Below, in pieces: positions 1 through 64,000 of a DNA stretch of 64,000 nt (position 1 is its first letter; each line of letters opens with the position of its first letter). Origin of the DNA: a bacterium (GTDB lineage: Bacteria > Patescibacteriota > Gracilibacteria > JAUYGZ01); contig JAUYGZ010000003.1 in the NCBI GenBank assembly GCA_030690415.1, positions 1 through 64,000 on the forward strand, written 5' to 3'. Under the pieces are notes generated by a model that saw only the letters and a list, made by a program, of their open reading frames with translations, did not search any database and was not told the origin of the DNA. Position numbers and translations under genes: made by a program.

Positions 1-424
1 CACCTATGAAGACTGCTCGCAGCTGGAGGAGTGGTTCAAAGACAAGGACGCAAAAGCATATCTCACTCAAACGCAGGGCAGCACCTGGGAGCTGTACAAA
101 GCCTACGATCCGAAGGGAACGCGGAAGATGCACCAGGGCCAGTTTTATACCCTGCTGCCGAAGGCGTGGAAGGAGGAGGTCATGGAGGGGCTGAGTTTCG
201 CCCATATGAATGCCACCTATGAAGACTGCTCGCAGCTGGAGGAGTGGTTCAAAGACAAGGACGCAAAAGCATATCTCACTCAAACGCAGGGCAGCACCTG
301 GGAGCTGTACAAAGCATACGATCCGAAGGGAACGCGGAAGATGAACCAGGGCCATTTTTATACGCTCCTGCCGAAGGAGTGGAAGGAGGCGAGTAACGGA
401 CTAAAATTCATGGTGGTTTCCCAT
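1..424 (+). repeat. 213-bp in-frame tandem repeat (71-residue unit)
   Basis: The sequence starting at base 1 recurs at base 214. The first about 140 bases of the two copies differ at only about two positions, and the similarity drops towards the end of the second copy. A third, strongly diverged start of a unit is seen near 425 (TYEQC against TYEDC). The near identity at DNA level indicates recent duplication. More copies may lie left of the window. Confidence 0.9.
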
Positions 425-496
425 ACATACGAGCAATGTCTTTCCTGGGAGAAAGAGGGATTGGATGTGATGGAAATGGCATCAAGAGCAGCGTAA
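2..496 (+). CDS. Repeat protein of unknown function, 5' end outside window
   Basis: The reading frame is open from the window edge to the TAA at 494-496, so the start lies upstream. The visible 164 residues are two copies of a 71-residue unit rich in Trp, Tyr, Lys and Glu (TYEDCSQLEEWFKDKDAKAY, then STWELYKAYDPKGTRKM and FYTLLPKxWKE), followed by a short diverged tail ending in SRAA. No catalytic motif, signal peptide or membrane segment is visible in this part. I do not recognise the family. The aromatic spacing would suit a small repeated binding domain, but that is inference. An ATG at 128 lies inside the first repeat and is unlikely to be the true start. The gene converges on the lipoprotein gene on the other strand, with 67 bases between them and no clear terminator. 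Confidence 0.7.
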   Translation, partial: TYEDCSQLEEWFKDKDAKAYLTQTQGSTWELYKAYDPKGTRKMHQGQFYTLLPKAWKEEVMEGLSFAHMNATYEDCSQLEEWFKDKDAKAYLTQTQGSTWELYKAYDPKGTRKMNQGHFYTLLPKEWKEASNGLKFMVVSHTYEQCLSWEKEGLDVMEMASRAA

Positions 497-563
497 TCAA
501 AAATGCTCCCCAAAAAAAATCCCCTCAAAGCCAAAGCCAAAGCCTTCAACGTGGAGTGGTGAA

Positions 564-1889
564 CTACTTCTCTTCCACCACCGTCTCTGTTGTCGTCGAA
601 AACGACGTCACTTCCTCCCCATTTTTGATCGCTTCCATGAGCAATTCTGAAAGCAGTTCATCGGTGTTGGCCCATCGGCGAATGAAGAATTTCTTAGCCT
701 GCTTGTTTTCCAGCTCTTCAAAAGGGTCTTTCACAAAAACACCTTTGGACAGTAGTCCGTAAACCGCGTCGAGCAGGGAACTTATCTGAACACTCCCATC
801 AAACTTGCTGCGGTAGCGACTTTCGACAACTTCGCCTTTATCGAGAACGATCCAGACCCGATCGCCCATCTGAATAATATCCAGGGGTTTGATGAGCTTC
901 ATGAGTCGCTGTGCTTTCACAAGGATGGGGTCGCCACCGTTTTCAGTTGAGGGTTTAGGGTTAAGAGTTGAGGGGCTTTCGGCGGGTTTTTCAGCCGGCT
1001 TTGCTTCAGTAGAGGAAGGATCATTATTTGTTGGAGCTGTCTCTCCTGTGCTCTCTTCAGATGGTTTCCCTTCATCAGCGGTTGATGGTTCAGGATTAAG
1101 AGTTGAAGGACTCTTGTCACTCGACTCTGGACTCTTGACGGCTTCGGGGTCGGGGGTTGGATCAGTTGAAGGAAGCGAAGAAGGATCCTGACTTAAATCA
1201 GCAAAAACTGACTCACCAAAGCGGGCGAGTGACTTATAATCCAAAGGCGTCTGACCTTCACTGGCCCGGTAGATCATTCCCAGGCTATCAAAACCCTTAA
1301 GGATCCAATCATTCTTGGTGCGGAGAGAAATCTCCTCGGCGGGAGGGTAATATTCGAGGAGTTCAGGAGCTCCATCGGCACTGGAGCCATGCCAGGTAAA
1401 GGGAAGGCTTTCGTAGCTGCGCAATCGGCTGATGACATGGGCATTGTTCACTGATGCGTCGGGCATCTGAGGACGTACCTCAGTCAAATTCAAAAATCGT
1501 CCATCAACCCAGAGCTCTTCATCTCCTTTATAGACCGGAGTGGTGACCTTGTAGTAGATCGTATCAGTTCCGATTCGGGTGTTTTTCCTCACTTGGCGCT
1601 GAAGAGAGAGTTCAGTTCCTGGAGCTGCCACAAAGACGAGTTCATCGATTTCACCATATTGATCATATTTGGGTTCAGACCCTGAGTCACCACCAAAAAT
1701 CTGATCCCATTCGGGAGTATTGAGGAGTGGGGTATCGGATTTTGTCAGAGCAAAAGGGGTTTTGACCGCCATGATCTGATCCAGGTTTTTATCAACTAGA
1801 TCATCAGGATTTTGCTCTTCTGTCCCGGAGGAGCTGCATCCCGTGAGGACGATAATGCTAAGAGCTAAAAGTGGAAACATTTTTTTCAT
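564..1889 (-). CDS. Predicted lipoprotein with low-complexity Pro/Ser/Thr/Glu linker
   Basis: The protein is about 441 residues. The start at 1889 (MKKMFPLLALSI) gives a compact type II signal peptide with lipobox LTGC. Two upstream in-frame starts would only lengthen the n-region. After the lipid-attachment Cys come an acidic segment, an N-terminal region of about 200 residues containing a possible SH3-like stretch (DTIYYKVTTPVYKGDEELWV), a linker of roughly 90 residues rich in P, S, T and E with two near-identical SPSTLNPxPST runs, and a C-terminal domain of about 110 residues. The linker DNA is built from heptanucleotide repeats. No enzyme motif is seen, so it is probably an envelope-anchored structural or binding protein. 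The family is not recognised. Confidence 0.75.
   Translation of the reverse strand: MKKMFPLLALSIIVLTGCSSSGTEEQNPDDLVDKNLDQIMAVKTPFALTKSDTPLLNTPEWDQIFGGDSGSEPKYDQYGEIDELVFVAAPGTELSLQRQVRKNTRIGTDTIYYKVTTPVYKGDEELWVDGRFLNLTEVRPQMPDASVNNAHVISRLRSYESLPFTWHGSSADGAPELLEYYPPAEEISLRTKNDWILKGFDSLGMIYRASEGQTPLDYKSLARFGESVFADLSQDPSSLPSTDPTPDPEAVKSPESSDKSPSTLNPEPSTADEGKPSEESTGETAPTNNDPSSTEAKPAEKPAESPSTLNPKPSTENGGDPILVKAQRLMKLIKPLDIIQMGDRVWIVLDKGEVVESRYRSKFDGSVQISSLLDAVYGLLSKGVFVKDPFEELENKQAKKFFIRRWANTDELLSELLMEAIKNGEEVTSFSTTTETVVEEK
945..974 (-). repeat. Heptanucleotide repeats inside lipoprotein gene (tract 1)
   Basis: Read on the minus strand the tract runs as consecutive 7-mers CCTCAAC, TCTTAAC, CCTAAAC, CCTCAAC. 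Because 7 x 3 = 21, the encoded peptide has a 7-residue period (STLNPKP). The words resemble the heptamers found before the ftsZ and glmS start codons. Confidence 0.7.
1081..1138 (-). repeat. Heptanucleotide repeats inside lipoprotein gene (tract 2)
   Basis: On the minus strand this reads as 7-mers AAGAGTC, CAGAGTC, GAGTGAC, AAGAGTC, CTTCAAC, TCTTAAT, CCTGAAC, CATCAAC in one register. It encodes the second SPSTLNPEPST run and the Ser-rich stretch before it. Confidence 0.7.
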
Positions 1890-2095
1890 GAGCATGATCA
1901 ATGAGTCAAGGACGTGGATGATCAATAGTGCCCCATGAAACGAGAGTGAGTCAAGATTAAAAGAAATTCTGAAAATTTTTTAAAAATGACGTCTTGGATC
2001 TGTCAGGACGAAAAGCGCTCCAATGGCCAGAAGGATAATGAACGAATGAATGAAAGGGAGCATAGGAGAAAATTAAAAGCTGAAAAGAAAAAAAC

Positions 2096-2124
2096 TTGTC
2101 CAATTACAAATGTTCATATACAAT
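2096..2124 (+). promoter_or_regulatory. Sigma70-type promoter of lexA
   Basis: TTGTCC at 2096-2101, a 17-base spacer, then TACAAT at 2119-2124, about 40 bases before the lexA start. A second AT-rich TATAAT lies at 2151-2156. No clear CGAAC-N4-GTTCG or CTG-N10-CAG SOS box is visible nearby, so autoregulation by LexA cannot be read from the sequence. Confidence 0.6.
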
Positions 2125-2165
2125 CTAGTCGTTCGCTCATTACTCGTCAATATAATTATTTACAT

Positions 2166-2771
2166 ATGGTAAAAAAACCACTTACGAACAAAGAAAGTAA
2201 AGTCATGACCTGGATGAAATCCTTCCAGCAAAAACATGGCGGTTATCCCACCTATCGGGAGATTCAGTCCGCTTTCAAATTTAGTTCGATCAACAGTGTG
2301 TCCCAGTACGTCAAACAGCTGGCAAAGAAAGGATGCCTCGAGTTGCTCAAAAATAGAGGATACCGTTTTCCCTCTGCTCAACTCCCCAGCTTTGTGAGCA
2401 TACCTCTTCTGGGATCTGTTCAGGCAGGTCTTCCAAATGATACTCAGGAAGTGGAAGAAAGGATTACCGTTCCAGAGGGAATGGTTCAGTCTCCTCATCG
2501 TTCCTTCGCTCTTCGGGTCAGAGGGACCAGTATGACGGACGCTGGACTGGAAGAAGGAGACACGATTCTGGTTGATCCGGGACAAAAAGCAAAGGTGGGG
2601 GACATGGTTATTGCTTCTGTAGAAGGGGAAACCACGGTCAAAAGACTTCAGAAAGACGCTAAAAAAGGAGTCATGTATCTCAAGGCTGAAAGTGCTTTTC
2701 ACCAGGACATCTATCCTGATCAGCCCTGGGAGATCCAGGGAGTAGTGGTCAGTATGCTGAGAACATTTTAG
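2166..2771 (+). CDS. lexA: LexA SOS repressor
   Basis: 201 residues, the usual LexA length, from the ATG at 2166. A longer in-frame extension upstream is Lys/Arg-rich and unlike LexA, so it was left out. An N-terminal winged helix-turn-helix (about residues 5-68, with PTYREIQSAFKFSSINSVSQ) is followed by the S24 autoprotease domain. The cleavage site is A87-G88 in SVQAG, the catalytic Ser is S122 in RGTSM and the general-base Lys is K159 in TVKRL. RecA-stimulated self-cleavage is expected to derepress DNA-repair genes. The next gene begins 8 bases downstream, so the two are probably cotranscribed. Confidence 0.95.
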   Translation: MVKKPLTNKESKVMTWMKSFQQKHGGYPTYREIQSAFKFSSINSVSQYVKQLAKKGCLELLKNRGYRFPSAQLPSFVSIPLLGSVQAGLPNDTQEVEERITVPEGMVQSPHRSFALRVRGTSMTDAGLEEGDTILVDPGQKAKVGDMVIASVEGETTVKRLQKDAKKGVMYLKAESAFHQDIYPDQPWEIQGVVVSMLRTF

Positions 2772-2779
2772 TCTTGGTC

Positions 2780-3757
2780 ATGAAGAAGAAACATACCCCG
2801 AGGAAATCGGGGAAAAGAGATGAGATTGGCGGACTTCCCGCTGATTTTGTCGAACGGCTTCGGATTCAGTTTCCAGAGCAATCGGAACACATCCTCACCA
2901 GTTTTCACCAACGCCCACCCGTTGTCCGAATCAATACTCTTCTCGTATCCGTGAAGAAATTTCAGCAACGACTCAAGCAGTTAAAAATTGAATCACAGCC
3001 AATCCTTCTTCTTCCAGAAGCTTTGTTGGTGACAAACACAGATCGAAAGCTCCTGACTGATTTAGAGGAATACCGAAACGGATGGTTTTACATCCAATCC
3101 ATCGCGTCACAGTTAGCCGTCAAAGCGCTGGATCCCCAGCCGGGAGAAAAGATTCTCGACCTCTGTGCTGCGCCCGGCTCGAAGACCACTCAAATAGCCA
3201 TCGCGATGAAACGACAAGGAGAGCTTATGGCAAATGATAATAATAGAACCCGATTGTTTCGACTGATATCAAACCTGAAGCACCAAAAGGTGGATGATTT
3301 CGTTGAGGTCAAAAACTACCCCGGCCAGAACTACCCAAAATTTTATCCCTCTACCTTTGACCGCATTCTGTTAGACGCACCCTGTAGTAGTGAATCCAGA
3401 TTTGATCCCCGGTATCCCAAGTCCATTCACTTTTGGTCCCGGCACAAGGTCAAGGGGATGGCGAAAACGCAGAAACGTCTGTTGGCGGCGGCAATTCAGT
3501 GCCTGAAACAGGGAGGGATCCTCGTCTACAGTACCTGCACTTTTTCTCCTGAAGAAAATGAGATGGTGATCGATTCGGTCCTCAAAAAACATCAGGAGAT
3601 GGAAATTGAAACCATGACGTGGTCTCCCAACACGCTTCCCATCCTTCAGGAATGGCAGGGAAAACGACTCCATTCAGGACTCAAAAAAGCGATTCGGGTT
3701 TTCCCCGACGACCAGGTGGAAGGTTTCTTTATCTGTCGCTTAAAACGAGTATACTAA
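2780..3757 (+). CDS. RsmB/NOP2-family RNA (cytosine-5) methyltransferase
   Basis: 325 residues from ATG 2780. A TTG two codons upstream is possible. The SAM-binding motif I is CAAPGSKTTQ (about residue 130), motif IV is DAPCSS with one catalytic Cys, and motif VI is YSTCTFSPEENE with the second. This is the two-cysteine arrangement of the NSUN/RsmB family, which methylates C5 of cytosine in rRNA or tRNA using SAM. The NusB-like N-terminal domain of RsmB is absent, so it is closer in size to stand-alone NOP2/NSUN-like proteins. The motif IV Gly after PCS is Ser here. The target base cannot be decided. Probably in one operon with lexA. Confidence 0.88.
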   Translation: MKKKHTPRKSGKRDEIGGLPADFVERLRIQFPEQSEHILTSFHQRPPVVRINTLLVSVKKFQQRLKQLKIESQPILLLPEALLVTNTDRKLLTDLEEYRNGWFYIQSIASQLAVKALDPQPGEKILDLCAAPGSKTTQIAIAMKRQGELMANDNNRTRLFRLISNLKHQKVDDFVEVKNYPGQNYPKFYPSTFDRILLDAPCSSESRFDPRYPKSIHFWSRHKVKGMAKTQKRLLAAAIQCLKQGGILVYSTCTFSPEENEMVIDSVLKKHQEMEIETMTWSPNTLPILQEWQGKRLHSGLKKAIRVFPDDQVEGFFICRLKRVY

Positions 3758-3796
3758 AAACCGTACTCACAATAACGAGCGTTTAATATCAACACT

Positions 3797-4951
3797 ATGG
3801 CCTTTTCAGAAAAAAAATCTCATCTCTTCGCGGGTATTATCCTCCTGATCTTCAGTCTCATAGCCCTCTATCTCGGGTACCTGGTATTTAGTGGGGTTTT
3901 TATCCCTTTGCTTTTGGCGATTCTCTTCGCGGTGGTGTTTTATCCGGTCTACAACTGGCTGCTTCAAAAAACAAAAAGTGAAATCTGGAGCTCTCTCCTG
4001 ACCTCGCTCATGCTGATAGCAATCATTGCCGCATTTGTCTCCTTCGTGATCTACCTGGCGGTAGGTGAAGTGGTCAATATTGCCAGGCTATTTACAAGGT
4101 CTATCGATATCCAAAGCATGACATTTTTAACGGATCAGGAGCAATTGGAAGGACTCGTCCAGGAGACCATTCACAGTTTGGACACTTTTGTTCAGCAGAT
4201 CCCTTTCGTAGACACCTCAATAACGGCGGTCCTCGGGCAGCTTTTAGAAAATATTCCTCCGCTTATTCAAGAGATATCCTCCTATATTATCAGCATCATT
4301 CGGGTTGGTTTCGATGGCGCGGCGAGGGGACTGGTGGGTTTGTTGATCTTTTTTATCTCATTTTTCTTCCTCCTAATGGATGGGAACCGATTTAAGAAGT
4401 ACGCATTCAAACTCCTGCCCATCAACGCTCTTCACGAACGACAGATTAGCAAACGCTTTAGCAGCCTTTGTTACGCGTGGATAGTGGTGAGCCTGCTGCT
4501 CGCCTTTATTCAGGGAAGCATGTCCGCTATAGGTTTTGCCATTATCTCAGTTCCTTCCCCTCTGATTTGGGGTATTGTCAGCATGCTGACGGCCTTCATT
4601 CCCTTTGTGGGAGCAGGCATCATCTGGGGATCTATCGCCATCATTTACCTGATTATTGGTGAATGGGGATCCGCACTCTTTATTGTCATCTGGGGATCCC
4701 TCCTCGTTTCTAGCGTGGATAACCTTCTCAGACCATTCCTGCTCAAACAGGGCGTAAAAATCCATCCGCTCATACTTTTCCTGGCGGTTCTGGGAGGGTT
4801 TTTTGCTTTTGGGGTGAGTGGACTGATCATTGGCCCCCTGGTAATAGTGTTTATTTCAACCCTCCTCTACATCTATGAGCTGGAGTTTGGTGAAGTTCTT
4901 CTTGATTTTCACAATCACAAGGATCCGAAAATAAAACAGGAAAAAGAATAA
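3797..4951 (+). CDS. AI-2E/PerM-family membrane permease
   Basis: 384 residues with the layout of the AI-2E transporter family (UPF0118): two hydrophobic helices at the N-terminus (about 10-55), a third near 65-90, a soluble central segment (about 95-160), then at least four closely packed helices ending near residue 355 and a charged tail. The segment around LIWGIVSMLTAFIPFVGAGI is the typical conserved part. Substrates are known for only a few members (AI-2, Na+/H+), so the cargo here is open. The gene lies 39 bases after the methyltransferase gene. Confidence 0.85.
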   Translation: MAFSEKKSHLFAGIILLIFSLIALYLGYLVFSGVFIPLLLAILFAVVFYPVYNWLLQKTKSEIWSSLLTSLMLIAIIAAFVSFVIYLAVGEVVNIARLFTRSIDIQSMTFLTDQEQLEGLVQETIHSLDTFVQQIPFVDTSITAVLGQLLENIPPLIQEISSYIISIIRVGFDGAARGLVGLLIFFISFFFLLMDGNRFKKYAFKLLPINALHERQISKRFSSLCYAWIVVSLLLAFIQGSMSAIGFAIISVPSPLIWGIVSMLTAFIPFVGAGIIWGSIAIIYLIIGEWGSALFIVIWGSLLVSSVDNLLRPFLLKQGVKIHPLILFLAVLGGFFAFGVSGLIIGPLVIVFISTLLYIYELEFGEVLLDFHNHKDPKIKQEKE

Positions 4952-4952
4952 A

Positions 4953-4981
4953 AAACCCTATCTCAGGAGAAGATAGGGTTT
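4953..4981 (-). terminator. Rho-independent terminator between the permease gene and trxA
   Basis: Perfect 11-bp stem AAACCCTATCT / AGATAGGGTTT with a 7-base loop. The T-run follows on the minus strand, so it mainly ends the trxA transcript. It may also stop the convergent permease transcript. Confidence 0.85.
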
Positions 4982-5004
4982 ACCGGAGCAAGATGAAAAT
5001 GATC

Positions 5005-5334
5005 CTAAGAGAGGTGCTGGTTTAACGCGTCAACCAGGGTTTGTTTCTGCTGAAGTCCCGTAAACTCTTCGACCACTTCACCATTTCGGAAGACTTTGAG
5101 GGAGGGGATTCCCATGACACCAAACTTTTGGGCATGTTCAGGATGCTCATCAACATCGATTTTTCCGACTACAGCGGTATCCCCCATTTCTTTGGAGACC
5201 TCTTCCACGATCGGTTCTTGCGATTTGCAGGGGCCGCACCAGGTAGCAAAAAAATCAACTAAAACAGGCTTGCTTTTCGAGGCCTCAATAACGGTTTCCT
5301 GGAAATTATCGTCAGTAAAGACTACTTCAGACAT
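5005..5334 (-). CDS. trxA: Thioredoxin
   Basis: 109 residues, single thioredoxin fold, no signal peptide, so cytosolic. The active site is WCGPC with C33 and C36, and the cis-Pro is in MGIPS. DFFATWCGPC and KIDVDEHPE match classical TrxA. It reduces protein disulfides, for example in reductases and peroxiredoxins such as the Bcp/PrxQ encoded at 17392. It is monocistronic between its own promoter (near 5362-5389) and the hairpin at 4953-4981. No thioredoxin reductase gene lies in this window. Confidence 0.95.
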   Translation of the reverse strand: MSEVVFTDDNFQETVIEASKSKPVLVDFFATWCGPCKSQEPIVEEVSKEMGDTAVVGKIDVDEHPEHAQKFGVMGIPSLKVFRNGEVVEEFTGLQQKQTLVDALNQHLS

Positions 5335-5361
5335 GGATTGATATTAAGGATACTTAAAAAG

Positions 5362-5389
5362 AATATACCGCCTGAGAAAAAAATCAAAA
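5362..5389 (-). promoter_or_regulatory. Promoter of trxA
   Basis: Minus-strand TTTTGA (5384-5389), 16-base spacer, TATATT (5362-5367), about 28 bases before the trxA ATG. Confidence 0.5.
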
Positions 5390-5422
5390 CTGAAAATCTG
5401 ATTCGGGGATTTTGATCGAAGC

Positions 5423-6847
5423 CTAAAATTGAGACCACAAATACTGATTCGTTACTTCGTGGTGATAAATGACCTCACCGGTTTTTACGAAGGTTCCATG
5501 TTCCCGAGCGGATCGATTAGCCACGTCTTGCTTCAGTTCCGCGTACTTTCGATGATTGTTTTCTCCAAGAGCTGATTTGACAAATTCACCTTTTTCAAAA
5601 CACACGAGGGCTTCATGAATACTGCTCGGAAGGATCTCCACTTCTCCAGCAGGAGGAGTCATTCGCTTTTCAATGCCCTCGAGACCCGCCTTAATGAGGG
5701 CTACCATCATGAGATAGGGGTTTGAGTCTGGGGCAACGGTCCTGACTTCGATCCGAGCTGATCGTTCATTACCCACTGGAATGCGAACCATAGATCCTCG
5801 ATCCTTATCAGACATTTTGATCTCATTTGGTGCTTCAAAGTTCGGATCCAAGCGTCGGTAGGCATTCACACTGGAATTCATGATCAGACAGAGTTCTTTT
5901 CCATAATGAAGAATGCCGGAGGCGAACTGACGGCCCATCTGGGAGAGATTATCCTTGTCGGATCCATCATAAAAAACGTTTTTTCCATCCTGACAGATTG
6001 AGATATTGGTATGCATTCCACTACCATTGATCCCGGCGATGGGTTTGGGAAGGAAGCTGGCCGTGAATCCCATCGATTTGGCCACTTGTCGGGCAGCAAG
6101 CTTATAGAGAAGAATATTATCTCCGGTGTCGATCGCATCCGTATACTTAAAGTTCAACTCAAATTGGGAAGGGGCGACTTCCGGATGATCCTTTTCATTT
6201 TCAAAACCCAGCATGAGCTGGACCTGGGCAAAGGTATCAATAAAAAGCCTTAAGTCATCTTGGGGGAGTGAGCTGTAGTATCCGGAGATGGTGGCGAGTT
6301 GAAAGGGTTTAGCCTCAGAAAAATGCTGTTCCGCATCAACACCCTCCAAAAGAAACCCCTCAATTTCCGGAGCAACGAAGACTCGCGTGTTGTTATCTTT
6401 TCTCATTTCTTTCAGTTGTTTCCCGAGCATCGTTCGCATATCACCCTCGAAATCAGAGCCATCCTGATTCGCGATTCGACCGAAAACCAACACTTTTCCA
6501 GGGCCGAAGACACTTGCGGGAAGCCATCTGAAGCTGGTCCAGTCGGGAAACAGACGAAGATCTGATTGATTCAGTTCCGTGAACCCTTTAATAGATGAGC
6601 CATCGAAGGTCAGGTTGTCGAGTGAGTCCAGAAAGAAATCCTTATTATAGTCCAAAAGGTGGAGCTTGCCTTCCAGATCAGTGAAGCAAATCGTGACGGC
6701 TCGGATTCGGCTGTCTTCCTTGAGGGTTGGAACCAATTTCTCCTTAAACATATCTTCACTGTGACCGGCTTCCCGATCTCTTTTCAGGAGGAGATTGCGC
6801 TTTTGAAGTTCCCCCGCCGGGAGGTCTATGTAGATCGATTCCGTCAT
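5423..6847 (-). CDS. glnA: Glutamine synthetase, type I
   Basis: 474 residues. It catalyses ATP-dependent glutamate plus ammonia to glutamine, as a cytosolic dodecamer. Visible landmarks in order: DGSSIKGF, the metal ligands in PEIEGF, EVAPSQFEL, the NGSGMHTNIS histidine, NAYRRL, and RSARIEVR with the conserved Arg and Glu. The active site therefore looks complete. The loop that carries the adenylylation Tyr in enterobacterial enzymes (NLYDLP) is missing between IEKRM and the following segment, so control by GlnE is unlikely. It is transcribed away from the TrmB-like regulator with a 141-base shared upstream region. Confidence 0.93.
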   Translation of the reverse strand: MTESIYIDLPAGELQKRNLLLKRDREAGHSEDMFKEKLVPTLKEDSRIRAVTICFTDLEGKLHLLDYNKDFFLDSLDNLTFDGSSIKGFTELNQSDLRLFPDWTSFRWLPASVFGPGKVLVFGRIANQDGSDFEGDMRTMLGKQLKEMRKDNNTRVFVAPEIEGFLLEGVDAEQHFSEAKPFQLATISGYYSSLPQDDLRLFIDTFAQVQLMLGFENEKDHPEVAPSQFELNFKYTDAIDTGDNILLYKLAARQVAKSMGFTASFLPKPIAGINGSGMHTNISICQDGKNVFYDGSDKDNLSQMGRQFASGILHYGKELCLIMNSSVNAYRRLDPNFEAPNEIKMSDKDRGSMVRIPVGNERSARIEVRTVAPDSNPYLMMVALIKAGLEGIEKRMTPPAGEVEILPSSIHEALVCFEKGEFVKSALGENNHRKYAELKQDVANRSAREHGTFVKTGEVIYHHEVTNQYLWSQF

Positions 6848-6955
6848 ATCACAAGAATAAGAAATAAGATGTCCAGACGCTAATTCATGGCTTCAAAAAA
6901 TGACAGTCAATAATTGATGAAGGAGTTAAAAAGCTCTGGAAATACAGAAAAAGAT

Positions 6956-6973
6956 ACAATACAGTAGTGTTGT
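6956..6973. promoter_or_regulatory. Inverted repeat, candidate operator between glnA and the TrmB-like gene
   Basis: ACAATAC-AGTA-GTGTTGT is a 7+4+7 inverted repeat with one mismatch. It overlaps a TACAAT -10-like hexamer (6955-6960) and lies 16 bases before the regulator start. It could be an autoregulatory site. That role is inference. Confidence 0.4.
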
Positions 6974-6988
6974 CAAATAACAGACAGC

Positions 6989-7762
6989 ATGAACGAAATT
7001 TTCGAGAGACTCAATTGTTCCGTGACACAGGGGAAAATCTACCAGATGCTCCTCGAGATCGGCCCTTCTATTGCCAGCATGCTGGCGAAGAGGGCCCGGA
7101 TTAAACGGGTGACCGTCTATGGAGCGCTTGAGGGGATGGTACAGAAAGGGCTGGTAGAGTCCTTTAAAAAAAACAACGTGGGCTATTATCAGGCCTGCGA
7201 TCCGGAGGTGATCAAAAATCTCCTTGAGCTTCAGCTGGAAGAAGAAAAACGATTCGCGGAAAGGGCTTGGAAGAAGATTGAGGAATTGAAGCAGCAGCGA
7301 GAAAAATCCACTCGTGAAATTATCGACGTGAAAGGAGTAATAAGCTATTACGAGGGAAAAGAGGCGGTGAAATCCCTTATCGATGAAAACCTCAATATGC
7401 CGGAGAAGGTTCAGTACTGTATCGGTCTGAGCGGATACCACGCTCTGCTCGTGGCGGGAGAGTGGGAAAGCTACATCAAAAACCGCGTAAAAAAGGGAAT
7501 GAAGGTGCTTAGTATTCAGGCTGACACCCGAGAGGGAAGGGCCTACCAAAAGCGAGACAAAGATTCTCTTCGAGAGACCAGATTAATTGAACCGTCTCGT
7601 TGTCCTGAGTTTGGAGAGCTCAATCTCATCGGAGACAGGATCATTCTCTATACGAGTGAAGAGAACGAAACCCTGGGAGTGAAAATTGTTCACCAGAAAA
7701 TTGCTAAAATTCTCAAAAAACTATTTGAGCTGGCCTGGGATCATTCCGGCGAAAAAAGCTAA
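6989..7762 (+). CDS. TrmB-like winged-helix transcriptional regulator
   Basis: 257 residues. The N-terminal about 70 residues form a TrmB-type winged helix-turn-helix (VTQGKIYQMLLEIGPSIASM, then KRARIKRVTVYGALEGMVQK). A charged coiled coil (about 80-110) and an alpha/beta C-terminal effector or dimer domain follow. TrmB-family regulators often sense sugars. The position, divergent from glnA and 108 bases before the pentose-phosphate genes, suggests control of one or both. That is inference. The domain is shorter than the sugar-binding domain of archaeal TrmB, so the ligand is unknown. Confidence 0.75.
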   Translation: MNEIFERLNCSVTQGKIYQMLLEIGPSIASMLAKRARIKRVTVYGALEGMVQKGLVESFKKNNVGYYQACDPEVIKNLLELQLEEEKRFAERAWKKIEELKQQREKSTREIIDVKGVISYYEGKEAVKSLIDENLNMPEKVQYCIGLSGYHALLVAGEWESYIKNRVKKGMKVLSIQADTREGRAYQKRDKDSLRETRLIEPSRCPEFGELNLIGDRIILYTSEENETLGVKIVHQKIAKILKKLFELAWDHSGEKS

Positions 7763-7870
7763 AAATTGGAAACACGAAAGATTCTGGAGTAAGTTAACAT
7801 CCGAAACGCTTATCCACTATTTTTCATCACATAAAATTTTTTCTTTTTCTCCTTCACACATTTTCTTTTC

Positions 7871-9784
7871 ATGACCATTCCCAACCTCGGAGATCAGCTC
7901 AATGATGACCAGCTCGGCTTTCTCAAAACCTTCAGTACATCCTGTCGTCACACGACTATAGCTATGCTGAAGCAATCTCAGTCCGGTCACCCTGGAGGAT
8001 CGCTCTCTACTCTCGATTACCTGAGTCTCCTCTACAGTTTCATCATTTCCCAAACAGGGCAGAAAGTAGTGGTTTCCAACGGTCATATCTCCCCAGGAGT
8101 CTACTCGGTGCTGTCTGAGCTGGGATATATTCCCAAGCAAGACGTGATCGATACTTTTCGCCAGGTCGGGTCCATCTACGAAGGGCACATTACACGCCAT
8201 GTTCCGGGAGTTCATTATGGGACAGGCCCACTCGGTATTGGGACTTCGGTTGCCTCGGCTTTCGCACACGCAGAAAAACTGAAAGGAATAGACGAAAAAA
8301 TATTCCTCATTATGGGAGACGGTGAAGCTCAGGAAGGCCAGGTCTATGAGATGATGCACTATGCGAATAAATACCAGCTGAACAATCTTATTGCTTTCGT
8401 CGACTACAACGCCGTTCAACTCTCCGGAAGTCTGGAGAAAATCATGCCCATCGATTTGCCTTCCATTTTCAAATCCGGTCACTGGAAGATCATCGACGTG
8501 GACGGGCACGATTACCAGCAGATGTGGACAGCCATCCACGAAGCGACACAGAGCCAAAACGCACCGGTCATGATCATCGGAAGGACTATCATGGGGAAGG
8601 GCGTTGACTTTATGGAAGAGACCGGCCGAAATCACGAGTCGACCTGGCACGGGAACGCGCCGAAACCAGAGGACGCCGATAGAGCCTTATCTCAACTGGA
8701 AATCACTGAAGAAGAGCGGCAGATGATAGATCAGTTCGTCTCAAAGCAGGTGAAATGGGAACCTGAAGAACCCTATGCTTTTGAAAAAAATCCAATTCAA
8801 ATCAATCCTGGGAACCCTGCTATTACCGATCCTTCCACACTTACGGATTGCAGATCAGCCTACGGGAATGCACTTAAAGATTTAGCGGATAAGAATCCTC
8901 AAATTCTTGCTCTGACAGCTGATCTCGGAGGATCCGTAAAAACCGACATCATGGCAAAATCTTATCCGGACCGCGTACTCGAAGTTGGAATCGCCGAGCA
9001 GCACATGGTGAGCTGTTCAGGAGGATTTAGTCTGGCTGGATTTGTACCTTTTTGTTCCACCTTCGGAGCTTTCATGACCAGTCGTGCCAAAGATCAGGCT
9101 CGGGTAAACGATATCAATCGGACGAATGTCAAAATGGTGGCCACACACTGTGGACTCTCTGTTGGCGAAGACGGACCGACTCATCAGGCAATCGATGACA
9201 TGAGTTCATTTTTAGGTTTCTTCAATACCACTATTCTCGAACCATCAGATCCCAACCTCTGTGATCACATGATTCGATACATTGCGAAAGAATATGGGAA
9301 TTTTTATGTTCGGATGGGGCGCTCCAAAATTCCGATCATCACGAAAGAAGATGGTTCGGTGTTTTACGACGCGAACTATCAGTTCAGCTCAGGAAAATAC
9401 GACCTGATCCGAGAGGGGACGGATCTCACCATCCTTGCCTCCGGACCCATGCTCCATATGGCGCTCAATGTTCGGGACAAGCTCAAAGATAAGACCAGTA
9501 TCGAAGTCATCTGCATGAACAGTATGAGCCATGTTGATAAAGAGCTCGTTTTAGCCTCTCTCAAAAAAACAGGGAAGGGTTTGACCATCGAAGACCATAA
9601 TCTGAACTCCGGTTACGGCAGGACCATTGCCGCACTTGTAGGAAAAAATCAGCTTCAGGTTCAGCTCGAACACATGGGAGTGACGGAGTATCAGCTTTCT
9701 GGAAAGGCTGAAGAGCTGTATATCGAAGCGGGCCTGGGGGAGGATGAGATTGAGAAGAGGATCAAATCGATGATGGTGTCCTGA
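7871..9784 (+). CDS. tkt: Transketolase
   Basis: 637 residues with both thiamine-diphosphate halves in one chain. The PP domain has SGHPGG (38-43) and the GDG...N motif (GDGEAQEG at 149, N180). The Pyr domain has GIAEQHM, carrying the glutamate that activates the cofactor (about residue 377), and SVGEDGPTHQ. It transfers two-carbon units between pentose, tetrose and hexose phosphates in the non-oxidative pentose-phosphate pathway. The start at 7871 follows a very pyrimidine-rich leader without a Shine-Dalgarno. It heads a co-directional run with the LOG gene, gnd, zwf and pgl. DXS also has this fold, but the sequence order here is that of transketolase. Confidence 0.92.
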   Translation: MTIPNLGDQLNDDQLGFLKTFSTSCRHTTIAMLKQSQSGHPGGSLSTLDYLSLLYSFIISQTGQKVVVSNGHISPGVYSVLSELGYIPKQDVIDTFRQVGSIYEGHITRHVPGVHYGTGPLGIGTSVASAFAHAEKLKGIDEKIFLIMGDGEAQEGQVYEMMHYANKYQLNNLIAFVDYNAVQLSGSLEKIMPIDLPSIFKSGHWKIIDVDGHDYQQMWTAIHEATQSQNAPVMIIGRTIMGKGVDFMEETGRNHESTWHGNAPKPEDADRALSQLEITEEERQMIDQFVSKQVKWEPEEPYAFEKNPIQINPGNPAITDPSTLTDCRSAYGNALKDLADKNPQILALTADLGGSVKTDIMAKSYPDRVLEVGIAEQHMVSCSGGFSLAGFVPFCSTFGAFMTSRAKDQARVNDINRTNVKMVATHCGLSVGEDGPTHQAIDDMSSFLGFFNTTILEPSDPNLCDHMIRYIAKEYGNFYVRMGRSKIPIITKEDGSVFYDANYQFSSGKYDLIREGTDLTILASGPMLHMALNVRDKLKDKTSIEVICMNSMSHVDKELVLASLKKTGKGLTIEDHNLNSGYGRTIAALVGKNQLQVQLEHMGVTEYQLSGKAEELYIEAGLGEDEIEKRIKSMMVS

Positions 9785-9805
9785 TCCAAAAACAAGATGT
9801 GGAGC

Positions 9806-9834
9806 TTTAGAAAGTAGCTCTTTTACGGTATAAT
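9806..9834 (+). promoter_or_regulatory. Possible internal promoter before the LOG gene
   Basis: TTTAGA (9806-9811), 17-base spacer, perfect TATAAT (9829-9834). The gap between tkt and the LOG gene is 130 bases, long for this genome, which supports a separate promoter for LOG-gnd-zwf-pgl. Confidence 0.5.
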
Positions 9835-9914
9835 AAGAAGATAATACCTGTAGTCCAAGTGCTGGAAAAAGTACTGGGCAAGGAACATACTTCTCACTCC
9901 TTCTCTTCATTCCC

Positions 9915-10595
9915 ATGGTTGATAAAAATCATGACGGCATTCCGGACGATGTGGACCCAGATCACTTCCGCGTGGCGATATTTGGCTCCGCAAGACTTCA
10001 GGACGGTGACGCAGACTACAAAAATGTCTATCTCTTAGCGCACCGATTGGCTGAGCTGGATATCGATGTGGTGACGGGGGGTGGGCCAGGCCTGATGGAA
10101 GCAGCAAATAGGGGGCATAAAGTAGGGAGAAAGGAACATTCAGGAGTTCATTCCTTCGGGCTGAATATCAGGCTTCCAAGAGAACAGTATGATAATAAGT
10201 TTCTCGATATCAAACGAGAATTCGATGTGTTTTCAAAACGGCTGGATGCTTTCATGCTGCTCTCAAACGTCGTTGTCGTCGCTCCGGGCGGAGTGGGGAC
10301 CTGCCTCGAATTCTTCTATTCCTGGCAGCTCACACAAGTCAAACACACCTGTAAAATTCCCATCATTCTTATGGGTGAGATGTGGCATGGTCTGCTGAAA
10401 TGGATTCATGATAATCCCCTGAAACAAGGACTTCTCAATAAAGAAGATATGAATAATATCCGTTGTGTGAATAACTGGGAAGAGGCTGCTACATTGATCG
10501 AGGAGGCTTATCTGGTTTTCAAAAAGGCCGGATCAAATGCCTGCATCAATCTCAAGGCTTACGGAAAACGAGCTCAAATAGATCAGATTCTTTAA
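9915..10595 (+). CDS. LOG-family nucleotide phosphoribohydrolase-like protein with N-terminal EF-hand-like loop
   Basis: 226 residues. It has the Rossmann-like LOG signature GGGPGLMEAA (55-64) and PGGVGTCLE (124-132), as in nucleoside 5'-monophosphate phosphoribohydrolases, which release a base and ribose 5-phosphate. Before the domain sits DKNHDGIPDDVD (residues 3-14), a textbook 12-position calcium-loop pattern of the EF-hand or thrombospondin-3 type, unusual for this family. It stands 8 bases before gnd, so it is probably cotranscribed. A link to pentose phosphate (ribose-5-P release) is plausible but is inference. Confidence 0.82.
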   Translation: MVDKNHDGIPDDVDPDHFRVAIFGSARLQDGDADYKNVYLLAHRLAELDIDVVTGGGPGLMEAANRGHKVGRKEHSGVHSFGLNIRLPREQYDNKFLDIKREFDVFSKRLDAFMLLSNVVVVAPGGVGTCLEFFYSWQLTQVKHTCKIPIILMGEMWHGLLKWIHDNPLKQGLLNKEDMNNIRCVNNWEEAATLIEEAYLVFKKAGSNACINLKAYGKRAQIDQIL

Positions 10596-10603
10596 TAGGC
10601 TCC

Positions 10604-12013
10604 ATGGAAAAATCAGATATTGGACTTATCGGGCTGGCCGTCATGGGGGCAAACTTAGCCCGAAATATCTCGGGAAAAGGATTCACAACACTGGTGTTCA
10701 ATCGTACCGTCGAAAAAATGACGCGGTACATTGAGGAATTTGGAAATGACCACTTGTCCGGGAAAGAGAACATTGAACAATTTGTCACTTCTCTCAGTTC
10801 TCCTCGAAAAATCATCATCATGGTCAAAGCAGGTGACCCGGTAGACGAAGTGATTCAGCAACTTATTCCTTTGCTCGAAAAAAATGACACTGTGATCGAC
10901 TGTGGTAATTCCCACTACCACGATACGATACGGCGAAGCACGGAACTTCAGGCTCACGGCATTCATTTCATGGGATGTGGAGTATCGGGTGGAGAAGAAG
11001 GTGCTCTTCATGGCCCAAGCCTCATGCCCGGAGGATCAGTTGAGTGCTGGGAGCTGATGAAGCCGGTGTGGGAGTCAATTGCGGCGAAGGATTTTTCAGG
11101 CGCTCCTTGCGTCAGTCATATCGGTGAGGATGGAGCAGGTCATTACGTTAAAATGGTTCATAACGGTATCGAGTATGCCGTCATGCAGATGATCGCTGAA
11201 GCGTATGATCTCTTGAAAAAAGCCTATGGTTTAAGCCCCGATCAGGTTGCTGACATTTTTGACAGGTATGGAAAAGGAAAACTCGAATCCTACCTTTTCG
11301 AAATCGCAGTCCCTGTTCTTCGCAGGAAAGATGACGAAGGTGATGGGTATCTGATCGATGTGATTCTCGATAAAGCAGGACAAAAAGGGACGGGAAAGTG
11401 GACAGGTAGAGATGCTCTGGATCGTGGTGTGAGCCTTTCAACGATCACGGAGTCAGTCTTTGCCAGAATCAACTCGAGTGAAAAAAATTTACGATCTGTT
11501 CTTTCAAAACATTTTCAAAAATCAAACTTCAAAACCAACGTTTCATTGGAAGAATTTTCTCGACAACTGGAATCCGGACTCTATGGGGGAATGCTCAGTG
11601 CCTACACACAGGGGTTTGAATTAATCAAAAAAGCTGCTGAAGAGAACTCCTGGGCAATCAATTTATCTGAGATTGCCCGGATCTGGCAGGGTGGGTGTAT
11701 TATTAGAGCAAAAATTCTTCAGTTTCTGACCGAAGCCTACAAGAGCTCTGAAAAAGAAAACCCCTTCTTACTTGAGCTTAAAGAGATCCAAAACTCGATC
11801 AACTCAGCATTGCCTGATTGGAGAGCGATCGTCTCCATTTCCATTCAGTCCGGTATCCCAACTCCGGGACTCACTTCAGCCTTACAATATATTGACGCCA
11901 TGACGACGGAACGACTTCCTGCCAATCTCATTCAGGGCCTTCGGGATTACTTCGGAGCTCACAGCTACGAACGCACTGATAAAAAAGGCACTTTTCACAC
12001 CGACTGGATTTAG
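10604..12013 (+). CDS. gnd: 6-phosphogluconate dehydrogenase, decarboxylating
   Basis: 469 residues, the standard length of the long-chain family. NADP-binding GLAVMGANLARNI lies at the N-terminus, followed by the substrate and catalytic segments GVSGGEEGALHGPSLMPGG and KMVHNGIEYAVMQ (catalytic Lys). The all-helical C-terminal domain includes GTGKWT and the terminal ERTDKKGTFHTDW tail that reaches into the partner subunit. It converts 6-phosphogluconate to ribulose 5-phosphate, CO2 and NADPH. Next gene: zwf, 45 bases on. Confidence 0.96.
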   Translation: MEKSDIGLIGLAVMGANLARNISGKGFTTLVFNRTVEKMTRYIEEFGNDHLSGKENIEQFVTSLSSPRKIIIMVKAGDPVDEVIQQLIPLLEKNDTVIDCGNSHYHDTIRRSTELQAHGIHFMGCGVSGGEEGALHGPSLMPGGSVECWELMKPVWESIAAKDFSGAPCVSHIGEDGAGHYVKMVHNGIEYAVMQMIAEAYDLLKKAYGLSPDQVADIFDRYGKGKLESYLFEIAVPVLRRKDDEGDGYLIDVILDKAGQKGTGKWTGRDALDRGVSLSTITESVFARINSSEKNLRSVLSKHFQKSNFKTNVSLEEFSRQLESGLYGGMLSAYTQGFELIKKAAEENSWAINLSEIARIWQGGCIIRAKILQFLTEAYKSSEKENPFLLELKEIQNSINSALPDWRAIVSISIQSGIPTPGLTSALQYIDAMTTERLPANLIQGLRDYFGAHSYERTDKKGTFHTDWI

Positions 12014-12020
12014 TTTTTTT

Positions 12021-12055
12021 TCCATTTTGAATTTTCCATTTTCCATTTTTCATTC
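12021..12055 (+). repeat. Heptanucleotide repeat tract before zwf
   Basis: Five consecutive 7-mers: TCCATTT, TGAATTT, TCCATTT, TCCATTT, TTCATTC, then three bases and the zwf ATG. No Shine-Dalgarno is present between the gnd stop and zwf. Confidence 0.75.
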
Positions 12056-12058
12056 CTA

Positions 12059-13501
12059 ATGAATCTCTACCGCATCGAAAAACCATTTGTCTTCAGCATC
12101 TTTGGTGCATCAGGAGATCTTGCTAAGGTGAAGATCTTCCCGGCACTCTATGATCTGGCAGCTCAGAGAAGACTTCCAAAAGAGTATGTCATTTTTGGGT
12201 ACTCGAGAACTCCAATGAGCGATGAAGCTTTTAGAAAAATGGTTGAGAAGAGCGTAAAGGGCAAGAGTACGCTTCCCATGAACCAAAAAATCCTTGATGA
12301 ACTCATCAGGCACATGTTCTATTTTTCCGGACAGTACGATAAACCCGGTTCCTACAATGAATTTGCATCGAAAATCCTGTTGAAAACAAAGGGAAGAAAA
12401 CTGACTCATCTGACTTATCTCGCAGTTCCACCACAGGTGTTCACAAAAATTTCAAAAAATCTTGCCCGTATCAGACCTAAAATTGGTGAAGATCTCAGAC
12501 TTATCATTGAAAAGCCGTTTGGACACGATGAAGCAAGCGCGCGAGAAATATTCCACCATGTCTCAATGGATTTTTCTTCGGACAAAATCTTTTTGCTTGA
12601 TCATTATCTGGGAAAGGATGCCGTGCAGAGTATTCTGGTACTTCGTTACGCAAACAGCATTCTCAATACTCTGCTCAATGGGAATCTGATTTCAAATATT
12701 CAGATTACAGCCTCAGAAGATTTAAGTGTTGCCAATCGAATCAGCTATTTTGACCAGGTGGGGATTATTAAGGACATGATTCAATCTCATTTGTTGCAAA
12801 TGCTCTCGCTTCTTACTATGGAATTGCCTGTTGAACAAAAATCCGAAAGTATTCATCGGGAAAAATTTGCCGTACTATCAGCCTTGAAATATCGAGGATA
12901 TGAGAAGGGCATGGTGATCGGTCAGCATGAAAGTTACAAAAATATTGAGGGGGTGAAGAAGGCTTCCTGGACTCCGACTTTTGCCGCAATCAGACTCTTC
13001 ATTGATCGTCAGGACTGGTACAAGGTTCCCATTTATATTAGGACCGGAAAAATGCTGAAGAAGAAACACACCTATGTCGTGGTGGAATTTAAAAAACACG
13101 CTTTTCAGGAAAAGAACAATCTGATTCAGAACAATAAACTCATCATTGAACTCCAACCGGACCAAAAAATTCACGTGAAACTGTACACCAAGACTGGTGG
13201 TGCCAGCAGTGAATATACCGATCTAACAACATCGAAATCCATCGCTTGCTTTGGCGATGACTGCCTGCCAGAGCATGGGAGGCTCCTTCTTGATGTGTTT
13301 CAAAGTGACCAGAGTAATTTTCTCACTTTTGAGGAAATCATTGCGACCTGGAAATTCACTGACAAAATACTGAGATGCAGCGAAAGTAAAAAAGTAAAAC
13401 TCCATCTCTACGAAGATTATTCAGATGGGCCATCACAGCAAGACGCATTAACCAAGCGTGATGGACACCATTGGCATGATGTTCCTCTCCAAAAAAAATG
13501 A
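12059..13501 (+). CDS. zwf: Glucose-6-phosphate 1-dehydrogenase
   Basis: 480 residues. The N-terminal coenzyme motif is FGASGDLAKVKIFPALY, the substrate segment is IIEKPFGHD, and the catalytic signature DHYLGKDAVQ carries the conserved His and Lys. It oxidises glucose 6-phosphate to 6-phosphogluconolactone with NAD(P). The coding end overlaps the pgl start by four bases (ATGA), so translation is probably coupled. With gnd and pgl it completes the oxidative branch. Confidence 0.96.
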   Translation: MNLYRIEKPFVFSIFGASGDLAKVKIFPALYDLAAQRRLPKEYVIFGYSRTPMSDEAFRKMVEKSVKGKSTLPMNQKILDELIRHMFYFSGQYDKPGSYNEFASKILLKTKGRKLTHLTYLAVPPQVFTKISKNLARIRPKIGEDLRLIIEKPFGHDEASAREIFHHVSMDFSSDKIFLLDHYLGKDAVQSILVLRYANSILNTLLNGNLISNIQITASEDLSVANRISYFDQVGIIKDMIQSHLLQMLSLLTMELPVEQKSESIHREKFAVLSALKYRGYEKGMVIGQHESYKNIEGVKKASWTPTFAAIRLFIDRQDWYKVPIYIRTGKMLKKKHTYVVVEFKKHAFQEKNNLIQNNKLIIELQPDQKIHVKLYTKTGGASSEYTDLTTSKSIACFGDDCLPEHGRLLLDVFQSDQSNFLTFEEIIATWKFTDKILRCSESKKVKLHLYEDYSDGPSQQDALTKRDGHHWHDVPLQKK

Positions 13502-14187
13502 TTCATTCCATGACATACGATTCAGAGAGGGTGTTTTACGAGTCGGTAGCAAGTTCAGTAAGGGCAAGACTACTCAAAGCCAATCGAGAAGGTAAGGTAT
13601 TTCGAATGGCTCTGAGTGGGGGTTCAACACCCGGCCCATTATATGACCGATTGAGTAGTATGTCGGATATTGATTGGTCCAGGATTGAGCTCTACGAGGT
13701 AGACGAAAGGATGGTTCCAAAAACAGATAAACAATCCAATAAGCGACTTATTGAGGAGACATTTATTAAGAAACTTTCAGCCCAGCCAAAAAAATGGCAG
13801 TACTTCGATACCGGTTTGGATCGAAACGAAGCACTGGATGTTTATGAGAGGGGACTGGACAAGACAGATCCAACATTCTTCGATCTCGTTCTCTTAGGGT
13901 TGGGAATGGATGGGCACACCGCTTCGCTCTTTCCAGATTCACCCCCGCTTCAGGAGTCTAAGCGATGGGTTGCTCATACGACAACAGAAGAGTTTGACGT
14001 GAAGGATCGCCTGACTCTGACGTACCCGGCTCTGGAGAGTTCTGAAGAAATATTTTTCATCGTCAAAGGAAAAGAGAAGAGTGCAGTCATTTCAGAGCTT
14101 CAGAATTCAAATTTGAAGAGCTCAAAACTACCTGCTGCGAGATTGCTCCAGCTCGAAAAAACAATGCTTTTTTTCGGCGACTTTTAA
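13498..14187 (+). CDS. pgl: 6-phosphogluconolactonase
   Basis: 229 residues of the DevB/NagB-like fold. It has ALSGGSTPGPLYDRL, YEVDERMVP and GLGMDGHTASLFP with the catalytic region of the lactonase family. It hydrolyses 6-phosphogluconolactone to 6-phosphogluconate, between Zwf and Gnd. Start ATG 13498 lies inside the zwf stop (ATGA). The stop overlaps the convergent ispG stop by four bases. Confidence 0.93.
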   Translation: MIHSMTYDSERVFYESVASSVRARLLKANREGKVFRMALSGGSTPGPLYDRLSSMSDIDWSRIELYEVDERMVPKTDKQSNKRLIEETFIKKLSAQPKKWQYFDTGLDRNEALDVYERGLDKTDPTFFDLVLLGLGMDGHTASLFPDSPPLQESKRWVAHTTTEEFDVKDRLTLTYPALESSEEIFFIVKGKEKSAVISELQNSNLKSSKLPAARLLQLEKTMLFFGDF

Positions 14188-15416
14188 TTACCGTACTTTT
14201 CAGCCACAAAATCATCCAGCATCTGTTTGAAGGTTGTAATGATGTCCACATCCTTCAGTTGTTGAAACATCTTCCCATTTTTATAAACGACCGCCACGGG
14301 AGTTTCCGTTTTTCCGGGAAGACTGATTCCAATGTCCGCGTGTTGTGATTCACCCGGGCCATTCACAACGCATCCCATCACCGCCACCTTCATCTCCTTC
14401 ACACCCGGATATTTATCCTTCCAGACGGGCATCATGGCATCAATATGCTTCCCCACTTCCTCTGCCATTTCCTGATACAAATTATTCCCGGTACGTCCGC
14501 AGCCCGGACAGCTTGTGACCAGGGGCTTGAAGGATCGCATACCCATGGTTTGGAGCAATAGCTTGCAGGCCTCCACTTCTTCAGAGCGTTTCCCGGTTGG
14601 AGAAGGGGTAAGGGAAATCCGAACGGTATCTCCTATTCCTTGTTGCAACAAAATTCCCAGAGCAGCCGAGCTGGCGATAGCGCCTTTCATCCCCGAGCCC
14701 GCTTCCGTTAATCCCAGATGCAGGGGATAAGGCTTCCCAATTTTTTCAAGTTCTGCGTATAGTTTTTCGTAAGCTTTCACCATGTCCTGGACCTCCGACA
14801 TTTTCACACTGAGTACAATTTTGTTTGAAGCCATGCCCAATTTCTCAGCCGCTTTCGCGGAGTTCAATGCACTCTGAACCATCGCTTCAATGATCACTTC
14901 CTTATCACTGAGGGGAGCTTCCCTCTTCGCGTTTTCATCCATGAGTTCGGTAAAAAGATCCTGATCCAGTGAGCCCCAGTTCACCCCGATGCGCACGGGC
15001 TTATCGTTTGCGATTGCGATCTTCACGATCTGTGAAAAATGTTCAGCGCGCAAATCTCCTGTTCCGGTATTGCCCGGATTGATCCGGTACTTGTCCAGCG
15101 CTTTGGCGCATTCCGGAAATCGGTCCAGGAGCAGATGTCCGTTATAGTGAAAATCCCCAATGAGAGGGATGTCGGCATAACCTTCGTCGTTCAACTGCTG
15201 GCGAATAGCGTGAATCGCCTTAGCAGCATCTGGTGTATTTACAGTGACCCTTACAAGTTCAGACCCCGCGTCAGCGAGTTCTTTAAACTGTTCAACGGTA
15301 GCCTGGATATCATCCGTTTGCGTATTCGTCATCGACTGGATGATGATGGGTGAGTCACCGCCGATGGTGACTGAGCCGATTTGGACGGGGGAGGATTTCA
15401 TAGCTTGATTGGTCAT
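14184..15416 (-). CDS. ispG: 4-hydroxy-3-methylbut-2-enyl diphosphate synthase
   Basis: 410 residues. IspG/GcpE of the MEP pathway reduces methylerythritol cyclodiphosphate to HMBPP with a [4Fe-4S] cluster. The cluster ligands are the two Cys in SCPGCGRT and the one in GCVVNGPGE. The TIM-barrel part contains RVTVNTPDAAKAI and RINPGNTGTG. Start 15416 overlaps the stop of the upstream gene by four bases, indicating coupled translation. With the Nudix gene and uppS upstream it forms an isoprenoid block. The other MEP genes are not in this window. Confidence 0.95.
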   Translation of the reverse strand: MTNQAMKSSPVQIGSVTIGGDSPIIIQSMTNTQTDDIQATVEQFKELADAGSELVRVTVNTPDAAKAIHAIRQQLNDEGYADIPLIGDFHYNGHLLLDRFPECAKALDKYRINPGNTGTGDLRAEHFSQIVKIAIANDKPVRIGVNWGSLDQDLFTELMDENAKREAPLSDKEVIIEAMVQSALNSAKAAEKLGMASNKIVLSVKMSEVQDMVKAYEKLYAELEKIGKPYPLHLGLTEAGSGMKGAIASSAALGILLQQGIGDTVRISLTPSPTGKRSEEVEACKLLLQTMGMRSFKPLVTSCPGCGRTGNNLYQEMAEEVGKHIDAMMPVWKDKYPGVKEMKVAVMGCVVNGPGESQHADIGISLPGKTETPVAVVYKNGKMFQQLKDVDIITTFKQMLDDFVAEKYGN

Positions 15417-16093
15417 GGTGTTAATCCAAGAAGTCTTTGAATATATGTCCTGGTTCTTCCTGCAGTCACATTGATATCATGATATCTAAGTGCAAGATTT
15501 CTCATTTCTTCAGCTTGAGATCCGAAGATGACCGTTCCAGTTTCCATTCCAGGCCCTTGTTCCTGGCCAGTTGGAATTTGTTTGGCAGTGAAGACGATGG
15601 GAAGCGATTGATCAGGAAGTGATATGGCTATAAAGCTGGCGTTTTCATTGGGATTTTGGTGAACACTCACATGCGGCTCTGCGATAATGGCAAAAAATCT
15701 TCTCAAATGATCTTTCTCATCCGAAATGAGTTTCATGGCTTCAACACCCTCTTTACTGCAAACCTGAACTTGTAATGGGCCAGGCCGGTAGGAAGCCAGT
15801 GTCCGGATGATATCAAATCTGGGATGAGATTTTCGATAAGAAGGAGTGCTCAATTTCTCAATGAGCATCAAAAAGACAGGGAGCGATAGTTGACCTACCC
15901 CATGCTCCTGGATGTAAGCAAAAAGAGTTCTCTCCATTTCTGTCTGCAGCGGAGTATAGAGATCAGTCCCTTGAGTATTGCGAGGTAAAATGAGGGGGCT
16001 ATTTTCCCTGCCCTCACAACCTTCTACGAAATGTTCAGCCTGCACATCATCAAGACCTGCCTTTCCCGCTATAGATTTGAAATCGAGTGCCAT
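15413..16093 (-). CDS. Conserved-looking protein of unknown function coupled to ispG
   Basis: 226 residues, soluble, no signal or membrane segment. A helical N-terminal half (AGKAGLDDVQAEHFVEGCEG, LSLPVFLMLIEKLS) is followed by a C-terminal alpha/beta part with AIIAEPHVSVHQNP and a final TRTYIQRLLGL helix. I recognise no family or motif. The 4-base overlap with ispG suggests the two are translated together, but a role in isoprenoid synthesis is only guilt by position. Confidence 0.65.
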   Translation of the reverse strand: MALDFKSIAGKAGLDDVQAEHFVEGCEGRENSPLILPRNTQGTDLYTPLQTEMERTLFAYIQEHGVGQLSLPVFLMLIEKLSTPSYRKSHPRFDIIRTLASYRPGPLQVQVCSKEGVEAMKLISDEKDHLRRFFAIIAEPHVSVHQNPNENASFIAISLPDQSLPIVFTAKQIPTGQEQGPGMETGTVIFGSQAEEMRNLALRYHDINVTAGRTRTYIQRLLGLTP

Positions 16094-16162
16094 TGAAATT
16101 GAAAAAGATAAAATCCAAGAACTTAGTATAAGAAAATTCCGTCGTATTACAAGACAAATGGC

Positions 16163-16708
16163 TTAAAACAATCGCTTCCTTAACGCCTCGAGCACAAAAT
16201 CATAGTACTCCTTCCCGTGCGGATAGTATCGATTCTCCACAACCACTTCTCGCTCCAATTCTTCCACGGACTTCCACGCGACCTCAGCCACCTCTTCCTC
16301 TTGTAATGTCAGACTGGAGAGCTCACCACCAAAGTGGTGAAAATAGATATAATAGAACTCATTTTCAGTGCGTTCTTCATCCACCTCAAGAGAAATCCTG
16401 TAGATACCCTTAAAATCCAGGTGCTCGGCACCTGTGATGATGCCCAATTCTTCTTCCATCTCTCGGACAGCTCCCAGCAGAGGTGTTTCACCGGATACGA
16501 CATGGCCCGCGACAGAGACATCCCAGACATTGGGGAAAAGCTTTTTGGTTTTTGCCCTCTTTTGAACCAAAATCTTGCCTTGCGAATTGTAGATCCACAC
16601 ATGAGCGCTGTGGTGCCACAGACCTTTTTGGTGTACTTCGCTTTTCAGCGCCGATTGCCCGGTCGCATTCCCCTCGGGATTCAAGATGTCAAATCGCTCT
16701 TCGGTCAT
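16163..16708 (-). CDS. Nudix hydrolase of the IPP-isomerase/YfcD type
   Basis: 181 residues. The Nudix box is GHVVSGETPLLGAVREMEEE followed by LGI, with the metal-binding glutamates. The N-terminal LWHHSAHVWIYNSQGKILVQ is characteristic of the type 1 isopentenyl-diphosphate isomerase/YfcD group. It is either an IPP isomerase making DMAPP or a general nucleotide pyrophosphohydrolase. The location between ispG and uppS favours an isoprenoid role, but the full Idi active-site Cys motif is not evident. The uppS gene lies 9 bases upstream in the same direction. Confidence 0.8.
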   Translation of the reverse strand: MTEERFDILNPEGNATGQSALKSEVHQKGLWHHSAHVWIYNSQGKILVQKRAKTKKLFPNVWDVSVAGHVVSGETPLLGAVREMEEELGIITGAEHLDFKGIYRISLEVDEERTENEFYYIYFHHFGGELSSLTLQEEEVAEVAWKSVEELEREVVVENRYYPHGKEYYDFVLEALRKRLF

Positions 16709-16717
16709 CGCGAAAAA

Positions 16718-17395
16718 TTATTTTCCAATGCTCCTTTTCCTTTGCTCAAAATCTCTTAATGCCTCGTGAAACTTCTCCACGGTAAACTCAGGAAAGCAAG
16801 CGTTGGTAAAATACAGCTCAGCATACTGACACTGCCAGAGCATAAAGCCACTTAATCTCAGTTCGCCGGAAGTACGCACGATCAGGTCGGGATCCGGAGA
16901 ATTCGATGTATCCAAAAAGGAATTCAGTTCCTCTTCTGTCAGTTCAGACTTGCCTGCGCGTTTCACGGCTCGCAGAATTTCATCTCGTCCTCCATAATCA
17001 ATTGCAAGATTCAGCACCAACTTCGAGTTCTCTCGAGTCTGCTCTTCCGCCTCATTCAAGAGTTCCACAACCTTCCCTGGTAACCGATCCTTTCTGCCGA
17101 GATGAACAATGCGTACTCCTTTTTCGTCCAGTTCCATCACGTGCTTCTTGAGATACTCTACAAATAAATTCATGAGGTAGTTCACCTCTGTCTCTTCTCG
17201 ATTCCAGTTTTCCGTTGAAAAACCCCAGACCGTACAGTGTGCGATTTCCAATTTCAAACACTCGTCAATGATCTCTCTCGTTCGATTCAGACCACGACGG
17301 TGCCCCTCCAGTTTCGGTAAGCCTACCCGTGTTGCCCAGCGGCGGTTTCCGTCCATGATGAAAGCAACATGGTGAGGAAGGGGGTTAAAAATCAT
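16718..17395 (-). CDS. uppS: Undecaprenyl (polyprenyl) diphosphate synthase
   Basis: 225 residues, cis-prenyltransferase. It has HHVAFIMDGNRRWA with the catalytic Asp, GFSTENWNR, and near the C-terminus DPDLIVRTSGELRLSGFMLW with the diphosphate-binding Arg residues. It adds IPP units to farnesyl diphosphate to build the undecaprenyl carrier used by peptidoglycan synthesis. Its start is inside the bcp stop (ATGA overlap). Confidence 0.95.
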   Translation of the reverse strand: MIFNPLPHHVAFIMDGNRRWATRVGLPKLEGHRRGLNRTREIIDECLKLEIAHCTVWGFSTENWNREETEVNYLMNLFVEYLKKHVMELDEKGVRIVHLGRKDRLPGKVVELLNEAEEQTRENSKLVLNLAIDYGGRDEILRAVKRAGKSELTEEELNSFLDTSNSPDPDLIVRTSGELRLSGFMLWQCQYAELYFTNACFPEFTVEKFHEALRDFEQRKRSIGK

Positions 17396-17844
17396 TGGAG
17401 TTCTTTCAGGGCGGATAAGACTTCATTCACATGTCCGGGTACATTGACCTTTCTCCATTCCTTCACGATCTTCCCCTTAGGATCAACGATCCAGGTCGAT
17501 CGTTCCACTCCCATATACTTTTTCCCGTACATCGATTTTTCAACCCAACAGTCTAATTTTTCCAGGAGCTCCTTATTCGGGTCAGAAAGCAGCGGATACG
17601 TGATTCCATCCTTGTTGCAAAATTTCTCATGACTTTTCACGTCATCAGGACTGAGCCCAAGAACCAGGGCTCCCAGTTTTTCGAATCCCTTCAGGTTCTC
17701 CGTAAAATCATGCGCTTCGATGGTGCAACCGGGAGTCATATCCTTTGGGTAGGAATAGATGACAGTCCAAGTGTTTCGAAGATCATCATCTGACCAAGAC
17801 TTGCCATTCTGATCTGAAAGCGCCTTAAATGAAGGGAATTGCAT
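17392..17844 (-). CDS. bcp: Peroxiredoxin, Bcp/PrxQ family
   Basis: 150 residues from the ATG at 17844 (MQFPSFKALSDQNGK). A 15-residue extension from an upstream ATG is not conserved-looking and was dropped. The peroxidatic Cys lies in YPKDMTPGCTIEAHDF. In many PrxQ proteins a resolving Cys follows five residues later; here that place is His, so it is either a 1-Cys type or uses one of the later Cys residues (KFCNKDG, LDCWVE). It reduces hydroperoxides with thioredoxin. The stop overlaps uppS by four bases. Confidence 0.9.
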   Translation of the reverse strand: MQFPSFKALSDQNGKSWSDDDLRNTWTVIYSYPKDMTPGCTIEAHDFTENLKGFEKLGALVLGLSPDDVKSHEKFCNKDGITYPLLSDPNKELLEKLDCWVEKSMYGKKYMGVERSTWIVDPKGKIVKEWRKVNVPGHVNEVLSALKELQ

Positions 17845-17933
17845 GATGCAATGGGTAAAGGAACACCAGTCTAACAGGGTTTTGCACAAGGGTAAACTTG
17901 CTTCGCTCAGAAAAATCTGCTAGACTGGTGAGA

Positions 17934-17954
17934 ATTAAAAATTAAAACAAAAAA
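17934..17954 (+). repeat. A-rich heptamers before a small ORF
   Basis: ATTAAAA, ATTAAAA, CAAAAAA directly followed by the ATG at 17955. The register matches the heptamer tracts before zwf, glmS, ftsZ and pyrF, although this tract is A-rich rather than pyrimidine-rich. Confidence 0.6.
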
Positions 17955-18101
17955 ATGATTACTTCTGTTCTTCATTCCTTCTATCATCGTCTCATCCACC
18001 TCGTCACCCGGATCAGGGGTTTCGAAGAAAGTGGGCATATTGCGATTGATAGCATTGCTCTTGGTATTCGAGAACAAATCCAAGAAGCCGGGGCGCTCTA
18101 G
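17955..18101 (+). CDS. Small ORF, 48 residues, unknown function
   Basis: Begins MITSVLHSFYHRLIHLVTRI, contains FEESGHIAIDSIALGIREQI and ends GAL. A first amphipathic helix with several His is followed by a second helix. It resembles no family I know. Support for it being real: it fills an otherwise empty 290-base gap, is preceded in register by heptamer repeats, and its stop codon lies inside a terminator-like hairpin. There is no homology evidence. Confidence 0.45.
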   Translation: MITSVLHSFYHRLIHLVTRIRGFEESGHIAIDSIALGIREQIQEAGAL

Positions 18102-18120
18102 CTCCGACTTCTTTAGTTTT
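18082..18120 (+). terminator. Terminator-like hairpin at end of the small ORF
   Basis: AAGAAGCCGG (18082-18091) pairs with CCGACTTCTT (18104-18113) with one mismatch, followed by TAGTTTTATTT. It spans the stop codon of the 48-residue ORF. Confidence 0.5.
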
Positions 18121-18134
18121 ATTTAGGTATGGAA

Positions 18135-18530
18135 TTAAGCTTTGATTTTAGTTATCTTGGCTGCTTTCCGTAAGAATCCGGGACGGGTCAAAATGGCGAC
18201 AATAAGAGAGATAGCGGCAAGAGTTAGGGGAAGAGTACCCCAGTTGCTATAATATGCGGCACTTACCATGATGACAAACAAGGTCACGGCAGCATAGTAA
18301 GCCGTTTGAGGAATGAACATCAGAAGAGGGGCAATGATTTCGAGAGCCCCGACGATTGCAGCGAGCCAGGAGGGGAGACCTAGGCCAACAAAAAATCCGG
18401 TAGTTTTTTCGAGATTCATCAGTTTTTGATACCCTCTTGGGAGAACATTCCAGGCAACATAAAAATCAAGTGCCCAAACAGCAATCTGTTGGACCCAAGG
18501 GAGACGATTCCAGAAAAAGCGATTTTTCAT
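18135..18530 (-). CDS. DoxX-family membrane protein
   Basis: 131 residues with four hydrophobic helices (about 15-30, 45-68, 75-95, 100-118). The motif pattern WNVLPRGYQKLMNLEKTTGF then LGLPSWLAAIVGALEIIAPL is that of the DoxX/DoxD family. Such proteins sit in the cytoplasmic membrane and are linked in some species to thiosulfate:quinone oxidoreduction or redox homeostasis. No partner enzyme is adjacent, so the substrate is open. The start lies 48 bases from the divergent DHFR-like gene. Confidence 0.8.
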   Translation of the reverse strand: MKNRFFWNRLPWVQQIAVWALDFYVAWNVLPRGYQKLMNLEKTTGFFVGLGLPSWLAAIVGALEIIAPLLMFIPQTAYYAAVTLFVIMVSAAYYSNWGTLPLTLAAISLIVAILTRPGFLRKAAKITKIKA

Positions 18531-18578
18531 TTGGAAGAAAATAAGACTATAGTACTGAAGCTATTATCCCCAATCTGA

Positions 18579-19124
18579 ATGAAAAGAACAAGCACTCGGT
18601 CGAGCCGAATGATCCAACTTGTTGCGGGAATATCTTCTAATGGGAAAATATCAGATTTCTCAGGAGACTTTTCAGAATGTTCCAGTGCAGAGGACAAGCA
18701 ATTTTTGAAAAAGAAAATTGAAGAGAGTGATGTGCTGATCATGGGAAGAAAAACTTTTGAGAAGCATGTGAAGACGAGTGAAAAACCTATCATCGTTTTT
18801 TCAAAACAGATCAAAGGCATTGAGTTAGACTTCCTGAATTCGTCACAGATTCACTGGTTCAATGATTCCAAGCAAGAGCTGATGAATCTCTGCGACTTGC
18901 TCCGGTACAAAACGATTACCATCCTTGGCGGATCAGAAATCTATCACTGGAGCCTTCGTGAAAAAATACTTACCGATATATTTCTGACCGTTGAACCTTT
19001 TATAATAGATACAGGACAAAATCTTCTTACGGGAGATTCCCTTCATCAACACAAATCCTGGAAGCTTCGTTCAGCCAAGCGAATGAATGAAAAGGGATCC
19101 CTATTTCTTCACTACCAGCTTTGA
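18579..19124 (+). CDS. Dihydrofolate reductase-like (DHFR/RibD C-domain) protein
   Basis: 181 residues from ATG 18579. The next in-frame ATG at 18609 (MIQLVAGISSNGKIS) lines up with a canonical DHFR N-terminus and is an equally good start. It has DVLIMGRKTFEKH for NADPH and substrate contacts and TILGGSEIYH, the GG motif of the family. It is either a folate reductase or a RibD-type pyrimidine reductase; no riboflavin genes are nearby, so DHFR-like is preferred. A TATAGT lies near 18548. The stop overlaps the TTG start of pgpA (TTGA). Confidence 0.8.
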   Translation: MKRTSTRSSRMIQLVAGISSNGKISDFSGDFSECSSAEDKQFLKKKIEESDVLIMGRKTFEKHVKTSEKPIIVFSKQIKGIELDFLNSSQIHWFNDSKQELMNLCDLLRYKTITILGGSEIYHWSLREKILTDIFLTVEPFIIDTGQNLLTGDSLHQHKSWKLRSAKRMNEKGSLFLHYQL

Positions 19125-19597
19125 GGAAGACTCTGACCAGGACAACTCGGCTCGTTTCTCTTCTCATAGCCTCCTTCTTTGGAGCGGGCTATATCAGACC
19201 TGCTTCCGCGACTTGGGGATCATTGGCGAGCGGAATAAGCCTTTTTCTTTTCTGGCCACTGCTTGATCTTGCCACCAAGGTGACACTTATCGTCGTAGTA
19301 TTTCTTTTGGGAGTTTTTCTTTCGGACCAGATTGAAAAAAAAGAGAAAATCCACGACCCCTACTTCATCGTTATCGACGAAGTGGTTGGGATGATGATCA
19401 CGACGCTGTTGCTTCCACAAGTATTGTGGCAGTGGGTACTCGCCTTCTTCTTGTTTCGTTTCTTTGACATCGCCAAACTCTGGCCGGCTTCTTATTTTGA
19501 TCGGAGGAAGGGTGGTTTCGCCATTATGTTCGATGACGTACTGATGGGTATCTGTTCATTGGTTGTTCTTGAGCTCATCCTGATGTTTGGAGTGTAG
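19121..19597 (+). CDS. pgpA: Phosphatidylglycerophosphatase A
   Basis: 158 residues from a TTG start that overlaps the DHFR-like stop. It has four membrane helices. Family motifs are ASATWGSL near the N-terminus, DPYFIVIDEVVGMMI (metal-binding Asp/Glu), FRFFDIAKLWP and GGFAIMFDDVLMGI. It removes phosphate from phosphatidylglycerophosphate to make phosphatidylglycerol at the cytoplasmic membrane. No alternative start codon lies before the first helix. Confidence 0.88.
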   Translation: MRKTLTRTTRLVSLLIASFFGAGYIRPASATWGSLASGISLFLFWPLLDLATKVTLIVVVFLLGVFLSDQIEKKEKIHDPYFIVIDEVVGMMITTLLLPQVLWQWVLAFFLFRFFDIAKLWPASYFDRRKGGFAIMFDDVLMGICSLVVLELILMFGV

Positions 19598-19665
19598 CTT
19601 AAGTTGGCTTGCTCTTGAGCAATTCCCTGTTCTGTGGTAAGAATAACACCGTAAATCATTTCCAC

Positions 19666-20943
19666 ATGAAGACATCAGACATCGAGCTTCTCGCCCCTGC
19701 CGGTTCTTTCGAGTCTCTCCAGGCCGCTATCAACGCTGGCTGTGATGCGGTATACTTCGGGATCGGAAATTTGAATATGCGCGCGAAGGCAGCACTCAAT
19801 TTTGAGCTAGACGATCTTCCTGAGATCAGGCGGCGGTGTAGCAAAGCAAACATTCGATGTTTTGTTGTTGTCAACACCCTGCTGTACGAGAATGACATGA
19901 CACTCATGAGACGCATCATCGACGCGGCCAGGGAGAACGGAATGGATGGGGTCTTTTTGGCAGACATGGCTTCCATCATGTACGCGAATTCGATTGGTAT
20001 TGAGACGCATATCTCAACCCAGCTTTCGATTTCCAATTATGAAACGGTAAAGTTTTGGTCACGGTACTCAGATCGGGTTGTTCTCGCCAGAGAGTTGAAT
20101 CTCCAAATGATCAAAGCCATCCACGAACAAATTGTTGTCAATGATCTCAGAGGTCCAAAAGGAAATCTCATGGAAATTGAAATATTTGCCCACGGAGCCT
20201 TGTGTGTCGCTATCAGCGGACGATGCGGAATGAGTTTGTACAGCTACAATTCATCCGCGAACCGTGGCGCCTGCAAACAAAACTGCAGGAAGGCCTATAA
20301 AGTCACTGATCTTGAAACCGGAAAAGAATTGGTGATCGATAATGAATATGTGATGAGTCCAAAGGATATTTGCACCATTCATTTTCTGGACCAGCTCATC
20401 GATACCGGAGTGAAAGTTCTGAAAATTGAAGGGAGAGGACGGTCACCGGACTACGTTGATCGGGTGATTCGCTGCTACCGTGAGGCACTTGATTCTCTGG
20501 AAGAGAATACGTATACCGAAGAGAAGATCAATGATTGGCGGCAACAGCTAGGTACGGTGTATCACCGTGGCATGAGTGATGGCTATTATCTGGGGAGACC
20601 TCTTGGGGAATGGAGCGGCACGTATGGCAGTAAAGCGACACAGGAAAAACATTTTGTTGGAAGAATTCAAAAGTACTATCCGAAATCACAGGTCGCTGAA
20701 CTTCTCACGGAAGCATTGGAAATTTCAGAAGGTGATGAGTTCGTCATTACGGGAGCAAACACAGGAGTTGTTCGGGGCAGTATTTCCGAACTGCGTCTGG
20801 ATGAAAGGGGCCAGATAAAAAGTGCCGCTCGAAAACAGATTGTAACTTTTCCACTTAAGGATAGGGTTCGAAAAAATGATAAGCTGTATATTCTAAAAAA
20901 GCGTGTCGCGGAACAACAGCCAAAAATAACGATAGAGTCATGA
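19666..20943 (+). CDS. U32-family protein (collagenase-like / tRNA-rRNA hydroxylation type)
   Basis: 425 residues from ATG 19666 (MKTSDIELLAPAGSFESLQA). An upstream TTG start adds unrelated residues. The U32 signature is IEIFAHGALCVAISGRCGMS with conserved Cys, followed by RGACKQNCRKAY. Members such as RlhA and TrhP install 5-hydroxycytidine or 5-hydroxyuridine in RNA and need iron-sulfur or prephenate-derived chemistry. Others were described as peptidases. The overlapping ferredoxin gene fits a redox RNA-modification role. Which RNA is not decidable. Confidence 0.85.
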   Translation: MKTSDIELLAPAGSFESLQAAINAGCDAVYFGIGNLNMRAKAALNFELDDLPEIRRRCSKANIRCFVVVNTLLYENDMTLMRRIIDAARENGMDGVFLADMASIMYANSIGIETHISTQLSISNYETVKFWSRYSDRVVLARELNLQMIKAIHEQIVVNDLRGPKGNLMEIEIFAHGALCVAISGRCGMSLYSYNSSANRGACKQNCRKAYKVTDLETGKELVIDNEYVMSPKDICTIHFLDQLIDTGVKVLKIEGRGRSPDYVDRVIRCYREALDSLEENTYTEEKINDWRQQLGTVYHRGMSDGYYLGRPLGEWSGTYGSKATQEKHFVGRIQKYYPKSQVAELLTEALEISEGDEFVITGANTGVVRGSISELRLDERGQIKSAARKQIVTFPLKDRVRKNDKLYILKKRVAEQQPKITIES

Positions 20944-21206
20944 AAAAAAAGACCTATACCGTGACCCATCATCGAAAAAAATGTATCAGTTGCGGTGCTT
21001 GTGAGCTGGAAGCACCACAGAGCTGGACACTGGATACGGAAGACGGGCTCTCCATGATAGAAGGAGCTTTGGAGAAGGGGCAATTTTTCGTGGGCCGGAT
21101 TTTAGAGGACGACCTCGAGGATAACAAAAGGGCTGAACAGAATTGTCCTGTTCATATCATAAAAATTATGGAGAACGGTGAGACAAGCTCATTTTCTTCC
21201 CTGTAG
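20940..21206 (+). CDS. Single-cluster ferredoxin
   Basis: 88 residues. The cluster ligands are C15, C18 and C21 in CISCGAC plus the Cys of NCPVHII near residue 69, the classical one-cluster [4Fe-4S] (or [3Fe-4S]) pattern. It is acidic between these motifs. Its ATG overlaps the U32 stop (ATGA), which points to translational coupling and makes it the likely electron donor for that enzyme. The 3' end overlaps the convergent phosphate transporter gene by 18 bases. Confidence 0.88.
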   Translation: MKKKTYTVTHHRKKCISCGACELEAPQSWTLDTEDGLSMIEGALEKGQFFVGRILEDDLEDNKRAEQNCPVHIIKIMENGETSSFSSL

Positions 21207-22811
21207 TCTGAGATACTGTCTGGTCAGACCCATCAGTTCATTCAGCTTCGAAAAGCTGGATTCTAAAATCGAAACAGTTTCCACAAAAATACTGCCGGAA
21301 GAGGACTTGTTTGTCTTCAATTCATCGAGGTGCTGAGAGTAGCCATTTCGGATAAGCGACTCGTAAGGACGAATTTTGACTGGCTTGCCAGTTTTCTTTT
21401 TGAGAGTCATAAATGTGCCGCGAAGAGTTTGCATGGATTCTCTCAGTCGGTCGTACAGATGAGTAATGCCGGAATAAGATTCTGGGGATAATTCCATTTG
21501 AGATCGATTGAGCTTTCGCGGTGTCGTAACAATATCTTTCGCCAGATCTCCCAGTTGTTCAATCGTATTCGAAATCCGAACCAAAAGTACAACCTGTTGA
21601 GCCTGTTTCTTGTCCAATTCACGTCTGGAAAATTCCAATAAGGAAAATTCAATGCGTTCATCGAGCAGGTCACTGAGGAATTCCAATTTTGTGATCTTAT
21701 TCATTACCTGCTCCTCAGGGGATTGGAGATAGTGAAGAGAGGTGTCAAAAAGCTGAATGGTGGTGTCGAGGCTGTGGATCATTTCTTTCTCGATGAGTGT
21801 TATGGCCGCTGTATTCTGCTGGGGTAGATGATTGGTTAAAAACTGAGGTGCCAGAAGAATTTCTTCTTCCTGTCCTGGAACCAGTGTTACCACAAGCCGT
21901 TCAAATTTAGGGAGAAAGAGAAGGAAAACAATGGCCACCGCGACATTGAAAATAGTATGAGCATTGGCCACTTGTTGAGGTAATGATCCTCCCAATCCCT
22001 GAATATAAGATGAAAATGGCCCAATAAGAGGAAGAAGGATGATAGCTCCGAACAAATTGAAGATCGTATGCGCTACCGCGGCGCGTCTCGCGTAAAGCCC
22101 AAGTTGGAGTGAAGCAAGGATAGTCGTAATGGTCGTACCAATATTTGCTCCGAGGAGAAGGGATATGGCGTGCGGCAAGGTAATGAGATTCGATCCAGCG
22201 AGGATAACAACGATCCCGGTTGTCATGGTGCTTGACTGAACAATGGCGGTAAAAAGAAGACCGGCGCAGAGAGCTATCAAAGGGTTAGAAAGCTGGGCAA
22301 ACCAGCTCAGGATACGGGGGTCTTGTTGGATGGGAACAATAGCTGAAGAAACGAGATCGAGACCAAAGAAAAGCAGACCAAAATAAAAAATCCCTTTTCC
22401 CACATACTTCAGGGATTTGCCCAGAAGACTGATCAGAAATCCAATGATCATAAAGGCCGGAGCATAAGCCGTCAGTTTGTAGGCAACCAGCTGAGCGGTG
22501 ATCGTGGTCCCAATATTGGCTCCGACGATGACACCCAGACTTTGGCCAAAAGAAATCAGGCCGGCGCTCACGAGCCCGACCGTAATGACAGTCGTTGCGG
22601 TACTGGACTGAATTAACGCGGTAATGAGAGTTCCGAGAAGAGTACCTGAGAACCGATTTCTGGTCGCTTTTACGAGCATTTCACGAAAACGAACCCGAGC
22701 CAGAGACTGGATTTCCTTCGTAAAATTCTCTATTCCGTAAAGAAAGAGAATAAGTCCTGTCAGCACGGCGATAAGAGTGGTAGTGTTCACGATCAAGAAC
22801 GAGAGCTTCAC
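21189..22811 (-). CDS. Na+/phosphate cotransporter, NptA/YjbB type with PhoU-like tail
   Basis: 540 residues. Residues about 10-310 form the membrane part with two inverted repeats, each with a QSST motif (ALIQSSTATT, AIVQSSTMTT) and a GANIGTT motif (VGANIGTTITA, LGANIGTTITT), the family hallmark. After residue 330 a soluble helical domain resembles PhoU (helix bundles with LEFLSDLLDERIEFSLLEFS). It is expected to exchange phosphate with Na+ across the cytoplasmic membrane. The gene directly follows the tRNA-Asp repeat region in transcription order. Confidence 0.9.
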   Translation of the reverse strand: MKLSFLIVNTTTLIAVLTGLILFLYGIENFTKEIQSLARVRFREMLVKATRNRFSGTLLGTLITALIQSSTATTVITVGLVSAGLISFGQSLGVIVGANIGTTITAQLVAYKLTAYAPAFMIIGFLISLLGKSLKYVGKGIFYFGLLFFGLDLVSSAIVPIQQDPRILSWFAQLSNPLIALCAGLLFTAIVQSSTMTTGIVVILAGSNLITLPHAISLLLGANIGTTITTILASLQLGLYARRAAVAHTIFNLFGAIILLPLIGPFSSYIQGLGGSLPQQVANAHTIFNVAVAIVFLLFLPKFERLVVTLVPGQEEEILLAPQFLTNHLPQQNTAAITLIEKEMIHSLDTTIQLFDTSLHYLQSPEEQVMNKITKLEFLSDLLDERIEFSLLEFSRRELDKKQAQQVVLLVRISNTIEQLGDLAKDIVTTPRKLNRSQMELSPESYSGITHLYDRLRESMQTLRGTFMTLKKKTGKPVKIRPYESLIRNGYSQHLDELKTNKSSSGSIFVETVSILESSFSKLNELMGLTRQYLRLQGRK

Positions 22812-22855
22812 TCAGTGTAGCAATGCAGGAAGAATTGAGGAAGAACATTTTTAAT

Positions 22856-22990
22856 GGCGGAACAGATCCCGCTGAGCGGGACGACCTTCCTTGAAATAGT
22901 GGCGGAACAGATCCCGCTGAGCGGGACGACCTTTCTTGAAATAGTGGCGGAACAGATCCCGCTGAGCGGGACGACCTTCCTTGAAATAGT
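22856..22990 (-). repeat. Three 45-bp tandem repeats containing the tRNA-Asp 3' end
   Basis: Exact period 45: 22856-22900, 22901-22945, 22946-22990, differing at about one base. On the minus strand each unit reads CTGTTCCGCCACTATTTCAA followed by a short hairpin CCCGCT-CA-GCGGG. CTGTTCCGCCA is identical to the 3' acceptor strand, discriminator and CCA of the adjacent tRNA-Asp, so the array is an iterated copy of the tRNA 3' end plus its flank. Confidence 0.92.
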
Positions 22991-23066
22991 GGCGGAACAG
23001 ACGGGACTCGAACCCGCGACCTTCCGCGTGACAGGCGGACGCTCTAACCAGCTGAGCTACTGCTCC
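22990..23066 (-). tRNA. tRNA-Asp (GTC), CCA encoded
   Basis: The minus-strand cloverleaf is complete: acceptor GGAGCAG/CTGTTCC, D arm GCTC...GAGC, anticodon arm TCCGC-CTGTCAC-GCGGA with anticodon GTC, T arm GCGGG-TTCGAGT-CCCGT, discriminator G, then genomic CCA. Confidence 0.97.
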
Positions 23067-23130
23067 GTGAACAAGGAACGGAGAGACGAAGAGAACGGTT
23101 GCAGTACTACAGCCCCGCAGATCGGTGGCC

Positions 23131-23143
23131 GAGCTACTGCTCC
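23131..23143 (-). other. Second copy of the tRNA-Asp 5' end
   Basis: GAGCTACTGCTCC is identical to 23054-23066, the complement of the first 13 bases of tRNA-Asp. The rest of a tRNA is absent, so it is a fragment left by duplication or recombination. The rest of 23067-23250 holds no gene that I can support. Confidence 0.7.
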
Positions 23144-23253
23144 ACAGCGGAAAAAGACTATCAGCCTTAAGAGTTCGAATCAACAATTTTCTGGAGACTT
23201 TCTATCAGCTCAGGAAACTTCAGATTATAAAAATGGGAGTAGTCTTCACCTAT

Positions 23254-23282
23254 AAAAAAAACCACCCCAATTTGGGATGGTT
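23254..23282 (-). terminator. Rho-independent terminator downstream of the small Gly/Cys peptide
   Basis: Minus strand: AACCATCCCAA pairs with TTGGGGTGGTT (one mismatch) and is followed by eight T. It is the first strong terminator downstream of the 31-residue peptide gene. Confidence 0.8.
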
Positions 23283-23347
23283 CTGGAGTGATTCGATTCA
23301 CAGTACGAGCCCCTTTCGGCTTCTCTTCGAGTCTGAGCTGATCTAAT

Positions 23348-23409
23348 ATTCTTGAGAATAAGAAAACTTGGTCGCCTCAGAGTCGATGACTGCGGCTCTT
23401 ATCAAGAAT
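23348..23409 (-). other. Inverted repeat following the Gly/Cys peptide
   Basis: ATTCTTGA...TAAGA (23348-23363) pairs with TCTTA-TCAAGAAT (23397-23409), giving 8+5 bp with a three-base bulge. It lies just after the peptide stop on the same transcript and may protect or regulate the message. Confidence 0.5.
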
Positions 23410-23424
23410 CGGTAGTTTGATAGA

Positions 23425-23520
23425 CTAACAAGACCCACATCCACCGCCTCCTCCACCAAAGGTTAATCCACAATTGCAGCTGCAATCTCCTCCGCAACCG
23501 CCATCAAGACGAGTATTCAT
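23425..23520 (-). CDS. Gly/Cys-rich small peptide, 31 residues
   Basis: ATG at 23520, TAG at 23425-23427. The peptide starts MNTRLDGGCGGDC and ends in a run of six Gly followed by CGSC. It holds 12 Gly and 6 Cys (C9, C13, C15, C17, C28, C31) with CxC and CxxC spacings and almost no hydrophobic residues. There is no signal peptide. A good promoter lies 50-78 bases upstream and a strong terminator follows, so this is an independent transcript. Function is unknown: metal binding or a precursor of a modified peptide are both possible, but no maturation enzyme gene is adjacent. Confidence 0.6.
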   Translation of the reverse strand: MNTRLDGGCGGDCSCNCGLTFGGGGGGCGSC

Positions 23521-23569
23521 ATGAGATAAATAAGGAAATAAGACCAATCTCCTTTTGAGGGAGAGTACC

Positions 23570-23598
23570 ATTCTAGCAGAGCGAGAGAAAATGAGCAA
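23570..23598 (-). promoter_or_regulatory. Promoter of the Gly/Cys peptide gene
   Basis: Minus-strand TTGCTC (23593-23598), exactly 17 bases, TAGAAT (23570-23575). The predicted leader is about 43 bases. Confidence 0.65.
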
Positions 23599-23626
23599 AC
23601 CATTCGAAAACTACCGATATTTCAGG

Positions 23627-24970
23627 CTACACGGTAGAAGTGGCCTGCTCCTGGAGCTTTTTCAGGATCTTCCGGATTTCCTCCCGTTCATTCCAGGGAC
23701 GGATCCCTTCGGCAAAAGTTCTTCCCTCCAAATCTCCCATTCCGGGGACAACGATGGTATCACCTGGCTTGGCATGCCGAATGGCAAATTCAATTGCCTC
23801 CGCTCTTTCAGGAATTTCAAAATAATCCGTATCCCTCTTCATACGCGTATTATCAAGACCTTCCAGGATCATATCCCGGATTTTTTTTGGGTCTTCGGTA
23901 TAGGGCTCATCATCACAAACCACGACCTTGTCAGCCAGTTTGCCACAAATTTCACCTATTTTAGGTCTTTTTTTTCGGTCCCGATCCCCGCAACAACCAA
24001 AGACAACCCAGAGATTATGTTCAGTAAGCTTTCTGAGGGAATTCAGCAGTTTTTCGTATCCATCCTCCGTCATCGCAAAATCCACAATGACCTGAAAATC
24101 CTGGCCTTCCTTAATCGATTCCAGACGGCCGGGAATCAATCGCACGTCCTGACACGCGGCCTTCACATGTTTCAGATCTACTCCCTGGGAATACGCGATC
24201 GCGGTGGCAGCTAAAATATTTTCGACGTTAAAATCACCCGGGAGATAGCTCCGAATCTTCAATTGTTGTTGTGGAGAGATGAGATTCAGATCGGTGTACT
24301 CGGCATGAAGCTGAATATCATCCGCTCGCACCTGTGTCTCGACTCCTGCGGCTTCGGTGATCGCTCTGCCGTAAGCAATCTTCTTATCAGCCTTGAACTT
24401 CATAAATGCGTCAAAATTCTCACGGTCATCAGCATTATGAATGGAGATTTTCGGTACACCTTTTTTTCGTGTGCCCTTGCTGAGGTTCTCGAAGAGTTTC
24501 ATTTTATCCATTCGATATGCTTTCATCGAACGATGGTAATCAAGGTGCTCCGGAGTCACATTCGTGATACAGGCCACATCGTAGCTGATTCCCGCGATTC
24601 GATGTTGAGAGAGCGCGTGAGAGCTGGTTTCAATGACAGCATATCGGCATCCGGTGCGCACCATGTCACGGAGGAGCTTTTGGATTTGAAAAGGTCCCAA
24701 CGTGGTCTTGTGCGTGGTATTTTGCCATTCTTTCCGATCAATTTTGAAACCCACGGTTGAAGCCATTCCGACCTTATAGCCGGCCTTCTCAAGGATTTTT
24801 GCCGTCAGCGTCACGGTGGTGGTTTTCCCATTTGTTCCCGTGATGCCAATAACAACAAGCTGGTTCGACGGATATCGATAAAACACACAAGCCAAAAATG
24901 CCTTGAGACGATGCCAAAGGAGTCGGATCGGATTGGTGGCAGAGAAAAATGATTTGAGTTTGTTGAGCAT
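23627..24970 (-). CDS. MurE-like Mur ligase lacking the N-terminal UDP-binding domain
   Basis: 447 residues from ATG 24970. An upstream TTG is possible. The ATP loop GITGTNGKTTT is at residues 42-52, whereas MurE normally has about 110 residues before it, so the N-terminal substrate domain is replaced by a short amphipathic or hydrophobic segment (LLWHRLKAFLACVFYR). The middle domain has VIETSSHALSQHR and NVTPEHLDYH. The C-terminal domain has IPGRLE and CDDEPYTEDP in place of the DNPR motif of diaminopimelate-adding MurE, so the amino acid added cannot be inferred. It presumably acts in peptidoglycan precursor synthesis at the membrane face. Confidence 0.85.
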   Translation of the reverse strand: MLNKLKSFFSATNPIRLLWHRLKAFLACVFYRYPSNQLVVIGITGTNGKTTTVTLTAKILEKAGYKVGMASTVGFKIDRKEWQNTTHKTTLGPFQIQKLLRDMVRTGCRYAVIETSSHALSQHRIAGISYDVACITNVTPEHLDYHRSMKAYRMDKMKLFENLSKGTRKKGVPKISIHNADDRENFDAFMKFKADKKIAYGRAITEAAGVETQVRADDIQLHAEYTDLNLISPQQQLKIRSYLPGDFNVENILAATAIAYSQGVDLKHVKAACQDVRLIPGRLESIKEGQDFQVIVDFAMTEDGYEKLLNSLRKLTEHNLWVVFGCCGDRDRKKRPKIGEICGKLADKVVVCDDEPYTEDPKKIRDMILEGLDNTRMKRDTDYFEIPERAEAIEFAIRHAKPGDTIVVPGMGDLEGRTFAEGIRPWNEREEIRKILKKLQEQATSTV

Positions 24971-24984
24971 CGGTAACAAGAAAA

Positions 24985-25212
24985 CTATAACATTCTCAAT
25001 AAAAAATCTTTTTTGTCGATGTGAGCCAAATTCAGGACACCAAAAAGAGTTCCCATGGCAAGTTCTTTGTGGTTGGGAACAATAGTCGTAATGGTATGAT
25101 GATCCTCAAGCTTCTGAAGTTTAATATGACTACCTTTTTGAGAGACAACAGAAAAACCAAAATCATGGCAGAGAATTTTGACTACCTTCTTTCCTGACAA
25201 AGGTTTAGGCAT
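24985..25212 (-). CDS. hicA: HicA-type mRNA interferase toxin
   Basis: 75 residues from ATG 25212 (MPKPLSGKKVVKIL). The double-stranded RNA-binding-like fold has the active-site His in VSQKGSHIKLQK, as in HicA toxins. It would cleave mRNA when free of HicB. It overlaps the upstream hicB by 8 bases, the usual coupled arrangement. The Mur ligase gene begins 14 bases downstream, so read-through is possible. Confidence 0.88.
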   Translation of the reverse strand: MPKPLSGKKVVKILCHDFGFSVVSQKGSHIKLQKLEDHHTITTIVPNHKELAMGTLFGVLNLAHIDKKDFLLRML

Positions 25213-25423
25213 ATTGAATGTCGAGAGTGGTAATGAGAGGGTTCTTCTGAGGAAGTTGCTTTTGGACTTCAGGAGAATCTTCCAGATACAATTCAACAGC
25301 CTCTTTCAGGTTCTTTTGAGCCTCCTCGAGACTTTTTCCCTGAGATACAACTCCCAATTCAACACAGTGGGCAACAAACCATTTCTTCTCCTGGTTGATA
25401 ACAACAGTGAAGCGATAATCCAT
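25205..25423 (-). CDS. hicB: HicB-type antitoxin
   Basis: 72 residues from ATG 25423 (MDYRFTVVINQEKKWFVAHC). A 13-residue upstream extension was discarded. It has the HicB partial RNase H-like fold: VAHCVELGVVSQGKSLEEAQ, KNLKEAVELYLED. There is no separate helix-turn-helix domain, so operon autoregulation would need the complex or another factor. It pairs with the overlapping hicA. Confidence 0.88.
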   Translation of the reverse strand: MDYRFTVVINQEKKWFVAHCVELGVVSQGKSLEEAQKNLKEAVELYLEDSPEVQKQLPQKNPLITTLDIQYA

Positions 25424-25477
25424 ATAGTGTAATAAATCACAAGAGCAGAAGTAGTATATCAATAATAATATATTTTG

Positions 25478-26173
25478 CTAGCGGACCCGTCTGACAATGC
25501 AATTGGCAAAGGTGGAATAGCTTGCGGATCTTTCAGATTCCGGCTGATGACACCAGGTCCGATAGGAGAAAAAATCTGAGTTCCCGTATGTGTTGATGCC
25601 ACAGTCATCAACATGCTCGATTCCCAGAGCCCGCAGCGTGGAGATAACCCCTCGGGTCATATCATAATGATCGTCAGACAGGAAGGCCCTCTTTGTCTCG
25701 GGGATCTGCCTCATGAAATCCTCTCGCACTTCAAAGTTCTCAACCCTCAGATGAGGACCAAGAAAAGCCGAGAAGTGACCTGGTTCAAGCCCTCTCAGAG
25801 CACACTGTTCAGCAAAGGATTCAATAATACCCCTGAAAAACCCTTTCCAGCCGCAGTGCAACGCGGCGATGACCCGATCCGGTTCACTCCAGAGCAGGAT
25901 CGGAACGCAATCTGCTGTTTTGGTAATCAGCATGGTTCCGGATTGGTCAGTGATTTCACCATCGGTTTGAGGGAAAATCACGACTGGTTCGTGATGGGGT
26001 CCAACCCACTTCACTTCCGGACTGTGTACCTGGTTCATCCAGGCAATCCGTTCAGGCAACCAGTCAAATTTCCGTTCAAATCGTTCCAAAAAAGTCTCAT
26101 CACCAACCCCCACATGACCAAAAGAGGAATCCGTTACCACAATCTGACCAATGCCAATATCTTTTCTTATCAT
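25478..26173 (-). CDS. pgeF: PgeF/YfiH laccase-domain protein (peptidoglycan editing or purine nucleoside phosphorylase type)
   Basis: 231 residues. Metal-ligand motifs: NQVHSPEV, KTADCVPILL and ALHCGWKGFFRGI, plus GPHLRVENFEV. E. coli YfiH/PgeF removes mis-incorporated UDP-MurNAc-L-Ser, and other members are zinc purine nucleoside phosphorylases. Start 26173 overlaps the lysS stop by four bases (ATGA), so the two are coupled. Confidence 0.88.
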   Translation of the reverse strand: MIRKDIGIGQIVVTDSSFGHVGVGDETFLERFERKFDWLPERIAWMNQVHSPEVKWVGPHHEPVVIFPQTDGEITDQSGTMLITKTADCVPILLWSEPDRVIAALHCGWKGFFRGIIESFAEQCALRGLEPGHFSAFLGPHLRVENFEVREDFMRQIPETKRAFLSDDHYDMTRGVISTLRALGIEHVDDCGINTYGNSDFFSYRTWCHQPESERSASYSTFANCIVRRVR

Positions 26174-27663
26174 AACTCTGTTTCCTCAAGTACTTCTTCC
26201 AATTCATCTGCTTGCCTTGGTCTCATGAGGGGGAAGAGAACAACGTCTTTAAGATTATCCTGTTGAGTTAAAAGTGCCACGATGCGGTCAATCCCCATTC
26301 CCCATCCCGACTGGGGAGGCATTCCATGCTCCATGGCCGTGACGAAGTCATCATCTTTTCCATGGGCATCTTCATCCCCCGCGCCTTTTGCCTCGGCCTG
26401 GTCTTCCAAGCGCTGAGCCTGATCGATGGGATCCACCAGTTCCGAGTACGCGTTCACGATCTCCCACCCGCTGACGACCAGTTGAAAGCGATCCACGATC
26501 TCCAGGTTTTCATCATTGCGGCGGGCCAGGGGAGACAGCTCAACCGGATGTTCCATCAGGAAAGTGGGCTGGATCAGCTTTGGTCTGGAGACTTTTTTAT
26601 ACAGCTGATCGACCAGATTTCCGAAGCCCAGTTTTTTCAAGCCCTCGATGTGAATGCTTTTTTGTTCAATGGCTTTCGCCAAATCCTGAGCATTTTTATA
26701 AGTTCGAAAATCAATTCCACAGTCCTCTTTGATGAGTTCTCTCATGCTGACACGTCTCCAGGTCTTGCCAAAATCAACGTCATGGAGTTTTCCATCCCGA
26801 TCTAAAATCTGAACCTTTCGAGTACCAAGACTCTGGTTCAGCAGATGGTGGAACATTCGTTCGGTAAAGTTCATGTTGTCTATATAATCCCAGTAAGCGG
26901 CATAGTGCTCACACATGGTGAACTCCTGCAAATGAGAGGGATCCATACCCTCGTTGCGAAAGACTTTGCCGATTTCAAAGGTTTTTTCGAAGCCTCCTAC
27001 AATGGCTTCTTTCTGATAGGTTTCAATTGCGATCCGCAGATAGAAGTCATGATCCAGTGCGTTGTGATGGGTTTTAAATGGTTTTGCCAAAGCTCCTGAA
27101 GCAGTTGAGCTCAGGTAAGGGCATTCCAGCTCGACGAATCCCTCCTGCCAATAAAACTCTCGCAGTGCACGGATAAAGTTTGAACGGAAATAAAACCGAT
27201 CGAGGGTTTCCCGATTGCTGATCATATCGAGATAACGCTGGCGATAAGCGATCTCCTTATCTTTGAGTCCATGCCATTTCTCAGGGAGCGGAAGAAGAGC
27301 TTTACTCAACAGTTGAAACGCCCTAACAAGAACCGAAACCTCACCTTTCTTCGTGACAAAGATATCACCCTCCACTCCCAGATAATCTCCGAGATCCAGT
27401 AGTTTCAAAAAATCATATCGATCCTTCCCCAGATCATCTGTTCTAAAAACCATCTGCATTTGACCGGAATCATCTTGCAGATGAGCAAAAGTAATTTTTC
27501 CCATATCCCGAAAGGTCATCATCCGACCGGCAATCTGAACCCTTGTTCCTTCTTCCGATGCTTTCGCATCGAGAAGATGATGGCTTCGGTTAAACTTGCC
27601 GGGGTATGGATTCACGCCCAAGGCTTTTATTTTTTCCAGTTTTTTCAACCGATCATGATCCAT
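26170..27663 (-). CDS. lysS: Lysyl-tRNA synthetase, class II
   Basis: 497 residues. An N-terminal OB-fold anticodon domain (VQIAGRMMTFRDMGKITFAH) precedes the class II core with motif 1, motif 2 (EIGKVFRNEGMDPSHLQEFT) and motif 3 (GWGMGIDRIVALL). The insertion around SELVDPIDQAQRLEDQ is typical for LysRS. It charges tRNA-Lys. The C-terminal tail is acidic. It is coupled with pgeF by overlap. Confidence 0.96.
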   Translation of the reverse strand: MDHDRLKKLEKIKALGVNPYPGKFNRSHHLLDAKASEEGTRVQIAGRMMTFRDMGKITFAHLQDDSGQMQMVFRTDDLGKDRYDFLKLLDLGDYLGVEGDIFVTKKGEVSVLVRAFQLLSKALLPLPEKWHGLKDKEIAYRQRYLDMISNRETLDRFYFRSNFIRALREFYWQEGFVELECPYLSSTASGALAKPFKTHHNALDHDFYLRIAIETYQKEAIVGGFEKTFEIGKVFRNEGMDPSHLQEFTMCEHYAAYWDYIDNMNFTERMFHHLLNQSLGTRKVQILDRDGKLHDVDFGKTWRRVSMRELIKEDCGIDFRTYKNAQDLAKAIEQKSIHIEGLKKLGFGNLVDQLYKKVSRPKLIQPTFLMEHPVELSPLARRNDENLEIVDRFQLVVSGWEIVNAYSELVDPIDQAQRLEDQAEAKGAGDEDAHGKDDDFVTAMEHGMPPQSGWGMGIDRIVALLTQQDNLKDVVLFPLMRPRQADELEEVLEETEL

Positions 27664-27711
27664 TCAACACCAAAAAAGAGTGAGTAGAGTATAACGAAAT
27701 ATCCGTCGAAT

Positions 27712-28692
27712 TCAATCCATGGGATCGGCTTTGTCTTCATCCCTAAAAAACTCCTTTCTCCACTCTGCCCGTTCATCAAATTTTTGTTGATACAGTTGTT
27801 GAGTCGCTTTAGCGTCCATCTTGCCTTTTTCCGAGATAATCCAGTCGTAAAATTTGAGATGAATACGATCATGCGAAAATTTAATACGCTCAAAGGTGAT
27901 GGGGACAGCATTGGCAAAAGATCGCATACTCTTGACCTTATAAGCATGATGGGACGCTCGTGATTTCCACAGACTAAATTTACGGGTGGAAATGAAAAGA
28001 TAAATCGGGCTGTTTCGAAGATGAAATTCGGAAACAATCGCGTTCGAACCGGCGTCTCCCACCACATTCATTTGGTTATTAATGGTTATTCCACCAAGGA
28101 AAATCTTGGTAATCTCAGACTCAATATGCGACAGCATGTATTCCGGCACTACCTGAAAACGAATATCATGTCTGGACAATACTTCGATGAGATAATGAGT
28201 CTTTTCCGATTCCTGCTCGGCAATGATCACCCGAAAATCCTTTCCGATTTTTTTGGCCGCGAAGAGGACATCGAGTACGGTGCGGCTGACGCTGTGAATA
28301 AGAATAACATCATTATTTCGGATTTCAGAGACCCCATATTTGGTGATCTTTTTCCCTTCTTCTTTGGCTATTTTGTGAGAGCACTTAATGGCTGACAATA
28401 CCTGTTTTTCCCAATAGAGATGTCCTTCCGGATGATTTTTTTCCTTGGCCACGAGCAATGCCTTCCAGACCTCATACAGATTATCGATCACCAGAGCTAT
28501 TCGGGGCTCAGTATTTTTTACCAGATCCAGGAGCTCATAAAACTGGGCAAAAAAATCCTCATCTCCCTTCTCGTGAAAATTATGAACGGCCTTTTCAAGA
28601 GCCAGCAGCACCATGCCATTGAGTCCGGTAGCTCCCACTTCTCCTTCAATCTGGAGAAAGAGCTCAGTGATTTTTTGTCGATAGGAGAGCAT
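27712..28692 (-). CDS. eIF-2B alpha/beta/delta-like (ribose-1,5-bisphosphate isomerase type) protein
   Basis: 326 residues. An N-terminal helical part precedes a Rossmann-like domain with VILIHSVSRTVLDVLFAAKK, RVIIAEQESEKTHYLIEVLS and the family segment LGGITINNQMNVVGDAGSNA. The relatives with known enzymes isomerise ribose-1,5-bisphosphate or methylthioribose-1-phosphate; eIF-2B subunits are nucleotide exchange factors in eukaryotes. A sugar-phosphate isomerase is the better guess, but the substrate is open. The C-terminal about 80 residues are charged and not typical for the family. Confidence 0.75.
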   Translation of the reverse strand: MLSYRQKITELFLQIEGEVGATGLNGMVLLALEKAVHNFHEKGDEDFFAQFYELLDLVKNTEPRIALVIDNLYEVWKALLVAKEKNHPEGHLYWEKQVLSAIKCSHKIAKEEGKKITKYGVSEIRNNDVILIHSVSRTVLDVLFAAKKIGKDFRVIIAEQESEKTHYLIEVLSRHDIRFQVVPEYMLSHIESEITKIFLGGITINNQMNVVGDAGSNAIVSEFHLRNSPIYLFISTRKFSLWKSRASHHAYKVKSMRSFANAVPITFERIKFSHDRIHLKFYDWIISEKGKMDAKATQQLYQQKFDERAEWRKEFFRDEDKADPMD

Positions 28693-28709
28693 TGAGAAAA
28701 GGGTTCAGC

Positions 28710-30017
28710 CTATGAGAGAAGAAGGATAAAGTAGACGGAACACACGCCAAGCGCAACAATAGTAAGAGGAAAGGCGATTTTGATGTATTCCAAAAAAGAA
28801 ACCGTGATGCCTTGTTTACGGGCCGCTCCCAGACTCACGACATTGCAGGAGGCTCCCAGAGGAGATCCACATCCACCGATGCAGGCTCCCAGTGAAAGAG
28901 CCCACCAAAGAAGTGTTGAATCCACCGTGGGGGGAAGAGTGGTCTGAACCTGGAAAACAATGGGAACCATGATGGTCACGAAGGGAATGTTATCCAAAAC
29001 CATCGAAATAAAGCCGGTGAGCCAGAGCAAGAGCAGTACGAGGATGAGATAATTATCGCTGAACCCAATGATACCATGACCGATCATATCGAGAAGCCCA
29101 ACCTTCTTTAGGCCGGCGACCATGATGAAGAGACCAATAAAAAAGAACAGCGTGGGCCATTCAATTTTTGAGAATGTTTCGTGCACGGAGCTGTGCTGAG
29201 AGGTGAGGATCAGAAGCATCGAAGCACCGGCGAGAGAAATAATGCTGATGGGGAAGGAAAGATGATTCTGAAAGATAAATCCGGAAATGGTGAGAAAAAG
29301 AATGGTGAGCACAGCGATGACAAAAGATTTCTTGAGCTGAATCTTCACAAACTGTTTTTCAATCTTCTGGATGAGGAGATGTGTGACAAAAAGCTTTTTC
29401 AGGTTTCCGGAAATCGGCCTCAGTGTGGACCAGTGAAAAATGCCGACAAGACAGATGAGGACGATACTGACTGCCCCTACCGGAATGATTTGATGACTGA
29501 TAAACTGATTAAAAGTCAATTTCGCAGCGGAACCAATAATAATGTTGGTGGGGTCTCCAATCAACGTTAGCGATCCTCCAATATTGGCGAACATAATCAG
29601 GGCAATAAGGAAAAGCCGTGAATTAAGGCCCATGCCCTGAGTAAGAGAAAGCACGATCGGAACGATAATAAGGACGGTCGTGACGTTATCTAGAAAAGCG
29701 GACATGAGGAAGGTAACGCTTAGAAAGAGGACAAAAATCATCCAGGGGCGTCCTCGGGTGAGCTTGGTCATCTTAACACTCATCCAGGAAAATATTCCGG
29801 ATGATGTCGCAAGGTCGACAATAATCATCATTCCCAAAAGAAGTCCGATGGTTTCAAAATCAATGGCGGCAACAGCTTCTTCAAAGTCCAAAATTCCCAC
29901 GATGACCATCAGGATAGCTCCTGCCATGGCCACAATAGTCTTATCATAGATTTCAAAAATCATCGTCAGAAAAGAGACGATGAAGATGATAAGCGCGACC
30001 ACCAGGAGGAAATTCAT
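28710..30017 (-). CDS. Ion permease of the ArsB/NhaD (SLC13-like) superfamily
   Basis: 435 residues from ATG 30017 (MNFLLVVALIIFIVSFLTMI). A longer frame starting at 30125 would overlap the divergent gltX and was rejected. About 11 membrane helices are seen. Conserved segments: SAFLDNVTTVLIIVPI, ANIGGSLTLIGDPTNIIIGS and, in the second half, SMVLDNIPFVTIMVPIV and GACIGGCGSPLGASCNVVSL. This inverted-repeat pattern with DNxT and GDPTN fits Na+/H+ antiporter NhaD or anion permease families. Substrate not decidable. Confidence 0.85.
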   Translation of the reverse strand: MNFLLVVALIIFIVSFLTMIFEIYDKTIVAMAGAILMVIVGILDFEEAVAAIDFETIGLLLGMMIIVDLATSSGIFSWMSVKMTKLTRGRPWMIFVLFLSVTFLMSAFLDNVTTVLIIVPIVLSLTQGMGLNSRLFLIALIMFANIGGSLTLIGDPTNIIIGSAAKLTFNQFISHQIIPVGAVSIVLICLVGIFHWSTLRPISGNLKKLFVTHLLIQKIEKQFVKIQLKKSFVIAVLTILFLTISGFIFQNHLSFPISIISLAGASMLLILTSQHSSVHETFSKIEWPTLFFFIGLFIMVAGLKKVGLLDMIGHGIIGFSDNYLILVLLLLWLTGFISMVLDNIPFVTIMVPIVFQVQTTLPPTVDSTLLWWALSLGACIGGCGSPLGASCNVVSLGAARKQGITVSFLEYIKIAFPLTIVALGVCSVYFILLLS

Positions 30018-30043
30018 AACATCCAACCAAGAGACAGGCGGAA

Positions 30044-30072
30044 TTGTACGCCGTAAAAGGAACTGGTACAAT
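30044..30072 (+). promoter_or_regulatory. Promoter of gltX
   Basis: TTGTAC (30044-30049), 17 bases, TACAAT (30067-30072), 21 bases before the gltX ATG. The predicted leader is only about 15 bases, without a Shine-Dalgarno. Confidence 0.65.
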
Positions 30073-30093
30073 ACTTTTACATGACACTTTTCA

Positions 30094-31635
30094 ATGATTG
30101 TTTCTCGTTTCGCTCCATCTCCCACGGGCTATCTCCATGTGGGGGGATTGAGGACGGCATTGTATGCCTATCTCTTTGCCAAGAAAAATAAGGGTCAAAT
30201 CATTCTGAGAATTGAAGACACCGATCAGAAACGTCATGTAGAAGGGGCAGAAGATAATTTGATCAAATCACTTCATTGGGCTGGTATTGAGTTTGACGAA
30301 GGACCACATATCGGAGGTGAAAATGGACCCTATCGCCAGTCGGAGCGGACCGAAAAATATCAGATGGTGACCAAAGAACTGCTGGATATGGATAAGGCTT
30401 ACCGGTGTTTTTGTACCGAGGAGCGACTGGAAGAGTTGCGGCAAAAACAGGAAGCTTCGAAGTTCCCAACAGGTTACGATGGATACTGCCGAAACCTGAC
30501 CCGGGAGGAGGTCCACGAGCTTATCCAAAAAGGGACACCCCATGTGGTCCGGCTCAAGGTCCCCAAAGATGAAATTGTTTTCTTTGAAGATATTGTTCGG
30601 GGAAAAGTAAAGTTTGCTTCCCACACGGTAGATGATCAGGTCTTGTTGAAATCAGATACTTTTCCGACATATCATCTGGCTAATGTCGTGGACGACCACC
30701 TTATGGGGGTCACTCACGTGATTCGAGGGGAGGAATGGCTGCCCTCGACACCGAAGCATATTTTGCTCTATCAAGCCTTGGGATGGGCTGCTCCTACTTT
30801 TGCCCACCTCCCCTTGATTCTGAACGAAGACCGTTCAAAGCTCTCCAAGCGACAGGGTGATGTGGCAGTGGAAGACTATATTGCCAAGGGTTTTGGGAAG
30901 GAAGAGCTGATCAATTTCATCGCTTTCCTGGGGTGGAACCCGGGCGGGACGAGAGAGATTTACTCACTCCAGGAGTTAATCGAAGTGTTCGACCTGAAAA
31001 AGGTGCAAAAGGGTGGTGCTATCTTCAACCTCGACAAACTCAACTGGTTCAAAGAGGTCTGGAGACAGAGAAGACTCCACGATTTTGCGGTACGAGAGGG
31101 TCTGGAGAGAGATATCCAGGAAACCAAGCAAGGGGGCTACAAGATTACCATAATCGGTGATGAAGCTCGTCACATTTTTTCACGGGAACTGCTCAAACTT
31201 GTGGATGAGTACCTTCCGGAGAACGAAGAGAGAGACGAGTATTTCCTGCTGAGATGCTTATACGCGGTCAAAGACAAGCTCATCCAAGAGCCTCAAAAGA
31301 TCGATGAATTTATTCACTTTTATTTTGAAGCACCCGAGCTGGATAATGCGCTCTTCCTCAACGAACGCATGAACGTCGACGAAAAGGTGGTTCAAAAGGC
31401 TCTCGAGCTGAGTATCCAGGCTCTAGGACAGATCGAAGAATGGGATGAACAGATCATCAAAGACATTATGATAACAGCGATTGAAAAAGCCGGACTCAAT
31501 AACGGCCAGGTGCTTTGGCCTCTTCGGGTTGCTCTGACCCACGTGGAGTTTTCTCCGGGAGCCTTCGAAAGTGCCTGGGTCCTGGGTAAAGACAAGACAA
31601 TCAGCCTGCTGGAACAGGCTCTTCACTCTCTCTAG
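30094..31635 (+). CDS. gltX: Glutamyl-tRNA synthetase
   Basis: 513 residues. Class I synthetase with RFAPSPTGYLHVGG (HIGH equivalent) at the N-terminus, IEDTDQKRHV, and SKLSKRQG (KMSKS equivalent) near residue 250. The C-terminal helical part recognises the anticodon. No GatCAB genes are in the window, so whether it is discriminating or also charges tRNA-Gln is open. The 3' end overlaps the convergent PH-domain gene by 35 bases. Confidence 0.95.
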   Translation: MIVSRFAPSPTGYLHVGGLRTALYAYLFAKKNKGQIILRIEDTDQKRHVEGAEDNLIKSLHWAGIEFDEGPHIGGENGPYRQSERTEKYQMVTKELLDMDKAYRCFCTEERLEELRQKQEASKFPTGYDGYCRNLTREEVHELIQKGTPHVVRLKVPKDEIVFFEDIVRGKVKFASHTVDDQVLLKSDTFPTYHLANVVDDHLMGVTHVIRGEEWLPSTPKHILLYQALGWAAPTFAHLPLILNEDRSKLSKRQGDVAVEDYIAKGFGKEELINFIAFLGWNPGGTREIYSLQELIEVFDLKKVQKGGAIFNLDKLNWFKEVWRQRRLHDFAVREGLERDIQETKQGGYKITIIGDEARHIFSRELLKLVDEYLPENEERDEYFLLRCLYAVKDKLIQEPQKIDEFIHFYFEAPELDNALFLNERMNVDEKVVQKALELSIQALGQIEEWDEQIIKDIMITAIEKAGLNNGQVLWPLRVALTHVEFSPGAFESAWVLGKDKTISLLEQALHSL

Positions 31636-32212
31636 CGACTCCATTCTTTCTGAGACCCCTGGGGAGGTTTTGACTGACTACTTTTTGGAGAATCTCATTG
31701 AGAATGTAATGGATCTTGCTCACCGTGTGGACATAGTGAAACTGGTATTTTACATCGGTACTGGATCCTAAAATGATGAGATCACCGTACTTGAAGATTC
31801 GTGAAAAAATTCCCCGTTGCTGTGAACGGGTATCCTGAATATTGGTCATCGGGATGACTTCCATTTCTCGTTTGAGAAAGACCCCATTGCGAATATCAAT
31901 CACCCGATAATTGGTGATCATCATAAACCGAAGAAAAAATTCAAAGGCCCGGAAACAAACCACATGAACACATAGGGTAGAAAAAAGACTGATAATGGAA
32001 AAGTGAAGCATCGGACTGAGACCCTGAAAAAAGCTACTGGTAAACAGTAATACGGCTGCCACCACCAGCACCAGCATTTTCAAAAAAAATGGCATGAGTT
32101 TCATCCAGTGAAAGATACTCATAAACTCTACCTCTTCATTCGGCTGTTCTCCTGGAAAGGCTCGGTTTCGTTGGGGATCTGCCCCTCCCAATAATTGGAG
32201 TAAGGTTTTCAT
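31601..32212 (-). CDS. Membrane protein with bacterial PH domain
   Basis: 203 residues. Two closely spaced membrane helices (about 40-60 and 70-95) precede a bacterial PH domain (about 98-165) with NYRVIDIRNGVFLKREMEVI, PMTNIQDTRSQQ and KYGDLIILGS. Such YdbS/YdbT-like proteins are inner-membrane proteins of unknown function. The tail after residue 180 is charged. The gene lies 3 bases after the upstream small membrane protein gene, so it is in the same operon. Confidence 0.8.
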   Translation of the reverse strand: MKTLLQLLGGADPQRNRAFPGEQPNEEVEFMSIFHWMKLMPFFLKMLVLVVAAVLLFTSSFFQGLSPMLHFSIISLFSTLCVHVVCFRAFEFFLRFMMITNYRVIDIRNGVFLKREMEVIPMTNIQDTRSQQRGIFSRIFKYGDLIILGSSTDVKYQFHYVHTVSKIHYILNEILQKVVSQNLPRGLRKNGVARESEEPVPAG

Positions 32213-32215
32213 GGC

Positions 32216-32437
32216 TTATAGAAAAAAGAATGCCATAACGATGGAATAGACAGCCAGGAGAAAGATAATAATCACATACAAGATCCCGACATATCGGGCT
32301 TCAATCAGCCCAAAGAGGGTATATCTGAGCTTTGGCGTAACCTGGTACTTCGAAAGGCAATACAAAGCGGAGCGGGTCGCAAAGAGGCAAAACCCGACTG
32401 ATATGATATGGAATGCTACGAAAAGCCATGTGCCCAT
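32216..32437 (-). CDS. Small membrane protein, two helices
   Basis: 73 residues: hydrophobic helix about 3-28, a basic loop (SKYQVTPKLRY), and a second helix about 48-72. No family is recognised. It is 3 bases upstream of the PH-domain gene and 30 bases downstream of the RlpA-like gene, so it is probably cotranscribed and may partner the PH-domain protein. Confidence 0.6.
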   Translation of the reverse strand: MGTWLFVAFHIISVGFCLFATRSALYCLSKYQVTPKLRYTLFGLIEARYVGILYVIIIFLLAVYSIVMAFFFL

Positions 32438-32467
32438 ATCTCAATTAAAGAATACTTTACCATACTA

Positions 32468-33229
32468 CTATTCCTCTATGACTTCAAGTTCAACTTCAAG
32501 GAGTCCTCGAGAAAGGCTATCCAAAGACGCAAAGGCTGCTTGCGAAAGATCGATCAAACGATTATGAGCATAGGGTCCCCGATCGTTAATGGTCACAATC
32601 ACGGTATTTCCATTCTTCTTATTCCTCACTCTGACTTGGGTGCCGAAGGGGAGAGTACGGTGTGCGGCCGTGAGCTTGCTGTTATCAAAAACCTCTCCTG
32701 AAGAGGTGTGTTGGCCATTGAAACGGTCCGCATAATAGCTGGCAATACCAGGCTCGAGTGTGACAGGAACCGATTCTTCGGAGGACTGTTCAGCTTTCTT
32801 TCGACTGATACGGACGGGTTTGAGAGTCCTTTTCCCTTCAGCGTTGGGAGTTGAGATAATGGCATTAGGGACTGCCTCCTGAGTCGAATCCTGTGTTTCC
32901 GTCGAGGTTTGCGAAGAAGAAGAGGTCTCAGGACTTTCATCCTGCTTCAGAGAGATGGGCTGAAGTGATTTTCTGGTCGTCGTCACGATCTGTGCTGTTT
33001 CCGATTGGGAATCCTTGGAATCTTGAGTGTTTCCCCTGAGCTCAGCCATCACTGTCTCCAGTTGTTTGCGGAAGCGTTCCTGTCGTGAGGAGTTTCCACG
33101 AGTGTCCTGAATCAGCTTCATAATTCGCTTTCGCTTATCCAAGAGCTCGCTTCGGCTGCTCGCTAGAGTAGGCAAAGCAGAGGAGAGAATAATGACTGAA
33201 GTGACGAAAAGGGAGAGAAGCTTTTTCAC
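32468..33229 (-). CDS. RlpA-like septal/cell-wall protein (double-psi beta-barrel)
   Basis: 253 residues from a GTG at 33229, chosen because it gives a clean signal peptide (MKKLLSLFVTSVIILSSAL, cleavage near LASS). An upstream ATG would bury it. After a coiled-coil segment (about 25-65) and a Ser/Thr/Gln-rich linker comes the RlpA domain: GIASYYADRFNGQHTSSGEV, THRTLPFGT-like AAHRTLPFGTQVRV, and VTINDRGP with the catalytic Asp region. RlpA proteins are lytic transglycosylases acting on denuded glycan strands at the septum. There is no SPOR domain. Confidence 0.85.
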   Translation of the reverse strand: MKKLLSLFVTSVIILSSALPTLASSRSELLDKRKRIMKLIQDTRGNSSRQERFRKQLETVMAELRGNTQDSKDSQSETAQIVTTTRKSLQPISLKQDESPETSSSSQTSTETQDSTQEAVPNAIISTPNAEGKRTLKPVRISRKKAEQSSEESVPVTLEPGIASYYADRFNGQHTSSGEVFDNSKLTAAHRTLPFGTQVRVRNKKNGNTVIVTINDRGPYAHNRLIDLSQAAFASLDSLSRGLLEVELEVIEE

Positions 33230-33366
33230 TATTATTATGGTCGATGTGATAGTGCTACAATACCTCATTATGACTAGTGATTGCAAGTTCCATGACTATT
33301 CACTACAATTCCTGAGCTGGTTTCTGCGGGTAAACGCCTCTGCTTTGTCTCTCCCTTCCACAGTAC

Positions 33367-33387
33367 AGACGTTTTGCCAAAACGTCT
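33367..33387 (+). other. Perfect hairpin in the glmS leader
   Basis: AGACGTTTT-GCC-AAAACGTCT: 9-bp perfect arms with a three-base loop, 27 bases before the glmS ATG. It has no T-run on either strand, so it is more likely a leader element than a terminator. No glmS ribozyme core is seen. Confidence 0.65.
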
Positions 33388-33390
33388 CTA

Positions 33391-33411
33391 CCCAACTCCT
33401 AACTCCCAACC
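33391..33411 (+). repeat. Heptanucleotide repeats before glmS
   Basis: CCCAACT, CCTAACT, CCCAACC, then three bases and the ATG at 33415. The words CCTAACT and CCCAACT recur in the ftsZ leader. Confidence 0.75.
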
Positions 33412-33414
33412 ATA

Positions 33415-35178
33415 ATGTGCGGTATCTTTGCCTATAAAGGCTATCAAACCAATGCCACAGAGCTGGTCTTCGAAGGTCTGAAAAATCTTGAATACCGGGG
33501 CTATGATTCATGGGGTATAGCCTGGAAGAAGAATCAACAGATTCAAGTCTACAAACAGGTTGGGAAGATCTCTGAAGCTTCCAGCGAACCTTTTGCCGAG
33601 CAAGAGTCCACCTTGGCCATGAGTCACTCCCGGTGGGCAACTCATGGAGCCGTGACCCAAAACAATGCTCATCCTCATTTCTCATCAGATCAGTCCATAG
33701 CGGTTATCCACAATGGGATAATAGAGAACTATCAGGAAATTCGAGACCGCTTGGGCAGGAGTCGTTTCAGCACGGAAACAGATACGGAAGTCATCGCAGA
33801 ACTGATTGCAGAGTATCGCAAAACAATGGATTTCGAGTCCGCGGCGAAGAAAGCCTGTCATGAGTTCGAAGGACGATATGCCTTTATTGCAATGAGCCAG
33901 GAGGACGACATGCTTATTGCGGCTCGACGGGGCTCGCCTCTGATTTTGGGCGTCGCGGCGGGAGAATGGTTTTTAGCATCTGATATTCCAGCTTTTTTGA
34001 AGCATACCCGAGAGGTCAACTATCTTGACGATGATCAGATGGTGGTCATTGGAGAAGAAGCCCGGTTTATCGACCTGCTCAGTGATATGGAGATCCAGAA
34101 GCGAACGGTCACCATTGACTGGACGGAAGAAGAGGCCCAAAAAGGGGACTATGACCACTTCATGCTGAAGGAGATCATGGATCAAAAAGAAACCATCATG
34201 AGGGCTATCAACCAAAATGAAGAAGAGATCCTCAAGATTGCCGAATACATCAAAAAAGCACGGGGGGTCTTTCTTTCCGGATGCGGCACGGCGGGAAAGG
34301 TCTGCATGGCTTCCGAATACTTTTTTTCGATTGTTGCCAACCGTCACGTCAACTTTGCGCCAGCATCCGAATTCCCCATTTACCATCACTTCCTCATTCC
34401 AGAAAGTCTCCTCATCGTGGTGTCCCAGAGCGGAGAAACAGCAGACGTTCTGGAAGCCATGAAAGTGGCGAAAGAAAAAGGAGCGAAAGTGCTCTCTATC
34501 GTCAACGTCCAGGGATCTTCCATCGCCAGAACCTCAGATTTTTCTCTGCAGATCAATGCGGGTCCGGAAAAAGCGGTGGCGTCTACCAAAGCTGCGACAT
34601 CGCAGCTCAGCCTCCTTCTCCTGATCGCATACGCCGTGGCGGGAAGGCTGGAAGAAGGGAAGAAACTGCTCATCGAAACCGCTTCGATGATCAATGATAT
34701 GCTCAACCCACGCTTTCTCAAGTACATTAAAGAAGTTGCAGACGCCATCAATCATTCTGAGCACACCTATATTATCGGCAAGGCGGCGAATTATCCCATG
34801 GCTTTGGAATCAGCGATCAAAATTCAGGAAGTCTCTTACATTCACGCGGAGGGCTTCGCGGCCGGAGAGCTCAAGCATGGACCAATAGCGCTCATCACCC
34901 CGGGGACGCCCTGTATAGCCTTGATAGCCGAAGACGAAGTGAGGCAGGATATTCTCAATAGCACGATGGAATTGAAAAGTCGTGGCGCTTATATTATCGG
35001 AGTCTCCCCCAACATGCACGAGTGCTTTGACCACTGGATCCGTGTTCCCGATGCCGGCATAGCTTCTCCTATCGTCAATGTGATTCCAATCCAGCTCCTG
35101 GCTTACCACTTATCTGTTCTCCGTGGCTGTAATCCGGATATGCCGCGCAACTTAGCAAAATCTGTAACCGTGAAATAG
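33415..35178 (+). CDS. glmS: Glutamine-fructose-6-phosphate aminotransferase (isomerizing)
   Basis: 587 residues. The N-terminal class II glutaminase domain starts MCGIFAY with the nucleophile Cys2, and has HSRWATHG. Two SIS domains follow (about 275-405 and 445-575) with LSGCGTAGKVCMASEY, VSQSGETADVLEA and EGFAAGELKHGPIALI. The C-terminus ends RNLAKSVTVK. It makes glucosamine 6-phosphate, the entry to UDP-GlcNAc and the cell wall. The leader has a hairpin and heptamer repeats. A diverged second copy of the last codons follows the gene at 35215-35247. Confidence 0.96.
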   Translation: MCGIFAYKGYQTNATELVFEGLKNLEYRGYDSWGIAWKKNQQIQVYKQVGKISEASSEPFAEQESTLAMSHSRWATHGAVTQNNAHPHFSSDQSIAVIHNGIIENYQEIRDRLGRSRFSTETDTEVIAELIAEYRKTMDFESAAKKACHEFEGRYAFIAMSQEDDMLIAARRGSPLILGVAAGEWFLASDIPAFLKHTREVNYLDDDQMVVIGEEARFIDLLSDMEIQKRTVTIDWTEEEAQKGDYDHFMLKEIMDQKETIMRAINQNEEEILKIAEYIKKARGVFLSGCGTAGKVCMASEYFFSIVANRHVNFAPASEFPIYHHFLIPESLLIVVSQSGETADVLEAMKVAKEKGAKVLSIVNVQGSSIARTSDFSLQINAGPEKAVASTKAATSQLSLLLLIAYAVAGRLEEGKKLLIETASMINDMLNPRFLKYIKEVADAINHSEHTYIIGKAANYPMALESAIKIQEVSYIHAEGFAAGELKHGPIALITPGTPCIALIAEDEVRQDILNSTMELKSRGAYIIGVSPNMHECFDHWIRVPDAGIASPIVNVIPIQLLAYHLSVLRGCNPDMPRNLAKSVTVK

Positions 35179-35214
35179 CGGAACGCGGCATTCTGAGCCA
35201 GTCGATGGATGCAG

Positions 35215-35247
35215 AGGAATTTGGCGAAGTCCGTCACCGTCAAATAA
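35215..35247 (+). pseudogene. Remnant of a second glmS 3' end
   Basis: These 33 bases encode RNLAKSVTVK and a stop, the same ten residues as the end of the intact glmS, but eight of the ten codons differ synonymously. An upstream in-frame TGA (35194) and an apparent two-base insertion before it show it is not translated as a gene. It looks like the tail of a deleted or replaced glmS homologue. Confidence 0.6.
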
Positions 35248-35249
35248 GA

Positions 35250-36290
35250 CTAGGCTCCATCTTTGTCTTTGTGGTCATGGTCTTTCGGTTTCATCAAAGG
35301 AGTCTCCTGAGCGTGAATCTGAGGCCATAGGGGCTGATTTATGATATTCCGAAATACCTCGATAACTTCTGCATGGTAGGAGCAGTGCCGTAGAGAGATT
35401 TCGAGTAAGACCGCCTGATAGGCCTTCAGGTAGATGCTTCGATGATGAGAATCGAAAAGTTCGCCGAGATCTTTGAGTGTGTCGTGCTCAATGCCAATTT
35501 CTTTGATATCATCCCTGATTATTTTGATTTCACGATCATATATTTTTTCTACACGATTCTTGATATCCTCATCGGAATCGAGGGAGTTAACAACGTGATC
35601 CGCTAATGAATGAATGGAAAGGGTTATATGGCTTTTAAGCAACATAAGAACGTGAGACACATATCCAGCCTCATAAGAATGGAATGAATCCTCTGAGGAT
35701 TTCTGGTCGAAGGTTACCAGTTCCTCCAGTTCTTGAGACAGTGTCTGGAACGATGATGCATTATCATATTTTGGAAAGGGATAAAAAAGCTGATCCAGCA
35801 ATGAGGATGCCAGTGAAAATGCCTCTGGTTGGATTCCTTCCCCTTTGGTGAGAAGGAGATCATACAACAACGTAGAAACATCCGGGTGCCCCGCAATAAT
35901 CTCTTCGATCAGATACCGTTCTAGAACGGTCATCTCTCCAATGGTCGAAAACCAACTGGATTGCTCTGTCACCAATTCCAGAAGTCCTTCATTTTCTGCG
36001 GCAGCATCAGTCGAGCTTGGGCGGATGTGAAATCCATACTTAGAGAGTTCACTAAAAAGAATGTGCTTCCCAGTGTACCGAATCACTGCCGGTGAATGGG
36101 CAGAGCCCTTTCGGAAGACCAGAAGTGGGAGGAGCATGTGCTTGATCTCGGCAAGTTGAAGCTCAGTCAGATCTCCTACTTCAGTCCAGTTTTGTGGAAG
36201 TAATGGCTCATGTTCCTCTCCCTGAGATTTCTGCTCCTTCGTTGGCTCTTGTGGAACAAATTCAGGAAGGGGTGATTCGGGGGTTCCCAT
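35250..36290 (-). CDS. Protein of unknown function, mostly helical
   Basis: 346 residues from ATG 36290 (MGTPESPLPEF). An upstream ATG adds 20 residues that look unrelated. There is a Pro/Glu-rich N-terminus (about 1-35) and a long helical body including MTVLERYLIEEIIAGHPDVS and NRVEKIYDREIKIIRDDIKE. The C-terminus is His/Lys/Asp-rich (KPKDHDHKDKDGA), possibly metal binding. There are no membrane helices or signal peptide. I do not recognise the family. It lies 10 bases behind the peptidase start region in reverse order, so it is not clearly in that operon. Confidence 0.65.
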   Translation of the reverse strand: MGTPESPLPEFVPQEPTKEQKSQGEEHEPLLPQNWTEVGDLTELQLAEIKHMLLPLLVFRKGSAHSPAVIRYTGKHILFSELSKYGFHIRPSSTDAAAENEGLLELVTEQSSWFSTIGEMTVLERYLIEEIIAGHPDVSTLLYDLLLTKGEGIQPEAFSLASSLLDQLFYPFPKYDNASSFQTLSQELEELVTFDQKSSEDSFHSYEAGYVSHVLMLLKSHITLSIHSLADHVVNSLDSDEDIKNRVEKIYDREIKIIRDDIKEIGIEHDTLKDLGELFDSHHRSIYLKAYQAVLLEISLRHCSYHAEVIEVFRNIINQPLWPQIHAQETPLMKPKDHDHKDKDGA

Positions 36291-36359
36291 ACGACAAATA
36301 AAGAGAGAGCAGTCTATCTCAGAATCAGGAAAAGAGCAAGAAGAAGGCAAAAAGTGGTG

Positions 36360-37382
36360 TCATGATAGCTGAACCTCCTTCGAACTCTTCGTAATCACCT
36401 CACATCCATCCTCCGTCACGATCACGGTATCTTCAATGCGCACCCCACCAATGCTTGGCTTATAAAGCCCCGGTTCAATAGTGATGACCATTCCCTCTTT
36501 CAGCTCCAGGTCAGTTCGAATCGAAACGCCGGGGTCTTCATGGATTTCCAGTCCAACGCCATGACCGAGGCTATGCGTAAAATATTTGGCTTCTTTTCCG
36601 AGGAGGGCCCTGACACTGGTGGCCAAATCTCTTATGTTTATTCCCGGACGAACCATATTTACCCCCGCTTGTTGAGCTTTCAAGAGCTGATTATACATTT
36701 CCTGAACGGCAGGAATGCCTTTCCCAATAAAAAAACAACGGGTCATATCAGACATGTACCCTTTCCACTTCACCCCCTGATCGATGAGGATGGCATCATC
36801 TTTTTTCAGTTTTGTTGAACCTGAATGATGGTGGGGAATAGCTCCATTCACGCCAAAGGCCACTATGGGGTCGAAGGAAACGCCATCCGCCATCTCATCC
36901 GAAAGCTGTCGAAATCGATTGGCCATCTGCTTCTCCGTCACGCCGGGTTTGAATTCGGGCAAGAGTTTTTTCAGGATCCGATCTCCCAGATCAGCTGCTT
37001 TGCGTAGTTTCTCGAGTTCATCAGCAGTTTTCACGAGTCGAAGATTTCTGATCATTCCTTTACTGTGTTGCCATTGCCGACCGGGAAGGGTTTTCTTCCA
37101 TCGTTCCAATCCGGAGATGGTCAAATGATCTTCTTCAAAAACCAGAGTTTTCACTTCCGAAAGCAGTTTATCGAGCTGAGCAGGCCAGCCATTCTTCAGA
37201 TCAAAGAGTCTAACACCGTTTTTTTTGACCTTTTTGGCGAGGAGCCAGTAACGCTGATCGGTGGCCAGAATCATTGAGTTCGGCATGGCCACAACAAAAC
37301 CTTCCCCATTGAAATTCGTCAGATAAAAGACATGTTCAGGCTTCGTCACCAGATAGGCCGTGGATTTATTGGGTTTGAGCAT
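36360..37382 (-). CDS. Xaa-Pro aminopeptidase (M24B)
   Basis: 340 residues. An N-terminal creatinase-like domain (1-120) precedes the pita-bread domain with metal ligands in IDQGVKWKGYMSDMTR (two Asp), HSLGHGVGLEIHE (His), ITIEPGLY (Glu) and GVRIEDT (Glu). It removes N-terminal residues next to proline, with two Mn or Co ions, in the cytosol. Its 5' end overlaps the DUF192 gene by 17 bases, so they are one transcript. Confidence 0.92.
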   Translation of the reverse strand: MLKPNKSTAYLVTKPEHVFYLTNFNGEGFVVAMPNSMILATDQRYWLLAKKVKKNGVRLFDLKNGWPAQLDKLLSEVKTLVFEEDHLTISGLERWKKTLPGRQWQHSKGMIRNLRLVKTADELEKLRKAADLGDRILKKLLPEFKPGVTEKQMANRFRQLSDEMADGVSFDPIVAFGVNGAIPHHHSGSTKLKKDDAILIDQGVKWKGYMSDMTRCFFIGKGIPAVQEMYNQLLKAQQAGVNMVRPGINIRDLATSVRALLGKEAKYFTHSLGHGVGLEIHEDPGVSIRTDLELKEGMVITIEPGLYKPSIGGVRIEDTVIVTEDGCEVITKSSKEVQLS

Positions 37383-37821
37383 CTTGTATCAGGTTAAACT
37401 GAAGGGGGTCCCCAGCTTTGATCTCCAACTCTAGGGCTCTTCCAGCGTTGATTTCCAGGGCGTACTGAGCGTTTCCAGCAGAAGGATAGGTGGGGCATGC
37501 TTGCGTTTCAGGAGGGCACGGGTCCATGGTCTGAATATCCACGACCACTTGCTTCGCATCGATATAGAGGATGTCCAGGGGAATGAGCGTGTTCTTCATC
37601 CAAAAAGACAGAGGGCGTTCTTGTTCGAAAACGAAGAGCATGCCGGCATCAGGATGAAGAGACTTCCGATTCATAAGGCCCAATTGCTGCTCTTCAGTCG
37701 TGACGGCCAGCTCAACCCTGATACGGTCTCCGGAAGGGGTCAGAATTTCAGAGCTAATACCCTGAGGAGTGCAGGCACTTGAGAGCAGAACAGAAGTCAG
37801 AAGGAAGAATAATCGTTTCAT
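37366..37821 (-). CDS. DUF192 lipoprotein
   Basis: 151 residues from ATG 37821 (MKRLFFLLTSVLLSSAC), which gives a signal peptide ending at a Cys with a lipobox-like LSSAC. The DUF192 domain has LAVTTEEQQLGLMNRKSLHP, GMLFVFEQERPLSFWMKNTL, PLDILYID and the closing YALEINAG segment. DUF192 proteins are small, often exported, with no established activity. Overlap with the peptidase gene downstream suggests cotranscription. Confidence 0.88.
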   Translation of the reverse strand: MKRLFFLLTSVLLSSACTPQGISSEILTPSGDRIRVELAVTTEEQQLGLMNRKSLHPDAGMLFVFEQERPLSFWMKNTLIPLDILYIDAKQVVVDIQTMDPCPPETQACPTYPSAGNAQYALEINAGRALELEIKAGDPLQFNLIQDAQTQ

Positions 37822-37947
37822 AAGAGAAAAGGGAAGACCAAATCTTGTATACACAAACAGCTTAAGAGCTTTAGGAGACAATGAAAAGCCGAAGAATGAG
37901 GTTTCACAATCGAGACTTGCTGTTTGGAATAAGATTTTCTACCATGA

Positions 37948-39372
37948 TTGTCCATCACCAGAAGAGACTTGAGCCTCCAAATCCCCCCCAATTCCGAACA
38001 AGCTGAAAGAGCCGTCCTGGGCTCGATCCTCATCGACAACCGGTCTTTGGTTAAAATAGCCGATTTTCTCAAGGACGAGGACTTTTACTACGACAAAAAT
38101 GCCATGGTCTATCGGGCCTGCTTGGAGCTTTTTAATGAACACACTCCTATTGATCTCACGACGCTCAATTCCAAACTCTCAGATCAAAAAATTCTGGAAA
38201 AAATCGGGGGAATCAGTTTTGTCGCATCTCTTGCCGAAGATGTGCCAACCGCATCTCATATTTATGAATATGGGATGATCGTGAAGAGCAAGTCGACCCT
38301 TCGGAAGCTCATCATCGTTGGAGACGAGATCAAGGGCTTTGGGTACCAGGAAGATGAAAAGGTGGATGAGCTTTTGGACAGAGCTGAGCAGTCGCTGTTT
38401 CATATCACCCAGACTTTTATCCGTAATACCTTCACGCACGTGAAGGAAATTTTGAGTCTGCGCTACGAAGAGTTTGCTGAGCTACATGAAGAAAAAGATC
38501 CCGACAGGGTCAATGGGGTCAAAAGTGGATTTCGAGATCTGGACAATATTCTCAATGGATTCAAGCCTTCTGAGCTTATCATCATAGCAGGACGACCCGC
38601 TATGGGGAAAACAGCTTTCGCTCTTTCTATAGCGCAAAACTCAGCTCTCAAATTCGGTAAGAGCGTGGCAATCTTTTCTCTCGAGATGTCCAAGGAACAA
38701 TTGGTGGATCGAATGTTCGCCTCTCTCCTCATGGTGGATTCCTGGAAGCTGAAAAAGGGGATGTTGGATGACGAGGACTTTGCGCGTATCGGGACGGTGA
38801 TGGATGAGCTCAGTAAAGCAAACATTTACATCGACGATAGCCTTGGGAATTCCATGACGGAGCTGCGTTCAAAGGTTCGCCGCCTAAAAATGGAGAAGGG
38901 CCTGGATTTAATCATTGTGGATTATCTGCAGCTTATGTCCATGGGAGCCAGCATCGCTAACAGAGTCCAGGAAATTAGTGAAATTTCCCGAAACATGAAG
39001 CAGATTGCGAGAGAATTACATGTTCCCGTCATCGCACTTTCTCAGCTCTCACGAGCCGTTGAATCCCGACCTGACAAAAGACCTCAGCTTTCTGATTTGC
39101 GAGAATCGGGAGCCATCGAACAGGATGCGGACGCGGTCCTCATGCTGTATCGGGAGGAATACTATGACCCTGACACGGATCGCAAAGGTCTCGCGGACGT
39201 GCTCATTCGAAAACATCGAAATGGGCCGACCGGTCGGGTAGAACTCATTTTCAAATCAGAACAAACTCGTTTTTACGATATCGATCGAGTACACCAGGGG
39301 CTGGGAATGAAACACCAGACTCCTTCCAATTCTCCGGTAGAAATGCCGACTCAGATGTCGTATCCGTATTAG
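37948..39372 (+). CDS. dnaB: Replicative DNA helicase DnaB
   Basis: 474 residues from a TTG start. No in-frame ATG exists before the conserved N-terminal domain (PPNSEQAERAVLGSILID). The RecA-like domain has Walker A GRPAMGKTAF near residue 215, Walker B LIIVDYLQLM and the arginine-finger region SDLRESGAIEQDADAV. A hexameric 5'-3' helicase at the replication fork. No intein. TTGCTG-17-TACCAT lies just before the start codon (37917-37945), which would give an almost leaderless transcript. Confidence 0.95.
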   Translation: MSITRRDLSLQIPPNSEQAERAVLGSILIDNRSLVKIADFLKDEDFYYDKNAMVYRACLELFNEHTPIDLTTLNSKLSDQKILEKIGGISFVASLAEDVPTASHIYEYGMIVKSKSTLRKLIIVGDEIKGFGYQEDEKVDELLDRAEQSLFHITQTFIRNTFTHVKEILSLRYEEFAELHEEKDPDRVNGVKSGFRDLDNILNGFKPSELIIIAGRPAMGKTAFALSIAQNSALKFGKSVAIFSLEMSKEQLVDRMFASLLMVDSWKLKKGMLDDEDFARIGTVMDELSKANIYIDDSLGNSMTELRSKVRRLKMEKGLDLIIVDYLQLMSMGASIANRVQEISEISRNMKQIARELHVPVIALSQLSRAVESRPDKRPQLSDLRESGAIEQDADAVLMLYREEYYDPDTDRKGLADVLIRKHRNGPTGRVELIFKSEQTRFYDIDRVHQGLGMKHQTPSNSPVEMPTQMSYPY

Positions 39373-39480
39373 AGCGCAACTGAAGTCCATTTTTTCGGAA
39401 CCCTTGGCCCATATCTCTCTTCCCCTTGCTTGCCCGATGTTCAGGCGGGTAAGGGGTTAGGGGTTCCTTCTTTCCAAGTA

Positions 39481-40224
39481 TCAGTGTTTTTTGCGGTACG
39501 CCAAACCAATCATCACTAAGCCAATAAGAACCATGGGGACACTGAGCCAGGTTCCCGCAGTGATGCCGAGGAAGACCCAATCAGGGATTCTCCATAGGGT
39601 TTCCGTAAAGGCCCTTCCAAATCCTTCCAGGATAAAATACCAGCCGGCAATAGAGCCTATTCGATGGGGACGTTTCCAAAGAAAATAAAGAATTCCAAAA
39701 ACAATGAAGTTTGCCAGAGCGTTATAAAGCTGGGCGGGATGGAGACACCCTTCATAGCCGGGGACATAAAAACACCAGGGGACAGTGGTTGGGAACCCCC
39801 AAATTTCTCCATTCAAAAAATTGCCAATCCGGCCCAATCCAACGGCGAGCGCGATAGGAGGCAGGATGTCGTCGCCAAACTTCATAATATTCCATTTCTC
39901 TTTTTTGAGAAAATAAAGAATATAGGCCATCGTGCCGATAAACGCTCCATGAAAACTTCTCCCGCCTTCCCATGCCTTAAAAATTTGAAGCGGGTCTTCC
40001 CAGATCCACTGGGGTTCGTAAAAAAGGACGAATCCGAGCCTCCCAGAAATAACAAGGACTATAAATGCCCAGAGACAAAGATCCAATATTTTTTCCTTAT
40101 CATACTTCGCCACGTAAGCGAGCCAGAGATAGGTTATGAGGAGTCCGAGCAGATACATCAGGGCGTAGTACCGCACTCCAAAATCACCAATCTGAAAGAG
40201 GTAGGGGGAAAGGTTGAAATCCAT
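39481..40224 (-). CDS. lgt: Prolipoprotein diacylglyceryl transferase
   Basis: 247 residues, about seven membrane helices. Lgt signature GRIGNFLNGEIWG with the catalytic Arg/Asn, GGRSFHGAFIG and HPAQLYNAL. It moves diacylglycerol from phosphatidylglycerol to the lipobox Cys of prolipoproteins, such as those encoded at 564 and 37366. No lspA is in the window. The gene is 9 bases downstream of miaB in transcription order. Confidence 0.95.
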   Translation of the reverse strand: MDFNLSPYLFQIGDFGVRYYALMYLLGLLITYLWLAYVAKYDKEKILDLCLWAFIVLVISGRLGFVLFYEPQWIWEDPLQIFKAWEGGRSFHGAFIGTMAYILYFLKKEKWNIMKFGDDILPPIALAVGLGRIGNFLNGEIWGFPTTVPWCFYVPGYEGCLHPAQLYNALANFIVFGILYFLWKRPHRIGSIAGWYFILEGFGRAFTETLWRIPDWVFLGITAGTWLSVPMVLIGLVMIGLAYRKKH

Positions 40225-40233
40225 GATAACACA

Positions 40234-41646
40234 TTAAAGAACTTTCAAATCTGAGGTCTGAAGTGAGTTCACCTCAGAACGAATGGAGCGAGCTTTTTGT
40301 CCGGGAATAGTCTCACCATCCATGATCCATTCTAACGTTTTGCAAATCCTGACGTCCAGCAAATCGCCTGGCAGCGCTCCTTCATTCGTAGCAATTCGTA
40401 CGGTACGATTCGTTCGAGTCTTTCCCACAGCGACGCCATCGGCAAAGGTGTCCACCAGGACTTCCCAGATCTCTCCCAGATAGAGCTGATTGTTCTCAGC
40501 GGAAGTCTGGCGTATGAGATCATTGAGTTCGTGATAGCGGTTGTTCTTCACCTCTTTTGGGATATCATCATTCAAAAATCGTCCGGCGTAGGTTTCTTTT
40601 CGTTCGGAATACATTGAAGTATAGGATAAATCAAAGCGTGCTTCACGGGCCACTCTCAGGGTGTTCTGAAACTGTTCCTCTGTTTCACCACTGAAGCCCA
40701 CGATGACATCAGTTGAGATTCCGGCTCGTGGCATATGCTTTCGGATCATCCTGATGAGGCTCAAGAAATGTTCAGCCGTGTAGTGACGGTTCATTCTTTT
40801 CAGCATCTCATCGTCACCAGACTGCAGGGGGATGTGCACGTGTTCGCAGACTTTCTCCAATTCGGCCATTTTCTGAATCAGCTCTTCCGTAATATCTTTC
40901 GGATGTGGTGAAGTGTAACGAATTCTCTTCAGGCCTTCAATCTGGTTCAACTCCATGAGGAGACGGGTGAACGGGTGGTGTTTGGAGTCATCTGAGAATT
41001 GGGAATCATAGACGTCATTCTTGTTGCCGTAGGAGTTGACATTTTGTCCCAGAAGCAGGATCTCAAGGACTCCTTGATCAGCCATTTCTTTCGCGTCAGC
41101 GATAATATGAGACATCATTCGAGATCGCTCTCTTCCACGGGAATAGGGGACAATGCAAAAGGTGCAAAAATTATCACATCCGGTCATGATGGGAAGCAAT
41201 CCTCGAAATCCGGAGCTTTGCTTCGCTCGAATATCCAGGTAGTCCTGATCTCCGAATTTTCGACCAAGGTCATTGGGGGTTTTCTCCCGGAGAATATAAT
41301 CCACTTGATCCAGGTCTTCCATACGAAACACAAAATCGACCGTATCCAGGAGCTCCAGGATCTTGTCTTTTTCTTCGTCGTCCTGAGTGCTGGTCTGACG
41401 AACCATACATCCGGTAATGCCGACTCGGAGTCGTTTGTTCTTTCGCTTCATTCGGGAGAGTTCCTTCATGTGTCCGACAATCTTATCCTCCGCTTTTTGC
41501 TTGATCGAGCAGCTGACATAAATGATCAGGTCAGACTCCCTCCAGTCGTCGCAGGAAACGTAACCATTTTTTTCACAGACGGTTGAGACGCGTTGAGCAT
41601 CTGAGACATTCATCTGACAGCCATGGACTTCGATGTGATACTTCAT
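40234..41646 (-). CDS. miaB: tRNA-2-methylthio-N6-dimethylallyladenosine synthase
   Basis: 470 residues. The N-terminal UPF0004 domain has three Cys for the auxiliary cluster (HGCQMNVSD, YVSCSIKQKAE, ITGCMVRQ). The radical-SAM motif is TGCDNFCTFCIVPYSRGRE. A C-terminal TRAM domain (EIWEVLVDTFADGVAVGKTR) follows. It adds the methylthio group to i6A37 of tRNAs reading UNN codons. Other methylthiotransferases (MtaB, RimO) have different spacing and C-termini, so MiaB is preferred. Confidence 0.93.
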   Translation of the reverse strand: MKYHIEVHGCQMNVSDAQRVSTVCEKNGYVSCDDWRESDLIIYVSCSIKQKAEDKIVGHMKELSRMKRKNKRLRVGITGCMVRQTSTQDDEEKDKILELLDTVDFVFRMEDLDQVDYILREKTPNDLGRKFGDQDYLDIRAKQSSGFRGLLPIMTGCDNFCTFCIVPYSRGRERSRMMSHIIADAKEMADQGVLEILLLGQNVNSYGNKNDVYDSQFSDDSKHHPFTRLLMELNQIEGLKRIRYTSPHPKDITEELIQKMAELEKVCEHVHIPLQSGDDEMLKRMNRHYTAEHFLSLIRMIRKHMPRAGISTDVIVGFSGETEEQFQNTLRVAREARFDLSYTSMYSERKETYAGRFLNDDIPKEVKNNRYHELNDLIRQTSAENNQLYLGEIWEVLVDTFADGVAVGKTRTNRTVRIATNEGALPGDLLDVRICKTLEWIMDGETIPGQKARSIRSEVNSLQTSDLKVL

Positions 41647-41814
41647 GGGGAAGGAGTAGAAGGACTGTTGGGACTATTAAGATATTAAGGCTACTGAGAA
41701 ACAGTAGCCAGAGTATATCAAAAAATGAACCGAAAAAAATCAAAAGAGGGTTCAAAAAAGCCTCTAAACTCAGTAATCTTGATCCTCACAGTCCTCACAG
41801 TATTAACAATCTTC

Positions 41815-42729
41815 CTATCTAATATTCACCCGATACCATCCAGTCTTCACCTGAACGAATTCCAGGACACGATTATAGATTCGGACAAAGAAACGGCTCC
41901 ACACAAACCAAGCCATGAGGAAAATCAGGGGAATGATCAAAAAAGTCCAATTATGACCAAACACTTCCAGTTTGATGAGAGCATTGTAGAGGAAGTGAAG
42001 GAATATCGTGACAAAGAAACCTTCCATGATCATCACGTTCCTCTTAATACTCTGATGCTGTCCCTCAATACGGGGAAGTAAGAACAGAAAAGTTCCATGA
42101 AAACGAATAGCCCGAGCTAAATTTGAGCCCAGATTTTGCCAGAGCTTTTCCTGCTTACTGTCTTCACGGATAAAAGGAGCAAAATAGGCTTTTCCAAAAT
42201 AAAGCCCAAAAACTGATGCAAAGAGAGTGTGTGCCAGCATGGTGCCAAACGAACGGATTGCAAAAATAGCCAGAAAGCTACCACTGAGCTGAAAGCTGTC
42301 CCATGCACGGGAAAAGTAGTAATAATTTTCCGTGAGAGCAAACCCGATTCCCACCATGGCCGCATACACGATGCCATCAACCACCTGATTAAAGGACTTT
42401 TCAGAAGCCCTCATGCAGATCAAAAAGGCTGTTGCCTTGACCGTCTCTTCCACGACGGCGACAAAAACGAGGAAGAGTGCTGTGAAGACAAGGGGGTCCG
42501 AAACAGTTTGCTGAATAAGCGAGACGACATCAAAATGAGGGTACTTTGCGAAGATTTTTTGGAGACCGAAAACTGGAATGGTGGAAAGTCCTCCCAGAAC
42601 CAATGCCAGAAAAATTCCTCCAAATGGCTCAGTGTCACGACTATCCAAATAGCGATACACGAGAACCCAACCCAGTGCGGGGACGAGGGCAAGGAGGATC
42701 AGAAAGCCTGTGGTGAGATTAAAAGTCAT
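41815..42729 (-). CDS. PrsW-like membrane protease
   Basis: 304 residues with about eight membrane helices. Family motifs: VEETVKA (EExxK type), FALTENYYYF, HTLFASVFG and FLHFLYNAL, the conserved Glu/His residues of PrsW/CPBP-type intramembrane proteases. B. subtilis PrsW starts cleavage of the anti-sigma factor RsiW; no anti-sigma factor gene is seen here, so the substrate is unknown. Confidence 0.85.
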   Translation of the reverse strand: MTFNLTTGFLILLALVPALGWVLVYRYLDSRDTEPFGGIFLALVLGGLSTIPVFGLQKIFAKYPHFDVVSLIQQTVSDPLVFTALFLVFVAVVEETVKATAFLICMRASEKSFNQVVDGIVYAAMVGIGFALTENYYYFSRAWDSFQLSGSFLAIFAIRSFGTMLAHTLFASVFGLYFGKAYFAPFIREDSKQEKLWQNLGSNLARAIRFHGTFLFLLPRIEGQHQSIKRNVMIMEGFFVTIFLHFLYNALIKLEVFGHNWTFLIIPLIFLMAWFVWSRFFVRIYNRVLEFVQVKTGWYRVNIR

Positions 42730-42771
42730 TGAGGGGCAAAGGTGTATTCCCTCAATTATAACACAACAATG

Positions 42772-45219
42772 CTAGTCTTGCAATGCGGTGGTGACAGATT
42801 CCTCCTCTTCCTCATAGTGAATATCATCGGGAGGAACCTGCAAATAATTCAACAAAAATGTCGTAAGATCCTTAAAAAGTGGAACGGCATTGGTTTCACC
42901 CCACTCACTCGTCCGGGGTCGATCTATTTTGATCAATATGGAAAAACGAGGATTTTCATAAGGAACAAAACCCGCAAAACTTCCGATTGTTGATCCTACA
43001 CCTTTTTCATAAACTCCTCTGGACGCTATCTGAGAGGTTCCAGTCTTACCCCCAACAAGGTATTTTTCGATGGCCGCCCTTTTGGCTACTCCGCGTTTCA
43101 CAGAGCTCACTAGCATCGACTTCATGATTTCTGATGAATCTGCAGTAATGACTCTTCGAACGACTGTTGGTTCTTGAGGGACAAAATTTCCTTCCTCATC
43201 CAGCGTCCCTGCAATCAGAGTCGGTTGCATCAGGAGACCCCCGTTGATCACCGCAGAGAACGCATTGATGACCTGAATGGGAGTTGCTGCGATCCCCTGG
43301 CCGAAGGCTTTGGTAATCATGTCGCTCTCAGAATTCCAGTTGCGGTAATGAGTAAGCTTTCCTGTCTGCTCGTCAGGCGATTCGATAAAGGTTTTTTCTC
43401 CAAATCCAAAATTTTTCAAATAGTCATACATGAGACTGGGACCCAGTTTTTTAGAAATAAAGGCCATGCCCGTATTGAGGGATTTTTCGAGAATCTCAGT
43501 CATCGTGACGAGTCCGTAGTACTGATTGGTAGAATTCTTAATGGTGTAATCACACATTTTTCTTCTGGTTTCACCCAATCCTGTCATATGACAGTCTACT
43601 TGGAGAGGCTCGGTATCATGAAAAATATCTGATGGAAGCACCTCTTTTGAATCAATAGCTGCTGCCATCACGATCGATTTAAAAACTGAACCCGGCTCGT
43701 AAATATCTGAAACCGTTGAATTTCGGTAGACTCGAATCCCTTCTTTGTTTTTGTATCGAAAGTATTCGTCCTCACCGCGTCTAAACACCTCAATTTTGTA
43801 GCCAGGATTGTAATAGAGAAAATAATTTTTTTCTCCGTCATTCTCAATAACTTCAAGCGAGTCGATTTGTTCCTGGGTAAGGGGTAAAGATTCCTTTTCG
43901 TATGCGCCTCCCGGAAGGTTTAGATTAAAGCTGGGATACATTGCCATTGCCAGGATGGCCCCTGTTGATGGATCCTGAATGATAACCTCCCCGCTCCTGG
44001 CATTGGATGCTTTGACACGCTCTTCGAGGAGTTCCTCGACTTTATTTTGAATAACCTGGTCAAGGGTGAGTACGATATCGGTTCCGTTGACGGCCTGTTC
44101 GATTTGACTGGATCGAGCCGTGAGGGTTCTTCCCCTCAAATCAACTTCTCCTCTAATATGGCCCGTCTCTCCCGAGAGAATGTCATTCATACTCTTTTCC
44201 AAGCCATAAACAGGATTAAATGAATTGTCCACGAATCCAATGACCTGTGGAGCAAAGGGATTTCCCTCCTGTTCGGCATAATTTCTCCAGTGTTCATCAT
44301 AAAAGCCGAGACCCGTGATCCCCAGGATACGAATCTGTTGAGCCGTCTCGAAATCGATTCGGTTCAAAATTTTCACATACCGATTCGGTCGCGGTGAAAG
44401 CAGATATTCCAGATCGGCAATGGGAACTTCTAATATTGGTTCCAGAAGCACCGCGCTAGCGGTGGCTTCAATGACTTTCTGAGGATTGACCGCAACGGTG
44501 CTTTCCGTCGTCGTAATTCCCGGTAAAACCAGATCCTGGACAGCTTTTATCGTTTCCGTGCCAAGGTCAGTCTTCAGGACGACATAATCCCGATCCGTTC
44601 TGGAAAGCGACTCGGTCAAGTCTGAGATATATTCCTGCAAAAGCTCTTCTTCATCACGAAAAACCTCTTCCGGGATCTTAAAGTCAGGATCCAGCAACTG
44701 CTGTTTCTTATACTCTTCCTGCTGGAGATACCTTTTTTTCGAAAAGAAAGCTTCCTCTAGCGCCTGGCTAATACAGAGAGGGTTTTCATCGCAGGAAGTC
44801 GACTGTTCCTTGATCATGCCAAAGAGAAGAGGAGCAAGTTTTTGAGCGATCTCGGAGGGTAAAGGGGCATCCATCGCCGCGGCACGTTCAGGTTTCTCCA
44901 CTTGAAGCTTGGCCTTTTCCTCTATGCGCTGTTGGATGAGATACGGATCGCCAAAAAGCAGCTCAAGTGAGACGTTATTGGCTAGCTCAAAATACTCATT
45001 TTCTCCATCTTTAAGCAGGATTCTCCCTCGACTGGCGGTGATGATTTTGTCTTTCATTCTCTGCTGAGCGTAGGTACTGTACTCTTGGTAATCGAGGATC
45101 TGCAGCTGAAATAAGCGGCCCAGAATGACCACAAAAAAGAGGATCATAAACCACTTCAGGAGTGAGATCCGGTCGATATACCATCGGTTCTTACGGGTTT
45201 GTCGCGTGGAGTAAACCAT
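42772..45219 (-). CDS. Class B penicillin-binding protein (FtsI/Pbp2-like transpeptidase)
   Basis: 815 residues, longer than E. coli FtsI (588) because of a large insertion (about residues 110-260) between the membrane anchor (17-45) and the PBP dimerisation domain. The transpeptidase domain has SVFK (Ser about 510), SLN (about 580) and KTG (about 724). It crosslinks peptidoglycan from outside the membrane. FtsZ and FtsA are encoded nearby, so a septal role is likely. The gene diverges from the DnaQ/DinG-like gene. Confidence 0.9.
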   Translation of the reverse strand: MVYSTRQTRKNRWYIDRISLLKWFMILFFVVILGRLFQLQILDYQEYSTYAQQRMKDKIITASRGRILLKDGENEYFELANNVSLELLFGDPYLIQQRIEEKAKLQVEKPERAAAMDAPLPSEIAQKLAPLLFGMIKEQSTSCDENPLCISQALEEAFFSKKRYLQQEEYKKQQLLDPDFKIPEEVFRDEEELLQEYISDLTESLSRTDRDYVVLKTDLGTETIKAVQDLVLPGITTTESTVAVNPQKVIEATASAVLLEPILEVPIADLEYLLSPRPNRYVKILNRIDFETAQQIRILGITGLGFYDEHWRNYAEQEGNPFAPQVIGFVDNSFNPVYGLEKSMNDILSGETGHIRGEVDLRGRTLTARSSQIEQAVNGTDIVLTLDQVIQNKVEELLEERVKASNARSGEVIIQDPSTGAILAMAMYPSFNLNLPGGAYEKESLPLTQEQIDSLEVIENDGEKNYFLYYNPGYKIEVFRRGEDEYFRYKNKEGIRVYRNSTVSDIYEPGSVFKSIVMAAAIDSKEVLPSDIFHDTEPLQVDCHMTGLGETRRKMCDYTIKNSTNQYYGLVTMTEILEKSLNTGMAFISKKLGPSLMYDYLKNFGFGEKTFIESPDEQTGKLTHYRNWNSESDMITKAFGQGIAATPIQVINAFSAVINGGLLMQPTLIAGTLDEEGNFVPQEPTVVRRVITADSSEIMKSMLVSSVKRGVAKRAAIEKYLVGGKTGTSQIASRGVYEKGVGSTIGSFAGFVPYENPRFSILIKIDRPRTSEWGETNAVPLFKDLTTFLLNYLQVPPDDIHYEEEEESVTTALQD

Positions 45220-45282
45220 TGGGTGGAATTCTGCTTAAGCCTGAAGAGTATACTGTTGATTTTTCTCATCTCCAAAAAAACC

Positions 45283-47499
45283 ATGACAGACTACTCCCAT
45301 TACGTCAGCCTGGATCTTGAAACCACGGGACTTGATCCTTCGTCCTGTGATATCACTGAAATAGCCATGATCAAGGTCCGGAATGGAGAGATCGTGGATC
45401 GAATGGAAACTTTTGTCTATACGCCCCTCGAGATTTCCCAGCACATCTCGTATCTCACGGGTATTACCGCGAAGGATCTGGAAAATGCTCCTGATTTCGT
45501 CCAGTTGATTCCCAAAATCGAGGAATTTATCGGCAGTGATCCCTTGATGGGTCACAATATCTGGTTCGATTGGAATTTCCTGACGGAAAAAGGCGTAAAA
45601 ATACCCGATTCTGCGCTTTGGGATACCTATCTGATGTCCAATATCCTCTATCCCGAACTTCCATCCCACAGTCTCGAGACCAATTCGAAGTACTTTGGCA
45701 TTCATCACGTGGACAGTCACCGGGCCATGGCGGATGTGATGGCCTGTTACGAGCTTTGGAAAATCCTAATTGATACCTTTCCCGATCTCACGGATGAGCA
45801 GAAAGAACAGATCCGTAAGCTGTCCCAAAAAACCTCATGGCCTCTGATGTCCTACTTCCTGCAGGACAAAACGGCCCATCGACACGTCTTAGATGTGCCG
45901 GAGACCTTCCTTTACCATCCACACGAGCTTTCCTCCCTCGATGTCCGGGATCGAAATGAGCACCTCTTCATTCACGACCGGGGACAGGACCCCGTGGACA
46001 GAGCACTGAGCATCAAGACTCAGTCGAGGACTCTGTACGTCGCTGGCTATCAGCACACCCTTGATAAGCTTCAGAAAGCATTTCCAGACGCTATTCGTCT
46101 TCACCCTCCGTATGCCTACCTCTCAGAGCTTCGCAAACAGGAGCTGCTGGGAAAGAAGGAGTTACAGCATGCGGAGGCTATGTTGCTCCTAAAAACTATT
46201 CTGTACCCTTATAAAAGCTCCCAGGAAGAGCTGGTCCTCTCGCATCCGGAACGATCCGTCTGGAGAGAGGTACAGACTACGGACGAAGAGAGTCTCCTTC
46301 CCGAAAACCCGTATCAAAAGGCTTATCAAGTTACTTTGAAGGCAGATCGGGTTATCAGCAGTCATTTTCAAATCCTCACTGATCTGGACTATCTCAGTCA
46401 TTTTAACCAGCTCGTGATCCTCGAACCTCAACTTCTTGAAGGGAACGCCACCAGAAGCTTTGGAAAAGGTCTCTATCTCGATCAATGGCTCCAGCAATCA
46501 AACGATTCGCAGTGGAAGAAGAAAGGGGAGTACCTTTTTGCTCTGGTAGACCAGTTGGGCAAGCGTATAGCTCCCGCCTCTCCCTATCCGGAGCACCTCA
46601 TCCTGACCGATACCATCATTCAGAGCAACGAATTCACCCAGATGAAGTCTGGAATAAAGGAAGTAACGGATGAGACACAAGACCCAGATCTTAGCTCCTA
46701 TCTGAAGTACTTCCAGGCCTTTTTTCACCCTTCTGATGCCAGTTGGATTCGATGGATATCGGTGGATCCCAAAAGAGGCGTGAGCCTCCATGTCGCCCCC
46801 ATGTCGGTAAAGGTTTTGCTTGATAAACACGTTTTTCAGAAGGCTTCATCAGTGATTATCAGCAATACGGCGGATTATTACCCTGTTCTTCCCGAAATGG
46901 AACGAATGGAAATCGCCTCAGAACAACAGATCAGTATCATCCGACCCGATTTGGATCTCATTACCGGAAGCAAGAAAGACGGAGACCAGGAGGCCATGAT
47001 CAGCTATCTGTCGGATCAAATTCCTCTTCAAAAGGGAAAAACCGCAGTCATATTCTCCTCAAAAACGGTTCTCAAGAGATACTTTTTCGACCTGGTCAAA
47101 GTCATTCCCGATACGATCGCCATGCTGGGAGAAGATATCAGCGGAGGATCAGGGAAGCTTCAGGATCGCTATCTGACGGTGGAACAGGAGAATAAGGTGC
47201 TCTTCATGACCTACCGAAGCCTTCGCAATTATCCCCTGGAAGTCCTCGACTTTGACCAGATTTTCCTGCAGTGTCTGCCCTTTGATCCTCCCGGATTTCC
47301 TGTGCACCAGGCCAGATCAGAGCAATACTCCAACGCTTTCGCGGACTACGCGATGCCTATGACCCAGCAAAACCTCCTTGAAATCGTCAGCAACTTCACC
47401 CATCGGGAAGGGGAGAAGAAGCTCTATGTCCTCGACCGAAGGGTACAGGAGAAGAGTTATGGGGAAGAGATTATTGGGATTTTGAGCGATCAGGATTGA
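45283..47499 (+). CDS. DnaQ-like 3'-5' exonuclease fused to a degenerate DinG-type helicase
   Basis: 738 residues from ATG 45283. The N-terminal about 185 residues form a DEDDh exonuclease: SLDLETTGLD, GHNIWFDWNFL and SHRAMADVMA give the Asp/Glu/Asp/His/Asp set. The rest follows the layout of DinG-like helicases (C-terminal ending near QIFLQCLPFDPPGFPVHQAR and KLYVLDRRVQEKSYGEEII), but the Walker A place reads HDRGQDPVDRAL with no GxGKT/S. Where DEAH is expected the sequence is LVILEPQLLEG. The ATPase is therefore probably dead and may serve as a DNA-binding or structural module. Confidence 0.8.
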   Translation: MTDYSHYVSLDLETTGLDPSSCDITEIAMIKVRNGEIVDRMETFVYTPLEISQHISYLTGITAKDLENAPDFVQLIPKIEEFIGSDPLMGHNIWFDWNFLTEKGVKIPDSALWDTYLMSNILYPELPSHSLETNSKYFGIHHVDSHRAMADVMACYELWKILIDTFPDLTDEQKEQIRKLSQKTSWPLMSYFLQDKTAHRHVLDVPETFLYHPHELSSLDVRDRNEHLFIHDRGQDPVDRALSIKTQSRTLYVAGYQHTLDKLQKAFPDAIRLHPPYAYLSELRKQELLGKKELQHAEAMLLLKTILYPYKSSQEELVLSHPERSVWREVQTTDEESLLPENPYQKAYQVTLKADRVISSHFQILTDLDYLSHFNQLVILEPQLLEGNATRSFGKGLYLDQWLQQSNDSQWKKKGEYLFALVDQLGKRIAPASPYPEHLILTDTIIQSNEFTQMKSGIKEVTDETQDPDLSSYLKYFQAFFHPSDASWIRWISVDPKRGVSLHVAPMSVKVLLDKHVFQKASSVIISNTADYYPVLPEMERMEIASEQQISIIRPDLDLITGSKKDGDQEAMISYLSDQIPLQKGKTAVIFSSKTVLKRYFFDLVKVIPDTIAMLGEDISGGSGKLQDRYLTVEQENKVLFMTYRSLRNYPLEVLDFDQIFLQCLPFDPPGFPVHQARSEQYSNAFADYAMPMTQQNLLEIVSNFTHREGEKKLYVLDRRVQEKSYGEEIIGILSDQD

Positions 47500-47524
47500 A
47501 AAAAGCCACAAAATGGACTATCAT
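47496..47524 (+). promoter_or_regulatory. Promoter of the 177-residue hypothetical gene
   Basis: TTGAAA (47496-47501, overlapping the preceding stop), 17 bases, TATCAT (47519-47524), 29 bases before the ATG at 47554. Confidence 0.5.
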
Positions 47525-47553
47525 GAGAGGAATAGTATTCTTTATTGTTGTCT

Positions 47554-48087
47554 ATGTCTGACATGGAGATCCTTAGAAAAAAGGGAGAAGGAGAAGGTGG
47601 AAAAATAGTTCGCGCAGGAGATACCAAGGCTGAAATTCAAAGGGAGCTGGCTCGTTTGCCGGTAACAGGGCAAGTGCTGGAAACAGAGGAAGAATCTGAG
47701 AATGGCCTTCAAAACACCTTGATAGGTGCAGGAATTGGAAATCTTCGAGAACAGTTGAGGAAAGAGGTGGAAGAAAGAGCCGGTGTTCCATTAGAGTCTT
47801 CTGCAGAACCTTCAGAACCCCCAGGGACAGCAGGTGATGGTGTTGAAAATACTCAAATGACAAAAGTAGGGGCAAAGCAGAAAGATGCAGGGAGAGTAGA
47901 AAAACACCCCCCTAAGAGCAAAGAACACACAGAAAAAAGGATTGAGGCAGCCTTTAGAGCCGGATATGCGGTAGAAATACCAATAGAAAAAAAAAGAAGA
48001 GGATTTATTGGAAGTGTTCAGGACTGGTTGGCTAAAAGAAAAAGGGAGAGAGAAATCAGGAAGAATTTAGAAAAACGAGGCTATTAA
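47554..48087 (+). CDS. Charged protein of unknown function
   Basis: 177 residues from ATG 47554 (MSDMEILRKKGEGEGGKIVR). Very rich in Glu, Lys, Arg and Gly, low in hydrophobics, probably largely disordered, with a basic helical C-terminus (GSVQDWLAKRKREREIRKNL). It has a promoter at its 5' end and a strong terminator overlapping its stop codon, so it is a real single-gene unit. No family is recognised. The position next to ftsZ/ftsA does not by itself say anything about function. Confidence 0.65.
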   Translation: MSDMEILRKKGEGEGGKIVRAGDTKAEIQRELARLPVTGQVLETEEESENGLQNTLIGAGIGNLREQLRKEVEERAGVPLESSAEPSEPPGTAGDGVENTQMTKVGAKQKDAGRVEKHPPKSKEHTEKRIEAAFRAGYAVEIPIEKKRRGFIGSVQDWLAKRKREREIRKNLEKRGY

Positions 48088-48097
48088 GCCTCGTTTT
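48072..48097. terminator. Bidirectional terminator between the hypothetical gene and ftsZ
   Basis: Perfect 10-bp stem AAAACGAGGC / GCCTCGTTTT with a 6-base loop containing the stop codon of the plus-strand gene. A-tract on one side and T-tract on the other suit both directions, including the end of ftsZ. Confidence 0.9.
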
Positions 48098-48124
48098 AAA
48101 AATTGCGTGATCTTGTCATGGTGA

Positions 48125-49324
48125 TTACTTCACCTTCTTCCGAATGAAAGCCGGAATCTCCAACTCCTCCTCCTTCGTCATCGGCCGTTTAATCTCCTGA
48201 TTGCTCAGGGCCTTATTTATCCCCATGGGCTTTCTGCTGGGCATACTCATCCCAAAGCCCATCATTTTCTTTTGTTGAGCCTCCATTTGTTTGAGTTGAG
48301 CTTCTTCATCGAAACCAGTAGCGACGACAGTTACCTTCAACTCACCCGTGTAGGCATCATTGATGACCGCTCCGAAGATGACATGAGCATCGTCAGAAGT
48401 ATATTCTGTGACCACTCGGGCGGCCTCATCGATCTCAAACATGCTCAGGTCGCTACCTCCGGTGATGTTCAAAATAATCCCCTTGGCACCTTCCACTGAC
48501 AGTTCCAGGAGAGGTGAGTCAATGGCGGCCCGAGCGGCCTCGACAGCTCGGTTCTCTCCGGCACCAAATCCGATTCCCATGAGGGCTGAACCGGCATTTT
48601 GCATGATGGTCTTCACATCCGCGAAGTCCACATTGATGAGTCCACCAACGGTGATGAGATCAGAAATACCTTGAATTCCCTGTCTTAGCACATCATCGAC
48701 AATGGTGAAAGCGTCGGTCAGGGGGGTTTTCTTATCAATAATACTCAATATCTTGTCATTGGGGATCACAATGAGCGTGTCGACTCGTTCTTTCAGCACT
48801 TCCAAAGCCTGCTCCGCGTGCACCATGCGCTTTTTCCCCTCAAATGAGAAGGGCTTGGTGACGATTCCGACCGTAAGAGCTCCTAGTTCTTTGGCCATCT
48901 CAGCGATCATCGGACCTGCTCCGGACCCCGTACCTCCACCCATTCCAGCCGTGATAAAGACCATGTCAGCTCCTTCCAGAGCGGCTCGAATTTCTTCGGA
49001 AGACTCTTCAGCGGCTTTTTTCCCGATATCAGGATTGGATCCCGCACCCAATCCTTTGGTCGTTGCTTTTCCGATATTGATCTTATGGGGAGAATTGTTG
49101 TAGTAGAGGGCTTGAGCGTCCGTATTCACGGCAATAAAATCCACATTGTTCAGATCGCTGTCGATCATACGGTTGATCGCATTTCCTCCTCCGCCTCCAA
49201 CACCTACGACCTTGATCTTGGCCATTGGTGAAATATCGGGAATAGAATCACCGGTGATCTGAGCCGAAGAACGAAACTTATGAGGTTTCTTATTGGAGAA
49301 AATTTTTCGCAGTTCGTCGGACAT
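48125..49324 (-). CDS. ftsZ: Cell division protein FtsZ
   Basis: 399 residues. The tubulin-type GTP-binding core has [13 protein letters not shown], the signature [10 protein letters not shown] (129-138) and [11 protein letters not shown] (T7 loop). The C-terminal conserved peptide is [12 protein letters not shown], which binds FtsA and membrane tethers. It forms the Z-ring. The leader on the minus strand is made of heptamer repeats and no clear Shine-Dalgarno is present. The gene lies downstream of ftsA. Confidence 0.97.
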
Positions 49325-49335
49325 AGGAATAAAAA

Positions 49336-49391
49336 GTTAGGAGGTAGGAGATAGGAAGTTAGGAGTCTGCAGTTGGCAGTTGGGAGTTAGG
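49336..49391 (-). repeat. Eight heptanucleotide repeats before ftsZ
   Basis: Minus strand in one register: CCTAACT, CCCAACT, GCCAACT, GCAGACT, CCTAACT, TCCTATC, TCCTACC, TCCTAAC, ending 11 bases before the ftsZ ATG. The intergenic region also has a duplicated CGAATACCCTC. Confidence 0.8.
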
Positions 49392-49477
49392 AGGGTATTC
49401 GGATGAGGGTATTCGGAAATTCGTAAGTATGATTCGTAGGGGGGAACAAAGAGAGGGAAAATAGCTTGTAGGTCAGA

Positions 49478-50707
49478 TTAGGGCAAAAGACGTTTGAAAA
49501 AGGTCCCTACTCCTTTGAACATTTTGCCGACCTGGAAGGATCGGAAAGAAAAGGCTTTTCCGTGATGGGTCTTGTTTCCCATACTGATGAGTCCCAGCAT
49601 CGTGGCAAAGGAAGGGTCATCGATGCGATCGACAATCCCTTCGATCTCATGAGGGAATCCAATCTGGGCAGGCAGTCCAAGGACGTTTCGGGCAATCTCA
49701 ATACAGCCGGGAATCTTGATGGCAGATCCGGTCAAAATGGCTCCGGCGGGGAGTTTTCCATCCCTGTCAATCTTTTCCAGCTCTTCACGGACAAGACTGA
49801 AGATCTCATGATACCGGGCTTCAATGATCTCAAGGAGCTGTCGCTTCGAGACTCGATGAGTATCGACCTGAGAAATCAGAGAAAGATCGATGTCTTCAAG
49901 CTCACTGACATCTTGAGTACTGCAGGACCCATACTCGATTTTCAGCTTTTCAGCGACATCAATACTCGTTCTCAGTCCAATCGCAATATCATTCGTCACG
50001 TTTTCTCCTCCGATAGGCAAAACCGCTACATGCAGGAGGACCCCCTCTTCGTAGACCGCGACACTCGTGGAAGAAAGTCCGATATTCACGGAGATGACAC
50101 CGAGCTCCTTTTGCCGTTTGGAAAGGACCGCATCGGCTGCAGCGAGAGGAGCAGGGATAAAGTCATCGATATCCACTCCTATCTGATGAATGCACTTTTC
50201 AATATTCTTCACGATCGGTCCGACTCCGGTGATGATCTCAGCATCTACCTCGAGGCGAATACCTGACATTCCAACCGGATGCTTCACTCCTTCCTGATTA
50301 TCGATCGTGAACAGACGTGGAACGACTCGTACAATGATTCGGTTCATGGGAAGGGGGAGGGTCTGAGCCGCTTCAATAACGCGTTCAACGTCTTCCTGGA
50401 CAATCTCTTGTCCGCTGATAGCCACAACACCCTTGGACGGAATCGCTTTCAGATGGTTGCCACTGATACTGAGAAACACGCTGTCGACTGATTCTCCCGC
50501 CATGCGTTCCGCAGCCTCCAGGGCCTGAGAAATGTTTTTAATCGTTTCATTGATATCAACGATATTGCCTTTCCTGATGCCATGGGAGTCAGACATCCCC
50601 ACACCAATAACATTCAGAGTTCCATTTTCGGTGTCTCGTTCCGCGATCACCGTCCGGATTTTAGAGCCACCAATGTCTATCCCGCAGAGAAGCTGATCTT
50701 TAGCCAC
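49478..50707 (-). CDS. ftsA: Cell division protein FtsA
   Basis: 409 residues of the actin/HSP70 superfamily. Phosphate-1 loop CGIDIGGSKIRTVIAE, 1C domain with IVRVVPRLFTIDNQEG, adenosine motif AGAILTGSAIKIPG. The C-terminal VGKMFKGVGTFFKRLLP is an amphipathic membrane-targeting helix. It tethers FtsZ to the membrane. It is cotranscribed with ftsZ, but with a 153-base repeat-filled spacer. Confidence 0.96.
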   Translation of the reverse strand: MAKDQLLCGIDIGGSKIRTVIAERDTENGTLNVIGVGMSDSHGIRKGNIVDINETIKNISQALEAAERMAGESVDSVFLSISGNHLKAIPSKGVVAISGQEIVQEDVERVIEAAQTLPLPMNRIIVRVVPRLFTIDNQEGVKHPVGMSGIRLEVDAEIITGVGPIVKNIEKCIHQIGVDIDDFIPAPLAAADAVLSKRQKELGVISVNIGLSSTSVAVYEEGVLLHVAVLPIGGENVTNDIAIGLRTSIDVAEKLKIEYGSCSTQDVSELEDIDLSLISQVDTHRVSKRQLLEIIEARYHEIFSLVREELEKIDRDGKLPAGAILTGSAIKIPGCIEIARNVLGLPAQIGFPHEIEGIVDRIDDPSFATMLGLISMGNKTHHGKAFSFRSFQVGKMFKGVGTFFKRLLP

Positions 50708-50748
50708 AAAAAAAACGTTACGAACAGAAAGATAATATCACGAAGATC

Positions 50749-50777
50749 AATATAGAGAACGTGCAATTTTATTGCAA
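50749..50777 (-). promoter_or_regulatory. Promoter of ftsA
   Basis: Minus-strand TTGCAA (50772-50777), 17 bases, TATATT (50749-50754), about 40 bases before the ftsA ATG. Confidence 0.6.
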
Positions 50778-50839
50778 CGCCTTAATGCCTTTTTTTGGCT
50801 TTTCCTGAAATAAATTTTTACCGCGAGCAAAAATAATAC

Positions 50840-51283
50840 TCAGTGTTTTAGGCTCATTTGCAAGCGATCCATGATCTTGTCTTCGAGTAACTTCATTACT
50901 CGATAATCTTCATTTTCTTCATGGTCATAGCCGCGAAGGTGGAGTAATCCATGAATACATAATTTATACAGTTCGCTTTCAAATGAACACTCTTCTTGAT
51001 CAGCCTGTCTGCGAGTTTGTGGAATAGAGAGAATAACTTCACCCAGCAGTTCATCTTTACCTGTTTTATCGCCGGAATAATAGGTAAAGGTCAGAACATC
51101 GGTCGTTTTGTCTTTTCCCCGGTGTTCCCGGTTGAGTTGATGGACCGTTTCATCATCAGAAAACACGAGGTTCACCTGTCCCAACAATGTGCCCAGTTCT
51201 TCATCGACCAGATGGCAGATCATCTCGAGGGAATGCTCATATTGGAGCCGGTAGCCGCCGCTATCAATGATATTGAGCTTCAT
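50840..51283 (-). CDS. ybeY: Endoribonuclease YbeY
   Basis: 147 residues. Zinc motif HGLLHLRGYDH near residue 110 (HGxLHLxGYDH), VNLVFSDDETVHQLNREHRG and TDVLTF. It takes part in 16S rRNA 3' maturation and ribosome quality control. It diverges from def with an 88-base gap. Confidence 0.95.
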   Translation of the reverse strand: MKLNIIDSGGYRLQYEHSLEMICHLVDEELGTLLGQVNLVFSDDETVHQLNREHRGKDKTTDVLTFTYYSGDKTGKDELLGEVILSIPQTRRQADQEECSFESELYKLCIHGLLHLRGYDHEENEDYRVMKLLEDKIMDRLQMSLKH

Positions 51284-51371
51284 AAAGGCAAAGATTTACT
51301 CTCGCATTATAAACCCATTTTTGATAAAATCACCTTACAAAAGCCAATTTTGCTCCAAGCTACAAGCTTAT

Positions 51372-51887
51372 ATGGTTCTCCCTATTTATACTGGTACCGA
51401 AAACGAAGTGCTTCGAGAAATCGCGAAACCGGTTTCACAGATCACCAAAAAAACCCTGAAGCTGATCAAGAACATGAAGGATACACTAATTGATTCAAAA
51501 GGACTTGGATTGGCGGCTCCTCAGGTTGGTGTGAGCGAACGGGTGCTTCTGGCCAATTTCCAATACGGAAAGAAGGTCGGGGAAAAGCAGTCTATTGTCC
51601 CTCTCGTGAACGCAGTTATTACCCGACATTCAAATGAGATAGTACTAGGGGAAGAAGGTTGTCTGAGTCTTCCTGAGATCTATGCGGAGGTGAAGCGTTT
51701 CAAGACTATCACGGTCAAATACCTCGATGAGAAGGGGAGGGAACAAGTTCTCGAGCTTGCGGACCTAAATGCCCGTATCGTTCAGCACGAAATCGATCAT
51801 CTCGACGGGAAGCTCTTCGTAGACTACCTCGATGAGGGTGTCATAGGTAAGTACGAAAAAGAGCTCGCTGAGGCGAATCAGTTTTAG
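51372..51887 (+). CDS. def: Peptide deformylase
   Basis: 171 residues from ATG 51372 (MVLPIYTGTENEVLREIAKP). A 35-residue upstream extension overlaps ybeY and was dropped. Motif 1 GLGLAAPQVG, motif 2 EEGCLSLP with the metal Cys, motif 3 QHEIDHLDG with the two His and catalytic Glu. It removes the formyl group from nascent proteins at the ribosome. Confidence 0.96.
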   Translation: MVLPIYTGTENEVLREIAKPVSQITKKTLKLIKNMKDTLIDSKGLGLAAPQVGVSERVLLANFQYGKKVGEKQSIVPLVNAVITRHSNEIVLGEEGCLSLPEIYAEVKRFKTITVKYLDEKGREQVLELADLNARIVQHEIDHLDGKLFVDYLDEGVIGKYEKELAEANQF

Positions 51888-51903
51888 TGTCATAGAGGTT
51901 CTG

Positions 51904-52236
51904 CTACCTCGTATGATCAACTCTGTTGCGATTTATCATTCCAACAGCTCTTGAGAGAACTTTGTATTTTGCATTCAACACTTCGTATTTTTCTGATGAA
52001 ATATCAGTTTCCTTTTTTAATAGATTTAACTTTGCGACAATGGGAATAAGTGCTTTTCTTGCTGGTTCTCGGATGGTATGTTTCGGGGCCTCTTCGGGTG
52101 TGAGATCGACAATCAAGTGCAAGGCTGCCAGAGAGTGTTCCAATTCAAACGACTTATGCATCTCTTCGAATTTCTGAATTTCTGGCTCGCATGGGCGTAA
52201 GTCTTCTGGTTCTGGACCGCTGTAGGTTTCATTCAT
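51904..52236 (-). CDS. Small acidic protein of unknown function
   Basis: 110 residues, starts MNETYSGPEPEDLRPCEPEI. Helical pattern, no membrane segment. There is a conserved-looking stretch LIVDLTPEEAPKHTIREPAR. It ends 16 bases past the def stop on the opposite strand. No family recognised; coding status rests on length and composition. Confidence 0.5.
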   Translation of the reverse strand: MNETYSGPEPEDLRPCEPEIQKFEEMHKSFELEHSLAALHLIVDLTPEEAPKHTIREPARKALIPIVAKLNLLKKETDISSEKYEVLNAKYKVLSRAVGMINRNRVDHTR

Positions 52237-52262
52237 AAATTTTTTTTATGCAATTTCCTGGA

Positions 52263-52337
52263 TGGTGTCCCCGGCAGGAATCGAACCTGCATTTACCCCT
52301 TAGGAGAGGGTCGTTCTATCCATTGAACTACGAGGAC
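52263..52337 (-). tRNA. tRNA-Arg (CCT), CCA encoded
   Basis: Minus-strand cloverleaf: acceptor GTCCTCG/CGGGGAC (one G-T pair), D arm GTTC...GAAC, anticodon arm ACCCT-CTCCTAA-GGGGT with anticodon CCT (reads AGG), T arm GCAGG-TTCGATT-CCTGC, discriminator A, genomic CCA. Confidence 0.97.
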
Positions 52338-52405
52338 GAAGATTTTGAGTGCACTCATTATTGATGAATGGAGTTGGATTATCAATGATTTACTTGAGGG
52401 CTAAC

Positions 52406-52441
52406 AAAAAACCTCCTCCCAATGAAGAGAAGAGGTTTTTT
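52406..52441 (-). terminator. Terminator of the structured RNA
   Basis: 10-bp perfect stem AAAAAACCTC / GAGGTTTTTT with an inner CTC/GAG extension. On the minus strand it ends in six T. It follows the 3' side of the structured RNA on that strand. Confidence 0.85.
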
Positions 52442-52910
52442 CTTTGATCCGAATCAAATCGTATTTTTGTATTGATTTGAAGGACCTTTGTTTTGATTTT
52501 TTGGGAAGGACTTCCCGATCTGAGCTTTTCGTTTGGTAGTTAAGGTCTTACCGGACCGTTATCGATCGCCTGTGTTCTCCTGAGAGAGCGAGAGGGATGC
52601 GACCTGTTCTGATCCGCCGCGGCGGATGAGAACGGTGCTTGGAGGCTGTAGCCCCGTGAACGTGTCAGTGTTCACAGTATGAAAAGCAAAGGGTGAAAGA
52701 AGAGCTTGTCCATTGCCGCACCGGTTCTTTTTGTTAAATTCCATAGGTTCATGGAATGAATGGAAGTCTGCGATCCCAGTCCCACGGGACTGGAGATACG
52801 AGCTTCATAGTGTGGAAGGGTGACTCGGGCGAAACATGGGTTCCGATGAACGGAACAGTTCTTCTCTCGCCTTTTGCTTTTGCGATCTGTAAAGGTTCAA
52901 ATCAACTTTT
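52442..52910 (-). ncRNA. Large structured RNA of unknown family
   Basis: About 465 nt on the minus strand between a promoter and a terminator. Close to the 5' end TTGATTTGAA-CCTTT pairs with AAAGG-TCC-TTCAAATCAA near the 3' end (15 bp with a bulge), closing the molecule. Inside it GATCGC pairs with GCGATC and GCGAGAG with CTCTCGC in nested order. Local hairpins include GTTCCG/CGGAAC, CCAGTC/GACTGG, TTCCAT/ATGGAA, GTGAAC/GTTCAC and ATCCGCC/GGCGGAT. I see no RNase P core (GAGGAAAGTCC), no tmRNA ends or tag, and no SRP or group I/II intron core. There is no convincing protein frame. The family is unknown; a diverged housekeeping RNA cannot be excluded. Confidence 0.7.
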
Positions 52911-52924
52911 CAAAATACTATAAT
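52896..52924 (+). promoter_or_regulatory. Promoter of the pyrE operon
   Basis: TTCAAA (52896-52901), 17 bases, perfect TATAAT (52919-52924). It would give a leader of about 134 bases before pyrE. The region contains a 17-codon ORF (52933-52986) with no further support. This promoter overlaps the opposing promoter of the structured RNA. Confidence 0.55.
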
Positions 52925-52945
52925 TCTTACCAATGAAGATTGCAA
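52917..52945 (-). promoter_or_regulatory. Promoter of the structured RNA
   Basis: Minus-strand TTGCAA (52940-52945), 17 bases, TATAGT (52917-52922). The expected start near 52910 is five bases before the terminal helix. Confidence 0.65.
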
Positions 52946-53064
52946 ATAATAATCGGGGAGAGTTATGCACAAATAGTATAAAGTAATATTGTAGAAGATT
53001 TTTAGTAGAGGAGAATGGGCTTTTCTGATAATTTAGATGGAGAAATGATCCTTATTGCTTCCCC

Positions 53065-53712
53065 ATGGACATTCCCAAACTTATCGCTAAGGACCTTCTT
53101 AAGACTGAGGCCGTGAAGATCTCGATTCACCCTCCTTTTACTTGGGCATCAGGGATCAAATCTCCAATTTATTGTGACAATAGGGTCTTGATTTCTCATC
53201 CGGGTGTCCGTGAAACCATCGTGAACGAAATGGTAATCAAGATTCAGAAGATGAAGCCCGATGTCATTGCAGGTACGGCGACGGCCGGTATCCCCTGGGC
53301 GGCTTTCGTGGCTTTTCAAATGAAGCTTCCTATGGTTTACGTCCGACCGGAGCCGAAAGACCATGGTGCGGGCAAACAAATTGAAGGTTTTTTGCCTCCC
53401 GGGGAAAAAGTTGTTCTCGTGGAAGACCTCATCTCAACCGGTGGGAGTTCACTGAAAGCCGTCAAGGCCCTCCGTGAAGAAGGACAAGCTGTCGTTCAAG
53501 ACATCGTGGCGATTGTCACCTATGAAATGGAAAAATCCAGAACGTCATTCGATGAAGCGAATATTACCGCCACTACGCTCACTGATTTCTCGCACCTGAT
53601 CGAGGAAGTCAAAGAACAGGGATACATCCCTCAGGACCAATTGGAAATGGTGAGAGAGTTTACGACTGATCCAGCGAACTGGTGGGATAGATTTCAGAAA
53701 GAAAGACGATAA
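53065..53712 (+). CDS. pyrE: Orotate phosphoribosyltransferase
   Basis: 215 residues. PRPP-binding motif VVLVEDLISTGGSS, the catalytic loop around RPEPKDHGAGKQIEG, and GTATAGIPWAAFVA. It joins orotate to PRPP to make OMP. First gene of a five-gene pyrimidine run (E-C-D-K-F). carAB and pyrB are not in the window. Confidence 0.95.
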   Translation: MDIPKLIAKDLLKTEAVKISIHPPFTWASGIKSPIYCDNRVLISHPGVRETIVNEMVIKIQKMKPDVIAGTATAGIPWAAFVAFQMKLPMVYVRPEPKDHGAGKQIEGFLPPGEKVVLVEDLISTGGSSLKAVKALREEGQAVVQDIVAIVTYEMEKSRTSFDEANITATTLTDFSHLIEEVKEQGYIPQDQLEMVREFTTDPANWWDRFQKERR

Positions 53713-53796
53713 AGACGATAAGGATGATCAGGACGATAATGATTTCTTTTTTTCGTTATCGTCTTTATAGTCTTTATAGTCCTTATCATCCTCTCA
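53705..53796 (+). repeat. 9-bp repeats in inverted arrangement between pyrE and pyrC
   Basis: Left half: GACGATAAA, GACGATAAG, GATGATCAG, GACGATAAT (53705-53740). Right half: TCGTTATCG, TCTTTATAG, TCTTTATAG, TCCTTATCA (53753-53788), then TCCTCTCA and the GTG start of pyrC. The halves are imperfect reverse complements, so the RNA could form a hairpin of about 36 pairs. Confidence 0.8.
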
Positions 53797-54798
53797 GTGA
53801 CAGAACTTACCATCATCAGGCCCGACGACTTCCACAACCATCTCCGTCAGGGTGAACTGATGCCCCATTTGGTTCAGGAGACAGAGAAGGTTTTTGGACG
53901 AACGCTCGTCATGCCAAACACGCTCCCTCCGGTCGTCACGGGGGAAGACCTTCAGCGATATCGAAGCGAACTGGAATCAGTTGGCGCAGATCTTCAGTTT
54001 CTCATGACTTTCAAAATCATTCAGGAGACCAAACCGGAGATGATCACCGGGTTAAAATCAGCCGGAGCTATTGCCGGCAAACTTTATCCTCAAGGTGTTA
54101 CGACCAATGCCGAAGACGGGGTAGAGGATGTTGAGAATTTATTTCCCGTGTTCGAAGCGATGCAACAGGAGAATGTGGTTCTTTGTATTCACGGTGAGCT
54201 TTCAGGAGTCGAAGACCTTCAACGTGAGGAAGCCTTCTTACCCACTCTGAAAAAAATTCACAGCAATTTCTCAAAATTGAGAATAGTTCTTGAACATGTT
54301 TCGACTGAAGCGGCGGTCCAGCTTGTTCAAGAACTCGGAGAAAAAGTTGCGGCAACCGTCACGGTTCATCATCTTCTCCTGAGCACCGAGGATGTTCGAA
54401 ATGGGAAATTGAATCCCGATCATTTCTGCGCGCCTATTTGCAAGAGTGAGGCGGATAGAGCTGCTTTAGTTCAGATCGCCTTGAGCGGTCATCCCAAATT
54501 TTTCTTTGGTTCTGACAGTGCTCCGCATTCAAGAAAAGACAAAGAAGGCGAACATCCCAAGCCGGGCATTTATTCCACACCAGTTGCATTGCCGCTTCTC
54601 ACCGGGCTCTTCGAATCGCACGATAAACTCGATCAGCTTGAAGATTTTACCTCTAGGTTTGGAGCGGAGTTTTATCAGCTGCCTCAAAACCAAGGTCAGC
54701 TGAGCTTAGTGAAAGAAGAGTGGATGGTTCCAAAAGAATACTTTGGGGTGGTGCCGTTAAAGAAAGGAGAACGGCTGAAGTGGAAGGTGATGGTGTAA
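53797..54798 (+). CDS. pyrC: Dihydroorotase, PyrC type
   Basis: 333 residues from a GTG directly after the 9-bp repeats. TIM-barrel amidohydrolase with DDFHNHLR (metal His pair), the carboxylated Lys in GKLYPQGVTTN, the His in CIHGE and LEHVST, and GSDSAPH. It closes carbamoyl-aspartate to dihydroorotate. The length and motifs match the E. coli-type class II dihydroorotase. Confidence 0.94.
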   Translation: MTELTIIRPDDFHNHLRQGELMPHLVQETEKVFGRTLVMPNTLPPVVTGEDLQRYRSELESVGADLQFLMTFKIIQETKPEMITGLKSAGAIAGKLYPQGVTTNAEDGVEDVENLFPVFEAMQQENVVLCIHGELSGVEDLQREEAFLPTLKKIHSNFSKLRIVLEHVSTEAAVQLVQELGEKVAATVTVHHLLLSTEDVRNGKLNPDHFCAPICKSEADRAALVQIALSGHPKFFFGSDSAPHSRKDKEGEHPKPGIYSTPVALPLLTGLFESHDKLDQLEDFTSRFGAEFYQLPQNQGQLSLVKEEWMVPKEYFGVVPLKKGERLKWKVMV

Positions 54799-54821
54799 GG
54801 CGAAGAATGATGGCTTTCGAG

Positions 54822-54849
54822 TTGTAGGCTTTCCAAAGATGTTTATAAT
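54822..54849 (+). promoter_or_regulatory. Internal promoter before pyrD
   Basis: TTGTAG (54822-54827), 16 bases, perfect TATAAT (54844-54849), 25 bases before the pyrD start. Confidence 0.55.
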
Positions 54850-54850
54850 A

Positions 54851-54862
54851 GCTTAGCTAAGC
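54851..54862. promoter_or_regulatory. Perfect 12-bp palindrome at the pyrD transcription start
   Basis: GCTTAGCTAAGC is its own reverse complement and begins one base after the -10 hexamer, so it spans the expected start site. This is the place for a repressor operator. The protein is unknown. Confidence 0.5.
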
Positions 54863-54873
54863 AAACTCGAAAC

Positions 54874-55815
54874 ATGGACACCTCCATCGACTTCCTCGGC
54901 GTAACCTTTCCAAACCCCCTGGTCCTCTGTTCCGGCTACCTCGGCATTACAGCCTCGACCTGGGATAATTTGGCGAGGAAGGGGGCCGGAGGGATTACCA
55001 CCAAATCCATCTGGTTAAATGAGCATAAAGGACACAACAACCCGGTCATTCTCGCGAACGAAGATTTCATCTGCAATGCCGTCGGAGTACCTGATGCAGG
55101 TATTGAAAAGGCCAAGGAAGAATTCAAAGAGTATTTGAAGCGGAACAATGGTGTTCCTCTGATCGTGAACATTATTGGAGGTAAGGCTGACGATTTTGTT
55201 GCTATCACCGAAGCGGTGAATGAATTGAAGCCCCAGCTCATCGAGGTCAACATTTCCTGCCCGAATGTTGAGGACGAACACGGCAAACCCTTCGCCACCT
55301 CCTGTCCTGATGCCGCAAGGGTTACAAAAATGGTCAAATCAGTTACCGACATTCCGATCATCATCAAGCTCTCACCGAATGTCGAAAACATTCAGGAAAT
55401 TGCTCAGGCAGTCGTTGAAGCCGGAGCCGACGGTATTACCGCGATCAACACCTACGGACCCGGTCTGGTGATCGACATCGATTCTGCTCAGCCCATTTTA
55501 GCGAACAAGGTTGGCGGTGTCTCAGGGCCCGGCATCAAACCCCTCGCTGTAAAAAAAGTTTTCGATATAGCGGCAGCGGTTGACGTCCCCATCATCGGTA
55601 TGGGTGGAGTGAAGACGGGACGAGACGCGATTGAATTTATGATGGCGGGAGCCACTTTGGTTGGAATCGGCTCAGCCCTCTACTATCGCGGCGAAGCCGC
55701 CTTCAAAATTGTTCTGGATGAGATGGTCGAGTGGTGCGAAGCCAGCGGTGTAAAATCATTCAGCGAGATTGTAAAAAAGACTCACTCAGTTTTGGATTCT
55801 TCATCATCTTTATAG
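54874..55815 (+). CDS. pyrD: Dihydroorotate dehydrogenase, class 1B catalytic subunit
   Basis: 313 residues. FMN TIM barrel with the catalytic Cys in VNISCPNVEDEHGKPFA (class 1 enzymes use Cys), GTKSIWLNEH-like TTKSIWL near the N-terminus, and GMGGVKTGRDAIEFMMAGAT. It oxidises dihydroorotate to orotate. Pairing with the pyrK gene next to it makes class 1B, NAD-linked, cytosolic. Confidence 0.95.
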   Translation: MDTSIDFLGVTFPNPLVLCSGYLGITASTWDNLARKGAGGITTKSIWLNEHKGHNNPVILANEDFICNAVGVPDAGIEKAKEEFKEYLKRNNGVPLIVNIIGGKADDFVAITEAVNELKPQLIEVNISCPNVEDEHGKPFATSCPDAARVTKMVKSVTDIPIIIKLSPNVENIQEIAQAVVEAGADGITAINTYGPGLVIDIDSAQPILANKVGGVSGPGIKPLAVKKVFDIAAAVDVPIIGMGGVKTGRDAIEFMMAGATLVGIGSALYYRGEAAFKIVLDEMVEWCEASGVKSFSEIVKKTHSVLDSSSSL

Positions 55816-55858
55816 TCGTTATAATCCTTATAGTCTTTATCGTCCTTATCATCCTTCC
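55807..55858 (+). repeat. 9-bp repeats before pyrK
   Basis: Consecutive TCTTTATAG, TCGTTATAA, TCCTTATAG, TCTTTATCG, TCCTTATCA, then TCCTTCC and the TTG start of pyrK. The words are the same as before pyrC. The tract begins inside the last codons of pyrD. Confidence 0.8.
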
Positions 55859-56659
55859 TTGCGAATCGACATCCCCAAATCACACCGGATCAAGAAGATT
55901 ATTCAAGAGAACCCCACGATGAAGACTTTCATTTTTGACTGTGATTTTCAGGTTCAGCCAGGACAGTTTGTGAACGTCTGGCTGCCACGAATCGATGAGA
56001 AACCCATGTCGGTGGCATTCGCAGACGGCAAAGAATTGCATTTGACGATCGCAGACGTTGGACCTTTTTCGCGTGCCATGCACGAGCTGAAGGTAGGGGA
56101 TCAGGTTGGTCTCCGAGGCCCTTATGGGAAAGCTTTCACCTTCGAACCCAATCAAAGTATTGCCATGGTGGGTGGAGGATTTGGTTCAGCTCCACTCTAC
56201 TTCACGGCCTTTCACGCGGTTCAAGCCGGATGTACCATCGACTTCATCATCGGAGCGAGGAGAGAAGACCTGCTGATCTATCGGGAGCGGGTTGAAAAAC
56301 TTAAGGGAGCGACTCTTCACGTCTCCACCGACGACGGATCTGTCGGGCATAAGGGATACAATGTGGAAATACTTCAGAAGCTGATGAATGAAAAAAACTA
56401 TGACATGATCATGACCTGTGGGCCGGAGGTGATGATGGCTGCCGTGGCCAGGATTGCGGATGAAAAAAAGGTGCCGGCTCAAATTTCCCTGGAACGCTAC
56501 ATGAAGTGTGGATTCGGACTCTGTGGAAACTGCTGCGTGGATAAGACGGGAGACGCGATTTGCACCAAGGGTCCCGTGGTTCCGCTCGAATATGTCAAGC
56601 AAGTCGAAGAGTTCGGCAAGTACCACCGGGACGATCTCGGAAAAAAACATAAATTTTAG
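55859..56659 (+). CDS. pyrK: Dihydroorotate dehydrogenase electron-transfer subunit
   Basis: 266 residues from TTG 55859. The later ATG at 55919 would remove the first strand of the FAD-binding barrel. FAD domain: KPMSVAFADGKELHLTIAD. NAD-binding part: AMVGGGFGSAPLYF. [2Fe-2S] ligands: CGFGLCGNCCVD plus a later Cys in AICTKG. It passes electrons from PyrD to NAD. Confidence 0.94.
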   Translation: MRIDIPKSHRIKKIIQENPTMKTFIFDCDFQVQPGQFVNVWLPRIDEKPMSVAFADGKELHLTIADVGPFSRAMHELKVGDQVGLRGPYGKAFTFEPNQSIAMVGGGFGSAPLYFTAFHAVQAGCTIDFIIGARREDLLIYRERVEKLKGATLHVSTDDGSVGHKGYNVEILQKLMNEKNYDMIMTCGPEVMMAAVARIADEKKVPAQISLERYMKCGFGLCGNCCVDKTGDAICTKGPVVPLEYVKQVEEFGKYHRDDLGKKHKF

Positions 56660-56661
56660 CA

Positions 56662-56687
56662 TAGCCGAGGATTTCGATCCTCGGCTA
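56662..56687 (+). other. Hairpin between pyrK and pyrF
   Basis: Perfect 11-bp stem TAGCCGAGGAT-TTCG-ATCCTCGGCTA with a TTCG tetraloop, three bases after the pyrK stop. No T-run follows, so it is a stability or processing element rather than an intrinsic terminator. Confidence 0.75.
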
Positions 56688-56698
56688 CGGTATTGCTC

Positions 56699-56726
56699 CC
56701 TACAACCTACAACCTACCCCCTCTCC
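56699..56726 (+). repeat. Heptanucleotide repeats before pyrF
   Basis: CCTACAA, CCTACAA, CCTACCC, CCTCTCC, one T, then the pyrF ATG. Similar heptamers precede glmS and ftsZ. Confidence 0.8.
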
Positions 56727-56727
56727 T

Positions 56728-57612
56728 ATGCACTTCGCTGACCTCCTCGTCAAAAAAATAAAAGTCACCAGTCCGATCTGCGTCGGTCTTGACCCACGAT
56801 TCGAACAGATTCCGGAACATATCCGTGAAGACGCGGCGACCGTTGGGACAGCCTTCTTTGAATTCAATAAAGGCATCATCGATGCCGTTCATGATTTGGT
56901 TCCCATTGTTAAGCCACAGTTGGCTTTTTATGAGCAATATGGATTAGACGGGGTGGCGGCTTTTGTTCGAACGATTGAGTATGCCAAAGAACAGGGATTA
57001 TTGGTGCTCGCGGATGGAAAGAGAAATGATATCGGTTCAACGGCTGAAGCCTATGCTCAAGCCTATATTGGAGAATCCGGAGATTTTTCTGTTGATGCGC
57101 TTACAGTCTCGCCATATCTTGGTTACGATGGGATCAAGCCTTTTCTTGAGTTGTGTACAGTGAACGGAAAAGGAATCTTCATTCTGGTAAAAACTTCCAA
57201 CGTCAGTTCGGGCGACATTCAAGACCGAAAAGTCGATGATCTCAATATGGCTCTTTACGAGCTGGTCGCGCAATTCGTCGACTCCTGGGGGCATGATCTT
57301 ATCGGCGAATCAGGGTACTCATCCGTGGGAGCCGTCGTCGCTGCCACGTACCCGAAGGAAGCGGTCAAACTCAGAGAACTCATGCCAAATTCCATCTTCC
57401 TGGTTCCCGGATACGGTGCCCAGGGTGGGGGTGCTAAGGATGTGGTTTCCTGCTTCAAGCCGGACGGAACCGGAGCCATCGTGAACAATTCACGAGGCAT
57501 CATCTTCGCCTATGAGAAAATGGACAAATTCGGGCCGAAACAATATGCCGAAGCAGCGAGAGAAGCGGTCTTAGCGATGAAAGAAGATCTTGAATCAGCT
57601 ATTCGGCCTTAG
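56728..57612 (+). CDS. pyrF: Orotidine 5'-phosphate decarboxylase, type 2
   Basis: 294 residues, the longer type 2 family. Catalytic segment ADGKRNDIGSTAEAYA with the Asp/Lys set, substrate-binding VGLDPRFEQIP and LVPGYGAQGG. It decarboxylates OMP to UMP, ending the pathway. The 3' end overlaps the convergent MFS gene by four bases. Confidence 0.95.
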   Translation: MHFADLLVKKIKVTSPICVGLDPRFEQIPEHIREDAATVGTAFFEFNKGIIDAVHDLVPIVKPQLAFYEQYGLDGVAAFVRTIEYAKEQGLLVLADGKRNDIGSTAEAYAQAYIGESGDFSVDALTVSPYLGYDGIKPFLELCTVNGKGIFILVKTSNVSSGDIQDRKVDDLNMALYELVAQFVDSWGHDLIGESGYSSVGAVVAATYPKEAVKLRELMPNSIFLVPGYGAQGGGAKDVVSCFKPDGTGAIVNNSRGIIFAYEKMDKFGPKQYAEAAREAVLAMKEDLESAIRP

Positions 57613-58790
57613 TCCTCCCCAAACGCCCTTCTTCGAAAGCCCAGTAATACTATCATGGCAAGGATACCAAATCCGCTCATGAAGAGGAGCGTTTGAGGTA
57701 CTCCCAGAAATTCCAGGCTATACCCGAGAGGGATCAAAAGAATTGAAAATCCACCACGGGAGACCAGACTTTCCACTGAAAGAATGGTTGCCCTTTTATT
57801 GTTTTGAGGAATTTGAGCATTGAGGTAGTTTCGAAAGACCGGAAAATGCAGACCCCAGACGAGAGCACTCATAAGGTAGAAGGCGAGTGATAGTGGAGAC
57901 ATGGTCAAGGCAATGCCCACGAAGGTGACGATCATGAAGATCGGAAGGAGCAACAGAATACGCTTTATCCCAAGGTGTTTTTCCATACGGAACGCGTACC
58001 AGGAGAAGCCTGCTGCGCCAAGGGCCAGCATGGCATCGATAAGGCTAAAGGTGTTCTCAGGGAAGGAAAGACTGATGAGAAGTGGTTGAAAGAAGCTAAT
58101 AATAGACGCTCTCAGCAGAATGAAAATGAGAGTGGAATATAAAATCAACCAGATCATCTTCGAATTTCCCCAAACATCCCGAAGGGAGCTGAGAAGGTGT
58201 TGCCGATACCCACTTATCGAAGAAGTAGCATGATGAGACACCTGAGGCTCGGTCAGTCTCAGGGCGGAAAAAAATCCCAAAATGGCCATTACGGCCGCGA
58301 AAAAATAAACCGCTTCCAGACTCACGGTTGCCATCAGAGCGCCAAGCAACCCACCAACAACATGAGCCATCAGCAGGACTGTCTGTATCTTCCCTTCGAC
58401 ATGGAGATACTGGCTCGTATCCTGGGACAGGGCTAGACTGTCATAGACAAACGCGCTATCAGCGCCTGATGAGAAGGAGCGGGAAAGCGAAAAGAAGATT
58501 TCCGCGAGAACAAAAACGAGGAAGGAATACGAGAACAGGCTTACGACGAGAGCAATGACTTTGAGCAGCATGCCGAGTAAAAGGGTATTCTTCCGTCCCA
58601 ACTTATCTGCTATGACTCCCGTGGGAACTTCAAAAACAAAGAAAAGGGCATAATAAATAGCCTGTACAATCCCAATCTCAGCATAAGAGAGTCCACGCGA
58701 GTGCATGAAGAGGACGAAGATCGGGACGAACGCGAAAGAGAGAGCGACGAAGACCGAGTAGGAGTAGAAGCGGGGAATGTTGTTTTTCAT
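57609..58790 (-). CDS. Major facilitator superfamily transporter
   Basis: 393 residues with about 12 membrane helices. The MFS signature between helices 2 and 3 is PTGVIADKLGRKNTLLLGM. Helix 5 region VVGGLLGALMATVSL. The central loop is short and basic. Substrate unknown, drug or sugar type. Convergent with pyrF and head-to-head with dnaJ. Confidence 0.85.
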   Translation of the reverse strand: MKNNIPRFYSYSVFVALSFAFVPIFVLFMHSRGLSYAEIGIVQAIYYALFFVFEVPTGVIADKLGRKNTLLLGMLLKVIALVVSLFSYSFLVFVLAEIFFSLSRSFSSGADSAFVYDSLALSQDTSQYLHVEGKIQTVLLMAHVVGGLLGALMATVSLEAVYFFAAVMAILGFFSALRLTEPQVSHHATSSISGYRQHLLSSLRDVWGNSKMIWLILYSTLIFILLRASIISFFQPLLISLSFPENTFSLIDAMLALGAAGFSWYAFRMEKHLGIKRILLLLPIFMIVTFVGIALTMSPLSLAFYLMSALVWGLHFPVFRNYLNAQIPQNNKRATILSVESLVSRGGFSILLIPLGYSLEFLGVPQTLLFMSGFGILAMIVLLGFRRRAFGED

Positions 58791-58821
58791 GAGCGGAACG
58801 AGGTGGGCTGATCATAGCATT

Positions 58822-58848
58822 TTAGCACTCTAGACAAAAGAGTGCTAT
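58822..58848. promoter_or_regulatory. CIRCE operator (HrcA site) of dnaJ
   Basis: TTAGCACTC, nine bases, GAGTGCTAT: the canonical CIRCE inverted repeat with one end mismatch. A promoter TAGACA (58831-58836), 18 bases, TATTCT (58855-58860) overlaps it, so HrcA binding would block dnaJ. The MFS start is 32 bases away on the other side. Confidence 0.92.
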
Positions 58849-58909
58849 TCATGATATTCTGTAGTCAGGTGAGCAGTGCTCATACCTTTTTAAACGCACT
58901 TGGAAACCC

Positions 58910-60040
58910 ATGAATAAGGACCCTTACGACATCCTGGGCGTAAAAAAAGACGCTACGGACGATGAAATCAAAAAAGCCTATCGGAGGCTGTCAAAAGAAT
59001 TTCATCCGGACCTGAACAAAGACAAGAAGGACGCGGTCGAGAAGTTTAAAGAAATCAACACGGCTTACGAGATACTGGGTGATAAGCAAAAGCGTGCTCA
59101 GTACGACCAGTTCGGGTCGGCTGCTTTTGGAGGTGGACATGGGGACGGCGGCGGATTTGGGGGTTTTGATTTTTCCGGATTCCAGGGGGCGGGAGGAGGT
59201 TTCGCAGATATTTTTGAATCGTTCTTCGGTGGCTCGACCGGTGGCCAGCCTCGTCAACGCAATTATCGCGGACAAGACCTCGAAGTACGCCTCACCATTG
59301 ATTTCATAGAAGCCATCTTTGGGGCGAATAAGGTTATCGCCGTGAATAAAGATAGAGGATGTGAAACCTGTGATGGAAAAGGCATAGAGAAAGGCTCGAG
59401 AATTATCACATGCGATGAGTGTAGGGGAACGGGATCTGTCAGATCGGTCCGAAATACTATTTTGGGACAGATTCAAAGTAATAGCACCTGTCAAAAGTGT
59501 CATGGAGAGGGGCAAATACCTGAAAAACCCTGTGGGAGCTGTCGGGGATCCGGTGTGAACCGATCATCTGAAAACATCACCATAAAAATCCCTGCCGGTG
59601 TATCAGATGGCACCACACTGCGATTATCCGGAAAAGGGGGGGCGGGGATGAAGGGGCATACTGCCGGTGATCTCTATGTCCAGATCAGAGTGAAGTCATC
59701 TTCGGAGTTTCAGAGGAAAGGGGACGATATTTACACGGAAAAGACCATTCACGTCCTGCAGGCTATTTTAGGCGATGAAGTGGAGCTGGAAACCGTCCAT
59801 GGGCCGGTAAAGCTCGAAATTCCTCCAGGAACGCAGCCAAATCAATCCTTTCGGATCAAAGGAAGTGGAGCACCAAAGCTGAATTCAAGCCAGAAAGGGG
59901 ATCACTACGTGAGTATTCGGTTGGAAATTCCAAAAAAGCTCATGAATACCGAAGAAGAGCACTACAAAGAGCTCGCGAAGCTCGCCAAGCTGAGTACAAA
60001 AAGCAAAGACAAGAGCTTTTTTTCCAAGCTCTTTTCTTAA
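58910..60040 (+). CDS. dnaJ: Chaperone protein DnaJ
   Basis: 376 residues, type I. J domain with HPD at 32-34 (KEFHPDLNKD), Gly/Phe linker, four zinc repeats (CETCDGKG, CDECRGTG, CQKCHGEG, CGSCRGSG) and the two C-terminal beta-sandwich domains. It stimulates DnaK and delivers clients. It stands alone under CIRCE, without dnaK, grpE or hrcA in the window. Confidence 0.97.
   Translation: MNKDPYDILGVKKDATDDEIKKAYRRLSKEFHPDLNKDKKDAVEKFKEINTAYEILGDKQKRAQYDQFGSAAFGGGHGDGGGFGGFDFSGFQGAGGGFADIFESFFGGSTGGQPRQRNYRGQDLEVRLTIDFIEAIFGANKVIAVNKDRGCETCDGKGIEKGSRIITCDECRGTGSVRSVRNTILGQIQSNSTCQKCHGEGQIPEKPCGSCRGSGVNRSSENITIKIPAGVSDGTTLRLSGKGGAGMKGHTAGDLYVQIRVKSSSEFQRKGDDIYTEKTIHVLQAILGDEVELETVHGPVKLEIPPGTQPNQSFRIKGSGAPKLNSSQKGDHYVSIRLEIPKKLMNTEEEHYKELAKLAKLSTKSKDKSFFSKLFS
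60011..60037 (+). terminator. Weak terminator at the dnaJ 3' end
   Basis: AAGAGCTT / AAGCTCTT, 8-bp stem with a pyrimidine-rich loop, followed by TTCTT. It lies inside the last codons of dnaJ. Confidence 0.45.
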
Positions 60041-60088
60041 GAAAACAATTCGAGTACACTCTCAATTAAGAGAACCTTATTTGCCCCT

Positions 60089-60661
60089 ATGGAAATAGCA
60101 CTGAGCTGGGATCTGGTCGTCACGATCTTCTTCGTCATGGTGATGTCCTACTCTTATATCGTGGGACTAAACGGCACGGTTAAGATCATTTTATCGACCT
60201 ATATCGCCATGTTGGCGGCAAATGGGATTGGAAACTTGGCCGCGAAGTACATCAAGCTCAGCGAACCCTTGATCAAGATCCTCAGTGATGATCCGAACGA
60301 GAATGTGGTGGTCTTCAAGATCTTCATTTTTGTGGTGATCACGCTGCTTCTTGTGCTGAGAGGAGGGTTTAGTGTGGATATCACCCGACATAATGACTCC
60401 TTGCTCACCCGATTTGTTACCAATTCCGTTTTTGGGTTTCTTTCAGCAGGGTTGATCATGAGTATCATTCTGGTGTTTTTGGTCGGAGCAGGCGTCGATG
60501 CCAGCACAACGGTGATCCAGGAAGCCCTGGGGCTTCCGGACAAGACCTTTTTTGTCCGGTTCCTCGTTAGATTCTACAACTTCTGGTTTGCCGCTCCCGC
60601 GGTGGCATTTGTTATCCTCTCGGTGATTGCCCCACGCTACACTCCTGTGATAGAAGAATGA
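60089..60661 (+). CDS. Membrane protein, CvpA-like layout
   Basis: 190 residues, four or five hydrophobic helices (about 8-27, 30-50, 72-92, 108-132, 160-180). The opening WDLVVTIFFVMVMSYSYIVG and the loop after helix 2 resemble CvpA-family proteins, which are linked to envelope integrity, but the similarity is weak. Located 48 bases after dnaJ. Confidence 0.6.
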   Translation: MEIALSWDLVVTIFFVMVMSYSYIVGLNGTVKIILSTYIAMLAANGIGNLAAKYIKLSEPLIKILSDDPNENVVVFKIFIFVVITLLLVLRGGFSVDITRHNDSLLTRFVTNSVFGFLSAGLIMSIILVFLVGAGVDASTTVIQEALGLPDKTFFVRFLVRFYNFWFAAPAVAFVILSVIAPRYTPVIEE

Positions 60662-60720
60662 GGCACTTCTTGGACTTGTTTTTGATCTCAAAAACGGTAA
60701 GATCGACCTGATCTCTTTTT

Positions 60721-60736
60721 GGGCGCTTAGCTCAGT
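60721..60736 (+). other. Fragment of the tRNA-Val 5' end
   Basis: GGGCGCTTAGCTCAGT is identical to the first 16 bases of the tRNA-Val gene 88 bases downstream. The rest of a tRNA does not follow. Confidence 0.8.
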
Positions 60737-60808
60737 CTTCCCTTTCGGCCGCAATAGCGGGGCTGACTAATCGCAACCAATCACTTCGTCATTTCATTCC
60801 TTATTCTT

Positions 60809-60885
60809 GGGCGCTTAGCTCAGTTGGCTAGAGCATCTCGTTTACACCGAGGAGGTCGAGGGTTCGAGTCCCCCAGCGCCCACCA
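60809..60885 (+). tRNA. tRNA-Val (TAC), CCA encoded
   Basis: Acceptor GGGCGCT/AGCGCCC, D arm GCTC...GAGC, anticodon arm CTCGT-TTACACC-GAG with anticodon TAC, T arm GAGGG-TTCGAGT-CCCCC, discriminator A, genomic CCA. Confidence 0.97.
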
Positions 60886-60922
60886 TTCGATTCACTTCGT
60901 TCGCTCATAGTGTCTCACCATT

Positions 60923-60960
60923 TGGTTCGAGGTTCGAGTCTCGTCAATGAAGCTCCACCA
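60923..60960 (+). other. tRNA-like 3' fragment ending in CCA
   Basis: Contains GAGGTTCGAGTCTCG, similar to the T arm of tRNA-Val, and ends GCTCCACCA. There is no matching 5' half and the T stem does not pair properly, so it is a remnant. Confidence 0.5.
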
Positions 60961-61030
60961 TAAGTACTCTTCAATTCACGTAGTAATCAGAGGAGCCCGC
61001 TTTTATACTGCTAGGGGCTGATTATTGCTG

Positions 61031-62164
61031 ATGAAAGAAAAAAAACCTACCATTATCATGACTCGCTTCCCCTACGTATCCAGCTGGGGAGGGGAGGAAT
61101 CCCATACCCTGACTCTGGCCAAACACTTTCGTGAAAAAGGCTACGAAGTGATCTTCATGGGGTCCTGCCGGATTCTTCTGGAAAAATTCAAAGAGCTGGG
61201 ATTCTTGACGCGCAAAGTATGGGGAGGGAAGATGATGGTCACCCCTTGGGAGATGCTCAAATCGTTTTTCATTTTCCCCTTCATTCGAAGGTCCATGCGG
61301 TCGCGGTTCGAACACCTCTGCAGACAGTATGAGGTCAAAGCTCTGTACTGTCTTTCATTGAATGAAAAATTATTTCTCAGTCCACTTGCGGTCCAAAAAG
61401 GAATTCCAGTCACCTGGGTAGAGCACCAGGAGATCCGAAACTGGCTGAGCAAAAACTGGTGGAAATCACGATACCAAAATAATGCTCAAGACGTTATGAT
61501 TGTTCCCATCAGCAAGAACAACGAGCACAAATTAAAAAATGAACTTCAGATTTCATCTGTTCGGATAAAAGAAATTGTAAACGGAGTGAACTTGAAAGAA
61601 CTCCTTCAGCTCAAACGAAAAACGAAGAAGGGATTTATTCTCGCGGCGAACCGGATGATCCCAAAAAAAGGTTTGATGGACCTTTTGGAGGCAGCGAATG
61701 ATTTAACAGTTGAGAAGAAGAATCTTCAATTCACTCTCTTGGGAGAAGGTGAAGAAGAAGAAAAGATTAAACAGTTTGCACGTAAACATTTCACCAAAAA
61801 ACAAATCACTATCGAACATTTTCTCGAAAAAGAGAATTGGTTCAATCTGCTTTTACAAGCGGACATCTATGTTTCATGCGCACGTGATTCAAATGAAACA
61901 TTTAGCCTGAGCACGGCGGAAGCCATGGCCGCGGGATGCAAAGTGGTGGTGACAAAGTGCTCGGGAATTGCCGATTACTTGGTCGACAGCACGGAAGCCT
62001 TTCTCGCGAAGGGTGGTGAGCCGGAGGATCTGAAGAAAAAAATTTTGAAAGCTCTCTCAAGTTCTGAGCAGGTCAGAACAAACGCAAGAAGAGCAGCTCA
62101 AGAAAAATTTGACCAGAAGAGAATGCTGGCAGAGTACGAGTCCCTTATTCTCAGAGAAGTATGA
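61031..62164 (+). CDS. Glycosyltransferase, GT4-type
   Basis: 377 residues from ATG 61031. GT-B fold: N-terminal acceptor domain with MTRFPYVSSWGGEESHTLTL, C-terminal donor domain with ILAANRMIPKKGLMDLLEAA and the nucleotide-sugar segment ARDSNETFSLSTAEAMAAGC then KVVVT. Likely adds a sugar to a surface glycan. No signal peptide. Coupled to the next glycosyltransferase by an ATGA overlap. Confidence 0.85.
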   Translation: MKEKKPTIIMTRFPYVSSWGGEESHTLTLAKHFREKGYEVIFMGSCRILLEKFKELGFLTRKVWGGKMMVTPWEMLKSFFIFPFIRRSMRSRFEHLCRQYEVKALYCLSLNEKLFLSPLAVQKGIPVTWVEHQEIRNWLSKNWWKSRYQNNAQDVMIVPISKNNEHKLKNELQISSVRIKEIVNGVNLKELLQLKRKTKKGFILAANRMIPKKGLMDLLEAANDLTVEKKNLQFTLLGEGEEEEKIKQFARKHFTKKQITIEHFLEKENWFNLLLQADIYVSCARDSNETFSLSTAEAMAAGCKVVVTKCSGIADYLVDSTEAFLAKGGEPEDLKKKILKALSSSEQVRTNARRAAQEKFDQKRMLAEYESLILREV

Positions 62165-63258
62165 AAAAGAAAATCCTTGCCATCGATCAGGGGGAGCACC
62201 TCGGAGGTGCGGAACGTTTTTTTACGGAGATCCTGAGCAGGCTCGATTCCGAATACGAGATTCACCTCATTACGAGCAAGAATGAACAGTACCACAAGCT
62301 TTATATGGGGTCGCTTGAAAAGATACATGAACTCGATCTGCCAAGCTTAAAACCATTTAGCTTGAAGACTTACCGCGAGTACCGGAAGACTCAGCGGGAA
62401 CTTAAAAGGATCATTCAGGAAATATGTCCTGACCTGATTATTTCTAACACGGTCAGAACCCACCTCCTCATTTCACCGATTGCGAAAAAATTGAAGAAGC
62501 CTCTCATCTGGATGGCCCATGACAAAACCTTTCCAAAGAAAATCCTGAAATGGTTTCTCTGTTACCCCCGGAAAATCATCATTTGTTCACGATACATCAA
62601 AGAGTATTTCAGTTCCACGGGAGCGAAGGAATCCCAGATGGAAGTCGTTTATCCTTTTGGGATTGATGTCCGAATCATTGAAGAACTGAAAACCGTATCC
62701 AAGAAGAAGTATGTCGGTATGGTCGGGAAGTTTATCCCTTGGAAAGGACAAGATACCTTCATTCGGGCAGTAGCCGCGCTTCACAACCAATTTTCCGACT
62801 ACCGGTTCGTGATCGTCGGCAGCGCGTACGAGGGGAATACTGAATCAGAAGCGTATTTTAGCTCCTGTCAAAAACTCATTTCGGAACTTCATCTCGGGGA
62901 GATGGTGACTATCACCAATAAGGTTCAAAATCTCATGGAAGAAATGGCCTCCTGGGAGCTTTTGGTGCACTGTTCGAATCAGCCGGAGCCACTTGGCAGA
63001 GTCATTTTGGAGGGAATGGCGGCCGGATGCGCAGTGATCACGAGTCGACTCGGTGGGCCCGAAGAAATTGTTGAACAGGGAGAGACGGGACTGCTCATCG
63101 ATCCCACCTCAAATGATCTGGAGAAGGCCATGAGAGAGCTCTTATCAGATGAAAAGCTCAGGAAAAGGCTTTCAAGACAAGCTCGAGAGCACATCAAGGA
63201 AGATTACGAGTGGAAGGGGGTGATGAAGCGCTTCAAAAAGATTCTCTTGGAAATATGA
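62161..63258 (+). CDS. Glycosyltransferase, GT4-type
   Basis: 365 residues. N-terminal GEHLGGAERFFTEIL (donor-side GGAE loop), IISNTVRTHLLI, and C-terminal VGKFIPWKGQDTFIRA and EPLGRVILEGMAAGCAVITS with the E-x7-E motif. A retaining GT4 enzyme for cell-surface polysaccharide or glycolipid. It overlaps the upstream gene by four bases, so the two probably act in one pathway. Confidence 0.88.
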   Translation: MKKKILAIDQGEHLGGAERFFTEILSRLDSEYEIHLITSKNEQYHKLYMGSLEKIHELDLPSLKPFSLKTYREYRKTQRELKRIIQEICPDLIISNTVRTHLLISPIAKKLKKPLIWMAHDKTFPKKILKWFLCYPRKIIICSRYIKEYFSSTGAKESQMEVVYPFGIDVRIIEELKTVSKKKYVGMVGKFIPWKGQDTFIRAVAALHNQFSDYRFVIVGSAYEGNTESEAYFSSCQKLISELHLGEMVTITNKVQNLMEEMASWELLVHCSNQPEPLGRVILEGMAAGCAVITSRLGGPEEIVEQGETGLLIDPTSNDLEKAMRELLSDEKLRKRLSRQAREHIKEDYEWKGVMKRFKKILLEI

Positions 63259-63374
63259 TAAGTGCTGTTTCCTCCGCGGAGATCCGAAAACGATTCATTT
63301 ATAAGGTGAAAACGAATACAATACAGCTACTCAACTTGAGAGACAATTATGCGTTTCACCTTTGAACGTGCGGT

Positions 63375-63716
63375 ATGAAAAATAGAGCCGATCAAAAAAT
63401 CATTATTTATCAGGCAAAAAGCGGAGCACTGGAGTTTCGCGGAGATTTTGAACATGAAACAATTTGGGCGTCGCAGGCTGACCTTGCATTGCTTTATGAA
63501 AAGGATCAATCGGTTATTTCCCGGCATATTAAAAGTATTTTGAAGGATAAAGAGGTGGACAAAAAAAGCAATATGCAAAAAATGCATATTCCAAATTCAG
63601 ATAAACCGGTTACGTTGTTTTCTCTCGATATTGTTTTGGCTGTGGGGTATCGTACCAATTCAGTGCGTGCTATTGAGTTCCGAAAATGGGCGACCAAAAC
63701 TGTCACAGAGAATTAA
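63375..63716 (+). pseudogene. Truncated RhuM-family gene
   Basis: 113 residues. The N-terminal part has the RhuM pattern: IIYQAKSGALEFRGDFEHET, DQSVISRHIKSILKD, TLFSLDIVLAVGYRTNS, RAIEFRKWAT. Full RhuM proteins run on for about 200 more residues. Here the frame ends at TEN and the next gene lies in the opposite orientation across the end. Hence it is probably a fragment, perhaps left by a mobile-element event. Confidence 0.7.
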
Positions 63717-63999
63717 TTGTCGAAGGCAATTCTTCTATCAATCTCTTAATATGTCTTTTGAGATACAATCCTTTATCTCCGTAATAAAAGACAATATCAT
63801 CCTCATATTCGTTTCCTAGAAATAGATTTTCACCTAATTGAATTGCCTGTGGGCATTTACCTTTAAACGTATTAAAAACGAATTTTACTTGGGTATTAGT
63901 AATATAATTTCTGATACTATCGCTATGGCAGGCGGCATTTCGCAAATGATTCAATAAATCCGTGATGTCATTGATTTTTTCATTTTGTCGCACATCATC
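63703..63999 (-). CDS. HEPN-like protein, 5' end outside window
   Basis: The frame is open to the window edge. A GTG at 63993 is possible, but the frame continues (DD before it). The visible 96 or more residues contain LLNHLRNAACHSDSIRNYI with R-N-A-A-C-H, an R-x4-H motif as in HEPN ribonuclease-like domains of abortive-infection and toxin proteins, then DIVFYYGDKGLYLKRHIKRL near the end. Function unknown; a defence role is inference. Overlaps the truncated RhuM by 14 bases. Confidence 0.6.
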   Translation of the reverse strand, partial: DDVRQNEKINDITDLLNHLRNAACHSDSIRNYITNTQVKFVFNTFKGKCPQAIQLGENLFLGNEYEDDIVFYYGDKGLYLKRHIKRLIEELPSTINSL

Positions 64000-64000
64000 C

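Follow-up and report, generated by a model that had tools for sequence, protein, structure and literature searches.

The minus strand of the window, i.e., the whole 64-kb stretch of DNA that was analysed, carries a large structured RNA between positions 52405 and 52910. We are practically certain that this region is a real RNA gene, and it is very probable that the RNA belongs to a class absent from Rfam. Seven homologues have been defined, none of which matches any Rfam model, and we therefore regard them as a new RNA family. The six relatives of the window RNA comprise one orthologue, a paralogue in three genera of the same taxonomic family and, in each of two further genera, a distant copy that occurs singly. 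Across the seven RNAs the structure is kept while the sequence drifts. Below, G000 denotes the genome of the window, G001 and G002 belong to the same family, and G015 and G033 represent another family of the class. The copies are named after their location: type A lies beside tRNA-Arg, type B after gyrA, and type C between a peroxiredoxin gene and queG.

The window RNA, a type A copy, is equipped with the signals of an independent transcription unit. The promoter TTGCAA-17-TATAGT, which an earlier sequence-only reading had proposed, spans 52945-52917 on the minus strand, with the -35 hexamer at 52940-52945 and, after a 17-nt spacer, the -10 hexamer at 52917-52922. It is followed by a body of about 460 nt and then by an intrinsic terminator hairpin with T-run (52406-52441, minus; stem and T-run at 52433-52412 onwards), which that reading had also described. 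The promoter form TTG(A/C)AN-17-TATNNT is located at the expected place before all five copies of the window's family, and it is counted only five times in the whole 64-kb window, both strands included. The transcript probably ends near 52405, giving a length of about 505 nt instead of the 465 nt or so estimated at first. The adjacent tRNA-Arg(CCT), also noticed from the start, is a separate gene just past the terminator (52337-52263, minus) and a conserved neighbour, since the G001 orthologue likewise closes with a terminator ahead of tRNA-Arg. In the sequences read, a terminator is found after all three kinds of copies. Right behind the tRNA gene lies an open reading frame of 110 amino acids (51904-52236, minus) that has no Pfam match.

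The description of this unit as a large structured RNA is borne out by its folding energy. The segment 52905-52405 has a minimum free energy of -174.5 kcal/mol (z -8.25), a value not reached by any of 100 shuffles, and the z-score against shuffled sequences is still -6.93 when the terminator is left out. For the other copies the z-scores range from -3.4 to -9.0, and none of the copies tested had a shuffle that folded as well. The dominant element of the 5′ part is the long helix P2, formed by AAAAGCAAAAGGCGAGAGAAG (52860-52881, minus) and CTTCTTTCACCCTTTGCTTTT (52682-52702, minus), the latter being the most conserved helix strand within the family; an equivalent helix is present in all seven RNAs. 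P2 encloses a variable apical domain with several local hairpins (52703-52859, minus), the length of which ranges from a few tens of nucleotides up to about 150 nt between copies, as judged by visual comparison of sequences and folds. Two nested long-range helices had been proposed initially. The inner one is conserved, but the outer one (GATCGC/GCGATC) competes with stem P7 and finds no support in the relatives. Similarly, the proposed terminal helix of 15 pairs, TTGATTTGAA-CCTTT/AAAGG...TTCAAATCAA, can be formed in the window sequence, yet it is unsupported by the relatives: the duplex amounts to -14.3 kcal/mol in the window versus -7.6 in the orthologue. It also competes with a local 3′ hairpin, GUCC..CAAAUC/GAUUUG..GGAU (52446-52486, minus), which is conserved with compensatory changes relative to the orthologue. 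This hairpin is preceded by an A-rich linker, AAAAAATCAAAACAAAG (52486-52502, minus), in which AAAAC.AAAACAAA is conserved within the family and which is A-rich in the other family as well; linker and hairpin follow, in this order, on the 3′ side of a pseudoknot that is missing from the first description. The rest of the layout described there stands. Type B copies additionally have a covarying 5′ hairpin, and helix P5 covaries between B and C copies.

Two further structural observations concern possible contacts beyond the secondary structure. A nearly perfect, GC-rich hairpin, TTCTCATCCGCCGCGGCGGATCAGAA, occupies positions 52606-52633 of the window; as its top is self-complementary, a kissing loop between two copies of the RNA is conceivable. 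In the type B copies (L033 1500-1700, minus; L019 1390-1570; L034 1420-1590) the loop AGUC/GGUC of the 3′ hairpin is complementary to a GACU/GACC segment beside P5, with one double change among three sequences only, and this pairing may represent a tertiary or intermolecular contact.

The element common to all seven RNAs is the motif AACGGUC-n-(n)GG..-AGAC..-AAC-(n)UnCC, which reads as a compact H-type pseudoknot. In the window this core corresponds to AACGGTCCGGTAAGACCTTAACTACC (52535-52560, minus), and it is captured by the covariance models R1 to R3. Stem S1 pairs GGTC (52554-52557, minus) with GACC (52544-52547), whereas stem S2 pairs GGTA (52549-52552, minus) with TACC (52535-52538). The general layout places a loop of a single base between S1 (GGUC/GACC) and S2 (GGGUA/UACCC, or GGUA/UACC in the A copies), and the third loop has AAC at its end. 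Stem P7, with the arms GGTCGC (52599-52604, minus) and GCGATC (52564-52569, minus), directly precedes the pseudoknot.

The relatives show covariation of the helices and share no protein reading frame, the outcome expected for a structured RNA in the test suggested along with the sequence-only reading. S1 is invariant in the four scored sequences, hence its support is one of consistency rather than covariation; in the G001 A copy it ends in GACA. S2 does covary: where five sequences have a U-A pair, G015 has C-G; the adjacent pair is A-U or G-U, and the outer pair is G-C, G-U or U-A. In the scored alignment of the six relatives, seven of the eight P7 pairs change on both sides, the P7 of the window copy being placed by hand together with a weak model match. 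Over the core as a whole, both partners are altered in 9 of the 13 pairs among six sequences, and the covariation score is 0.626 versus 0.272 for shuffled alignments. None of 500 shuffles scored as high, and a slid partner strand yielded 0.04-0.14. The six-sequence alignment was fitted to the model and therefore leans towards it, a bias which is partly answered by the slid and shuffled controls and by the independent find of the G033 copy (see below). An unfitted alignment of four sequences agrees with the covariation of the six-sequence core. With seven sequences, the full-length structure is settled in the core only.

The relatives were collected stepwise. A blastn search over 145 related genomes gave one credible match, in G001, a second genus of the same family. 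This orthologue (L003:1133-1645) lies ahead of tRNA-Arg(CCT) and def as in the window, while the gene upstream is recQ in G001 versus pyrE in the window. The G001 copy as query led to the G002 copy, located after gyrA. Second copies in G000 and G001 (E-values of 1.2e-8 and 1.9e-6, respectively) were then retrieved with a covariance model (R1) built on the 97-nt 3′ motif that the copies share, and both again lie after gyrA. In G002, which is 88% complete and split over some 170 contigs, only type B is seen. Model R2, built from these five copies, gave a weak match in G015 (E 0.012), in the other family, with the same layout on inspection. Model R3, covering P7 and the pseudoknot, was trained on the three B copies and G015, with two unpaired bases deleted from the G015 row for the alignment. 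It detected G033, of the same family as G015 and not part of the training set, at an E-value of 2.2e-9. The A copies score weakly with this model trained on B copies and G015 (25.6-26.1 bits). G015 and G033 are syntenic, with the RNA between the AhpC/TSA peroxiredoxin gene and queG. Judged from these sequences, the window's family keeps two paralogues, A and B, and the related family one. Across 380 sampled genomes of the phylum, no further relatives came to light; the absence from other families could be due to fast-evolving relatives that were missed.

Several weaker matches were set aside. The first blastn matches in G130 and G132 both lack the core motif, and L004 falls in the rpsD region. 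The weak model matches L029, L048, L049, L050, L051, L053 and L060 are located within coding DNA or overlap with it, and the core is missing from them, and the likewise weak matches L030-L032, L052 and L054-L057 were left out of the relatives. Two observations on the surroundings deserve mention. In the second family, the entire intergenic stretch that separates the peroxiredoxin gene from queG (L041 2924-3911, minus; L047 885-1810) looks structured. It has a z-score of -9.0 for 601 nt in G015 and a repeated motif, AUAACAAAACUCCA, such that the RNA of this family may be 850 nt or longer. In addition, a PemK/MazF-like toxin gene (L035 2063-2449, minus) adjoins the type B copy of the window's genome, with none at the equivalent place in G001.

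The initial statement that no known family is recognizable holds for the window copy and its six relatives. A cmscan search of the window region with all Rfam 15 models gave nothing at gathering score except tRNA, and a loose search yielded chance-level matches only. The near-matches to PyrR (E 0.1-0.17), Thr_leader, Phe_leader and microRNAs are far under the gathering scores and mostly cover the terminator hairpin only. None of the six relatives matched an Rfam family at E-values up to 1 or 3. Likewise, the covariance models of GOLLD, ROOL and OLE, to which the RNA had been likened, do not match the window region at E-values up to 10; the likeness is limited to size and layout. Neither the group I and II intron models, in the window copy or the relatives, nor any riboswitch model, including preQ1 of Rfam, gave a match. 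Matches between short open reading frames of the homologues mirror the similarity of the DNA and lie in different frames. No motif or match was found in the viral, phage and plasmid collections, and a search of the literature on structured RNAs in the window's lineage returned nothing relevant. An apparent resemblance of UAACGGUCC to a 23S rRNA stretch near helix 69 was dropped as well, since a match of 9 nt is no more than chance would yield and the G001 B copy breaks it.

A very diverged housekeeping RNA was the initial alternative to a new class, and the results favour the latter. Since the genome encodes its own tmRNA (G000:C18:30467-30919, 87.3 bits) and RNase P RNA (167.8 bits) elsewhere, both above cut-off, the window RNA is neither of them. 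In agreement with this, the RNase P model does not match it, ARAGORN finds no tmRNA at its position, tRNA-like ends and a tag frame are lacking, and it shares no similarity beyond chance words with either of the two. The most plausible candidate would be SRP RNA: neither RF00169 nor RF01854 detected it in the genome, which is 98.8% complete, so that its gene is either lacking or beyond recognition, and SRP RNA may be very diverged in this lineage. However, none of the seven RNAs matches the SRP models even at loose thresholds, a rough scan for the core loop of SRP RNA was empty, and the tmRNA and RNase P RNA of the same genome score above cut-off. A pair of paralogues of 480-580 nt with a 3′ pseudoknot core does not fit SRP RNA either, and we consider this explanation highly improbable. 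It is also improbable that the RNA is a cis-acting leader, i.e., a riboswitch or attenuator that conditionally terminates transcription of the gene beyond the terminator. Such a leader would explain the terminal intrinsic terminator, the competing pairings in the window copy, the position of queG as next gene in two genomes and the core itself, as compact H-type pseudoknots are common in riboswitches. Yet, the downstream genes are not of the same kind across genomes, being tRNA-Arg for A, queG for C and unrelated or convergent genes for B, and the upstream neighbour of A differs too. Moreover, no riboswitch model matches, and at 480-850 nt the RNA would be far longer than known riboswitches.

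Since ribozymes typically combine a large size with a core that contains a pseudoknot, a self-processing RNA, either a new ribozyme or the RNA of a mobile element, was considered as well, but we give it little credence. No intron or ribozyme model of Rfam matches, no maturase or transposase gene is seen beside the RNA, and neither an exon junction nor a cleavage motif was recognized. The RNA also has its own promoter and terminator, occupies positions conserved between genera and has no match in the viral, plasmid and phage collections that were searched. Also unlikely is a long regulatory or sponge RNA that acts by base-pairing and whose hairpins, spaced by A-rich single strands, would bind a chaperone or serve to titrate an RNA-binding protein. 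The conserved A-rich linkers AAAACAAAAACAAAG and the several hairpins joined by CA-rich linkers in the G015 copy are in line with such a role, but the strongest constraint falls on a compact pseudoknot and a stem, not on an antisense seed or a loop motif that recurs, and both the variable 5′ domain and the long helix P2 give an architectural impression.

In this study, we propose that the RNA is a free-standing, trans-acting large structured non-coding RNA outside Rfam that acts as a scaffold or assembly, a reading to which we assign an even chance. Cis-regulation is unlikely and action in trans is preferred because the A, B and C copies are surrounded by different genes and terminators follow the RNA. 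The scaffold role is suggested by the size, the layout and the lack of known motifs. According to this scaffold model, the RNA would be transcribed from its own promoter to its own terminator as a stand-alone molecule. The long helix with its variable insert in the 5′ part would provide an adaptable structural body, and the 3′ domain of stem and H-type pseudoknot would serve as the working core that binds a putative partner, be it a protein, the ribosome or another copy of the RNA. The whole would thus serve, much like GOLLD, ROOL or OLE, as a scaffold or an RNA-based assembly, and not as a cis-regulatory leader.

The term large ornate RNA is a descriptive label rather than a homology group, and the likeness to GOLLD, ROOL and OLE is one of plan only. 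GOLLD is a large, ornate RNA of unknown function that is often found near tRNAs and has a conserved 3′ region and a less conserved 5′ region (PMC12286853). The window RNA similarly combines a conserved 3′ domain, a variable 5′ domain and a tRNA gene beside it. The GOLLD family is further characterized by a homo-oligomeric nanocage. However, GOLLD is a phage or prophage RNA, often longer than 800 nt, whereas the window RNA measures about 500 nt in its family, has another core motif and is chromosomal. The RNA neighbours in the different genomes are housekeeping genes (pyrE, def, tRNA-Arg, gyrA, queG and the peroxiredoxin gene) and not phage or prophage genes. ROOL, solved for a 659-nt example, contains multiple pseudoknots and occurs near tRNAs, with a function that is also unknown (PMC12286853). 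Length, pseudoknot and tRNA proximity are similar here, yet the context is non-phage and the sequence core is another one. OLE stems from other bacteria and forms a dimer (PMC12286853). Both OLE and the window RNA are long, independently encoded and elaborate, with extended helices, but the latter lacks conserved neighbouring partner genes. With preQ1-I-type and similar H-type riboswitches the RNA shares the topology of the core, i.e., a short stem, a one-base loop, a second stem and an A-rich third loop, as well as queG downstream in two genomes; here, however, the RNA is very long and has its pseudoknot close to the 3′ end, and in the window's family queG does not adjoin it. tmRNA, finally, is of comparable size and has pseudoknots, but differs in its ends and tag frame.

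In summary, we have described what is most probably a new class of structured RNA, and to our knowledge few bacterial non-coding RNA classes reach this size. If its function proves to be a known one, the class would count as a variant and not as a new category. The alignment and models provide a direct route to further members, and the compact core is of a size that suits probing and structural work. GOLLD, ROOL and OLE build unexpected RNA assemblies (PMC12286853). As a tentative extension, we suggest that the present RNA could be a new large ornate class, chromosomal and duplicated in a genome-reduced lineage, in which the pseudoknot core drives a permanent RNA-only or RNA–protein assembly with a housekeeping role at the level of the cell, unlike the phage-borne GOLLD and ROOL. 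An uncultured lineage with a genome of 1.45 Mb retains about 500 bp per copy, twice, for this RNA, and the setting among housekeeping genes instead of phage genes makes it a cellular case of the GOLLD, ROOL and OLE puzzle.
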